Source: Elusimicrobiota bacterium
GTDB taxonomy: Bacteria; Elusimicrobiota; Elusimicrobia; UBA1565; UBA9628
DNA length: 40,435 nucleotides
Assembly (NCBI GenBank): GCA_030696455.1
Contig: JAUYSH010000030.1
Location: 1 to 40,435 of the forward strand
Direction of reading: 5' to 3'
In this document: positions 1 through 40,435 of the stretch, piece after piece
How the letters are laid out: every line of letters begins with the position of its first letter
How positions within the stretch are numbered: the first letter of the stretch is position 1
The notes under the pieces: model-generated
Databases searched by the model: none
What the model saw: the letters and a program-made list of their open reading frames with translations, nothing else
Told to the model about the DNA's origin: nothing
Program-made: the position numbers and the translations under genes

Positions 1-1
1 C

Positions 2-430
2 AGCTACGAGCAGAACTACGGCGGCATCGACGGCGACTCGGCGACCTCGACGGAGATCTACTCGATCCTGTCGGCGCTGTCCGGCGTCGGCATCGGCCAG
101 AACTTCGCGGTGACCGGCTCGGCCGACCAGTTCGGCAACGTGCAGGCCATCGGCGGCGTCAACCACAAGATCGAGGGCTTCTACGAGCTCGCGAAGGCGC
201 GCGGCCTGACGGGCGACCAGGGCATCGTGATCCCGCAGGCGAACGTGGCCGACCTCCAGCTCTCGCTCGAGGTCGTGGAGGCCGTGAAGGCCGGTAAGTT
301 CCACATCTACGCGGTGAGCCACGTCAGCCAGGGTCTCGAGATCCTGACCGGCGTCGCCTACTCGGAGATCCTGGCCAAGGCGCGCGCGAACCTGGCCCAG
401 ATGGGCAAGCCGGAAGCCAAAAAGAACTAG
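2..430 (+). CDS. Lon-family (S16) ATP-dependent protease, C-terminal part
   Basis: The 5' end is cut by the window; the reading frame is open from base 2. The 142 visible residues are the S16 serine-protease domain of a Lon-like AAA+ protease. The catalytic Ser is seen in GIDGDSATSTE (codon 38-40) and the catalytic Lys in GGVNHKIEGF (codon 167-169), with the usual ITGSxxxxGxVxxIGG-type strand between them (here VTGSADQFGNVQAIGG). The wording, especially NHKIEGF and ARGLTGDQGIVIPQANV, is closer to the LonB-like/AAA_32 group than to classical LonA. The family degrades misfolded or regulatory proteins in the cytoplasm or at the membrane. A strong terminator follows 19 bases after the stop codon, so this is the last gene of its transcript. 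The ATPase part cannot be seen, so the exact subfamily is uncertain. Confidence 0.9.
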   Translation, partial: SYEQNYGGIDGDSATSTEIYSILSALSGVGIGQNFAVTGSADQFGNVQAIGGVNHKIEGFYELAKARGLTGDQGIVIPQANVADLQLSLEVVEAVKAGKFHIYAVSHVSQGLEILTGVAYSEILAKARANLAQMGKPEAKKN

Positions 431-448
431 CGATCGGACGCCGTGAAT

Positions 449-485
449 GGAGCCCCCGCCTCGCGGCGGGGGCTCCTCTTTTTTC
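449..485 (+). terminator. Rho-independent terminator after the Lon-family gene
   Basis: A perfect 12-bp GC-rich stem (449-460 with 465-476) closes a four-base loop TCGC and is followed by TCTTTTTTC. This is a textbook intrinsic terminator. It ends the protease transcript and separates it from rlmF, whose predicted -10 element begins 3 bases past its end. Confidence 0.93.
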
Positions 486-487
486 GG

Positions 488-493
488 TAGACT
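488..493 (+). promoter_or_regulatory. -10 element of the rlmF promoter (leaderless type)
   Basis: TAGACT lies 7 bases before the GTG chosen as the rlmF start. No good -35 box is visible because the region upstream is the terminator hairpin. It is included because the same spacing recurs at many genes in the window. Confidence 0.4.
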
Positions 494-500
494 GCCCCGA

Positions 501-1364
501 GTGCATCCCCGCAACCGCCACGCCGGCCGCTACGACTTCGACCTGCTCGTGAAGCTCAGCCCCGAGCTCGAGGGCGTCGCGTACCTGAACCCATCCGGGG
601 AGCCCACCATCGACTTCACCGATCCGGGATCCGTGCTGATCCTCAATCGCGCCCTGCTGAGGACGTGCTACGGCATCGCCTTCTGGGACCTGCCGCCCGG
701 CTATCTCTGTCCGCCCATCCCGGGGCGCGCCGATTACATCCATTTCGCCGCGGACCTCATCGGTGGGCGGCGGGGGGAGTCCGTCCGGGTCCTCGACGTC
801 GGCGTCGGCGCGAACTGCGTCTATCCGATCATAGGCCGCGCCGAGTACGGCTGGCGTTTCGTCGGGTCCGACATCGACCGGGCGGCCTTGGCCGCGGCCC
901 AACGCATCGTCGACGCGAACCCCGTCTTGGCGGGCGGCGTGGAACTGCGCCTGCAGACGAGTCCCGCTTCGATGTTCTCGGGCGTCGTCAACGCCGGCGA
1001 ATCGTTCGGCCTGACCCTGTGCAACCCGCCATTCCACGCGTCGCTCGACGAGGCCCGCGAGGCTTCGCGCGAGAAGTGGGCGAAGCTGGGACGCTCCCGG
1101 GACACCGGCCGCAACTTTGGGGGAGCGGAGAACGAGCTGTGGCATCCCGGCGGCGAGGAAGCCTTCGCGCGCCGCCTGATCGAGGAGAGCGCGGCCTTCG
1201 CCGGGCAGGTCCGCTGGTTCACGGTCTTGATCTCGAAGGCGTCGTCCCTGCGGGCCGTAGAAGCGGCCCTGACCAAGGCCGAGGCCCTCGAGCGGCGGAT
1301 CATTCCCATGGAGCAGGGACAGAAAAAAAGCCGGGTCGTCGCGTGGACCTTCCGCCCAGCGTAG
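501..1364 (+). CDS. rlmF: 23S rRNA (adenine(1618)-N(6))-methyltransferase RlmF
   Basis: A SAM-dependent methyltransferase of 287 residues that matches the RlmF family along its whole length. The N-terminal HPRNRHAGRYDF signature, IDFTDPGSVLILNRALL, and LPPGYLCPPIPGRADYIH are all present. SAM motif I is VLDVGVGANCVYPI (residues 97-110) and the catalytic N6-adenine motif is NPPF (175-178). The enzyme methylates A1618 of 23S rRNA. I chose the GTG at 501 because the family begins at the HPRNRH block; an upstream in-frame ATG at 447 would put the start inside the terminator hairpin. No Shine-Dalgarno site is visible, but TAGACT sits 7 bases upstream, which fits a leaderless start. The E. coli protein is slightly longer (308 residues). 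Confidence 0.93.
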   Translation: MHPRNRHAGRYDFDLLVKLSPELEGVAYLNPSGEPTIDFTDPGSVLILNRALLRTCYGIAFWDLPPGYLCPPIPGRADYIHFAADLIGGRRGESVRVLDVGVGANCVYPIIGRAEYGWRFVGSDIDRAALAAAQRIVDANPVLAGGVELRLQTSPASMFSGVVNAGESFGLTLCNPPFHASLDEAREASREKWAKLGRSRDTGRNFGGAENELWHPGGEEAFARRLIEESAAFAGQVRWFTVLISKASSLRAVEAALTKAEALERRIIPMEQGQKKSRVVAWTFRPA

Positions 1365-1389
1365 GGAACTTTTAGGCCTCCTCGATCGT

Positions 1390-1845
1390 ATGGTAGGTAT
1401 GAGGGGACCAAAGGATTGCGGCGATCCCGTTCGGGACGCCATAGCTTACGCCGAAGCGGCGCCGGCCGCCTTCGCCTCCTGGCCGTTGCCCGAGCTCCTG
1501 CGGCGATTGCGCATCCGTTTCGGCTTGAACCGCAAGCAGCTAGCGGCCAAGGCCGGGGTTTCCGCTTCTTTGATCGGACGAGCGGAGAAGGGGGCTGATA
1601 TTCGACTCAGCACTTTGCGGAAAATATACGCGGCCGTGGGCTGCCGACTGCTGGCGCTGCCCACCGGCGCCCTTTACGACATGGATTGGGAAAGCGCCCA
1701 TCTCGACAATACCTGGCTCGACGAGAGCCGCAAGACCGAGCGGTATCTCGCCCGATTCGACCACCTGGAGGCGTTGTTTCGACGCATCCGTGAGAAGAGA
1801 ATGAATGAAAACGAAATTTCAGCTTCGGCGCCGGAGGTGAAATGA
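1390..1845 (+). CDS. XRE-family helix-turn-helix regulator, HipB-like
   Basis: A 151-residue protein with a Cro/C1-type helix-turn-helix at about residues 36-90 (RFGLNRKQLAAKAGVSASLIGRAEKG is the core, followed by LSTLRKIYAAVGCRLL). The C-terminal 60 residues are charged and probably helical, with no domain I recognise. It starts at ATG 1390; a second in-frame ATG at 1399 is equally possible. The stop codon overlaps another ATG (ATGA) within a 41-bp tandem repeat, the arrangement expected where an antitoxin gene is coupled to a toxin gene. The HTH resembles HipB-type antitoxins, but no intact partner follows; the next gene is convergent. A DNA-binding role is well supported; an antitoxin role is inference. 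Confidence 0.8.
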   Translation: MVGMRGPKDCGDPVRDAIAYAEAAPAAFASWPLPELLRRLRIRFGLNRKQLAAKAGVSASLIGRAEKGADIRLSTLRKIYAAVGCRLLALPTGALYDMDWESAHLDNTWLDESRKTERYLARFDHLEALFRRIREKRMNENEISASAPEVK

Positions 1846-1898
1846 ACGAAAACGCAATTCCATCTTCCCCGGGGCAGGTGAAATGAGCGAATACGCGG
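1801..1898 (+). repeat. 41-bp imperfect tandem repeat carrying ATGA coupling sites
   Basis: Unit 1 is 1801-1841 and unit 2 is 1842-1882; a partial third copy runs from 1883 to about 1898. Each unit begins ATGAxxGAAxACG and ends with AGGTGAA directly before the next ATGA. Unit 1 encodes the last residues of the XRE protein (MNENEISASAPEVK). Unit 2 is a complete 14-codon reading frame (MNENAIPSSPGQVK) starting at the overlapping ATG 1842. The third copy starts MSEYAVARERPAS and runs into the end of the convergent OmpA-like gene. The units have diverged, so the duplication is not recent. Confidence 0.8.
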
Positions 1899-1916
1899 TC
1901 GCCCGCGAGCGGCCGG

Positions 1917-2441
1917 CTAGTAAACCGTCTCCCAGTCGCGATAGGTCACGCGAAACTCGACGCGACGGTTCTTGGCGCGGCCGGCGTCGGTGGAATTGTC
2001 GGAGATCGGAACCGTGTAGCCCATGCCGCGGTAGCGCACCGAGGGGGGGGCGACGCCCTGCTTGACGAGGAAGGCCTTCACGGATTGCGCGCGCCGCGTG
2101 CTGAGGTCCAGGTTGTACTCCGAGGTGCCCACGCTGTCCGTGTGTGCCAGGCAGATCAGCTTCAGCCTCGGGTTCTTGAGCAGGAGCTCGGCGATCACGA
2201 TCAAGGTCGGATAGGACTCGGGCGTGATCTCGTCGCGGTCGAACTCGAATTGGATCTTGGGCATGTCGCCCGATTCCACGCGCCGCTCGAGGTCCGCCAG
2301 CGCCTCGCGGGCCCGGCGCTCCTCGTCGTCGTCGTCATGCCCGTAGGCCTTGCGGTCTTCGTCGTTGACGAAGACCGTCGGAGGGCCGGACCTGCACGCG
2401 CAGAGCAGGCCGAAGACGGCGAGGAGGAGCAGTTTCTTCAC
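1917..2441 (-). CDS. OmpA-like peptidoglycan-associated lipoprotein
   Basis: A 174-residue lipoprotein. The N-terminus MKKLLLLAVFGLLCACRSG is a type II signal peptide with candidate lipidated cysteines at 14 and 16. An acidic linker (HDDDDEERRARE) leads to an OmpA C-terminal domain at about residues 62-168: IQFEFDRDEITPES, AHTDSVGTSEYNLDLSTRRA, and NRRVEFRV. TD at 101-102 and R117 are the positions that bind diaminopimelate in Pal/OmpA. The protein should tether the outer membrane to peptidoglycan. The start is GTG at 2441, with promoter TTGCGC-17-TACACT ending 6 bases before it and no Shine-Dalgarno site, suggesting a leaderless transcript. The gene is convergent with the XRE gene and its repeat. 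Pal-like function is likely, but no tol genes are nearby. Confidence 0.9.
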   Translation of the reverse strand: MKKLLLLAVFGLLCACRSGPPTVFVNDEDRKAYGHDDDDEERRAREALADLERRVESGDMPKIQFEFDRDEITPESYPTLIVIAELLLKNPRLKLICLAHTDSVGTSEYNLDLSTRRAQSVKAFLVKQGVAPPSVRYRGMGYTVPISDNSTDAGRAKNRRVEFRVTYRDWETVY

Positions 2442-2447
2442 CTGCCC

Positions 2448-2476
2448 AGTGTAGCCGCGCGCCGGGCCGAGCGCAA
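2448..2476 (-). promoter_or_regulatory. Promoter of the OmpA-like lipoprotein gene
   Basis: On the minus strand, TTGCGC (2471-2476), a 17-base spacer and TACACT (2448-2453) are followed by 6 bases and the GTG start. The transcript would begin at the start codon. Confidence 0.6.
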
Positions 2477-2507
2477 GGACGGAATTGTTAAGCGCGCGAG
2501 GGCGGGC

Positions 2508-4037
2508 TTAGGGGGCGATGAGGTAGCGCATCGAGGCGCCCGGACCGAGCGGCAGATCCAGCGCCATCCACACGTACAGCAGCGCGGACCAGGCCAACAG
2601 AAAGAAGAACGAGTACGGGATCATCAGGGCCAGCACCGTGCCGACCTTGGCGTCGGGCTCGTACTTGTTGGCGAAGGCGAGGATGAGCGGGAAGTAGGAC
2701 ATCAGCGGTGAGACGATGTTGATGACGGAGTCGCCGACGCGGTAGGACGCCTGAGTCAGCTCCGGAGAGGTGCCGAGGAGCATGAACATGGGCACGAAGA
2801 CCGGCGCCATCAACGCCCACTTGGCCGAAGCGGAGCCCATGAAGATGTCGAGCACGCAGGTCAGAAGGATGAAGCCGATCATCAGGGGCGCCGGCCCGAG
2901 GCCGAGGCTCTTGAGGGCTTCGGAGCCGTGGACCGCCAGGATCAGCCCGATATTGGAGGCGTTGAACAGGGCGATGAACTGCGCCGCGAAAAAAACGAGC
3001 ACGAGGTACGGGGCCATCGTGACCATGCCGTCCTGCATGGCGGCCACCACGTCCTCCTGGCGCTTGAAGGAGCGGGAAGCCCAGCCGTAGGCCAGGCCGG
3101 AGACGGCGCCGAAGATGAAGATGACGGCCACGACGCCCTTGAGCACGGGAGAATGGAGCACATCAGGGCTTTTGGGGTCCCGCAGGAAGCCGTCGGCGGG
3201 CACGAGGCCGGCCAGCAGCAGCAGGGTCAGCAGGGCGACCGCCGCGCCCGCCCAGCGCAGGCCGCGCCGCTCATCGGGCGTCAGGCGCTCAAGGCTCGCG
3301 CGCGGCGCCGCGCCGGTGTACGCGCCCAGAAAGGGGATGGTGACGCGGTTGGCCACGAGGGTGCCCACGCCCACGATGAGAAAGGACGAGGTCGCCATGA
3401 AGTACCAGTTGACCACGGGGGAAACCGTGTACTTCGGGTCGATGATCCGGGAGGCCTCCTGCGTGATTCCCGCCAGCAGGGGATCGGCCGTGCTCAGCAG
3501 GATGTTGGCCGCGAACCCGCCCGAGACGCCCGCGAAGCACACCGCCAAGCCCGCGAGCGGGTTCAGCCCCGCGCTGTGGAACGCCATGGCGGCCAGCGGG
3601 ATGAGCAGGATGTAGCCGACGTCGCCGGCGGTGTGCGACAGCACGCCGGCGGCGAGCACGGCGGGCACGAGCAGGGCGCGCGGCGCGTTGAGCACGACCA
3701 TGCGCAGCATGGTCGAGAGCAGGCCGCTCTTTTCGGCGATGCTGAAGCCGAGCATGGCCACGAGCACGGTGCCCAGCGGAGCGAAGCCCGCGAAGTTCTT
3801 CACCATGTCGGAGATGATCAGGTGCAGGCCCGTCACCGACAACAGGTTCACGGGGACGATGACCGTCTTCTTGACCGGATGGAGGGCGGTCACGTCCAAT
3901 GCGGCGACCACGGCGGAGAGCAGGACGACGGCGCCCGCCAGGCCCAGGAACAGGATCGCCGGGTGGGGGAGAGCGTTCCCCGCCCGCTCGACGGCGTGGA
4001 GAACCTTCTGGAGGAGGCCGCGTTTGACGTTGCTCAT
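2508..4037 (-). CDS. AbgT-family transporter
   Basis: A 509-residue polytopic inner-membrane protein of the AbgT family (p-aminobenzoyl-glutamate/antimetabolite transporters such as AbgT and MtrF). The family's N-terminal pattern is present: a short cytoplasmic helix ending VERAGNALPHPAILFLGL, then SDMVKNFAGFAPLGTVLVAMLG and AEKSGLLSTMLR. Further on come LSHTAGDVGYILLIPLAAM, a cytoplasmic loop near residues 230-250, and the C-terminal ASAKWALMAPVFVPMFMLLG and GDSVINIVSPLMSYFPLI. Length is normal for the family. Substrate cannot be read from sequence; aminobenzoyl-glutamate uptake and sulfonamide efflux are both known for relatives. The gene is divergent from tRNA-Pro and starts 6 bases after TAGAAT, with no Shine-Dalgarno site. 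Confidence 0.93.
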   Translation of the reverse strand: MSNVKRGLLQKVLHAVERAGNALPHPAILFLGLAGAVVLLSAVVAALDVTALHPVKKTVIVPVNLLSVTGLHLIISDMVKNFAGFAPLGTVLVAMLGFSIAEKSGLLSTMLRMVVLNAPRALLVPAVLAAGVLSHTAGDVGYILLIPLAAMAFHSAGLNPLAGLAVCFAGVSGGFAANILLSTADPLLAGITQEASRIIDPKYTVSPVVNWYFMATSSFLIVGVGTLVANRVTIPFLGAYTGAAPRASLERLTPDERRGLRWAGAAVALLTLLLLAGLVPADGFLRDPKSPDVLHSPVLKGVVAVIFIFGAVSGLAYGWASRSFKRQEDVVAAMQDGMVTMAPYLVLVFFAAQFIALFNASNIGLILAVHGSEALKSLGLGPAPLMIGFILLTCVLDIFMGSASAKWALMAPVFVPMFMLLGTSPELTQASYRVGDSVINIVSPLMSYFPLILAFANKYEPDAKVGTVLALMIPYSFFFLLAWSALLYVWMALDLPLGPGASMRYLIAP

Positions 4038-4057
4038 GGACAGATTCTAGCTATAAT
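4030..4057 (+). promoter_or_regulatory. Promoter of tRNA-Pro
   Basis: A consensus -10 box TATAAT (4052-4057) has TTGCTC (4030-4035) 16 bases upstream as -35. Transcription would start near 4064, ten bases before the mature tRNA. The -35 overlaps the start codon of the divergent AbgT gene. Confidence 0.65.
4044..4049 (-). promoter_or_regulatory. -10 element of the AbgT-family gene
   Basis: On the minus strand TAGAAT lies exactly 6 bases before the ATG. It is only 2 bases from the tRNA -10 box on the other strand, so two RNA polymerases could not bind both promoters at once. The -35 region (TGAAGA or GAAGAC) is weak. Confidence 0.55.
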
Positions 4058-4073
4058 CGAGCCGCGGTCTTCA

Positions 4074-4146
4074 CGGGGCGTAGCTCAATTGGCAGAGCGC
4101 GTGGTTTGGGACCACGAGGTTCCCGGTTCGAGACCGGGCGCCCCGA
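4074..4146 (+). tRNA. tRNA-Pro (UGG)
   Basis: A complete cloverleaf. The 7-bp acceptor stem pairs 4074-4080 (CGGGGCG) with 4139-4145 (CGCCCCG), including the C1-G72 pair typical of bacterial tRNA-Pro. The D stem is GCTC (4083-4086)/GAGC (4095-4098). The anticodon stem CGTGG/CCACG encloses loop TTTGGGA, with anticodon TGG at 4107-4109. The T arm is CCCGG-TTCGAGA-CCGGG. The discriminator is A4146. The 3' CCA is not encoded and must be added by the CCA enzyme. UGG can read all four proline codons or three of them, depending on modification. Confidence 0.97.
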
Positions 4147-4159
4147 GACCGCCCCGGTA

Positions 4160-4187
4160 TTGACGAGGCGCGGCAATCCGTTATCCT
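4160..4187 (+). promoter_or_regulatory. Promoter of the small TPR protein gene
   Basis: TTGACG (4160-4165), a 16-base spacer and TATCCT (4182-4187) precede the ATG at 4196 by 8 bases. The start site is expected within one or two bases of the ATG. AAGGG between them could also serve as a weak Shine-Dalgarno site if transcription starts further up, for example from the tRNA promoter. Confidence 0.6.
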
Positions 4188-4195
4188 TAAGGGCG

Positions 4196-4672
4196 ATGAG
4201 AATCGTCTTCGCCCTCTGCCTGCTCCTTGCCGCGATCCCCGCCGACGCCCGGCGCGCCGATCCGGTCGAGAACGCGTTCGCGCGGGTGGACCGGCTCATC
4301 GAGAAGGAAGACTACACCCGAGCGCGCGACGAGCTCGACGAGCTGCAGGCCGGCCTCAAGGCCGAGGATCCGCGGCAGGTGCGTTATCACGAGCGGACCG
4401 GCGCGGTCTGGCTGCGAGAGGGCGACATCCCTCAGGCGCGCGCCTCCTTCGCGGCGGCGCTCAAGGCGGCCCAACGCCTGAAGGTCACCGGAGATATCGT
4501 GGGGAAGGCGTACGCCGGCATGGGGCTGTGCCTGCGCGGGGAAAGCAACGACCGCTACGCCCTGAGGTTCTTCCGAAAGGCGCTCGAGCATAAGCTCGAC
4601 GAGGGCACCCGGATGTTCGTGGACGACCAGATCCGCGAGATCGAGGGCGCCCCGCCCCTGCCCGCCCGCTAA
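4196..4672 (+). CDS. Exported protein with TPR-like repeats
   Basis: A 158-residue protein with a signal peptide (MRIVFALCLLLAAIPADARR, likely cleavage after ADA). The rest is helical and looks like two to three tetratricopeptide units: residues near 30-65 (ARVDRLIEKEDYTRARDELDEL), near 70-105 (HERTGAVWLREGDIPQARAS) and near 110-145 (AYAGMGLCLRGESNDRYALR). TPR proteins are protein-binding scaffolds; the partner is unknown. The in-frame ORF extends further upstream through the tRNA, so ATG 4196 is the first sensible start. It ends 14 bases before the end of the convergent 2H phosphoesterase gene. Confidence 0.75.
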   Translation: MRIVFALCLLLAAIPADARRADPVENAFARVDRLIEKEDYTRARDELDELQAGLKAEDPRQVRYHERTGAVWLREGDIPQARASFAAALKAAQRLKVTGDIVGKAYAGMGLCLRGESNDRYALRFFRKALEHKLDEGTRMFVDDQIREIEGAPPLPAR

Positions 4673-4686
4673 GGGGCGCAGTGGCC

Positions 4687-5178
4687 TCAGGCCTCCAGTA
4701 TCGTCCCGTTCGCGTCGAGCCGCCAGGGGCCGGGAGCGAGCTTAAGGCCGGCTTCGCTCGAGAGATCCTCGAGGTCCGCGGAGGAGTAGAGACCGATGCC
4801 GCCGCCTCCCGGCTCGGTGAACAAAGTGATGTGGGGCGGCACGCGCGGCACGGCGGCGGGGGGGAGGCCGAGCGCGGCCTCCAGGCGGGCGTAGAACTCG
4901 TCCCGGCCGTGCAGCTCAGCGAGCTCGATCAAGGCGCGCCTGCCGCCTTTGCGGACGAGGCGATAATCCCCCGAGGGCCGGACCGCGAACTCGAGCCCGC
5001 GGGCCGCCGCGCTCAAGGCCGCGCCCTTTAGGCCGGAGCGGGAGCCGACCACGGTCGCATGAAGCTCGCTCTTTCGGACGAAGCGCTCTCCCCCGAAATC
5101 GAGAAGCGGGGGCAGGCGCTCCGCCCCCGGGAGCGAGACGACGGCGGTGCCGCGCTTCTCGTCGACCGTCAGCTTCAG
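4687..5178 (-). CDS. 2H phosphoesterase superfamily protein (LigT/CPDase-like)
   Basis: About 163 residues with the two signature H-x-T motifs of 2H phosphoesterases: HAT at residues 40-42 (SELHATVVG) and HIT at 116-118 (PPHITLFTEPG), roughly 75 residues apart as expected. Relatives include 2'-5' RNA ligase/phosphodiesterases and cyclic phosphodiesterases acting on 2',3'-cyclic phosphate ends; the substrate here is unknown. There is no ATG, GTG or TTG near the natural N-terminus. The best start is a CTG at 5178 that overlaps the stop of the SPFH gene (CTGA), giving MKLTVDEKRG. Upstream the frame stays open only because it lies antisense-free inside the SPFH gene. The family call is good; the start codon is an inference. 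Confidence 0.75.
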   Translation of the reverse strand: MKLTVDEKRGTAVVSLPGAERLPPLLDFGGERFVRKSELHATVVGSRSGLKGAALSAAARGLEFAVRPSGDYRLVRKGGRRALIELAELHGRDEFYARLEAALGLPPAAVPRVPPHITLFTEPGGGGIGLYSSADLEDLSSEAGLKLAPGPWRLDANGTILEA

Positions 5179-6083
5179 GGGGCGGGGGCCGGCGGAGGGA
5201 CGCGCGCGGCGATCAGCTGGGAGAGCATCTCCGAGCCGGGGGGCACCATGGTGATCTCCGCGCCGCCCTCGAGCACGCGCTGGACCTCGAGGATCTCGAA
5301 CATGGCCTGCAGGATGTCGGGCGACGCGGAGATCGTCTTGAGCGCGTTGCCGACGATTTTCGGGCGCAGGGCCGCCGCTTCGGCGAAGGCGATCGCCGCC
5401 TGGCGCGAGGCGGTGCTGGCGATGATGTTGACCTGGTTCTCGCCGTCCTGCTTGATCGCGGCGGTGACCTGGCGCAGGCGGTTCACGACCTTCTCCTCGA
5501 TCTGCTTGATCATGCGCGGGTCGCGCAGATGAACCTTGCGGATGTAGACCGAGCCGAGCTTGTAGCCCCATTCGTGGGACTTGGGGGACACCTCCTCGCG
5601 CACGACCTGGCTCATCTGATGGCGGCTGCCGAGCATGTCCGCGAGCTTCATGTTCGACAGCGAGCGCACCGTCGCGTTGCTGACGTTGGCGGCGAGCGAG
5701 CCGCGCGGATCGGCGTTCTTGAACAGGAAGGCGACGGGATCGGAGACGTACATCTCGTACCAGATGCCGATGCCCATCGGCGCGCCTTCCTCGGAGTTGA
5801 CGGGCTCCGAGCGGCGGTAGACCTGGTCCATGCGCATGTCGAGCGTGTAGCGCGAGCCGATCCAGTTCACGATGAGGGCCTTGGGCCCCATCCTCAGCCA
5901 GAGGAAGTGGATGCCGGGCTCGGTGATCGTCTCGAGCACGTTGCCGAACAGCACGAAGACCTGCGAGGTCCCCTCGTAGACGATCGTGTAAAAGCCGAGC
6001 AGGCGCAGCACCCCGAGCACGACGGGCACGGCGATCCATAGGCCGAAGAAGGTGACGGCGGCGGCGAGGAAAAAGGGGCTCAT
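5175..6083 (-). CDS. SPFH/Band 7 domain membrane protein (HflK/stomatin-like)
   Basis: A 302-residue protein with one N-terminal transmembrane segment (about residues 4-30, FFLAAAVTFFGLWIAVPVVL) followed by an SPFH/Band 7 domain. Recognisable features are FVLFGNVLETITEPGIHFLW, a central stretch with SLSNMKLADMLGSR and VREEVSPKSHEWGYKLGSVYIRKVHLRDP, and a coiled-coil region ending in EAAALRPKIVGNALK. SPFH proteins form large membrane cages and can regulate proteases such as FtsH or organise membrane microdomains. It sits one base after the second SPFH gene (6085-7095), the arrangement of hflK-hflC pairs. The C-terminus is proline-rich (PPPAPAP) and its stop overlaps the 2H phosphoesterase start. 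Specific HflK identity is not claimed. Confidence 0.88.
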   Translation of the reverse strand: MSPFFLAAAVTFFGLWIAVPVVLGVLRLLGFYTIVYEGTSQVFVLFGNVLETITEPGIHFLWLRMGPKALIVNWIGSRYTLDMRMDQVYRRSEPVNSEEGAPMGIGIWYEMYVSDPVAFLFKNADPRGSLAANVSNATVRSLSNMKLADMLGSRHQMSQVVREEVSPKSHEWGYKLGSVYIRKVHLRDPRMIKQIEEKVVNRLRQVTAAIKQDGENQVNIIASTASRQAAIAFAEAAALRPKIVGNALKTISASPDILQAMFEILEVQRVLEGGAEITMVPPGSEMLSQLIAARVPPPAPAP

Positions 6084-6084
6084 G

Positions 6085-7095
6085 TCAGCGGCCCTCCCAA
6101 TGCTGGCGGTTCTCGAGGACGAGCATCTTCGTTCTATTGAAGAGGCCGAGGCGGACGTTGCGCAGGTACGCGATCAGCGAGCCGGAGCCGCCGACGGCCT
6201 TGAGGTCGGAGAGCTGCTTGGCCAGCGCGAGCAGCGGCTCGACCTCGGCCTGCGCGTTGAGCGTCTCGATCTCGACGGCGCGCTTGGACTGCACGATCTT
6301 CTGATCGGCCGAGGCCTGCGCGAGGCTGATCTCGGAGGAGACGTGGTTGTGGGCCGTGTTGATGGCCGCCAGCGCGGAGTCGACCTCGGGAGGCGGATCG
6401 ATGCCGGTGATGAGCGAGGCGTCGAGGATGATCCCGAAGCGGGCGGTCGACGACTTGCAGTCCTGATCCATCAGGTCGTTGAGCGAGCGCAGGTTCTTGC
6501 GGATGTCGTTGATCGAGACGCCGCTGAGCTCGCTGAGGCCGGTCGCCTGAGACTGGCCGGCGCCCTCGAGCTTCGGCGCCTCGAAGGTCGCGATCTTCTC
6601 GCGGAGGATCGAGACGAAGTAGCCCATCACGTGCACGATGGGGCTCTTGATGCCGAACAGGTAGGCGTACAGGTTGCGCTCGGAGACGCGGTAGCGGATC
6701 TGACCGGTGAGGCCGGTGTTGAGCTGGTCCATCGTGATGGCCTCGAGCACCGTTCCGCCCTTATTGGCGCTCGGGGTCTCGGGGTCGGCCGCGATGTTGA
6801 GGCTCTCGGTCGCGATCGAGACCTTGTAGACCTTTTCCCAGGGCCACTTGAAGTACGGGCCACCGGGGCCGATCACGCGGAGCTGAGGGTAGTTGTAGCG
6901 CTGCTGCTCGTCGAGGGTGAGGGTCGCCTTGAACTCAGGGTCGTCGAGGGTCCGCGCCCCTTCCAGGCGCTGGGCGCGCCCGAAGCTCGTCTTGACCGCC
7001 CGCTCGTTCTGATCGACCGTGTAGAGGCCGGCCACGAGGTAGTTGAGCAGGAACCACGCCACGAAACCGCACGCCACGCCGAGTAGGAAGCCCAT
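6085..7095 (-). CDS. SPFH/Band 7 domain membrane protein (HflK/HflC-like partner)
   Basis: A 336-residue protein with an N-terminal membrane segment (MGFLLGVACGFVAWFLLNYL) followed directly by the SPFH opening YTVDQNERAVKTSFGRAQ. The middle contains GGPYFKWPWEKVYKVSI and RYRVSERNLYAYLFGI. The C-terminal half is a coiled coil (LAQASADQKIVQSKRAVEIE and LNAQAEVEPLLALAKQLS). The start at ATG 7095 is supported by AAGGAG 7 bases upstream; a longer in-frame ORF to 7113 is less likely. It is the first gene of a three-gene unit with the other SPFH protein and the 2H phosphoesterase, and the two SPFH proteins probably assemble together. No ftsH is present nearby, so the client protease or membrane partner is unknown. 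Confidence 0.88.
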   Translation of the reverse strand: MGFLLGVACGFVAWFLLNYLVAGLYTVDQNERAVKTSFGRAQRLEGARTLDDPEFKATLTLDEQQRYNYPQLRVIGPGGPYFKWPWEKVYKVSIATESLNIAADPETPSANKGGTVLEAITMDQLNTGLTGQIRYRVSERNLYAYLFGIKSPIVHVMGYFVSILREKIATFEAPKLEGAGQSQATGLSELSGVSINDIRKNLRSLNDLMDQDCKSSTARFGIILDASLITGIDPPPEVDSALAAINTAHNHVSSEISLAQASADQKIVQSKRAVEIETLNAQAEVEPLLALAKQLSDLKAVGGSGSLIAYLRNVRLGLFNRTKMLVLENRQHWEGR

Positions 7096-7143
7096 GGATC
7101 TCCTTGCCGCCAAGAGGCAGTTTAGCGCGGTTGGGGGAGGGCG

Positions 7144-7437
7144 TCAACTGTCTTCGCGCAGGGGCTTCCAGCCCGCGGCTTCGAGGCTCGCCGCGTAATG
7201 CCGGATGAAGTCACGGGCGTCGTCCTCGGAGAGGGCGGCCTCGACGATGTTCATGCTGATCCTGTCCTTCGGAGCCCAGTGCGAAACGGCGCGGGGGCGC
7301 CTCTGCGCGAAGCCGGCGGCGAGGGACGGGAGCGACGCCGCGGTCGTCCCGAGGAAGGTCTCCTTGAGGGAGTCGTTGACCGCCTCGAGCACCGCCACGC
7401 GCGGAAGCGTCTTGTCCGGCCCCGGGTCTTCGGACAT
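7144..7437 (-). CDS. Hypothetical small protein
   Basis: A 97-residue soluble protein with no signal peptide or membrane segment. I do not recognise a family. It contains a central stretch HWAPKDRISMNIVEAALSED and a helical end (DDARDFIRHYAASLEAAGW) and is fairly polar. The reading frame is trusted mainly because a near-consensus promoter, TTGACT-16-TATAAT, ends exactly 6 bases before its ATG. It lies 48 bases upstream of the SPFH gene start on the same strand, so it may be cotranscribed with the SPFH-2H unit, although the SPFH gene has its own Shine-Dalgarno site. Confidence 0.65.
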   Translation of the reverse strand: MSEDPGPDKTLPRVAVLEAVNDSLKETFLGTTAASLPSLAAGFAQRRPRAVSHWAPKDRISMNIVEAALSEDDARDFIRHYAASLEAAGWKPLREDS

Positions 7438-7443
7438 CGCGGC

Positions 7444-7471
7444 ATTATAGCCCCCGTCCCGGGAAAGTCAA
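7444..7471 (-). promoter_or_regulatory. Near-consensus promoter, leaderless type
   Basis: On the minus strand TTGACT (7466-7471), 16 bases, TATAAT (7444-7449), then GCCGCG and the ATG of the 97-residue protein. The expected transcription start is the A of the ATG. Confidence 0.75.
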
Positions 7472-7580
7472 CGGAACTTCGGGTGAACTTTGGCCGGGGC
7501 GCGCCGGGCGTCGGAAAGTTACACCCCGGAGATAGCCAGGTCCCCCGCTTTCCGCCTACAATGCGGGCGGAGGTGCGCCG

Positions 7581-8498
7581 ATGGGGAGCCATGAGCCGGA
7601 GGCGGCGACGCGCCCGCAGGGTCCCCGTCTGCAGCCTCGTCCGGCCTTGCGCGCGGCCTGGCGGCTGGGAGGCCTGACGCCCTGGGCGCTGGCGCGCCGG
7701 GTCTGGCTCCAGATCGGACGCGACGAGGTGCTGGACCGCGCGGCCGGCCTTTCCTTCTACTTCATGCTGGCGCTGTTCCCGCTGCTGCTCTTCCTGACCT
7801 CCCTGTTCGGCCTCTTGTCCGCGCCGGCGCTGATGGAGGACCTGCTCGGCTACGCCGATCGAGTGCTGCCGGGAGACGCCGCGTCCTTGCTGCGCAGGAC
7901 GTTCCGCGAGATCGCGGCCGGGGCGGACGGCAGCTTCGCTTCGGTGGGGCTGGCGGCGTCTCTGTGGGCCGCGTCGAGCGGCATGCTCTCGATGATCGCC
8001 GCCTTGAACCGCGCCTTCTCGATCCCGGACCGTCGTTCCTGGCTGAAGCGGCGGCTCATCGCGCTCGGGCTGACCATCGGCTACTCGCTGCTGGCGCTTC
8101 TCGCCCTTTTCCTCGTCGCCTTCGGCGGAAAATTCGGGGAGAGCGTCGCCGTCCGGGCGGGGTTCGGAGACCTTTTTCGATCGGGGTGGAGCGTCTTTCG
8201 CTGGACGGCGGGCCCGCTCGCCGCGCTGGGCGGCGTCGGCCTCATCTACCGGCTCGCTCCCCCGGGACGCCGCGGGCGGCCGCTGCCGACGCCGGGAGCG
8301 GTGTTCGCCGTCCTGTCGTGGCTCGCGGCGTCCCAGGGCCTGAGCGCCTACGTCGGCGGCTCCGAGCGCTACAACGTCGTTTACGGCTCCATCGGAGCCG
8401 TGGTCATCCTTCTGGTCTGGCTCTATCTGAGCGCCGTCACGCTCCTCGTCGGCGCCGAGATCGACGCCGAGATCGAGCGGGCCCAGTCCGACCGCTGA
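7581..8498 (+). CDS. YihY/BrkB family inner-membrane protein
   Basis: A 305-residue polytopic membrane protein of the YihY/virulence factor BrkB (UPF0761) family. A proline- and arginine-rich N-terminus of about 45 residues precedes the family's first block, DEVLDRAAGLSFYFMLALFP. About six transmembrane segments follow, with family blocks LWAASSGMLSMIAALNRAFS, the loop APPGRRGRPLPTPGAVFA, and the end YNVVYGSIGAVVILLVWLYL / LLVGAEIDAEIER. The molecular function of this family is not established; it was once misnamed RNase BN. The ATG at 7581 has GGAGG 7 bases upstream. Its last 62 bases overlap the end of the convergent cupin reading frame. Confidence 0.92.
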   Translation: MGSHEPEAATRPQGPRLQPRPALRAAWRLGGLTPWALARRVWLQIGRDEVLDRAAGLSFYFMLALFPLLLFLTSLFGLLSAPALMEDLLGYADRVLPGDAASLLRRTFREIAAGADGSFASVGLAASLWAASSGMLSMIAALNRAFSIPDRRSWLKRRLIALGLTIGYSLLALLALFLVAFGGKFGESVAVRAGFGDLFRSGWSVFRWTAGPLAALGGVGLIYRLAPPGRRGRPLPTPGAVFAVLSWLAASQGLSAYVGGSERYNVVYGSIGAVVILLVWLYLSAVTLLVGAEIDAEIERAQSDR

Positions 8499-8874
8499 GC
8501 TGTTTCCGCGGCTCGGCGTAATCGACGAAGCCCTGGAAATCGACGACGACCACCGGCTCGTCGCCGGCGACCCAGGCGTCGTGGCCCGAAGGGATGTTCA
8601 TGACGTCCCCGGCCTTCGAGATGAACTCCGTGCCGTCGTCCATGACGATCTTCATCCGTCCGGAGATCTGATACTGGAAGTGCGGGGCCTCGCAGCTCGT
8701 CGTCTTGACCGCCGGCTTGACGTGCAAGGACCACTTCCAGCCGGGATTGAAGATCGCCCGGCCGATCGTGCGGCCCGCGACGTTAACGAGCTCGAGGCGC
8801 CCGTTCGGAATTTCCCGGACCTCGTCCGGCGTCTCGACGTTCTTGATCTCCGCCCTCTCCATGGTCTCCGGCAT
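8437..8874 (-). CDS. Cupin-domain protein
   Basis: A 145-residue protein with a single cupin beta-barrel, roughly residues 25-110: NPGWKWSLHVKP, then PHFQYQISGRMKIVMDDGTE (cupin motif 1 region) and GDVMNIPSGHDAWVAGDEP (motif 2 region). Histidines in these motifs could bind a metal, but the full HxH pair is not clear. Similar small cupins are described as having sugar- or metal-binding roles; no function can be assigned. The last 25 or so residues are arginine-rich and are encoded antisense to the end of the YihY gene, a 62-base convergent overlap. The ATG has GGGAGTAGGAG just upstream and follows the secreted protein gene by 12 bases, so the two are probably cotranscribed. Confidence 0.78.
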   Translation of the reverse strand: MPETMERAEIKNVETPDEVREIPNGRLELVNVAGRTIGRAIFNPGWKWSLHVKPAVKTTSCEAPHFQYQISGRMKIVMDDGTEFISKAGDVMNIPSGHDAWVAGDEPVVVVDFQGFVDYAEPRKQLSGRTGPARSRRRSRRRRGA

Positions 8875-8886
8875 AGCTCCTACTCC

Positions 8887-9252
8887 CTATTGAATCGCGC
8901 CGGACACGTCGAGCTGGCAGGTTTCTCCCGGAGTCAGTTTCCAGACGAGCCGCGAGCGCGCGACGCTCATCGTGCGCCCGGGTGGCACCAGCACGTTGAC
9001 TTGGACCGACACGGACGGCCGCGACATCGAGTTCGCGACGGTAAAGGTGAACCGCACCATGCCGTCGACGCGGATGATGCCGTTGCCGGGATTCGTCACG
9101 AAGCCCTCGACCGTCATCTCATCGACCGCCGTGCAGGCGGCCTGGTACATGACCCCCGGCGGCACCTGGGCCCCGCCGGACTCCAGGAGCGAGCCCGCGG
9201 CGGCGGCCGCGCCCAGCGCGGCTGCGACGAACCAGCTGGACCTGGTCTTCAT
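8887..9252 (-). CDS. Secreted hypothetical protein
   Basis: A 121-residue protein with a signal peptide (MKTRSSWFVAAALGAAAAAG, cleavage within the following alanine/serine region). The mature part is beta-rich, for example VRFTFTVANSMSRPSVSVQV and MSVARSRLVWKLTPGETCQL, and contains two cysteines (AACTAV near residue 40 and ETCQLD near 112) that could form a disulfide. I do not recognise a family. A GGGAGG ribosome binding site lies 5 bases before the ATG and a TATACT -10 candidate is at 9274-9279 on the minus strand, so this gene has an ordinary leader. The cupin gene follows after 12 bases. Confidence 0.7.
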   Translation of the reverse strand: MKTRSSWFVAAALGAAAAAGSLLESGGAQVPPGVMYQAACTAVDEMTVEGFVTNPGNGIIRVDGMVRFTFTVANSMSRPSVSVQVNVLVPPGRTMSVARSRLVWKLTPGETCQLDVSGAIQ

Positions 9253-9321
9253 GAGGCCTCCCTGTTCGACCTCAGTATATCGAGGCGGGCCCCGCGGAAC
9301 TAGAGAGGAAAGTTCAAGCTT

Positions 9322-9720
9322 TTATGTCTGGCCGCGCCGCTTGGGCAGCGGCTTGCGGGTGGAGAACCCTTCGTTGACCGGGTGGTAATGGGCCACCCGT
9401 TTCTCGCCCAGCTTCCAGCACAGGTACGCCTCCTCCCCGCCGACGCGGGAGGGGAAGTCCACGAGCGCCGGCGCCACGCCCTTGGGCAGGGCGCCGAGGG
9501 CGACGATCTTCTGCAGCCAGTCGTTGATGCCTGAAGCGAGGAATTGGAGTTGGGAGCGTTCGATGGCCTCGGCGGCCTCGTCGCTGTCGCGCGCCGTCCG
9601 GCGCTGGCGCAGGGCGGCGGTCTTCAGCTCGGCTTGGGCGGCGAGGCCCGCGACGGCCGCGAAGATCTTCTCGAGCTCCGGGATGAGGGCGTCGGCCTCC
9701 TCGGGCGTGAAATACTTCAC
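9322..9720 (-). CDS. DUF2203 family protein
   Basis: A 132-residue soluble protein of the DUF2203 family. It begins with the family's opening, (M)KYFTPEEADALIPELEKIF, continues with a helical stretch (LAAQAELKTAALRQRRTARD), and ends with the conserved block VDFPSRVGGEEAYLCWKLGE followed by VAHYHPVNEGFSTRKPLP. The family has no established function. The start is GTG 9720, overlapping the stop of the release-factor-like gene (GTGA); the open frame upstream is only coincidental. It is the last gene of the fumarate reductase operon as drawn here. Confidence 0.85.
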   Translation of the reverse strand: MKYFTPEEADALIPELEKIFAAVAGLAAQAELKTAALRQRRTARDSDEAAEAIERSQLQFLASGINDWLQKIVALGALPKGVAPALVDFPSRVGGEEAYLCWKLGEKRVAHYHPVNEGFSTRKPLPKRRGQT

Positions 9721-10082
9721 GGCGCCGCGGCCCGCGCGCGTACGTCCGCGCGGGCCTTCCTCCTTCGTATGCGCCGGATCTCGGCGAGGCGGGCGGAGGT
9801 CTCGGGGGAGATCATGACCTCGGCCTGGTCCACGAGCTCGCGCAGGGCGAGGAAGCGGTTGAGGCTGCGCTTGCGCTCGCGCTGGCAGGCCACGCGGAGC
9901 TCGAGGGGCGGATAGCTCAGCTGCACGCGGTTGGAGGTCTTGTTGACCTTCTGCCCGCCCTTGCCGCCGCCGCGCGAGAACGACTCCTCGATGGCCGCAA
10001 GATCGAGCTTCAGGCGGACGATGCGGGCCTTGAGCTCCTCGAGCTTGCCCGGCGCGACGCCGAAATCCTCGTTGAGGCGCAC
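9717..10082 (-). CDS. Peptide chain release factor-like protein (GGQ domain only)
   Basis: A 121-residue protein made almost entirely of the RF-1 catalytic domain. The GGQ motif is at residues 42-44 in FSRGGGKGGQKVNKTSNRVQ, followed by PPLELRVACQRERKRSLNRF, the usual continuation. A basic tail (RRIRRRKARADVRARAAAP) follows, as in ArfB/YaeJ and mitochondrial MTRFR-like factors, which reach into the ribosome with a basic tail or linker. The codon-recognition domains of RF1/RF2 are missing. The expected role is hydrolysis of peptidyl-tRNA on stalled ribosomes or large subunits, independent of a stop codon. The residue before GGQ is lysine rather than the usual proline/alanine-type context. The GTG start at 10082 abuts the stop of the iron-sulfur subunit gene. 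Confidence 0.85.
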   Translation of the reverse strand: MRLNEDFGVAPGKLEELKARIVRLKLDLAAIEESFSRGGGKGGQKVNKTSNRVQLSYPPLELRVACQRERKRSLNRFLALRELVDQAEVMISPETSARLAEIRRIRRRKARADVRARAAAP

Positions 10083-10829
10083 CTATTCCGAGATCAGGGT
10101 CGCGCGGAAGAACTCGCGGTTGAGCCGCGCGATATTGCTGATCTTGATGTCCTTGGGGCAGGCGGCCTCGCACTCGTACTCGTTCGTGCAGTGGCCGAAG
10201 CCTTCGGCGTCCATCGCCGCGCGCATGGCGAGCACGCGCTTCTCGCGTTCTGGCATGCCTTGCGGAAGCAAGGCATACTGGCTGACCTTGGCGGCGACGA
10301 ACAGCATCGCCGAGGCGTTGGGGCAGGCGGCGACGCAGGCGCCGCAGCCGATGCACGAGGCCGCGTCCATCGCCTTCTCGGCCTTGTCGTGCGGGATGAG
10401 GATCGCGTTGGCCTCCCCCGCGCCGCCGGTGTTGGTGGAGACGAAGCCCCCGGCGGCCTGGATGCGGTCGAAGGAGGAGCGGTCCACGACGAGGTCCTTG
10501 ACGATGGGAAAGGCCTTGGAGCGGAAGGGCTCGACGGTGACGACGTCGCCGTCCTTGTAGCGGCGCATGTGGAGCTGACAGGTCGTCGCCCCCTTATCCG
10601 GCCCGTGCGCCCGGCCGTCGATGACGAGGTCGCACATGCCGCAGATGCCCTCGCGGCAGTCGCTGTCGAAGGCGAGCGGGTCCTCGCCCCTGGCGATGAG
10701 CTGCTCGTTGAGGGTGTCGAGCATCTCGAGGAAGGACATCTCGGGCACGATGCCCTTGACCGTGTATTCCACGAGAGCGCCCGGCTGGGACGCGTTCTTC
10801 TGACGCCAGACCTTCAGAGTGATGTTCAT
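10083..10829 (-). CDS. Fumarate reductase/succinate dehydrogenase iron-sulfur subunit
   Basis: A 248-residue subunit that passes electrons between the flavoprotein and the membrane cytochrome. The N-terminal ferredoxin domain holds the [2Fe-2S] ligands C58, C63, C66 and C84 ([10 protein letters not shown] and TTCQL). The C-terminal domain holds the [4Fe-4S] and [3Fe-4S] ligands: C159, C162, C165, C169 ([12 protein letters not shown]) and C214, C220, C224 ([15 protein letters not shown]). The second residue of the [4Fe-4S] block and the flavoprotein type resemble the Bacteroidota/Chlorobi-like branch of one-cytochrome enzymes. It starts one base after the flavoprotein stop. Direction of catalysis is discussed under the FNR-type site. 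Confidence 0.96.
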
Positions 10830-10830
10830 G

Positions 10831-12740
<1,910 letters not shown>

Positions 12741-12744
<4 letters not shown>

Positions 12745-13457
12745 TTGGAGCCTCCTTCCGTCGGGCAGCAGGCCAGGGCGGGTTCGTGGATGAAACCGAA
12801 ATAAACGGGCAAGGACGCGAAGCCCGCGAAGATCAGGAAGGCGAACGCGAGGCCGGCCTTCCGAATGAGGGGCGTGTAGCGGGGGTGATTGAAGCCGAAG
12901 GTCTGGATCGCGCTTTGCACGCCGTGCGAGAGGTGCAGCCCCACGCCGCCGACGGCGAGGACGTAGAAGATCGAGTACCAGGGGTTGGCGAACCAGCCGA
13001 GCACGTGGGCGAACAGGTCGACGCCCTTCGGGCCGCCGAGCTGGTACTTGAGGGTCGCGACGTGGATGATGACGAAGACGAGGATCAAGGTCCCCGTGAG
13101 CGCCATCGTGCGCGAGCCCGGCGTGCGCGCGCCCTTGCCGGTGTAGACTTGGTAGCCCTCGGGGCGGGCGGCGCGGTTGGCGAGCGTGGCCCGGACGGAG
13201 AGGACGATGTGGATCAGGAAGAGCCCGACCAGGCCGGCCTCGGCCAGCGGCAGCAGCGGGTTGCTCACCAGCGCCTCGGCGTAGCGGTTGAAGGTCTCTC
13301 CGCCGACGAACATCAGCAGGTTGCCGAGCAGGTGGGCGACGAGGAACCCGCACAGGAGCACTCCCGCGGCGGCGACCATGATCTTTTTGCCGATCGAGGA
13401 CTCGAGGAATTCGAAGATGCGGCAGGGCTTAGAGGCGCAGTCGGGGGTGGCTTCCAT
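12741..13457 (-). CDS. Fumarate reductase/succinate dehydrogenase cytochrome b subunit
   Basis: A 238-residue membrane anchor with five transmembrane helices, the form that carries two haems b and exchanges electrons with the quinone pool. Likely haem ligands are H42 (FLVAHLLGN), H83 ([11 protein letters not shown]), H132 ([11 protein letters not shown]) and H175 (GLHLSHGVQ), one per helix and spaced like those of the Wolinella enzyme. The gene starts the five-gene operon: cytochrome b, flavoprotein, iron-sulfur subunit, GGQ protein, DUF2203. There is no Shine-Dalgarno site; TAGAAT lies 6 bases before the ATG and a perfect FNR-type palindrome is centred 41.5 bases upstream of it. Two-haem anchors are used by both menaquinol fumarate reductases and some succinate:menaquinone reductases. 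Confidence 0.95.
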
Positions 13458-13463
13458 GGCCCG

Positions 13464-13469
13464 ATTCTA
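13464..13469 (-). promoter_or_regulatory. -10 element of the fumarate reductase operon
   Basis: TAGAAT on the minus strand, 6 bases before the ATG of the cytochrome gene. No good -35 box is seen, as expected for a promoter that needs an activator bound at -41.5. Confidence 0.7.
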
Positions 13470-13491
13470 TCAAGGGAACGGGGGCCGGAAG

Positions 13492-13505
13492 TTGATTTAG
13501 ATCAA
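13492..13505. promoter_or_regulatory. FNR-type regulator binding site
   Basis: TTGATTTAGATCAA is a perfect match to the FNR/Dnr consensus TTGAT-N4-ATCAA. Its centre (13498.5) is 41.5 bases upstream of the A of the cytochrome b start codon and 32 bases from the centre of the -10 box, the geometry of class II activation. It implies activation under low oxygen (FNR) or by nitric oxide (Dnr/NnrR-type). Relative to the divergent binding-protein gene the site is at about -104.5, too far for direct class II control. Confidence 0.85.
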
Positions 13506-13567
13506 ACAATCCCGACACGCCGGCGTCACCCGGACGGCGTCGTGAAATTACACTCTGCGGCATGAAT

Positions 13568-13596
13568 TTGCAGGCCGCGCGCCATTAAGGTATCTT
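13568..13596 (+). promoter_or_regulatory. Promoter of the oligopeptide-binding protein gene
   Basis: TTGCAG (13568-13573), a 17-base spacer and TATCTT (13591-13596) are followed by GGCGGA and the ATG at 13603. The start site is expected at the A of the ATG; GGCGGA may look like a ribosome site but would lie at or before +1. Confidence 0.65.
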
Positions 13597-13602
13597 GGCG
13601 GA

Positions 13603-15330
13603 ATGATCACCGCCCTCCTGCTGGCCGCCGCCCTCGGCGCCTCCGCCGCCGAGACCGTCAAGCACCCGGACACCTTCACCAACCTCGAGATCGGCGAGGT
13701 CGGCAGCCTCGACCCCGTCTTCCCCTATGACGGTTCAAGCCAATCGGTGATCCAGAACGTCTATGAGACCGTCATCGCCTTCAAGGGCTCGTCGCTTTCG
13801 GAATACGAGCCGCGGATCGCGGAGAAGGTGCCTTCCCTTAAAAACAAGCTGATCTCGGCCGATGGACGCACCTACCGCTTCCCGATCCGCAAGGGGGTCA
13901 AGTTCCACGACGGCACGGAGGTCACCCCTGAGGACGTGCGGTACTCCCTGCTGCGGTTCATGATCACGGACCGGGCGGGGGGGCCCTCGGCCCTCCTGCT
14001 GGAGCCGATCGCGGGCGTGCCCTCGACCCGGAATTCCTCGGGCACGATCACTTTGGATTACGCCTCGCTCGAGAAGGCCGTGGTTGTGAACGGCAACGAC
14101 GTGGTGATCTCGTTGCCGCGCCCCTTCGGGCCATTTCTTGGGATCATGGCGAGATGGTCGTATGTCATGTCCAAGCCTTGGGCGATCGCCAACGGCGAAT
14201 GGGACGGGGCGGCGGCGACCTGGAAGAACTACAACGATCCGCCCAAGGAGAAATCCCATTTTTTCGAGCATATGAACGGCGCCGGCCCCTTCAAGCTCTC
14301 GCGCTGGGATAGGACGGGACGCTATGTTCTGCTGGCTCGGCACGACGCTTACTTCCGCGGGCCCGCGAAGCTCCGGCAGGTCCTGGTCAAGGCCGTGCCC
14401 GAGCTCAACACGCGCAAGCTGATGCTGCAGGCCGGAGACGCGGACCTCATCGAGACGCCGCGGCCGTACGCGTCCCAGCTCACGGGCATCCCCGGCGTGA
14501 CCTTGCTCGACGGGCTCCTGCGCCTGTCGACCGACCCGGCTTTGTTCTTCACGGTCAAGATCAACCCCGTCGCCAATCCCGACATCGGCTCGGGCAAGCT
14601 CGACGGCGAGGGCATCCCGCCGGATTTCTTCTCGGACCTCGACGTCCGGCGCGGCTTTTCCTACGCCTTCGACTACGAGGCGATCATGCGCGACACGTTC
14701 AAGGGCACGGCCGCGCGCGCTCTCGGACCGATCCCGCCCAGCGTCCCGGGCTACGACGCGAAGCAGCCGCGCTACACGCACGACCTCAAGAAGGCCGAGG
14801 CGCACCTGCGCAAGGCGCATGCAGGACGTTTATGGGAGAAGGGGTTCCGCTTCACGCTCACCTACAACACCGGCTCCGAGAACCGCGAGGCGGCGGCGCA
14901 GATCCTCAAGAAGAACGTCGAAAAAATGAACCCGAAGTTCCGCGTCGACCTGCGCGGCGTGGACTGGGCGAACTTCCTCGATAAGGCCCAACGCCGGCTC
15001 ATGCCGTTGTTCGCGCGCGGCTGGCTCGCCGATTATCCCGACGCGCACAACTTCATCTACGCCTTCTATCACTCCCAAGGGCGCTATCCGTCGGCCCAGG
15101 GCTACGCGAGCCCGGAGCTCGACGCGCTCATCGAGAAGGCCGCGGGCGAGCCCGCGCCCGCCAAGCGCGCGGCGATGTATAGGAAAATCCTCGCCAAGGG
15201 CTTCGAGGAAGCTCCCGCGATCTTCACCGTGCATCCGGCGGGCGTGTACGGCATGCGGACCTGGGTCAAGAATTTCGTCGATAATCCCGTGAACCTCGGG
15301 ATCTACTACTACCCCATCGAGAAGCGGTGA
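13603..15330 (+). CDS. ABC-type peptide/nickel family substrate-binding protein (SBP_bac_5)
   Basis: A 575-residue periplasmic binding protein with signal peptide MITALLLAAALGASA. It follows the extracytoplasmic family 5 pattern: an opening EIGEVGSLDPVFPYDGSS, the signature RKGVKFHDGTEVTPEDVRYS, a mid-region LQAGDADLIETPRPYASQL, VRRGFSYAFDYEAIMRD, and a C-terminal block GWLADYPDAHNFIYAFY. Such proteins deliver oligopeptides, dipeptides or metal chelates to an ABC permease. No permease or ATPase genes are adjacent, so it is an orphan binding protein here. No lipobox cysteine is present, so it should be soluble in the periplasm. The nth gene overlaps its stop codon (GTGA), linking the two in one transcript. 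Confidence 0.9.
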   Translation: MITALLLAAALGASAAETVKHPDTFTNLEIGEVGSLDPVFPYDGSSQSVIQNVYETVIAFKGSSLSEYEPRIAEKVPSLKNKLISADGRTYRFPIRKGVKFHDGTEVTPEDVRYSLLRFMITDRAGGPSALLLEPIAGVPSTRNSSGTITLDYASLEKAVVVNGNDVVISLPRPFGPFLGIMARWSYVMSKPWAIANGEWDGAAATWKNYNDPPKEKSHFFEHMNGAGPFKLSRWDRTGRYVLLARHDAYFRGPAKLRQVLVKAVPELNTRKLMLQAGDADLIETPRPYASQLTGIPGVTLLDGLLRLSTDPALFFTVKINPVANPDIGSGKLDGEGIPPDFFSDLDVRRGFSYAFDYEAIMRDTFKGTAARALGPIPPSVPGYDAKQPRYTHDLKKAEAHLRKAHAGRLWEKGFRFTLTYNTGSENREAAAQILKKNVEKMNPKFRVDLRGVDWANFLDKAQRRLMPLFARGWLADYPDAHNFIYAFYHSQGRYPSAQGYASPELDALIEKAAGEPAPAKRAAMYRKILAKGFEEAPAIFTVHPAGVYGMRTWVKNFVDNPVNLGIYYYPIEKR

Positions 15331-15977
15331 GCGTCAAGACCGAGCGCGCGCAGAGGCTGCTCAAGGGCCTGCGCAAGCTCTATCCGGACGCGCACTGCGA
15401 GCTCGATTATAAGACGCCGCACGAGCTCGTCTTCGCGGTCATCCTCTCCGCGCAGTGCACCGACGTGCGCGTCAACGCGACGACGAAGACCCTCTTCAAG
15501 CGCTATAAGACCCTGGGCGACTACGCGAGCGCGGATCCGGCCGAGCTCGAGGCCATCGTGCGGTCCTGCGGCTTCTACCGGATGAAGGCGAGGGCGATCA
15601 TCGAGACCGCGCAGGCCATCCTTCGCGAGCACGGCGGCAAGGTCCCCGACACGATGGAGGGCCTGCTCGCCCTGCGCGGCGTCGCGCGCAAGACCGCGAA
15701 CGTCGTGCTCTCCGAGATCTACGGCAAGCCCGAGGGCGTCGTCGTCGACACGCACATGAAGCGCCTGTGCTACCGCTTCGGTCTCACCGACGAGGAAGAC
15801 CCCGAGAAGGTCGAGCGCGACCTCGCGACCATCGTCCCGCGCAAGGATTGGAAGTTCTGGTCGCACGCGGTGATCTGGCACGGCCGCCGCGTCTGCAAGG
15901 CCGCGAACCCTCAATGCGCGGCCTGCCTCCTGCGCCCCGACTGCCCCCAGCGCGGCGTGGACTCCGACTCCGAGTAG
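15327..15977 (+). CDS. nth: Endonuclease III (DNA glycosylase/AP lyase)
   Basis: A 216-residue base-excision repair enzyme that removes oxidised pyrimidines and nicks the abasic site. All landmarks are present: the HhH motif ALRGVARKTANVVL with catalytic Lys122, catalytic Asp141 in VVVDTHMKRL, and the [4Fe-4S] ligands C190, C197, C200 and C206 with C-x6-C-x2-C-x5-C spacing. FAVILSAQCTDVRVN matches the family's N-terminal region. It starts at GTG 15327 overlapping the stop of the binding-protein gene and ends 11 bases before the end of the convergent hydrolase gene. Length is typical. Confidence 0.97.
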   Translation: MSVKTERAQRLLKGLRKLYPDAHCELDYKTPHELVFAVILSAQCTDVRVNATTKTLFKRYKTLGDYASADPAELEAIVRSCGFYRMKARAIIETAQAILREHGGKVPDTMEGLLALRGVARKTANVVLSEIYGKPEGVVVDTHMKRLCYRFGLTDEEDPEKVERDLATIVPRKDWKFWSHAVIWHGRRVCKAANPQCAACLLRPDCPQRGVDSDSE

Positions 15978-15988
15978 CCGCCGGTCGC

Positions 15989-16810
15989 CTACTTCGGTTC
16001 CTTCGGAAGAGCGTCGAGAAAATCCTTGATCGCCTTCGGGTAGGCCGGGCCGGTCTGCAGGAAGCCCTCGTTGTGGGAGCCGCTGAGGTCGACGAGGCGC
16101 TTCTTGGCTGCGCCGGAGGCCCCCAGGTTGCGCAGCGCCATCTCGTAGGGGATGATGTCGTCGTCGGGGCTGTGGAGGAACAGGGTCGGAATGGTCACTC
16201 GCGGCAGGCGGGAGAGGGTTTCGAAGCGGAACCGGATGAGGCTCGAGGGGAACCACGGCAGGACGAGCTTGCCCATGTCGACGAGCGACGTGAAGGCGCT
16301 GTCGACGATCAGCCCCGCGGCGGGCACGCGCGTCGCGAGCTCGACGGCCGGGGCGGCGCCGAGGGACTCTCCGTAGAGCACGAGCCGGGCGGCAGGCACG
16401 GCCTTGGCCGCGTTGAGCCACGCCCAGCCGGCGAGCGCGTCGCGGTACAGGCCCGCCTCATCGGGGCTTCCGGAGCTTTCGCCGTAGCCTCGCCAGTCGA
16501 GCCACAGCTGCGCGGCGCCGGCGTCGTGGAACAGGCGCATCTTGTCGGTGCGATCGGTGAGGTTGCCGCCGTTGCCGTGCAGGCAGAGCATCACGGGCGA
16601 ATCGACCGACGGGCCGGGGATCCACCAGGCGCGCAGGCGCACGCCGTCGGACGCGGTCAGGAAAAGCGGCTCGTAGGCGAGCCCGACCGTGCCCGGATGG
16701 GCGTACATCGCGCGGGAAGGGATGAAGACCATCGAGCGCTCGAAGAAGCGCAGTCCGATCCAGAGCAGCGCGGCGGCGAGGATCGCCCAGACGAGCAGGG
16801 ACGGCTTCAT
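15989..16810 (-). CDS. Membrane-anchored alpha/beta hydrolase
   Basis: A 273-residue hydrolase of the Bem46/ABHD13-like group. An N-terminal transmembrane anchor ([19 protein letters not shown]) precedes the typical opening [12 protein letters not shown]. The oxyanion region is CLHGNGGNL; the nucleophile is Ser149 in YGESLGAAP; the acid is Asp217 or 218 in HSPDDDIIP; the base is His246 in GSHNEGF. The substrate, an ester or peptide, is unknown. The start ATG 16810 overlaps the stop of the YjbQ gene (ATGA). It is the last gene of the amidase operon. Confidence 0.9.
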
Positions 16811-17217
16811 TCGCCCATCACCTTGACCACGACGCGCTTGCGGCGGCGGCCGTCGAACTCGGCGTAGAAGACCTGCTCCCAGGGGCCGAGGTCGAGCGCT
16901 CCGCCCGTGACCGGCAGGATCGCCTGATGACCGAGCAAGGTGCGCTTGAGGTGGGCGTCGCCGTTGTCCTCGCCCGTGCGGTGGTGGCGATAGTCCGCGA
17001 CGGGGGCCAGTCGGTCGAGCCAATCCAGCAGGTCCTGCTTGAGGCCCGGCTCCTCGTCGTTGACCCAGATGCCGGCGGTGATGTGCATCGCGGAGACGAG
17101 GCACATGCCTTCCTTGATCTTGGACTTCGACGTGATCGCGGCGAGCCGCTCGGTGATGTTCACGAGGGCTTTGCGCTCCGGGGTCTCGAAGAACAGGTAT
17201 TCCGTGTGGGCTTTCAC
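16807..17217 (-). CDS. YjbQ family (UPF0047) protein, possible secondary thiamine-phosphate synthase
   Basis: A 136-residue protein of the YjbQ/UPF0047 family with its conserved blocks: [37 protein letters not shown] and [19 protein letters not shown]. The histidine-rich centre probably binds a metal. YjbQ proteins show weak thiamine-phosphate synthase activity and the family is annotated as such; the physiological role is unsettled. The start is GTG 17217, four bases after the stop of the thioredoxin-like gene. Confidence 0.93.
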
Positions 17218-17221
17218 GGCG

Positions 17222-17698
17222 TCACTTCCACTTGATCGTGCAGCCGATCGCCTGGGTCTCGGGCTCGCGCACGGGGCGGCTGGCGACGAGGTCGTCGAGC
17301 GCGGGGCGCAGGCCGGCGACCGAGCCCGTATAGGCGAGCTTGAGGTCGTGGTCGAAGACGAAGAGCTGGGGCGTGTGGGTCGCGCCGTACGCCTTGGCGG
17401 CCAGCTGGGAGGCGTCGCGCAGGTAGTAGAAGGGGAACTTCTTCTCGGAGGCGCGCGCGACCATGTTCTCGAAGGAGTCCTCCGGGTACGCGTCGGCGTT
17501 GTTCGCGTTGATCGCGGCCATGCCGACGCCGAGCGGCCGGTACTTGTGGAAAACGGCGATGAGCTCGTCCTCGGCCTTCATCACGTACGGGCAGTGGTTG
17601 CAGGAGAAGAGGATGATGGTGGCCTTGGCGCCCCTGACGGAGTCGAGCGTGTGCGTCGCGCCGTCGACGCCCTTGAGGGTGAAGGCCGGGGCTCTCAT
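17222..17698 (-). CDS. Thioredoxin-fold (AhpC/TSA-like) redox protein
   Basis: A 158-residue thioredoxin-fold protein without a signal peptide. The redox motif is CNHC (C33 and C36) in [17 protein letters not shown], a signature of a group of redoxin-like proteins whose motif reads CNHCPxV. The rest fits the peroxiredoxin/thioredoxin fold: [20 protein letters not shown] at the start and the cis-proline region [11 protein letters not shown]. Its partner is unknown. The ATG 17698 overlaps the stop of the GAF-PAS gene (ATGA), so it is translationally coupled to it. Confidence 0.88.
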
Positions 17699-18579
17699 GG
17701 CTTCTTCTGGAAGGCGGTGATGTCCTGGAAGGTCACGCCGGCGCCGACGACCTGGCCGTGCGGGTCCTGGATGAGCAAGGTCGAGTAGCCGAGCGCGCGG
17801 TTCTGGCCCTTGCTCTTCCACCAGAGGTCCTGGCGCTTGACCGTCTCCTTCTTGACCAAGGTGTCCATGAGGATCTCGGCCATCTCGGGGATCATCATCA
17901 AGGTCGCGTCGACCGGCTGGTTCATCGGCGTGTCCTCGGGAAGGCCGAGGATCTTCTTCGCCGCCGGGTTGCACAGCATCACGCGGCCGTGGATGTCCAC
18001 CGCGACGAACCCGCCGCCGAGGTTCTCGAGGATGGACGCGTTATGCGCGGTCACCTTGTCGACCGTCGACTCCAGGCGGCTCGCCCGAAGGGAGGTCTCG
18101 GTGGCCGAGCAGGCGGCCTGCACGAAGGCGAGATCGGCTTCGGTGAAGGGTCCGCTTCGCTTGTTGATGATCTCGAGGACGCCGACCAGCTCCAGCCGGT
18201 CGAGCAGCGGCACGGCGAGGACGCGGCGCGTCTTGAAGCCCGTTTCTTCATCGAGCTGGTTCAAAAAGCGGGGATCGGCGTAGGCGTCGGCGGTCAGGAC
18301 CGGCTCGCGGTACTTGGCGACCCAGCCGCACAGGCCCTTGCCCGATTCCACGCGCAACGACTCGACGCGATGGCCGGCGGAGCCGAGCACCGCGCGCGCG
18401 ATGAGCTGCTGGGGCTTGGGCAGGAAGACGAAGTAGGTGGCGGCCTCGCAATCGAGCGCGGCGGCGAGCTTGTCGAGGACTCGCGCCCAGACCTGGTCCT
18501 CCTCGGCGTCCTTCGTCGCGGCGAGGAAGGCGAGCACGTCGATGAGCGCGGGCAGGGCGCCGGCGCCGGGCGCGATCAA
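17695..18579 (-). CDS. GAF-PAS sensor protein without an output domain
   Basis: A 294-residue protein with a GAF domain at about residues 20-165 (ESGKGLCGWVAKYREPVLTA, VPLLDRLELVGVLEIINK) and a PAS domain at about 170-290 (NLGGGFVAVDIHGRVMLCNP, AAKKILGLPED, VTFQDITAFQ). No kinase, cyclase or DNA-binding domain follows, so it is a stand-alone sensor that must signal through a partner. The start is TTG 18579, overlapping the amidase stop (TTGA) with GGAGG 5 bases upstream; the open frame continues far upstream only as an antisense-free artefact. Ligand unknown. Confidence 0.82.
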   Translation of the reverse strand: MIAPGAGALPALIDVLAFLAATKDAEEDQVWARVLDKLAAALDCEAATYFVFLPKPQQLIARAVLGSAGHRVESLRVESGKGLCGWVAKYREPVLTADAYADPRFLNQLDEETGFKTRRVLAVPLLDRLELVGVLEIINKRSGPFTEADLAFVQAACSATETSLRASRLESTVDKVTAHNASILENLGGGFVAVDIHGRVMLCNPAAKKILGLPEDTPMNQPVDATLMMIPEMAEILMDTLVKKETVKRQDLWWKSKGQNRALGYSTLLIQDPHGQVVGAGVTFQDITAFQKKP

Positions 18580-20396
18580 GGCTTCCTCCGGGCGGAGCGC
18601 AGGAACTTCTCGAGGCCCTCGACGAGCGCACGGGCGAGCTCGTCGCGGAACGCGGCGTCGTTGAGCAGGGCCTCCTGCTCGGGAAAGATCATGTAGGCGT
18701 TCTCCACGAGGATCGCGGGCATCGCGCTTTGCCGGGCGACGAGCAGGTTGCCCCAGCGTAGGCCTTCGTCGGCCAGCTTGATGCGTCCGCGATAGGCTTC
18801 GTGCACCGCGCGGCCCAGCGACAGGCTTTGAGGGTGATAGTAGAAGATGCTGAAGCCGCGGGGCTTGGCGAAGGGATTCTCGCCGTCGGGAAGGGCGTTG
18901 TTGTGGATGCTCACGAAGAGGTCTGCGCCCCGCTCGACGGCCTGCTTGGGCCTGTCCACGAGGGAGACCTCGTGCAGCGGATCGGCGCGCGACATCAGCA
19001 CGTTCGCGCCCGCGCGCTGAAGGCGGCCCTTCGCGGCGAGGGCGATCGCGTAGTTGGCGTCCATCTCGCGCGTTCCGAGGGGCCCCGTCGAGCCCGTCGC
19101 CGACGGCATGTGGCCGGGATCGAGCATGATGGTGACGCCCGCGAACGGCTTGTACTCGGAGATCCTCGGGGGGCGGCGGACCTCCAGGCGCAGGGAGGCG
19201 CCGTCGAAGGTCGGCCACCAGCCCCAGGCGGTCTCGCCCTTCTTGAGGATGACGGTCACGGCGACGACGTCGGTCGCCTCCTGCCGCCAACGGACCTCCG
19301 AGATGAAGTCGGGGGCGTCGTTGACCGCCCAGTTCGTATGGCCGACGGCGTTGTAGAGCCGGACCGTCAGGGCGTCGAGCCCGGGGGAGGGCTCGACATC
19401 GAAGGCGACCTTCTCCGATACGCCGATCTTCACGGCCGCTCCGAGCGCGGTCCGGGAGACGCCGATCGTGCCGGTCACCGCGCGGGGGGGCGGGCCGGAG
19501 GAGAGGTCGACGTCCTTGGCGTCGACCCAGCCGGACAGCGACTCGGAGAGGCGAACGCGAAGGGAACTGTTCTCGCGCCCGGTCACCAGCAGCCGGGTTC
19601 CCGCCAGAGGGAAGGCGAGGAAGCCGTTGGCGGGTCCGGTTTTGACGCCCACGTATCCGGCGGCGGCGTCCTTGACGGTCGCGATCATGGAGTTCTTCGC
19701 CGAGGCCGAGACGAGGGGCGCGCCCTTGGCCTTCGCGGAGCCCCAGCCAGGGTCCAGCTCGTATTCCACGTGGGCCGGAGTGATCTCCTCGCCGAGGCCG
19801 ATCTGCCGCGTTCCTTCATAGTAGCCGAGCGCCGCGTTGGTCTCGCGCATATCCTGCCAAGCTCCCTTGCCCACGCGGAAGCGCGCGGGCTTGCCGGGCG
19901 TGCCCTTCATCCGGACCGTCAGCCAGTCTCCGGCGCGCAGGTCGAGGTCGAAGCGCGGCGTCAGAGAGTCGGGGTCGATGGCGAGCTCGCCCGCGGCCGC
20001 AGGCGTGACGGGCAAAGGCACGAGTATCCGGCGTTCGGCCGTCGCGGTCGTGACGGAGGACAGGGCGAGCTCGCCGCGGAAGGTGAACGTCCCCGGCGAG
20101 ATGGGGAGGAACGCGAGAAAGCCTCCGTCCCGATGGACCTGCACGGGGACGCCGTTGATCTTGAAGGGCGCGGTCGCCGGCGAGACCGAGCCCAGGATGA
20201 ACTCCGCGTTGGCCGCGAGCGGCATGTTCTCCGGCGGCCAGATGAAGATGATGGGCTCGGTCGACCGCGTGGGGTACAGGGGAGGCTCGGCGGCGACGCG
20301 GGGCTGTTCGAGCCGCGCTCCGCCCCGAGGCCGGTCGGCGGCCGCGGCGGACAAGGCCGAAGCCAGCAGCAGGGCGGCCGCGAGCGCTCTTATCAT
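18576..20396 (-). CDS. N-acetylmuramoyl-L-alanine amidase (Amidase_3) with long N-terminal region
   Basis: A 606-residue exported protein with signal peptide MIRALAAALLLASALSAAAA. Residues 45-410 are beta-rich with several probable Ig-like or SH3-like modules (PPENMPLAANAEFILGS, AGYVGVKTGPANGFLAFPLA). The C-terminal Amidase_3 domain (about 418-600) has zinc ligands H429 (MLDPGHMPS), E444 (TREMDANYA) and H498 (SIHNNALPDG), and the catalytic Glu565 in ILVENAYMIFP. It cleaves the bond between MurNAc and the stem peptide in peptidoglycan. It heads a five-gene operon with coupled starts. Its own -10 box (TAGAAT) ends 7 bases before the ATG and no Shine-Dalgarno site is visible. Confidence 0.92.
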   Translation of the reverse strand: MIRALAAALLLASALSAAAADRPRGGARLEQPRVAAEPPLYPTRSTEPIIFIWPPENMPLAANAEFILGSVSPATAPFKINGVPVQVHRDGGFLAFLPISPGTFTFRGELALSSVTTATAERRILVPLPVTPAAAGELAIDPDSLTPRFDLDLRAGDWLTVRMKGTPGKPARFRVGKGAWQDMRETNAALGYYEGTRQIGLGEEITPAHVEYELDPGWGSAKAKGAPLVSASAKNSMIATVKDAAAGYVGVKTGPANGFLAFPLAGTRLLVTGRENSSLRVRLSESLSGWVDAKDVDLSSGPPPRAVTGTIGVSRTALGAAVKIGVSEKVAFDVEPSPGLDALTVRLYNAVGHTNWAVNDAPDFISEVRWRQEATDVVAVTVILKKGETAWGWWPTFDGASLRLEVRRPPRISEYKPFAGVTIMLDPGHMPSATGSTGPLGTREMDANYAIALAAKGRLQRAGANVLMSRADPLHEVSLVDRPKQAVERGADLFVSIHNNALPDGENPFAKPRGFSIFYYHPQSLSLGRAVHEAYRGRIKLADEGLRWGNLLVARQSAMPAILVENAYMIFPEQEALLNDAAFRDELARALVEGLEKFLRSARRKP

Positions 20397-20403
20397 GGCT
20401 CGG

Positions 20404-20409
20404 ATTCTA
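20404..20409 (-). promoter_or_regulatory. -10 element of the amidase operon
   Basis: TAGAAT on the minus strand, 7 bases before the amidase ATG. The -35 region is poor. Confidence 0.5.
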
Positions 20410-20442
20410 CCAACTTTCCGCGCCGGCTAGGCCCGTGCGGCT

Positions 20443-22134
20443 CTAGTCCAAGGTGTTCGGCGGCTGGCTGGCCCAGAAGGGCCTGCCGCCGAGGGCGTCG
20501 CGCAAGGTTCTGCGGAAGGACGGGCGGCCGATCAACGGAAGGCTCGCCAGGCGCGGGCTCTGCATCAGGTGGTCGGTGCCCGCGATGACGTGCACCGTCG
20601 CGCCGGAGGCGTCGGCGTCGGCTGCGGCCTTGCGGACCGCGGCGTCGAGGTCGGCGTTGCGCGCGACGATGGCCGCCCGCCACAGCTCGCGGTAGCCGCG
20701 CAGGGCGGTCAGGGCCGCGCGCGCGACCTCTCGGTAGTAGCGCCAGCCGCGGAGCTCGCCGTACGCGAGGTGGTTGAGGGCGAGCAGGTCCATGTGGTGC
20801 TGCAAGAGGGGGTGCTTCGAGGCGTCGTAGCTGGCGGAGACGTCCCAGCCGCGCACCTCGACCTCCCCGCTCGCGATGTCCTTCTCCGTCAGGTCGTCGG
20901 GCTCGAGGCCGCGGTCGGCGAGATACTTCACCGCCGGCCAGCCCCGCAGGCTCCAGCCGGTGTAACCCTCGACGAGGACGATGACCGGCTTGCCGGGACG
21001 GGCGTCGGCCGCGAGCCTCTTCATATTGGCCGCGATGAGGGCGCCGTCGGTGTGGCGCTCGCCGTAGAAATGGATGCGCGCGTCCTCGCGCCGCGCCGCG
21101 CCGGGAAGCTCGAAGCCCTTCGCGTAGCCGCTCTTCTTCTCCGCCAGGACGCGCCGGATGAGGGCGTCGAGCGGCGGAAAGCCGTGGCCCGGGGACTTTT
21201 CGATGGGCTGCCAGCCGAAGATGCTGCCGGGCACGCTGACGGAGGCGTAATCGTTCGGGTCCTCGGGACGGACCGCCTCGGGCTGGTAAGGAGCGAGGGC
21301 CGGCGCCGGCGCGGCCCGCGGAGCGTCGATCGAGGCCTCGACCTGCGAGGCGAAGAGCTTCGCGTCGGCGACGATCGCGTCGAGGGCTCCCTTCGACGCG
21401 GCGATCGCCATCTCCTGGTCGAAGACCTGCCACACCGCCAGCGCGCGGCTCAGGCTGTCGGCGAGCGGCTTGTCTGCGGGGATGAGGGCGCGGGCGAAGC
21501 GCACGACGGCTGACTCGATCTCCACGACCGCCGCCGCGGCGGCGGGGGTCGGGGCGGGAGAGCCCGACCCGCGGGCCTCGTCGAGCATACCCGTGAAATC
21601 GGCGCCGCTCATGGTCCGCGCCTTCAGGCCTTTCGCGGCGCCGAGGTCGTCGGCGCGGGCGGCGAGCGCCTGCGAGGCGCCGACGGCGAAGGCCAGCTCC
21701 TCGGGGGTCGCGGCGGCGTCGGCGGCGGAGGGCGCGGAGAGGACGGCGCCGGTGAGCAGGGCCTCGATGTCGCGGCCCGCGCTCAGCGCGGCGGCGCCGG
21801 AGGCCGGGCGGTCGGCGAGGGAGGCGACGGCCTTCGCGACTCCGGCGCCGAGCGCGGCGACCTTGACCGGCAGAGGGGCGTAGGCCGCGGGGCGGATGGC
21901 CTGGAGGGCGACGGGGGCGATCATCGGCGCCGGAGCGGAGAGGGCGGGGGCGGACAGCGGCAGCGGGGCGGAAAGGCTCAGGGACGGCGCGAGCGCGCCG
22001 GGAGCGAGCAAGCCCGGCGCCGGCGCGGCGCCGATCCGGACCGGAACGACGGTCGTCGCCGGCGAGGCGACGCGCGTCTGAGCCGAGGCGGGAGCCGCCA
22101 GCAGAAGCGCCGCGAGCAGCGCGAGATTATTCAT
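20443..22134 (-). CDS. Secreted protein with C-terminal EreA/ChaN/TraB-like domain
   Basis: A 563-residue protein with a clear signal peptide (MNNLALLAALLLAAPASAQ). Residues 20-100 are alanine/proline-rich low complexity. The middle is mostly helical. The C-terminal 210 residues contain GERHTD (residues 358-363), an acidic LVEGYTGWS about 30 residues later, HHMDLLALNH, and VIAGTDHLM near 520. This order of G-E-x-H, E and GxxH resembles the erythromycin esterase/ChaN/TraB (Tiki-like) metal-dependent hydrolase group, but similarity is only at the motif level. Function unknown. Its ATG shares a base with the stop of the upstream metallopeptidase-like gene (TGATG), so the two proteins are made together. 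Confidence 0.7.
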   Translation of the reverse strand: MNNLALLAALLLAAPASAQTRVASPATTVVPVRIGAAPAPGLLAPGALAPSLSLSAPLPLSAPALSAPAPMIAPVALQAIRPAAYAPLPVKVAALGAGVAKAVASLADRPASGAAALSAGRDIEALLTGAVLSAPSAADAAATPEELAFAVGASQALAARADDLGAAKGLKARTMSGADFTGMLDEARGSGSPAPTPAAAAAVVEIESAVVRFARALIPADKPLADSLSRALAVWQVFDQEMAIAASKGALDAIVADAKLFASQVEASIDAPRAAPAPALAPYQPEAVRPEDPNDYASVSVPGSIFGWQPIEKSPGHGFPPLDALIRRVLAEKKSGYAKGFELPGAARREDARIHFYGERHTDGALIAANMKRLAADARPGKPVIVLVEGYTGWSLRGWPAVKYLADRGLEPDDLTEKDIASGEVEVRGWDVSASYDASKHPLLQHHMDLLALNHLAYGELRGWRYYREVARAALTALRGYRELWRAAIVARNADLDAAVRKAAADADASGATVHVIAGTDHLMQSPRLASLPLIGRPSFRRTLRDALGGRPFWASQPPNTLD

Positions 22135-23675
22135 CAGAAGCGGCCCGAGAGGCCGATGGTGTAGAACGTCCCGCCGCCGTGGGACTGGCCGAGCATGGCG
22201 CCCTCGGTCTTGCGGCCGACCTCGGCGTAGGCGGAGACCCGTCCGAGCCTCTTCTCCGCGCCGACGGTGAGGGCGCCTCCGATATCCTTGGGGCCCGGCT
22301 CGGCCGCGGCGCGCTGGCTCCAGGCGTCGACGCCGATCCGGGCGCGCACGCCCGCGCCGACGTCGTCGGACCAGCGTACGGCGGCGGCCGGCTGGCCCTC
22401 GCCCGTCGAGGCGGTCGCCTCGATCATGTCGCCTTCCTTGCCGCGGGAGAGCACCGTGAGGGAATAGCGCGCGCCGACCTCCGAGAGCCAGAAGCCGGTG
22501 CCCGCCATCCAGGTCCGTCCGCCGGCCTCGAGGCCCGGCGTCTTCTGCGTGCGCTCCCCGCGGATCAGGTAGCGCCCGAGATAGCCGTAGGCGGAATAAA
22601 GCCCCATCGGGTCGAGCATGTTCCAGACCGCGCCGCGCACGATGTCGCCGTGCACCGCGTCGCCGCCGCGCCCGGAGCGCTCGCCGTAGAGGCGGGCGTA
22701 GCTGGTCATGTCGTTGGCGCCGTCGAGTGGGCCGGCCTGCGACGGGGCCGGGGCGCTCAGGCCGTAGGCGGTCATGTCGAGCTTTTGGAAGAACAGCAGC
22801 GGCCACTGCGTCCAGTCGGCCTCGCCGCGCTCGAAGATCGAAGCGCGCAGCGCGGCGGCCGCGGCTTGGGTGGCCATGGTGCCGCCCGCGTTGAAGGCCT
22901 GGCGACCGGCGGGCGACATGCGCGCCCAGTCCTCGGAGGCGATCTCGGTGATGCGGCCGAAAGCGTAGGGTCCGTCCGCCTTGGCGAAGGTCACGTTCTC
23001 GGCGCCGGCGAGCCAGGCGGACTCGAAATGACCGAGCTCATGGCCGGCCAAGGTCGTGGTCCATGCCAGCCCGAGGTCCACGGGCGCCTTGGCGAGGCGG
23101 GCGGCGATCCCGGCCTTGCCCGAGCCGGCGCCGGCCTTGTCGAGGAGGGCGTCGGTGCCCCGGCCGTAAAGGCCGTACAAGGTCTCGAGGTTTCGCGCGG
23201 TGGCCTCCGCGCGGGGCGCCGAGCCCCAGCGCAAGGTCAGATCGAGCGGGCGATGCCCGCTCGCGTCGAAATCCGGACCGGCGCCGAGCGAGGAGGACAG
23301 GGCGCGACCGCGCTCGGCGGCTTCCTTGGCCGCGGCGGAGTCGTCCCGCGCGGCCGCAGTTTCGGCGGGCGGCGGCGCGGAGGGGGAGGCGAGGAAGGCG
23401 GCTACCGCGGATCCGAGCTCGACGCCGCGCGCGCGGCACCACTGCGCCAACGCTTCCGGCGACGAGGCCTCGTTCCTCAGGAAGGCGTCGACCTCGGCGC
23501 TCTGCTCCTCCGTGAGGACCTTGGCGTCCTGCCCGGGCTCGCGATAACGCCAGCCGGCGTCCGCCGAGGTCAGTCCGAGGGTTTCGATGACGGAAGGATC
23601 GGGGACGGTCGTCTGGGCTTGAGCGGTGAGCGAGATCGCGAGAAGCGCCGTCAGAATGCCGCTTCGGATTCTCAT
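22134..23675 (-). CDS. Putative metallopeptidase-like outer-membrane protein
   Basis: A 513-residue protein with signal peptide MRIRSGILTALLAISLTAQA. Residues 20-200 are a helical, alanine-rich region. A zinc-peptidase-like HELGH motif is at 212-216 (TTTLAGHELGHFESAW). The last 170 residues look like a transmembrane beta-barrel with alternating strands (VGARYSLTVLSRGKEGD, GVRARIGVDAW, GRVSAYAEVGRK) and a terminal phenylalanine (LSGRF), the usual outer-membrane assembly signal. I know no family with this architecture. The frame is supported by the coupling to the downstream gene and by a TATCCT -10 box 6 bases before the ATG. Whether it is an active peptidase is open. Confidence 0.68.
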   Translation of the reverse strand: MRIRSGILTALLAISLTAQAQTTVPDPSVIETLGLTSADAGWRYREPGQDAKVLTEEQSAEVDAFLRNEASSPEALAQWCRARGVELGSAVAAFLASPSAPPPAETAAARDDSAAAKEAAERGRALSSSLGAGPDFDASGHRPLDLTLRWGSAPRAEATARNLETLYGLYGRGTDALLDKAGAGSGKAGIAARLAKAPVDLGLAWTTTLAGHELGHFESAWLAGAENVTFAKADGPYAFGRITEIASEDWARMSPAGRQAFNAGGTMATQAAAAALRASIFERGEADWTQWPLLFFQKLDMTAYGLSAPAPSQAGPLDGANDMTSYARLYGERSGRGGDAVHGDIVRGAVWNMLDPMGLYSAYGYLGRYLIRGERTQKTPGLEAGGRTWMAGTGFWLSEVGARYSLTVLSRGKEGDMIEATASTGEGQPAAAVRWSDDVGAGVRARIGVDAWSQRAAAEPGPKDIGGALTVGAEKRLGRVSAYAEVGRKTEGAMLGQSHGGGTFYTIGLSGRF

Positions 23676-23681
23676 GACGTA

Positions 23682-23687
23682 AGGATA
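23682..23687 (-). promoter_or_regulatory. -10 element of the metallopeptidase-like gene
   Basis: TATCCT on the minus strand, 6 bases before the ATG at 23675; no convincing -35 box. Confidence 0.45.
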
Positions 23688-23762
23688 GGCCGCGGCGCCG
23701 CGGGACGCATGGGGCGGCGTGCCCCCGGCCCGGGGGGCCGAAGGGCCCAGACGCGCCCTAAG

Positions 23763-23885
23763 CCTCAAATAGTCATGTTACAGTTATGTATAAGAAATAT
23801 AACTACTAACACATCTATCCACATATTCACAGGGCCAAAAAAATCAAAAAAAGTATTTAATCTGCAGCCATTATCCGCACAAATC
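23763..23885. other. AT-rich intergenic island with DnaA-box-like sequences
   Basis: About 120 bases between murC and the metallopeptidase-like gene are strongly AT-rich in an otherwise GC-rich region. Sequences resembling the DnaA box TTATCCACA are CTATCCACA (23815-23823, one mismatch), ATATTCACA (23823-23831, two mismatches) and TTATCCGCA (23871-23879, one mismatch). Read on the minus strand, the part next to murC has a short stem (GCGGCC/GGCTGC) followed by two runs of seven T, so it may end the murC transcript. No reading frame of note lies here. Confidence 0.55.
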
Positions 23886-23890
23886 GGCCG

Positions 23891-25243
23891 CTAAGCCTGC
23901 AACGCCCGGAGAATATCCCGGGCGAAGTCCGACAGCGACGGGTCGCGCGCGCCCATCACGAGGACGAGGTCTCCCTCGCGGGCCTCGGCGGCGATCAGCG
24001 CCGCGATCGCCGCGCGGTCCGGGACGTGGAAGGCGTGAAGGCCCTTGGCCTTCAGAGGGGCGACGACGTCGTTCGAGGAGATGTCCTTGCTCGCGGTGCC
24101 GCCGACGTAGTAGATGTCGGGCAGCCAAAGCCGGTCGTCGGGCCGCAGCCCCTCGGCGAAAGCCGCGATGAGCTCGTTCTTGAGATGGCGGGTCGGGGCG
24201 AAGCCGTGCGGCTGATAGACGGCCAAGGTCCGCCGGCCGCGCAGCCGGGCGGCGACGAGGGTCGCCGCGATCTTCGCCGGATTGTGCGCGAAGTCGTCGA
24301 CGACCTCCACGCCGCGCGCGGTCCCCAGGCTTTGGAAGCGGCGGGCCACGCCTTGGAAGCCGGCGAGGGCGCGGGCGCAATCGGCGAGGGAGACGCCCTC
24401 GTTGACGCAGGCGGCGATCGCGGCGACGGCGTTCTCGGCGTTGTGACGGCCGGGGACCGGAAGCGTGAAGGCGGTGTCCTTGACGCGAAAGGACGAACCC
24501 GCGGCGTTCAGCTCGACGCCCTCCGCGCGGACCGAGCCGGACGACAAGCCGAACGTGGCATCGGCGCGGATGTCGGCCAGCGCGGCGTCGTCCGCGTTGA
24601 CCAAAGCGGTCGCGACGTGGATTCGGAACTTGAGGAAGATCTCGCGCAGGGCGGAGACCTCCAGGTGATCCTTGGTCAGGTTCAGGAAGACGCCCACGGC
24701 GGGCTTGTAGTTGACGAGGGAGCCGTCGCTTTCGTCTGCCTCGACGACGAGGATATCGGATTTCCCGCGGAAGGCGTTGCCGGTGAGGCCCTTGTTCTGG
24801 AGCGCGATGAGGGCGCCGCCGGTGATGACGGAGGGGCCGCGCCCGGCGGCCTCGAGGATCTCGAAGATCATCGCGACGACGGTGGATTTCCCGCTGGTGC
24901 CGGTGACGGCGATGGTGCGCATCTGCGAGACGTGGCGGGCCAGGAACTCGGAGCGGTGCATCAGCGGCACGCCGAGGGCCTTGGCCGCGGCGATCTCGGG
25001 GTTGGAGTCCTCGATGGCGGTGGACAGCACCACGAGCTTCGTTTCATCGGTGAGCGCGCTGCCGTCCTGCGGGAACAGACGCACGCCGAGGGTCTCGAGC
25101 TTGGCCTTGAGCCCCTCGCCGCGGCCGCGGTCGAAGTCGCGGTCGGAGCCCGTCGCGGGGCTCCCGTCCATCGCGTGGATCTGAGCCAGCGCGCTCATGC
25201 CCGCCCCTCCGATCCCGACGAAATGGATCAGCGGCTTGCCCAT
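23891..25243 (-). CDS. murC: UDP-N-acetylmuramate-L-alanine ligase (MurC-type Mur ligase)
   Basis: A 450-residue Mur ligase. The N-terminal Rossmann-like domain starts IHFVGIGGAGMSALAQIH and TGSDRD; the ATP-binding P-loop is VTGTSGKST (113-121); the central domain has VEADESDGSL and NLTKDHLEV; the C-terminal domain has VVDDFAHNPAKI and VYQPHGFAPTRHLK. These fit MurC, which adds L-alanine to UDP-MurNAc, the first step of stem-peptide synthesis in the cytoplasm. The recycling ligase Mpl is the main alternative; EADESD rather than an Mpl-like motif favours MurC. It lies outside a division/cell-wall cluster. Its ATG is one base after the stop of the NlpC/P60 gene, so the two are coupled. Confidence 0.88.
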   Translation of the reverse strand: MGKPLIHFVGIGGAGMSALAQIHAMDGSPATGSDRDFDRGRGEGLKAKLETLGVRLFPQDGSALTDETKLVVLSTAIEDSNPEIAAAKALGVPLMHRSEFLARHVSQMRTIAVTGTSGKSTVVAMIFEILEAAGRGPSVITGGALIALQNKGLTGNAFRGKSDILVVEADESDGSLVNYKPAVGVFLNLTKDHLEVSALREIFLKFRIHVATALVNADDAALADIRADATFGLSSGSVRAEGVELNAAGSSFRVKDTAFTLPVPGRHNAENAVAAIAACVNEGVSLADCARALAGFQGVARRFQSLGTARGVEVVDDFAHNPAKIAATLVAARLRGRRTLAVYQPHGFAPTRHLKNELIAAFAEGLRPDDRLWLPDIYYVGGTASKDISSNDVVAPLKAKGLHAFHVPDRAAIAALIAAEAREGDLVLVMGARDPSLSDFARDILRALQA

Positions 25244-25244
25244 A

Positions 25245-27140
25245 TCAGAAATAGGACCCGAAGAAGATGCGTCGCCGCCGCGGCCGCGCGAAGGACACGT
25301 CGGAGACCACGTCGCCGGACTCGATCGCGGTGAGGGGAGAGCCGAAGCGCTCGAGGAAGGTCGTGCGCAGCACGCGCCCCGAGGACTTGCGGCTCTCGAT
25401 GAGGCCGTCGCCCCCGGTGAAGATCATCACGTGCGTGATGCGCTCGCTCGTCTCGTCGTCGGTCAGGAAGATCAGATCGCCGGCCTGCAGCTCGGCGCTG
25501 CGCGCCGGGCGCGCATGGAGCTTCTGCTCGTGGGAGTCGCGCGGCACGTCGCGCCCGTGGATGCGGTAGGCCAGGCTCACGAGGCCCGAGCAGTCCACCC
25601 CGACCTTCGGGTCGGACTGGACGCCGGAGCGCCCGCCCCAGTAGTAGCTTGTGCCGAGGAAGAGCTCGGCGGTGCGGATGATCTCGGCGCGCGAGGCGGC
25701 CGTCGGCTCGGCGGGAGCCCGGTAAAGAGAGGCCGAGGGGATCTCGGCCAAGGTGCCGTCGAGCAGGCGCACCACGGTCGCGGTGCCGCTGTCCGAGACG
25801 AAGGACAGCCGCGTGCCGACGGAGAGCGTGAGCAGGTCGTCGCCGCGCTGGAGCAGCGCCTGGCGCACGCGGACGATCGGTCCTTGCCCGGGCGGGGAGG
25901 CGGACGTCAAGGCGTCGGCCTTCATCCAACCGGGGTAGCCCTGCCAGTCGCCGGAATGCAGGAAGCTCTCCTGCTCCTCGGCGCGCACGCGGACCCACTC
26001 CCCCTTGGCCTCGAGCACGGTCACGACCTCGCCGTAGAGAATCTGCGAGAGATGCGCCTCGTCGTCGAGCTTGACGGCGCTGCGGCGCACCGGCTTGGTC
26101 CACAGATCGGCGACGGGGACTCCCACGGTGAACTCGCGCGGGAACGTGGGCCCGATCAGGTAGCAGAGCCCGCGCTTGCGCCCGCGCCAGACCTTGTGGA
26201 AGGCGGCGCGCGGGTAGACGCGGCGCACGCCTTCCTTGCCCTTGCCCGCGGGATCGTAAGCGATGACGTCGCCCTCGGCGGTGAAGCCGCCGACGACCAT
26301 GACGTGTCCGCGCGTCTTTTTGATGGGGGAGTTGGGCAGTTCGCCCTCGGAGAAGGTCACGCTGACGATCACCGGGCGGCCGTGCGCGATCTCGTCTTCG
26401 ACGCCGGCCAGCGACTCGAGCCGGGCGACGCGGCCCTCGAGCCCGAGCGAGCCGGCATAGGCGACGTTCGCGGGCCAGTTGCCGTAGAGAAGGGAGCCGC
26501 GGTCTTGCGCGGCGACGGCGACGGCCTCGAGGTCGAGCTTGCGCCCCCAATGCTCGAGGACCATCGCCAACGAGGTCGGCGAGCAGATGTCGTGCTTGTA
26601 CTTCTCTTGCGCGTCACCCTGCGAGCGGGGGGAGAGCCCGAGGTCGCGGACCCAGGGGCCCGGCGCGAACGGGGACGGGGCCGACGGCGCCTCGGCGTCG
26701 GACACCGCGACCGCGACGGAGCGCAGGCGCACGGGCTTTTTCCCGGCCTTGAGCTTGAGGCGGTAGCGGAACGCGGACGCCTTCTTCTTGAGCTTGAGGG
26801 TGTCGACGTCGACGGCCGCCGGGGCGCCTTCCGCGGCCGGGACGCTCGGGGGCGAGCTCCAGCCGTCGGAGCGCAGGCTGCCCAGGGAGTGCCAATCGCT
26901 CCAGCCGTCCTCGAAGCGGACCTTCACGCTCATCTCGACCTCGCCGCCGGCGGGCACCTCCGCGGTCAGCGAGCCGACGAGGTCGTCGAAGGCGAAGGGC
27001 GTCTCGAGGTCTCGCGATTCGAGCGAGGCCGTCGCGGCCTTGGTGCGGAACAGCCCCTCCTGAAACGGCAGGCGCTCGAGACCCGCGGTGCGGGACCCGG
27101 CGGCGTCGAGCGGCGTGCGGTGGAGGAGGTTGTGATTCAT
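25245..27140 (-). CDS. Two-peptidase protein: C39-like domain, SH3-like region and NlpC/P60
   Basis: About 631 residues (start at ATG 27140). The first 160 residues are beta-rich and unassigned. A C39-like cysteine peptidase domain follows, with C186 (KHDICSPTSLAMVLEHW), H279 (TRGHVMVVGGF) and D296 (AYDPAG). Next comes an SH3-like region (SQILYGEVVTVLEAKGEWVR), then a C-terminal NlpC/P60 domain with C517 (GVDCSGLVSLAYRIHG) and H570 (RITHVMIFTGG). NlpC/P60 enzymes cut peptidoglycan stem peptides. The frame is open up to a TTG at 27221, which would add a weak signal-like N-terminus ending ANAQA, but that start lies across the ferredoxin terminator; ATG 27167 is a third option. murC is coupled downstream. 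Confidence 0.85.
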   Translation of the reverse strand: MNHNLLHRTPLDAAGSRTAGLERLPFQEGLFRTKAATASLESRDLETPFAFDDLVGSLTAEVPAGGEVEMSVKVRFEDGWSDWHSLGSLRSDGWSSPPSVPAAEGAPAAVDVDTLKLKKKASAFRYRLKLKAGKKPVRLRSVAVAVSDAEAPSAPSPFAPGPWVRDLGLSPRSQGDAQEKYKHDICSPTSLAMVLEHWGRKLDLEAVAVAAQDRGSLLYGNWPANVAYAGSLGLEGRVARLESLAGVEDEIAHGRPVIVSVTFSEGELPNSPIKKTRGHVMVVGGFTAEGDVIAYDPAGKGKEGVRRVYPRAAFHKVWRGRKRGLCYLIGPTFPREFTVGVPVADLWTKPVRRSAVKLDDEAHLSQILYGEVVTVLEAKGEWVRVRAEEQESFLHSGDWQGYPGWMKADALTSASPPGQGPIVRVRQALLQRGDDLLTLSVGTRLSFVSDSGTATVVRLLDGTLAEIPSASLYRAPAEPTAASRAEIIRTAELFLGTSYYWGGRSGVQSDPKVGVDCSGLVSLAYRIHGRDVPRDSHEQKLHARPARSAELQAGDLIFLTDDETSERITHVMIFTGGDGLIESRKSSGRVLRTTFLERFGSPLTAIESGDVVSDVSFARPRRRRIFFGSYF

Positions 27141-27171
27141 GGCTTGGGCGTTCGCGGCGTGCAGCATAAAG

Positions 27172-27208
27172 AAAAAGCCGAGCGACCATATCGGCCGCCC
27201 GGCTTTTT
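27172..27208 (-). terminator. Terminator after the ferredoxin gene (works on both strands)
   Basis: A 9-bp stem AAAAAGCCG/CGGCTTTTT (27172-27180 with 27200-27208) extends inward through GCGACC/GGCCGC (one G-U pair). The A run on one side and the T run on the other make it a bidirectional intrinsic terminator. It lies 15 bases past the ferredoxin stop codon. Confidence 0.85.
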
Positions 27209-27222
27209 CATTCGACGCCAAC

Positions 27223-27537
27223 TTACTTGACGAGCTTGTTGGTGGGCTTGTGGGGAGGATCGTTGGGGGCGCGGGGCGTCACCTTGGGGTTGTCCTTGAA
27301 GGACGGGGAGAGCTCGGCGTTGATCTTGGCCCACGCGGGATCTTCGTCGGCCGAGCCCTTGATCGCGCCGATCGGGCACTCGGGGAGGCACACGCCGCAG
27401 TCGATGCAGACCTCGGGATTGATGATCATGAACGCCTCGTTCTTGTACTGGCCCGGGTGGATGCACTCGACGGGGCAGACATCGACGCACGCGGCGTACA
27501 CTTCGCCCAGACAGCCTTCGACGATAATATGAGTCAT
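27223..27537 (-). CDS. Ferredoxin with two iron-sulfur clusters (7Fe/8Fe type)
   Basis: A 104-residue cytoplasmic electron carrier. The N-terminal cluster cysteines are C9, C17 and C21 (C-x7-C-x3-CP, as in seven-iron ferredoxins) with an extra C25; the second cluster uses C44, C47, C50 and C54 (CIDCGVCLPECP). The motif ACVDVCPVECIHPGQ and the C-terminal tail of about 45 residues match the Azotobacter/Thermus-type ferredoxins. It probably holds one [3Fe-4S] and one [4Fe-4S] cluster. Its redox partners are not in the window. The ATG at 27537 has GGGAG 8 bases upstream; longer in-frame starts run into the divergent porin promoter. Confidence 0.95.
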   Translation of the reverse strand: MTHIIVEGCLGEVYAACVDVCPVECIHPGQYKNEAFMIINPEVCIDCGVCLPECPIGAIKGSADEDPAWAKINAELSPSFKDNPKVTPRAPNDPPHKPTNKLVK

Positions 27538-27582
27538 TGAGGTTCTCCCTTGCGCCGCATGGCGCGTCACGGCAAAACGCGT

Positions 27583-27588
27583 TATACT
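27583..27588 (+). promoter_or_regulatory. -10 element of the porin gene
   Basis: TATACT lies 8 bases before the GTG start at 27597; the -35 region (TGGCGC) is weak. A start site within a base or two of the GTG is expected. Confidence 0.5.
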
Positions 27589-27596
27589 TACCCGGC

Positions 27597-29042
27597 GTGG
27601 TCCATCGTACATCTTCATCCATTTATTGTCAAATTTTCGCCGGCTGCCTTCTGGCGGCCGCCGCGGCGCCCGCGCGCGCCGAGCCGGACCCGGCCCCCCC
27701 GGCGGCCGAGGGCCCCGCCTTCCAGCGGGCGCTGGAGCGGTTCGCCAAGATCAAGCTGTTCGGCGCCGCCTCCATCAACTGGCGCAACGTCGGCCCCCGC
27801 GAGCCCGGCTTCGAGACCCAGATCCAGAACCAGGTCTATCTGTCGGACATGTACCTCGGCGCCGAAGGCCCGGTGACCGAGGACGTCCCCGTGCTCCTCG
27901 AGTGGAACCTGCCGACGGCGGGCCGGGGCGTGCCGCGGCTCAGCCAGGCCTACGCCGAGTACAACGGGGTGCGGCGCATCAAGTTCCAGCTCGGAAAGTT
28001 CATGGTCCCGTTCGGGCGCTACAACGAGCTTTACCGGCCGGACCAGTATCTCGCCGTGACGCGCCCGCTGCTTTACGCCTCGCCCGACACCCTCGACCTC
28101 GTCGTGCGGCCCAACTCGCCGCGGCCGCCCCTCAGCTACGGCTACAGCGATATCGGCCTGCGCTGGAGCTGGTATCCGGTGCGCGTCCACCCGCTCGTGC
28201 CGAGCGAGGCGACCCTGTTCGTCGTCAACGGCGTCGGCGAGCAGAAGAACCGTCTGCGCACCTTCCCCAACCCCTCGAACCTCGGCATACCCGGCCCGGG
28301 CACCAACGGCGTGACCCCCGACTTCGGCCACGAGAACCACAACCTCGCCGACAACAACAACGCGAAGACCTTCGGCGGACGCATCGTGTTCGCGCTCGGC
28401 GACCTGCGTCTTCCGTGGCCGGTGTCGGAGCGCGCGTCCGACATGACCGGCACCCACCTGGGGCTGTCCGGCATGGGCGGGAACTACGACCTCGAGGGGT
28501 TCCTCGGCTACGAGATGTGGAGCGCGGACTGGTCCTTCGACTACAAGGGCGTCAACCTCTCCGGCGAGGCGATGTACAGCCGGAACCATTTCCTCACCCC
28601 GAGGCTGGCGCCGGGCTCGACGGAGGCCGCGCCGGCGCTCGCGTCCACGGGAACCCACACGCGCCAGGTCGAGCATCTGTACGGCTATTTCCTCCAGGCG
28701 TCTTTTCCATTGATGCGCCGCCCGCCGTGGGGACGGCGGGTGACGGGGCTGCTCGTCTACAACGAGATGTACCGGCGCGGGCCGCTGCTCGACTTCCTGC
28801 TCAACTTCAACGACGGGACGACGACGTTCGAGTCGATGACGGCCTACCGGGAGGGGGCGCCGTTCGTGACCCGGCGGATACGCAAATACACGGCGGGGCT
28901 TCATTGGCAGTTGGCCCAGCATTTCGCCGCCAAGTTCGAGTACTCATATTGGGTGATGGGGAAGTCCACCGTTCGCAGCGCGAACTCCCTCGGGCTCAAC
29001 GATATCTACCAAGGCGCGTTCTCCTTGGTCATGGGGTTCTGA
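27597..29042 (+). CDS. Porin-like outer-membrane beta-barrel protein
   Basis: About 481 residues. A signal peptide (SIYCQIFAGCLLAAAAAPARA) precedes a short proline-rich linker and a beta-barrel. The block KFQLGKFMVPFGRYNELYRP followed by VTRPLLYAS is typical of phosphate-selective-porin-like and related outer-membrane proteins, and the chain ends GAFSLVMGF with a terminal aromatic. It should form a channel in the outer membrane; substrate unknown. The start is the GTG at 27597; the frame is open further up to 27537 but that would overlap the divergent ferredoxin start. The next gene begins directly after its stop, so the two form a unit. Confidence 0.82.
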   Translation: MVHRTSSSIYCQIFAGCLLAAAAAPARAEPDPAPPAAEGPAFQRALERFAKIKLFGAASINWRNVGPREPGFETQIQNQVYLSDMYLGAEGPVTEDVPVLLEWNLPTAGRGVPRLSQAYAEYNGVRRIKFQLGKFMVPFGRYNELYRPDQYLAVTRPLLYASPDTLDLVVRPNSPRPPLSYGYSDIGLRWSWYPVRVHPLVPSEATLFVVNGVGEQKNRLRTFPNPSNLGIPGPGTNGVTPDFGHENHNLADNNNAKTFGGRIVFALGDLRLPWPVSERASDMTGTHLGLSGMGGNYDLEGFLGYEMWSADWSFDYKGVNLSGEAMYSRNHFLTPRLAPGSTEAAPALASTGTHTRQVEHLYGYFLQASFPLMRRPPWGRRVTGLLVYNEMYRRGPLLDFLLNFNDGTTTFESMTAYREGAPFVTRRIRKYTAGLHWQLAQHFAAKFEYSYWVMGKSTVRSANSLGLNDIYQGAFSLVMGF

Positions 29043-29948
29043 TTGCTCGGCGCCCTCGCCTGTCTTCTCGCCCTGCCGGCCGCGGCCGCCTCGCTGGAGG
29101 CGCCGGGGGCTGATTTCAAGGTCGAGATCGTCGCCACGAGCACCGCGCCCGGCCGGACCGACTACCTGCTCACCTTCCCGTCGGCGGCCAGGAGTCCGTG
29201 GCCGGCCAACGATACGGTCTGGGCGCATCTGTCGGTGCCCGACTCGGCCCGCGAGAAACCCGGCCCGGCCGTGCTGGTGCTGCCGGTGATGGCCGCGCCC
29301 AACGTCTGGATCGAGACCCGCTTCGTGGACCGCTTCGTGGCCGACGGGCTCGTCACCATGTGGATCGAGATGCCCACGCAGTTCAACAGGAGGCCGCATC
29401 CGTCGATGCCCAGCGGCCAGGTTTTTCTCGCCCGCACCACCGGCCAGCTCGCGCGCAATTTCCGCCAATCGGTGTCGGACGCCCGCCGGGCCTTCGGCGT
29501 CCTGGCCGCCCGGCCCGAGGTGGATGCCAAGCGGGTGGGCCTGTTCGGGATCAGCCTCGGCGCCATCGTGGCGTCGGTGGCCTGGTCCGTCGACTCGCGC
29601 CCCGCCGCCGGCGTGTTCGTGATGGGGGGGGCCGATTTCCCGGGCATCGCGCTCAACGGCTCCCTGAGCGGGCCCTTCGTCCGGAAGATGGGCCTCGAGG
29701 CGGGGGAACTCCGGACGGCTTGGACCGGGCTTGATCCCCTCGATTATAAGCGGGAGAACGCGGGCAAGCGGGCCCTGCTGATCAACGTCAACTCCGATAC
29801 CGTCATCCCCCGCGCGAACGCTCTGCGCCTTAAGGAGGCCTTTCCCGACTCCCGTCAGATCTGGCTTCCCCTGGGCCACTACACCTCGATCCTCCACCTG
29901 CTGTGGCTGCCTCGTTCGGTGTCCCGCCGCTTCCAGGAAGCTCTTTAG
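29043..29948 (+). CDS. Secreted alpha/beta hydrolase
   Basis: A 301-residue hydrolase with signal peptide MLGALACLLALPAAAAS. The catalytic triad is readable: Ser171 in GLFGISLGAIV, Asp252 in NVNSDTVIPRAN, and His279 in PLGHYTSIL. The fold and order resemble dienelactone hydrolase/acyl-peptidase-like enzymes; substrate unknown. The start is a TTG immediately after the TGA of the porin gene, chosen because it gives the signal peptide; no ATG or GTG is available there. Coupling to the porin suggests the two act together, perhaps on an imported compound, but this is inference. Confidence 0.83.
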   Translation: MLGALACLLALPAAAASLEAPGADFKVEIVATSTAPGRTDYLLTFPSAARSPWPANDTVWAHLSVPDSAREKPGPAVLVLPVMAAPNVWIETRFVDRFVADGLVTMWIEMPTQFNRRPHPSMPSGQVFLARTTGQLARNFRQSVSDARRAFGVLAARPEVDAKRVGLFGISLGAIVASVAWSVDSRPAAGVFVMGGADFPGIALNGSLSGPFVRKMGLEAGELRTAWTGLDPLDYKRENAGKRALLINVNSDTVIPRANALRLKEAFPDSRQIWLPLGHYTSILHLLWLPRSVSRRFQEAL

Positions 29949-29983
29949 CCGGGTAAAAAATCGATAAAAAAGGGCTGTATGTC

Positions 29984-30012
29984 TTGACACCGTCCCTATA
30001 GCGGCTTACACT
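29984..30012 (+). promoter_or_regulatory. Consensus promoter of the small lipoprotein gene
   Basis: TTGACA (29984-29989), a 17-base spacer and TACACT (30007-30012). Among the clearest sigma70-type promoters in the window. Transcription should start near 30019, giving a leader of about 30 bases with GGGAGAA before the ATG. Confidence 0.85.
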
Positions 30013-30049
30013 GTTACAGACTTTACGGTTTGTTTTGGGAGAATCGAAT

Positions 30050-30262
30050 ATGAAAAGCTTCTCGTTGGTCGCGCTCGGTGTGATTGCGCTCGGGTCGTTG
30101 GCGTTGTCGGGCTGCAGCGGCTGCTCGCAGGAACCCGAGGCCGAGACCTCGAGTGTGCCTCAGACCACCTGCGGCCCCGGCACGCGCAAGGTCGGCACGG
30201 AGTGCATCGCCAATACCACGAGCACGACCAATCGCGCGCAGCCCCTGAACTCCAACAACTGA
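30050..30262 (+). CDS. Small lipoprotein
   Basis: A 70-residue lipoprotein. The signal peptide ends in lipobox LSGC (MKSFSLVALGVIALGSLALSGCSGC), lipidated at Cys22. The mature part is only about 49 residues: acidic and Ser/Thr-rich, with a CGPGT-x6-EC motif (TTCGPGTRKVGTEC) that could close a small disulfide loop, ending in a Thr/Asn-rich tail. No family is recognised. The consensus promoter, good ribosome site (GGGAGAA) and dedicated terminator point to a single-gene, highly expressed unit, like the small major lipoproteins of other bacteria. ATG 30050 is preferred to the TTG at 30035. Confidence 0.82.
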   Translation: MKSFSLVALGVIALGSLALSGCSGCSQEPEAETSSVPQTTCGPGTRKVGTECIANTTSTTNRAQPLNSNN

Positions 30263-30281
30263 GCGCTTAGGCCTTGAGAAG

Positions 30282-30318
30282 CGAGGCCGCCCCGCCGCGC
30301 GGGACGGCCTCGTTTTTT
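30282..30318 (+). terminator. Terminator after the small lipoprotein gene
   Basis: Stem CGAGGCCG (30282-30289) with CGGCCTCG (30305-30312), further pairing inside, followed by six T. It begins 20 bases after the lipoprotein stop and probably also stops transcripts from the convergent gene at 30333. Confidence 0.88.
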
Positions 30319-30332
30319 GCGCCGGGGCCTGA

Positions 30333-31262
30333 TCAGCGCGATCCGAGAGGCGTGAAGCCGTTCGCCTGTTCGGGCGGGTTCCCTTGGTCGGGCAAATTCA
30401 CGGCGGGCGCCGGGTTGTTCTTCATGGCCTTTTTCATGTCGTCGGAGTTCATGATCTCCGACAGGACCTGGTTCTGGTCAGGCGGCTTGGAGCCGCTCCC
30501 GTCCAGAACGGAGACCAGGCTCGCGGGGAGGCCGACCGCCTGGATGACAGTGTTGACGAGGCCTTTGGCGGCCTGGTCGTTCTGCATCAAGCCGCCGAAC
30601 GCTCCCGTCAGGCCCGGAGGCGCTTCCTTGATTCCCGTGACCAGAACGTCGCGGATGCCGGGATCTCTCGCGTATTTGCGCACGAGGCCGGCGAAATCCT
30701 TCGACCTGGCCAGGCCTACGGCGAACTTCAACGGGTCTTTTTCTCTCCAATACTGATCGCGCAGGGCGCGCAGCTCGGGGGATGCGGCCCAGTCCTTCCC
30801 GTAGCGGGTGAGCGAGGGGTGCTTCTTTTCCATGCGTCGGACGAACGCGTCGACGAATTTTTCGTTTTTGGCCGCGGTTTCCTTGAAGCTCAGAGCGGCC
30901 GCTTGCCGGGGTTCGGTCGGATTCGCCGTCACGCCGGAGGCTCCCGGCTTGGCGGGAGCGGGCTTGGAGGCCGCCGCGGTGCCGGCGCCGACGATGGTCA
31001 CGCCCTCGTCGCCCTTGACCATGCCCAGGCTGTTCGGCGCCGTGGGAGCCGCGGCGCCGGGCGCGGAAGCCGGAAACGAGGGGGGCGCCTTGGACGCGGC
31101 GGGATCGGGCGCGGTGCTCATGTTGAATCCTGAGGTGTCGAGCCCGCCCCCGGTGTTGGACATGAGGTGCCAGCCCGCGACTCCGATCGCCGAGCCTCCC
31201 ACCGCGACGACGACAAAGATCGCGCCGAGGCGGCTGGTCTTGTGCTGGGGCTCATCGCTCAT
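30333..31262 (-). CDS. Hypothetical single-pass membrane protein, Ala/Pro-rich
   Basis: A 309-residue protein. After a 13-residue cytoplasmic start comes one transmembrane segment (LGAIFVVVAVGGSAIGVAGW), then an Ala/Pro/Gly-rich linker, a helical domain at about residues 125-255 (KNEKFVDAFVRRMEKKHPSL, LKFAVGLARSKDFAGLVRKY, QAAKGLVNTVIQAVGLPA), and a disordered tail. The bulk is expected outside the inner membrane. No family recognised. The true start is ATG 31262, 6 bases after CATAAT with TTGACA 17 bases further up; the longer open frame starts upstream of this promoter and is rejected. GAAGAG between them might also aid ribosome binding. Confidence 0.72.
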   Translation of the reverse strand: MSDEPQHKTSRLGAIFVVVAVGGSAIGVAGWHLMSNTGGGLDTSGFNMSTAPDPAASKAPPSFPASAPGAAAPTAPNSLGMVKGDEGVTIVGAGTAAASKPAPAKPGASGVTANPTEPRQAAALSFKETAAKNEKFVDAFVRRMEKKHPSLTRYGKDWAASPELRALRDQYWREKDPLKFAVGLARSKDFAGLVRKYARDPGIRDVLVTGIKEAPPGLTGAFGGLMQNDQAAKGLVNTVIQAVGLPASLVSVLDGSGSKPPDQNQVLSEIMNSDDMKKAMKNNPAPAVNLPDQGNPPEQANGFTPLGSR

Positions 31263-31268
31263 CTCTTC

Positions 31269-31297
31269 ATTATGGCCCCCCGCGGCCCCCCTGTCAA
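31269..31297 (-). promoter_or_regulatory. Promoter with perfect -35 box, leaderless type
   Basis: On the minus strand TTGACA (31292-31297), 17 bases, CATAAT (31269-31274), 6 bases, ATG of the membrane protein. Start site expected at the A of the ATG. Confidence 0.8.
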
Positions 31298-31338
31298 GGC
31301 GAAGGGCGCCGATACTTAATTCCGTAACGGGCAACGGC

Positions 31339-31344
31339 TATAAT
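31339..31344 (+). promoter_or_regulatory. -10 element of the PorV-LysM gene
   Basis: A consensus TATAAT ends 7 bases before the ATG at 31352; the -35 (TTAATT) is weak. It is divergent from the promoter at 31269-31297. Confidence 0.6.
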
Positions 31345-31351
31345 TCGCACG

Positions 31352-32698
31352 ATGACGAGAAGGGCTTTGGCGCTTCTCCTCGTTCTCGCGTTGACCGCCC
31401 CGGACGCCGGGGCGGTCGCTTACAACGACGTCCTGCCGGGCGCGAGGGCGATGGGCATGGGAACCGCGTATTCGGCGATCGCCGACGACGCGTTCGGCCT
31501 GTTCTATAATCCCGCGGGCACGGCGAACACGCCCTACATCCAGGGCGCGGGCACGGTCGGACGCATGCTGTCTCCGAAGGGCCCCCTGTCCTTCGCCACC
31601 GCCGCCTATCTTCGCCCCTACGAGCAGATCAATACCGCCACGATCGGAGCGGCGTATCACCTCGAGCGCCAGCGCAACGGCGGCGACATCGACTCGATCC
31701 TCCTCAACTACAGCCAGGAGTACAAGGTCCGTCAGATTCCGCTGTCGAAGCCGCTCAAGCTCGGGGTCAACGCGAAGATCGTCAACTCAGATCCGGGGAC
31801 CGGCGCCGGCGGCAAGCTCGGGCTCGGCTTCGACGCCGGCGTGATCGCGCGCTCGAACATGGGCCTCTCGGCCGGCATCGTGCTCAGCGACCTCGTCACC
31901 GCCGCGGCGTACCCGCGTCCGGGGATCACGCTCGCGACGGCTTACACCTGGGACCGGCGCTACACGATCGCCGGGGATTTTCGCGTGCGCGGCGGCCTCG
32001 CCGAGTTCTATCCCGGCGTCGAGGCGTCCTTCCATCAAGGCCTCCTGCGGGTGCGCGGCGGCAAGGGCTTGACGCTCGACGGCGTGCATACCTTCGCGTT
32101 CGGCCTCGGGCTGAACTTCTCGCCGATGATCCTCGACATCGCGATGTCCCTGCCGACCGGCGGGCTCAACCGCTCGGGCGGCGGCTACCAGGGAACGTTC
32201 ACCTACCGCTTCGGCGCCCCGTCCTTCACCGGGCAGTTCGTGGGCCAGGCGGCGGCGGACGCCGAAACGCTGCGCGGAGACCTGTCGAGCCTGACGGAGA
32301 AGCAGCGGACGATGTCCCAGCAGGCCGGCACCGCGGAGACCAACAAGGCCGCGGCGGAAGCCCAGCTCCGCGTGCTGGAAAAACGCGTGGCCGAGGCGCA
32401 GGACGAGTACCGCGCCCTGCTCAAGCGCAACGACGAGCTCGAGTACCGCGCCGCGGAGAAGGCCGCGGGCCTGCTCGGCCGGCCTAAGCCCGTCGAGGTC
32501 AAGGTCCGCGCGCGGCCCGCGCCTCCCGCCTGGCCCAAGCGCCACGTCGTCAAAGCAGGCGACACTTTGCGCACGATGGCTCGGCAGTATTACGGCGATC
32601 CCAACCAGTGGGAAAGGATATACGACGCGAACCGCGAAAAGGTCGAACGCGGTCTGCCCGCCGAGGGCGCGTCCCTCCTGATCCCCGCGCCGAACTGA
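31352..32698 (+). CDS. PorV/UPF0164-like outer-membrane protein with coiled coil and LysM
   Basis: A 448-residue protein with signal peptide MTRRALALLLVLALTAPDAGA. Residues 24-290 match the PorV/UPF0164 pattern: an opening LPGARAMGMGTAYSAIADDA, FGLFYNPAGTAN, and barrel strands such as KLGVNAKIVNS and FAFGLGLNFSPMILDIAMSL. Residues about 300-370 are a coiled coil (KAAAEAQLRVLEKRVAEAQD). The last 50 residues are a LysM domain (RHVVKAGDTLRTMARQYYGD, then WERIYDANR), which binds peptidoglycan. The fusion would pin a barrel in the outer membrane to the cell wall. It heads a unit with the receiver-like/propeller gene and the PilZ-like gene. Confidence 0.85.
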   Translation: MTRRALALLLVLALTAPDAGAVAYNDVLPGARAMGMGTAYSAIADDAFGLFYNPAGTANTPYIQGAGTVGRMLSPKGPLSFATAAYLRPYEQINTATIGAAYHLERQRNGGDIDSILLNYSQEYKVRQIPLSKPLKLGVNAKIVNSDPGTGAGGKLGLGFDAGVIARSNMGLSAGIVLSDLVTAAAYPRPGITLATAYTWDRRYTIAGDFRVRGGLAEFYPGVEASFHQGLLRVRGGKGLTLDGVHTFAFGLGLNFSPMILDIAMSLPTGGLNRSGGGYQGTFTYRFGAPSFTGQFVGQAAADAETLRGDLSSLTEKQRTMSQQAGTAETNKAAAEAQLRVLEKRVAEAQDEYRALLKRNDELEYRAAEKAAGLLGRPKPVEVKVRARPAPPAWPKRHVVKAGDTLRTMARQYYGDPNQWERIYDANREKVERGLPAEGASLLIPAPN

Positions 32699-32699
32699 G

Positions 32700-33851
32700 A
32701 TGGCTTCCATCGGGTTGTTGGCGAAGGAAGCCGCCGACCGGGAGCTCTTGGGCTTGATGCTCGGCGAGCTGGGCTACAGCGCCGAGGGCTCCGCCCGTCT
32801 CGAGGAGGCGCTCGAGTCCGCGCGGGAGCGGCGCACCCGGGCCTTCCTGCTCGTCGACGGCGGCGGCGCCGACGCCGAGAGCCTGACGCGGGAGTTGATC
32901 CGGGCGTTCCCTCTGATGCCCATCGTCGTCGCGCTCAAGACGCGCGACGCGAGCCGCGCGGTGGCGCTGATGCGCGTGGGCGCCATCGAGGTCGTTGCTC
33001 CGCCGTGGACGCCGGAGGAACTGAAAGCCTCGGTGTCCAAGGGGCTGCGCTTCCAGGGCACGGCCTTGACCGTCGCGAGCGCAGCCCCCTTGAGCCGTTC
33101 CCCGGTCTGGTACGCGCTGGCCGTCGGCCTGTTCCTGGCCGCGGGCCTCGGCGTCGCCTCCCTCAAGCGCGCCGACGCCAACCGCGCGGCGGCCGCCGCC
33201 CGCGTCGACCGGTGGGAGCTGCCGGTGCGCCACCCCGCGGGCCTCGCCTTCGACGGCAAGTCGCTGTGGCTCGTCGAATGGTTCACGCAGTCCTTCTACT
33301 CGCTGTCTCCCGAGGATACCGCCATCCAGGTCGTGCGCCACCTGACCGCGGAGACGCCGGTCGCCGCGGCCTTCACCACCGAGGCGATGTGGACGGTCTC
33401 CGCCGACGGCACGGTGATCCGCCGCATGCGCGACGACAAGATGACGCCGCTGACGCGGTATCCGAAGGCCGCGCCGAACTCCGCCGGGCTGGCGTTCGAC
33501 GGTCTTTACCTCTGGACGCTCGACGCGCGGGCGAAGGTCCTGCGCAAGCATCTCGTGGACCGCGAGCTCAGCGTGCTCTCCACGCACAAGTGGACCGGTG
33601 TTAAGGCCGCCGGCCTGGTCTTCGACGGCCGGACCCTGTGGTCGCTCGATGCCGCCGAGCGCCGGCTCAACCGCCACCACCTCGCCCGCCCCGAGGACGT
33701 CATCGAGGGCGTGCCCCTGCCCGAGTACGCCGAGGGGGGCTTCCTTCCCGCCGGAGTCGCCTGGGATGGTGCTCGATTTTGGACCGTGGGCTCGGCGGCG
33801 GACGGCAAGGGGCCGGCGCGGCTGGTCCGGCATAAAGAGGGGGCGCGCTGA
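32700..33851 (+). CDS. Receiver-like domain, membrane helix and beta-propeller-like repeats
   Basis: A 383-residue protein. Residues 1-118 resemble a response-regulator receiver: ELLGLMLGELGYS, an acidic AFLLVDGGG with D53 at the phospho-acceptor position, and GAIEVVAPPWTPEELKASV. The conserved KP pair reads PP (101-102), so the domain may not be phosphorylated normally. One membrane helix (135-155, PVWYALAVGLFLAAGLGVAS) follows. The remainder has four repeats with the core AGLxFDGxxLWxLD (for example PAGLAFDGKSLWLVEW, SAGLAFDGLYLWTLDA, AAGLVFDGRTLWSLDA), probably a periplasmic beta-propeller. Starts one base after the PorV-LysM stop; its stop overlaps the next start. The combination is unusual and its function unknown. 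Confidence 0.75.
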   Translation: MASIGLLAKEAADRELLGLMLGELGYSAEGSARLEEALESARERRTRAFLLVDGGGADAESLTRELIRAFPLMPIVVALKTRDASRAVALMRVGAIEVVAPPWTPEELKASVSKGLRFQGTALTVASAAPLSRSPVWYALAVGLFLAAGLGVASLKRADANRAAAAARVDRWELPVRHPAGLAFDGKSLWLVEWFTQSFYSLSPEDTAIQVVRHLTAETPVAAAFTTEAMWTVSADGTVIRRMRDDKMTPLTRYPKAAPNSAGLAFDGLYLWTLDARAKVLRKHLVDRELSVLSTHKWTGVKAAGLVFDGRTLWSLDAAERRLNRHHLARPEDVIEGVPLPEYAEGGFLPAGVAWDGARFWTVGSAADGKGPARLVRHKEGAR

Positions 33852-34159
33852 TGCGGGCCCCGTTCCTCGTGCCGGCGCTGCTGCGCTTCCCCGGCTTCGC
33901 CGCGCGCCAGGACGCCTGGGGCCGTCTCCTTAAGATAACGGCCGGAGGCGGGGAGCTTTCCACTTCGGCCAAGCTGGTCACGGGCGAGTTCGTGCTGGTC
34001 GATTTCGAGCTGGGAGGCGAGCGTCTGGTGATCCGCTCGCGCGTGCATCACGCCTATGACGACGACGACGGCGGGCGCGTCGCCGAGCTGCGCTGGGCCG
34101 ACATGGTGGAGCGCCGCCGCCTGGTGCGCGCGCTGCTGGACGTCCTTTCCCGCGCCTGA
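33851..34159 (+). CDS. Small protein with divergent PilZ-like fold
   Basis: A 102-residue protein whose ATG shares a base with the stop of the receiver-propeller gene (TGATG). It has a PilZ-like order of beta-strands: ITAGGGELSTSAKLVTGEFV, LVDFELGGERLVIRSRVHHA, then RVAELRWADMVERRRLVRAL. The GGxxLxT turn is present, but the RxxxR c-di-GMP-binding motif is not clear, so binding of the nucleotide is doubtful. If the assignment is right, the unit pairs a receiver-like domain with a PilZ-like adaptor. A strong hairpin follows 10 bases after its stop. Confidence 0.62.
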   Translation: MRAPFLVPALLRFPGFAARQDAWGRLLKITAGGGELSTSAKLVTGEFVLVDFELGGERLVIRSRVHHAYDDDDGGRVAELRWADMVERRRLVRALLDVLSRA

Positions 34160-34169
34160 AGCGGTCATA

Positions 34170-34206
34170 ACGAACGAGGCCGCGGCTTTCGCCGCGCCTC
34201 GTTCGT
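34170..34206. terminator. Strong hairpin between convergent genes
   Basis: ACGAACGAGG (34170-34179) pairs with CCTCGTTCGT (34197-34206) and, after one bulged C, CGCGGC (34181-34186) pairs with GCCGCG (34191-34196), loop TTTC. The 16-bp stem is followed by CCCTGCCTTTT rather than a clean U run, so termination on the plus strand is likely but not textbook. Confidence 0.7.
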
Positions 34207-34341
34207 CCCTGCCTTTTCGCCCGGGTAGCGGAACCGGTCGTCGCGCCTAAACGCGTCCGGCCTCGCTTGTCCGGAGGGGGTTACGGGTTTTCCCGGCCTC
34301 CGCATAAGGGAGGTGCAATGCTATGGCCACGGCAGGCGGCT
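34207..34341. other. Intergenic region with further secondary structure, no gene seen
   Basis: Between the hairpin and the end of the convergent gene lie 135 bases without a credible reading frame. They contain a nested hairpin, CGGAGG (34272-34277) with CCTCCG (34297-34302) enclosing CGGG-TTTT-CCCG (34284-34295). AGGGAGGTG before an ATG at 34319 looks like a start site, but the frame it opens is antisense to the low-complexity gene. No known riboswitch or RNA family fits. Confidence 0.4.
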
Positions 34342-35544
34342 CTACGGAGGCTCCTGCTCCGTGAGTCTCCCCGGTTCCTCCGTCAGGCTTCCCGCCTCGT
34401 CCTTGATCGCGTTGATCTGTTGATTCGCCTGGTTCTCCAGGTCCTTGGCCTCGTCCTTCTTCTTTTCGGCCCGGTCGTAGTGGTAGTGAGCCTGAGCGAA
34501 GTGCCCTCCGGAGGCCAGGTGCTTGGCTTTCTTCTCTTCCTTGTCGGCCTCTTTGCGTTTGGAGGCGGCCTGCGCCAGCAGGTCCGGGATGCTGGGCAGA
34601 TTCTGATCGACGGTTTTTTCGAGGTTGCCGACGTCCACGCCCCCGCCGCCCCCGCCCCCGCCCGCCGCGGCCCCCGCGCCGGCGCCGTCCGTCCGGCCGG
34701 ACAACGCTCCCGCCGCGCGCGGGTCGTCCCGGCTGAAAGGGGTGAGGGGGGACTTGGTCGAACCCGTGCCGCCACGGCCCGAGGCGCCGGAGGAGTTCGC
34801 CGCGGAGCCGCGTGTCTTGATCGTTTGGTTCGGCGCGGTCGCCTTGATCCCCCGGAACCCGGCGGTCCCGCTGACGCGCCGCATGCCTTGGAAGTTGATC
34901 TTGCCGTAGGATGAGCCGAGCTTCGGCGCGGGTCCGCCCGCCAGGCCGCCGCCGTCCTCGTTGCCGGCGCCGTCCTCCCCCCGCGCCGTCGCTGCGCCGC
35001 CGGCCGCCCCCGCCCGCCCGGTCGCGCCCTTGTCGTGGTTCACCGGCGTCTCGCCGCCGGCGCCGGGAACGTCAGGCATCTCCGGGATCTCGACATTCAT
35101 CGCCTTCTCGCCGGCCTTGATCAGGTCGAAATTCATGCCGCTCTTGCGCGCCGTGGGGTCGTTGCCTGCGCCATATCCCTTGTTGAAGCCGACGCTGTCG
35201 CGGCCTTGGAAGGCCCGGGACTTGATCGTGGATCTGATGCCGCCCAACTCGCCGGCGCCGCCGCCGCCGGCCCGGTCCAGATAGGCCGTCAAGCTGAACC
35301 CGGCCCCGCCCAGGAGCATCAGGACCGCCAGCACGGCCAGCCTGCCGGGGGTGGTGTTCAGCCGGTCGAGCGCCGTAGGGGTCTTCGCGGGGGCCGCGAT
35401 GACCGCCGCGCTGGCCGCCGAGCGCGCGGCCCCGGGCGCCCACGCGAAGGGAGCCGGCTTGTTCTCCTGCGCCTTCTTCAGGTCCGGGATGGCCGCCGCG
35501 GGCGGCCTGGGAGGCTCCGGGGACCCTTCCTGGTTCTTGGCCAT
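34342..35544 (-). CDS. Hypothetical single-pass membrane protein, Gly-rich
   Basis: A 400-residue protein with a proline-rich cytoplasmic start of about 70 residues, one membrane helix (LAVLAVLMLLGGAGFSLTAY), a glycine/serine-rich low-complexity middle with a run of nine glycines, and a charged coiled-coil end (SKRKEADKEEKKAKHLASGG, YDRAEKKKDEAKDLENQ). No family recognised. The frame is supported by the promoter TTGACA-17-TACACT that ends 8 bases before ATG 35544; the longer open frame to 35574 would start upstream of the -10 box. Layout (short inner part, one helix, long disordered outer part) resembles the protein at 30333-31262. Confidence 0.7.
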   Translation of the reverse strand: MAKNQEGSPEPPRPPAAAIPDLKKAQENKPAPFAWAPGAARSAASAAVIAAPAKTPTALDRLNTTPGRLAVLAVLMLLGGAGFSLTAYLDRAGGGGAGELGGIRSTIKSRAFQGRDSVGFNKGYGAGNDPTARKSGMNFDLIKAGEKAMNVEIPEMPDVPGAGGETPVNHDKGATGRAGAAGGAATARGEDGAGNEDGGGLAGGPAPKLGSSYGKINFQGMRRVSGTAGFRGIKATAPNQTIKTRGSAANSSGASGRGGTGSTKSPLTPFSRDDPRAAGALSGRTDGAGAGAAAGGGGGGGGVDVGNLEKTVDQNLPSIPDLLAQAASKRKEADKEEKKAKHLASGGHFAQAHYHYDRAEKKKDEAKDLENQANQQINAIKDEAGSLTEEPGRLTEQEPP

Positions 35545-35552
35545 GCCTCTGA

Positions 35553-35581
35553 AGTGTAAGCCCGCCGGGCGCATTTGTCAA
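35553..35581 (-). promoter_or_regulatory. Promoter of the Gly-rich membrane protein gene
   Basis: On the minus strand TTGACA (35576-35581), 17 bases and TACACT (35553-35558), then 8 bases to the ATG. The -35 box is only 3 bases from that of the divergent gcv promoter. Confidence 0.8.
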
Positions 35582-35584
35582 CGG

Positions 35585-35613
35585 TTGTCGGCCCAGGGGC
35601 TAAATGCTATTTT
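35585..35613 (+). promoter_or_regulatory. Promoter of the gcvTHP operon
   Basis: TTGTCG (35585-35590), 17 bases, TATTTT (35608-35613), then AGGCGC and the gcvT ATG at 35620. The start site is expected at the A of the ATG. No room for a glycine riboswitch exists in this layout, and none is seen. Confidence 0.65.
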
Positions 35614-35619
35614 AGGCGC

Positions 35620-36738
35620 ATGTCCACCACGGCGGTCGCGCGTCGCACGGCGCTGTACGAAAGCCACAAGAATCTCGGCGGAAAGATCGTCGATTTCCAC
35701 GGCTGGGAATTACCGGTCCAGTACGAATCGATCATGAAGGAGCACGAGGCGACGCGCCACCGCTGCGGCCTGTTCGACGTCTCCCACATGGGCCAGGTGT
35801 TCGCGACGGGCCCCGGCGCGCTCGCCTTCCTCCAGAGGCTCAACGCCAACGACATCTCCCGCATCGGCCCCGGCAAGGCGATCTACTCCCATCTGCCCAA
35901 CGAGAAGGGGGGGGTCGTCGACGATGTCATCGTTTCGTGCCTTGGGAAAGACCGTTATCTGATCGTCGTCAACGCGGCCACCGCCGACAAGGACTTCGCC
36001 TGGTTCCAGAAGCACGCGAAGGGCTTCGAGGTGAAGCTCGAGAACAGATCCGACCATTTCGGCATGATCGCGGTCCAGGGTCCGAAGGCGGCTGAGATCG
36101 CCTCGATGATCGCTCCGGCCATGGCCGCGCTGCCGCGCTTCGGCGCCCTCGAACTCGAGCTGTACGGCCAGCCTTCCTTCATCACCCGTACCGGCTACAC
36201 GGGGGAGGACGGCTGCGAATTCATCGTGCCCAACGAGATCGTGGTGCGGGTGTGGGAGGACCTCCTCGCCCAGGGACGCTCGCTCGGCGCGGTGCCCTGC
36301 GGCCTCGGCGCCCGCGACGTCCTGCGCCTCGAGGCGGGCTACCTGCTCTACGGCCAGGACCTCGACGACTCGTTATCCACGTACGAGGCCAACTACGGCT
36401 GGGTCGTCAAGCTCGACAAGGGGGACTTCATCGGGAAGCCCGCGCTGGTCAAGCAGAAGACCGAGGGCATCAAGCGCAAGCTCACCGGCATCAAGCTCCT
36501 GGAGCGCGGCGTCCCGCGCGCCGGCGCCCCCGTCATCATCGACGGCAAGGAAGCGGGCAAACTTTGTTCGGCGACTTTTTCGCCTAGCCTGCAAGCCGGG
36601 ATCGGGACGGGGTACCTAGATAGACCGGACCTCGCTCCGGGCACGAAGTGCGGCGTGACATTGCACGGCCGCGAGATCCCCGCCGAGATCGTCAAGACGC
36701 CGTTTTATATTTCGCCAAATCTGAAGAAGGGAGCATAA
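35620..36738 (+). CDS. gcvT: Glycine cleavage system T protein (aminomethyltransferase)
   Basis: A 372-residue enzyme that transfers the methylene unit from the lipoyl arm of H protein to tetrahydrofolate and releases ammonia. Family features in order: KIVDFHGWELPVQYESIMKE, CGLFDVSHMGQV, LNANDISRIGPGKAIYSHLP with DDVIV following, GYTGEDGCEFIVP, GLGARDVLRLEAGYLLYGQD and the C-terminal beta-barrel (FSPSLQAGIGTGYL). Length is normal. It starts at ATG 35620; the open frame to 35575 reaches back through the promoter and is rejected. First gene of gcvT-gcvH-gcvP. Confidence 0.96.
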   Translation: MSTTAVARRTALYESHKNLGGKIVDFHGWELPVQYESIMKEHEATRHRCGLFDVSHMGQVFATGPGALAFLQRLNANDISRIGPGKAIYSHLPNEKGGVVDDVIVSCLGKDRYLIVVNAATADKDFAWFQKHAKGFEVKLENRSDHFGMIAVQGPKAAEIASMIAPAMAALPRFGALELELYGQPSFITRTGYTGEDGCEFIVPNEIVVRVWEDLLAQGRSLGAVPCGLGARDVLRLEAGYLLYGQDLDDSLSTYEANYGWVVKLDKGDFIGKPALVKQKTEGIKRKLTGIKLLERGVPRAGAPVIIDGKEAGKLCSATFSPSLQAGIGTGYLDRPDLAPGTKCGVTLHGREIPAEIVKTPFYISPNLKKGA

Positions 36739-36740
36739 CG

Positions 36741-37142
36741 ATGCTTGATCCGAAAAAATTGAAGTACATGAAGTCGCACGAGTGGCTGGACCTGCAGGGC
36801 GACGCGGGCACGGTCGGCATCTCCGACCACGCGCAGAAGGAGATCACCGACGTGGTCTTCGTCGAGCCCCCCAAGGTCGGCCGCAAGGTCAAGCAGGGCG
36901 AGGCGTGCTGCGTCGTCGAATCGGTGAAGGCCGCCTTCGACATCTACGCCCCCGTCTCCGGCGAGATCACCGCGGTCAACGCGGAGGTCGTCAAGGACCC
37001 CTCGCTCGTCAACGCCGAGGCCTTCGGCAAGGGCTGGCTGTTCAAGCTCAAGGCTTCCGCGCCCGACGAGGCGGCGAAGCTCATGACCGAAACGGCCTAC
37101 GGCGAGTTCTTGAAATCAGAGGCCGCGCATGGAAGCCACTGA
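36741..37142 (+). CDS. gcvH: Glycine cleavage system H protein
   Basis: A 133-residue lipoyl carrier that shuttles the aminomethyl group between P and T proteins. The lipoylated lysine is K63 in [16 protein letters not shown]; other family blocks are [31 protein letters not shown] and [19 protein letters not shown]. The ATG 36741 is 2 bases after the gcvT stop, with GGGAG upstream. The last 14 bases overlap the start of gcvP. Confidence 0.97.
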
Positions 37143-39960
37143 GGAGCGTCCTACGAAAACCTCCCTTCCGCTCTCCGACGATTTCTCCCGGCGCCACATC
37201 GGCTCCGGCGCCGCCGATCAGGCGGCGATGCTCGCCGCGCTCGGTCGCCCGTCGCTCGACGCGCTGATCGACGCCGTCGTGCCCCCGGCCATCCGCTTGA
37301 AGAAACCGCTGGGTCTGCCCGCCGCGCTCTCCGAAGCCGAGGCGCTGGCCGAGCTCCGAAAGATCGCGTCGAAGAACCAGGTTTGGCGCTCGTACCTGGG
37401 CCAGGGCTACCACGACACCGTGACGCCCCCCGTGATCCTCCGCGAGATCTTGGAGAACGCGGGGTGGTACACCGCCTACACCCCCTATCAACCGGAGATC
37501 GCGCAGGGAAGATTGGAAGCATTGCTTAATTTTCAGTCGATGGTCATCGATCTGACCGGCTTGCCCGTGGCGAACGCCTCGCTGTTGGACGAAGGCACCG
37601 CGGCGGCGGAAGCCATGGCGATCTGCCTTCACGCCGCGGAAGATCCGGGTGATAAAATATTTTTCATCTCGAACGAGTGCCATCCGCAGACGATCGAAGT
37701 CGTCAAAACCCGCGCCACGCCGCTAGGCGTGAAGGTCCAGGTCGGCGAACCCTCGCAGATCGCGGGGAAAAAGCTGTTGGGCGCCTTGATCCAGTACCCC
37801 GATACGTTCGGCGCGGTTAAGGATTGGTCCCAGTTCGCTGACGACGTTCACGCCGCCGGAGGCCAGTTGGTCGTGGCGGCGGATCTGTTGGCCTTGACCC
37901 TGTTCAAGGCCCCGGGCGAGTTCGGCGCGGACATCGCGGTCGGCTCCACCCAGCGCTTCGGCGTGCCGCTCGGGTTCGGCGGGCCGCACGCGGCGTACCT
38001 GTCGGTGAAAGAAGCGTTCCAGCGGAGGATCCCGGGACGCATCGTCGGGGTGTCCAAGGACGCTCACGGGAAGCCGGCCCTGCGCCTGGCGCTGCAGACG
38101 AGAGAGCAGCACATCCGCCGGGAGAAGGCGACGAGCAACGTGTGCACGGCGCAGGTTTTGCTGGCCGTGATCGCGGGGATGTACGCGGTTTATCACGGCC
38201 CCGAGGGTCTGACGCGGATCGCCCTTCGCGTGCGCGCTTTGACGCAGAAATTAAGAAACGGATTGAACGAATTGGGCGTGGATACGGGTGCCGACCTGGC
38301 GTTCGATACGATACATGCTCGCGTCGCCTCCGGCGACGCGGCGAAAATAAGAACGGCGGCGGAAAGGAAGAAGATCAATCTTCGGTTCAACGGCAACGGA
38401 GTGGTGATCTCTCTGGACGAGGCCACCACGGAAACGGATATCGCCGATATATTGACCGCCTTCGGCGGTCGGACGATATCGGACGGGCCTGTCGTCGAGA
38501 TACCCGCCAACCTCAAGAGAACGTCGAAGTTTTTAACCCACAAAGTGTTTTCCGAACATCGTTCGGAAACCGAGATGTTGAGGTACTTGCGCAAGCTCGA
38601 GGGAAAGGACCTCTCGCTTGTTCACTCGATGATCCCTTTGGGATCATGCACCATGAAGCTCAACGCGGCGTCCGAGATGCTGCCCGTGACTTGGCCCGAA
38701 TTCGGCAAGATGCATCCCTTTGCGCCTTCGGCGCAGACGGCCGGATATCAAGAGATGACCTCTCAGCTCGAGGCCTGGCTGGCCGAGATTACCGGCTTTT
38801 TTGCCGTCAGCCTTCAGCCCAACGCCGGTTCGCAGGGCGAGTACGCCGGTTTGTTGGCCATACGAGCGGCGCAGATCGCGCGCGGCCAGTCGCACCGCAA
38901 GACCTGCCTGATCCCGGTCTCCGCGCACGGCACCAACCCCGCGTCGGCGGCGATGGTGGGGATGAACATCGTCACCGTCGCCTGCCTCGAGGACGGCGAC
39001 ATCGATCTGGCGGACCTCAGGAAGAAGGCCGACGAGCACGCCAAGGATCTGGCGTGCCTCATGGTGACCTATCCCTCCACGCACGGCGTCTTCGAGGAAG
39101 GCATCAAGGACATCTGCGCGGAGATCCATCGGCACGGCGGCTTCGTTTATATGGACGGCGCCAATATGAACGCCCAGGTCGGCCTGTGCCGGCCCGGCGA
39201 CATCGGCGCGGACGTCTGCCACCTGAACCTGCACAAGACCTTCTGCATCCCTCACGGCGGCGGCGGGCCCGGCATGGGGCCGATCGGCGTGGTCAAGGAG
39301 CTCGCGGCGTTCCTGCCCGGCTCGAAGGAGGTCTCGGCCGTGTCCTCCGCGCCGTTCGGCTCTGCGTCGATCCTGCCGATCTCATGGATGTATATCAGGA
39401 TGATGGGGCCTGATGGATTGGCCCGCGCCACCAAGAACGCCATTCTTAACGCCAACTACATAGCGAAACGGCTTGGGGGAACCTTCCCGGTGCTTTACAA
39501 GGGAAAGAACGGCCTCGTCGCTCATGAGTGCATCGTGGATCCGCGCGCTTTGAAGGCGACGGCGGATGTGCTTGTGGATGATATCGCCAAGCGCCTGATG
39601 GATTACGGCTTTCACGCCCCGACCGTCTCGTTCCCCGTCGTCGCGACCTTGATGATCGAGCCGACGGAGTCGGAGTCGAAGGCGGAGCTCGACCGGTTCT
39701 GCGACGCGATGATCTCGATCCACGGCGAAGCCGAGAAGGTGCGCACGGGCGAGTGGCCCCGGGCCGACAATCCTCTGAAGAACGCGCCGCACACGGCCGA
39801 GTCCGTCGTCGCCGACGCGTGGACCCATCCGTACTCGCGCGAGACCGCCGCGTATCCGGCCGCCTGGCTGCGGGAGCGGAAATTCTGGCCGTCCGTGGGC
39901 CGCGTCGACGGAGCCTACGGCGACCGCAACTTCTTCTGCTCTTGCTCGGCTCTCGGCTAA
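37129..39960 (+). CDS. gcvP: Glycine dehydrogenase (decarboxylating), P protein
   Basis: A 943-residue PLP enzyme that decarboxylates glycine and loads H protein. Both halves of the split P1/P2 form are fused: the N-terminal half opens SRRHIG, then [18 protein letters not shown] and [20 protein letters not shown]; the C-terminal half has [34 protein letters not shown] and the PLP lysine K703 in [20 protein letters not shown]. Length is normal for the single-chain form. It starts at ATG 37129 inside the end of gcvH, a 14-base overlap. Stretches near 38220-38600 read with more A/T at third positions than the flanks, for no evident reason. Confidence 0.96.
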
Positions 39961-40435
39961 GCCCGCTCGTTCTCGACGCCGCGGGCCACATGGCTCTCGA
40001 CGAGGCCGTGCTGCTGGAGTCCGCGCCGGACGCTTTGGTCCTGAGGGTCTATGAATGGAAAGGCGAGGGCTGCACGTTCGGCTACTCGCAGAGATATGAG
40101 GACGCGAAGGCGGCCTGCAAGGCCGGCATAACGCCGGTGCGCCGGGCGACCGGCGGGGGCGTCGTGTTCCACGACGGCGACGTGACCTTCAGCCTGGTCT
40201 TTCCCTGGGATCGGACCTGCGCGCCGGAAACGATTTATAAGAACATCCATCGGGGCATCCATCAGGCTTTGAAGGCGCGCGGAACGGCGAACGGAATGTG
40301 GAGCCCGAGGAAAAAGCAGGAGGGCATCGCCGCGGCCTGCTTTGCCCGCGCGGAAACGGCCGACCTCGTGGACGCGGACGACAACAAGATATTGGGCGGG
40401 GCCTTGCGCAAGAAAGGCGTTAAAGGGTTATATCA
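39942..40435 (+). CDS. Lipoate-protein ligase/lipoyltransferase family protein, 3' end cut
   Basis: The first about 164 residues of a biotin/lipoate A/B protein ligase family member; the window ends inside it. Diagnostic blocks are [32 protein letters not shown], the ligand-binding [20 protein letters not shown], and the lysine motif [13 protein letters not shown]. It should attach lipoate or octanoate to a carrier protein; next to gcvTHP the H protein is the natural substrate. The start is unclear: TTG 39942, overlapping the gcvP end, gives the short N-terminal strand usual in the family ([13 protein letters not shown]), whereas ATG 39990 would begin inside the conserved block. Confidence 0.88.

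Follow-up and report, generated by a model that had tools for sequence, protein, structure and literature searches.

A perfect FNR-type box at class II spacing before a predicted leaderless complex II operon in Elusimicrobiota

The window analysed here, the whole stretch of 40,435 nucleotides from an Elusimicrobiota bacterium, raises the question of how its complex II operon is controlled and whether the distance from an upstream palindrome to the first start codon can tell where transcription begins. On the minus strand from 13457 to 10083, the family models identify a type B complex II whose genes run C-A-B; gene order and family models are both those of known type B (b558) complex II operons, sdhCAB/frdCAB (Table 1). 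A genome scan with the flavoprotein gave matches of at most 74% identity, scattered across many phyla.

Table 1. Coordinates of the complex II promoter, operon and divergent gene in the window
Feature	Position	Strand	Remarks
FNR-type box	13492..13505	+ strand letters	TTGATTTAGATCAA; palindrome, centre 13498.5, at -41.5 from the predicted start
-10 hexamer TAGAAT	13464..13469	-	TGA directly before it (13472-13470) gives an extended -10, TGATAGAAT; 22 bp to box
Cytochrome b ATG, predicted transcription start	13455..13457	-	leaderless; 6 nt from -10; start inferred
SdhC/FrdC, cytochrome b558 family subunit of complex II	12741..13457	-	PF01127; TIGR02046, 148 bits (cut-off 96)
SdhA/FrdA flavoprotein	10831..12750	-	NF005749, fumarate reductase/succinate dehydrogenase flavoprotein, 1162 bits; start codon approximate
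SdhB/FrdB iron-sulphur subunit	10083..10829	-	NF005746, 417 bits
Family 5 extracellular solute-binding protein (divergent)	13603..15330	+	leaderless-type -10 TATCTT at 13591-13596

The FNR-type box and the predicted leaderless start

A sequence-only reading had described a perfect FNR-type site whose centre is separated from the A of the cytochrome b start codon by 41.5 bases and from the middle of the -10 hexamer by 32, and the coordinates confirmed both distances. On the minus strand the box reads TTGATCTAAATCAA, a perfect TTGATN4ATCAA palindrome, with its centre 41.5 bases from the A at 13457 and 32.0 bases from the TAGAAT centre at 13466.5. These values are those of FNR class II promoters (approximately 41.5 from the start, or 32 from the -10 centre), the start here being predicted. 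A consensus scan of positions 13300-13700 found no sigma-70 -35/-10 pair, as is expected of an activator-dependent promoter.

In E. coli, 19 of the 23 FNR-activated promoters with a known start have their site at -41.5 ± 4, and the class II promoters of narG, dmsA, nirB and frdABCD share the TTGATN4ATCAA box centred near -41.5 (PMC3688515). Fumarate reductase is thus also among the targets of E. coli FNR, although its site there is weak (TCGATctcgTCAAA) and lies at -45.5, in comparison to the perfect box at -41.5 in the window (PMC3688515). The arrangement looks like a low-oxygen switch of a known kind, and a further difference from the E. coli system is that the mRNA is here predicted to be leaderless. 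No earlier description of a leaderless fumarate reductase operon under FNR class II control was found in the open literature searched.

A dinucleotide Markov model built on 450 kb of the window's genome predicted 0.0055 perfect boxes per 40,435-base window, and the genome (4.01 Mb) held five perfect boxes against 0.55 expected under this model. When up to two mismatches were allowed, the window contained 16 sites in comparison to 3.2 ± 1.8 in shuffled sequences. The other four perfect sites in the genome were considered as class II promoters and rejected by their placement, with the exception of that on contig C125, which has a class II layout (TATAGG, 24-nt leader). One of the rejected sites lies 3' of the fnr-like gene on contig C135, one overlaps the start of an ORF (C29; L028, 4304-4317) and one is placed 7 bp from a TAAAAT hexamer (C144; L030, 4118-4131); the last two positions would suit repression.

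The leaderless start that had been predicted for the operon gained support apart from the box spacing. Among 208 long, high-GC3 ORFs called by a simple ORF filter in 450 kb of the genome, TANNNT preceded an in-frame ATG with a gap of 6 nt in 20 cases and of 7 nt in 12 (32 together), in comparison to about one case per gap at gaps of 0-5 and 13-29. This peak suggests that many genes of this genome are leaderless, and the sdhC promoter, with its hexamer 6 nt before the ATG, fits this class. Several further genes of the window show a -10-like hexamer 6-8 nt upstream of their ATG, for example those starting at 20396, 4037 and 35574 (minus strand) and at 31352 and 35575 (plus strand). A -10 directly before the ATG is likewise a common gene layout in the leaderless expression of Deinococcus-Thermus, whereas here an FNR box lies upstream of it as well, at class II distance (PMC12340547).

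Conservation of the box to -10 spacing in relatives

The sdhC promoter was taken from 17 of 18 same-genus relatives irrespective of whether a box was present; in the remaining relative (G002) the gene was split between contigs and its promoter came from a motif scan. All genomes compared were partial assemblies. TTGAYN4RTCAA was found exactly 22 bp from TAGAAT in 13 of the 17 unselected promoters, and G002, where the gap to TAAAAT is 22 bp and the leader 43 nt long, brings this to 14 of 18 relatives. The box of G014 is 24 bp from the -10, and no box was present at the sdhC promoters of G004, G007 and G011. Outside the genus, a relative from the same family (G019) and one from the same order (G043) also have the box at 22 bp. 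The TG and TAGAAT elements were identical in all 14 aligned same-genus promoters, and the conserved columns were those of TTGAY/RTCAA and TGN-TAGAAT, with mostly low conservation in the flanks.

The distance from the -10 to the ATG was variable. Leaderless relatives have either 6 nt (G006, G015, G001 and G013) or 7 nt (G008, G016 and G003) between the two, the latter placing the box at -42.5 from the A, while seven others (G010, G018, G009, G017, G012, G005 and G002) have a leader of 35-44 nt, in most cases with a recognisable Shine-Dalgarno sequence, and still keep the gap of 22 bp between box and -10. The expectation that orthologous operons would carry the same site at the same distance therefore held for the gap to the -10 in 14 of 18 relatives, and failed for the three relatives lacking the box and for the distance to the ATG.

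As the 22-bp gap is unchanged above leaders of 35-44 nt, the spacing is anchored to the -10 and not to the ATG, so that the 41.5 bases to the start codon are a consequence of the leaderless layout and no independent proof of it. The sequence-only reading had used the box in this way and had made the class II reading of the distances conditional on transcription starting at the ATG; neither argument can be kept, since 32 bp to the -10 is already a class II spacing, whatever the position of the start codon. These relatives amount to a natural experiment in which promoter geometry is separated from the mRNA leader, the activator box holding its place relative to the -10 as leaders are gained or lost, and they correct the tempting inference that the ATG distance proves a leaderless start.

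A shared promoter module and a candidate regulator

The combination TTGAYN4RTCAA-N21-23-TANNNT was present in all 19 genus genomes, and the reversed control gave one match. For box-to-TANNNT gaps of 10-40 in these 19 genomes, 41 cases were counted at 22 bp, 9 at 23 and 22 at 24 (three of the 24-bp cases being re-parsed 22-bp sites with TATAGG), in comparison to a mean of 1.9 at other gaps. Besides frdCAB/sdhCAB, the module in the window's own genome precedes korAB-sucCD, encoding a 2-oxoacid:ferredoxin oxidoreductase (KOR) and succinyl-CoA ligase (C74), and a leaderless gene for GTP-PEPCK (C88); in family relatives it precedes genes for pyruvate:ferredoxin oxidoreductase (PFOR), pyruvate phosphate dikinase (PPDK), citrate synthase and PEPCK. 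This target list comes from a single motif definition, and the KOR and PEPCK loci were found via the motif and not independently of it. Identities were assigned by family models, with SucD and the PEPCK of family relatives assigned by reading the sequence. From the shared module we infer co-regulation of the genes that carry it.

The module also precedes genes at two further loci of this genome. An enoyl-reductase-like SDR gene with a leaderless ATG (C75; L277, 1065-2030) has TAGAAT as its -10 and an FNR box 24 bp upstream of it; the same arrangement was seen in G016 and G018, and the same family occurs behind boxes in G012 and G029. The perfect box on C125 lies 22 bp before TATAGG and precedes a gene for a secreted protein without a Pfam match (L029, 3885-4598), and G020 has a similar promoter and gene (L268).

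The sequence-only reading depended on a Crp/Fnr-family regulator being encoded in the genome, and five proteins with a Crp-type HTH were found, including an FNR-like protein (P0005, contig C135) with a CX2CX5C motif and a further cysteine, a candidate fourth cluster ligand, a set comparable to that of E. coli FNR. C17-X2-C20-X5-C26 and C69 are invariant in 30 orthologues, as are E203, V206 and R207 of the recognition helix. This helix reads E-T-T-V-R, keeping the E and R of the classical E-x-x-S-R and differing from E. coli FNR in having V for S. The best NCBIfam match of P0005 was Fnr (NF008365), with 59.7 bits against a cut-off of 228. On the grounds of the replaced serine, P0005 is classed from its sequence as FNR-like and not as FNR proper. 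Its match to solved FNR begins at residue 14, in comparison to near residue 50 for most other Crp-family chains. The cluster ligands of FNR are numbered C20/C23/C29 and C122; by alignment offset, C17/C20/C26 of P0005 would fall on the first three, whereas C69 would not fall on C122, which puts the fourth cysteine elsewhere in the sequence than in E. coli FNR. The AlphaFold model had a mean pLDDT of 70.8, with residues 1-25 below 50 and the cysteine region poorly modelled. Orthologues of P0005 were found in 18 of the 19 genus genomes. The incomplete assembly G005 had no close fnr orthologue, yet kept the sdhC (L045) and PEPCK boxes, which may reflect an assembly gap or another regulator in its place.

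One or two FNR boxes were also found immediately 3' of fnr in most orthologous genus loci and in several family loci, where they precede a gene for a small secreted peptide with CxWPNxC repeats that matched no Pfam family over the cut-off. This gene lies at 2176-2427 on the minus strand of L023 (G000:C135) and occurs 3' of fnr in L173-L198, with tandem paralogues in L174-L176. In many of these loci a degenerate third box, TTGACN4CTCAT, accompanies the one or two tandem boxes, with a spacing of 22-23 bp to the -10.

Activation of the operon and direction of the enzyme

The reading that best fits these sequences, and one that we hold with good confidence, is class II activation of the operon by an oxygen-labile FNR-like protein. 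Under low oxygen P0005, the most likely regulator, would carry an Fe-S cluster on C17/C20/C26 and a fourth ligand and would bind the box as a dimer. From the class II position (approximately -41.5) it would contact RNA polymerase at the extended -10, replacing a -35 box, and transcription would start at or beside the A of the ATG to give a leaderless frdCAB/sdhCAB mRNA. The operon would belong to a small regulon with korAB-sucCD, GTP-PEPCK and the enoyl-reductase-like enzyme, and in relatives with PFOR, PPDK and citrate synthase, which would fit an anaerobic branch from PEP through oxaloacetate, fumarate, succinate and succinyl-CoA to 2-oxoglutarate.

The palindrome could be a chance match or could serve the divergent solute-binding protein gene, as it sits in a divergent intergenic region, at -104.5 from the ATG of that gene, which has its own -10. 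We give this hardly any credence, because relatives keep the spacing to the sdhC -10 even when their leaders differ, and because the box/-10 module was also found before unrelated genes. The box may otherwise be real and of class II but be read by another of the five Crp-type HTH proteins, P0006 (C52), a DNR/FixK-like protein without an N-terminal cysteine cluster, in which case the signal would not be oxygen sensed via an Fe-S cluster. P0006 has the canonical E-x-x-S-R motif (EAVSR) in its recognition helix; its close orthologues occur, however, in only 7 of the 19 genus genomes and are missing from G001, G003, G010 (one contig), G017 and G018, although the box is retained in each of these, whereas P0005 is nearly universal in the genus and has conserved boxes beside its own gene, making P0006 an improbable reader.

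Control by an FNR-like protein had also been taken to favour fumarate reduction as the main direction of the enzyme. This direction is plausible, with indirect support from the putatively co-regulated genes, and is less than settled given that the genome encodes two haem-copper oxidase subunits I and a third PF00115 protein of 775 aa. In stretches around the oxidase genes no FNR box (≤1 mismatch) was found near those on C129, C75 and C16, and one was found near that on C1. The enzyme may instead be mainly a succinate dehydrogenase (SDH) in an oxidative (ferredoxin-linked) TCA cycle, raised by the regulator for low-oxygen respiration. Along with the oxidases, it is consistent with this that a single cytochrome b (sdhC) match was found in the genome, that the NCBIfam models matched here are common to SDH and fumarate reductase (FRD) and do not tell them apart, and that an oxidative direction is conceivable for korAB-sucCD and citrate synthase. 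We regard it as a serious but tentative possibility, as FNR-type activation fits the anaerobic reductive branch better, and so does a module shared with the genes of KOR and PFOR, which are ferredoxin enzymes, and with those of PEPCK/PPDK.

In summary, with class II activation by the FNR-like protein as the preferred reading, a wider proposal for which the case is about evenly balanced is that of a regulon specific to this lineage, where a diverged FNR-like sensor would activate many leaderless genes of anaerobic reductive carbon metabolism (PEPCK, complex II and KOR-SucCD) via a rigid module of box, 22 or 24 bp and extended -10, with the leader gained or lost below an unchanged promoter and the CxWPNxC peptides by fnr as a conserved target. 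Such a regulon would provide a testable wiring diagram of how oxygen controls the central carbon metabolism of an uncultured lineage.
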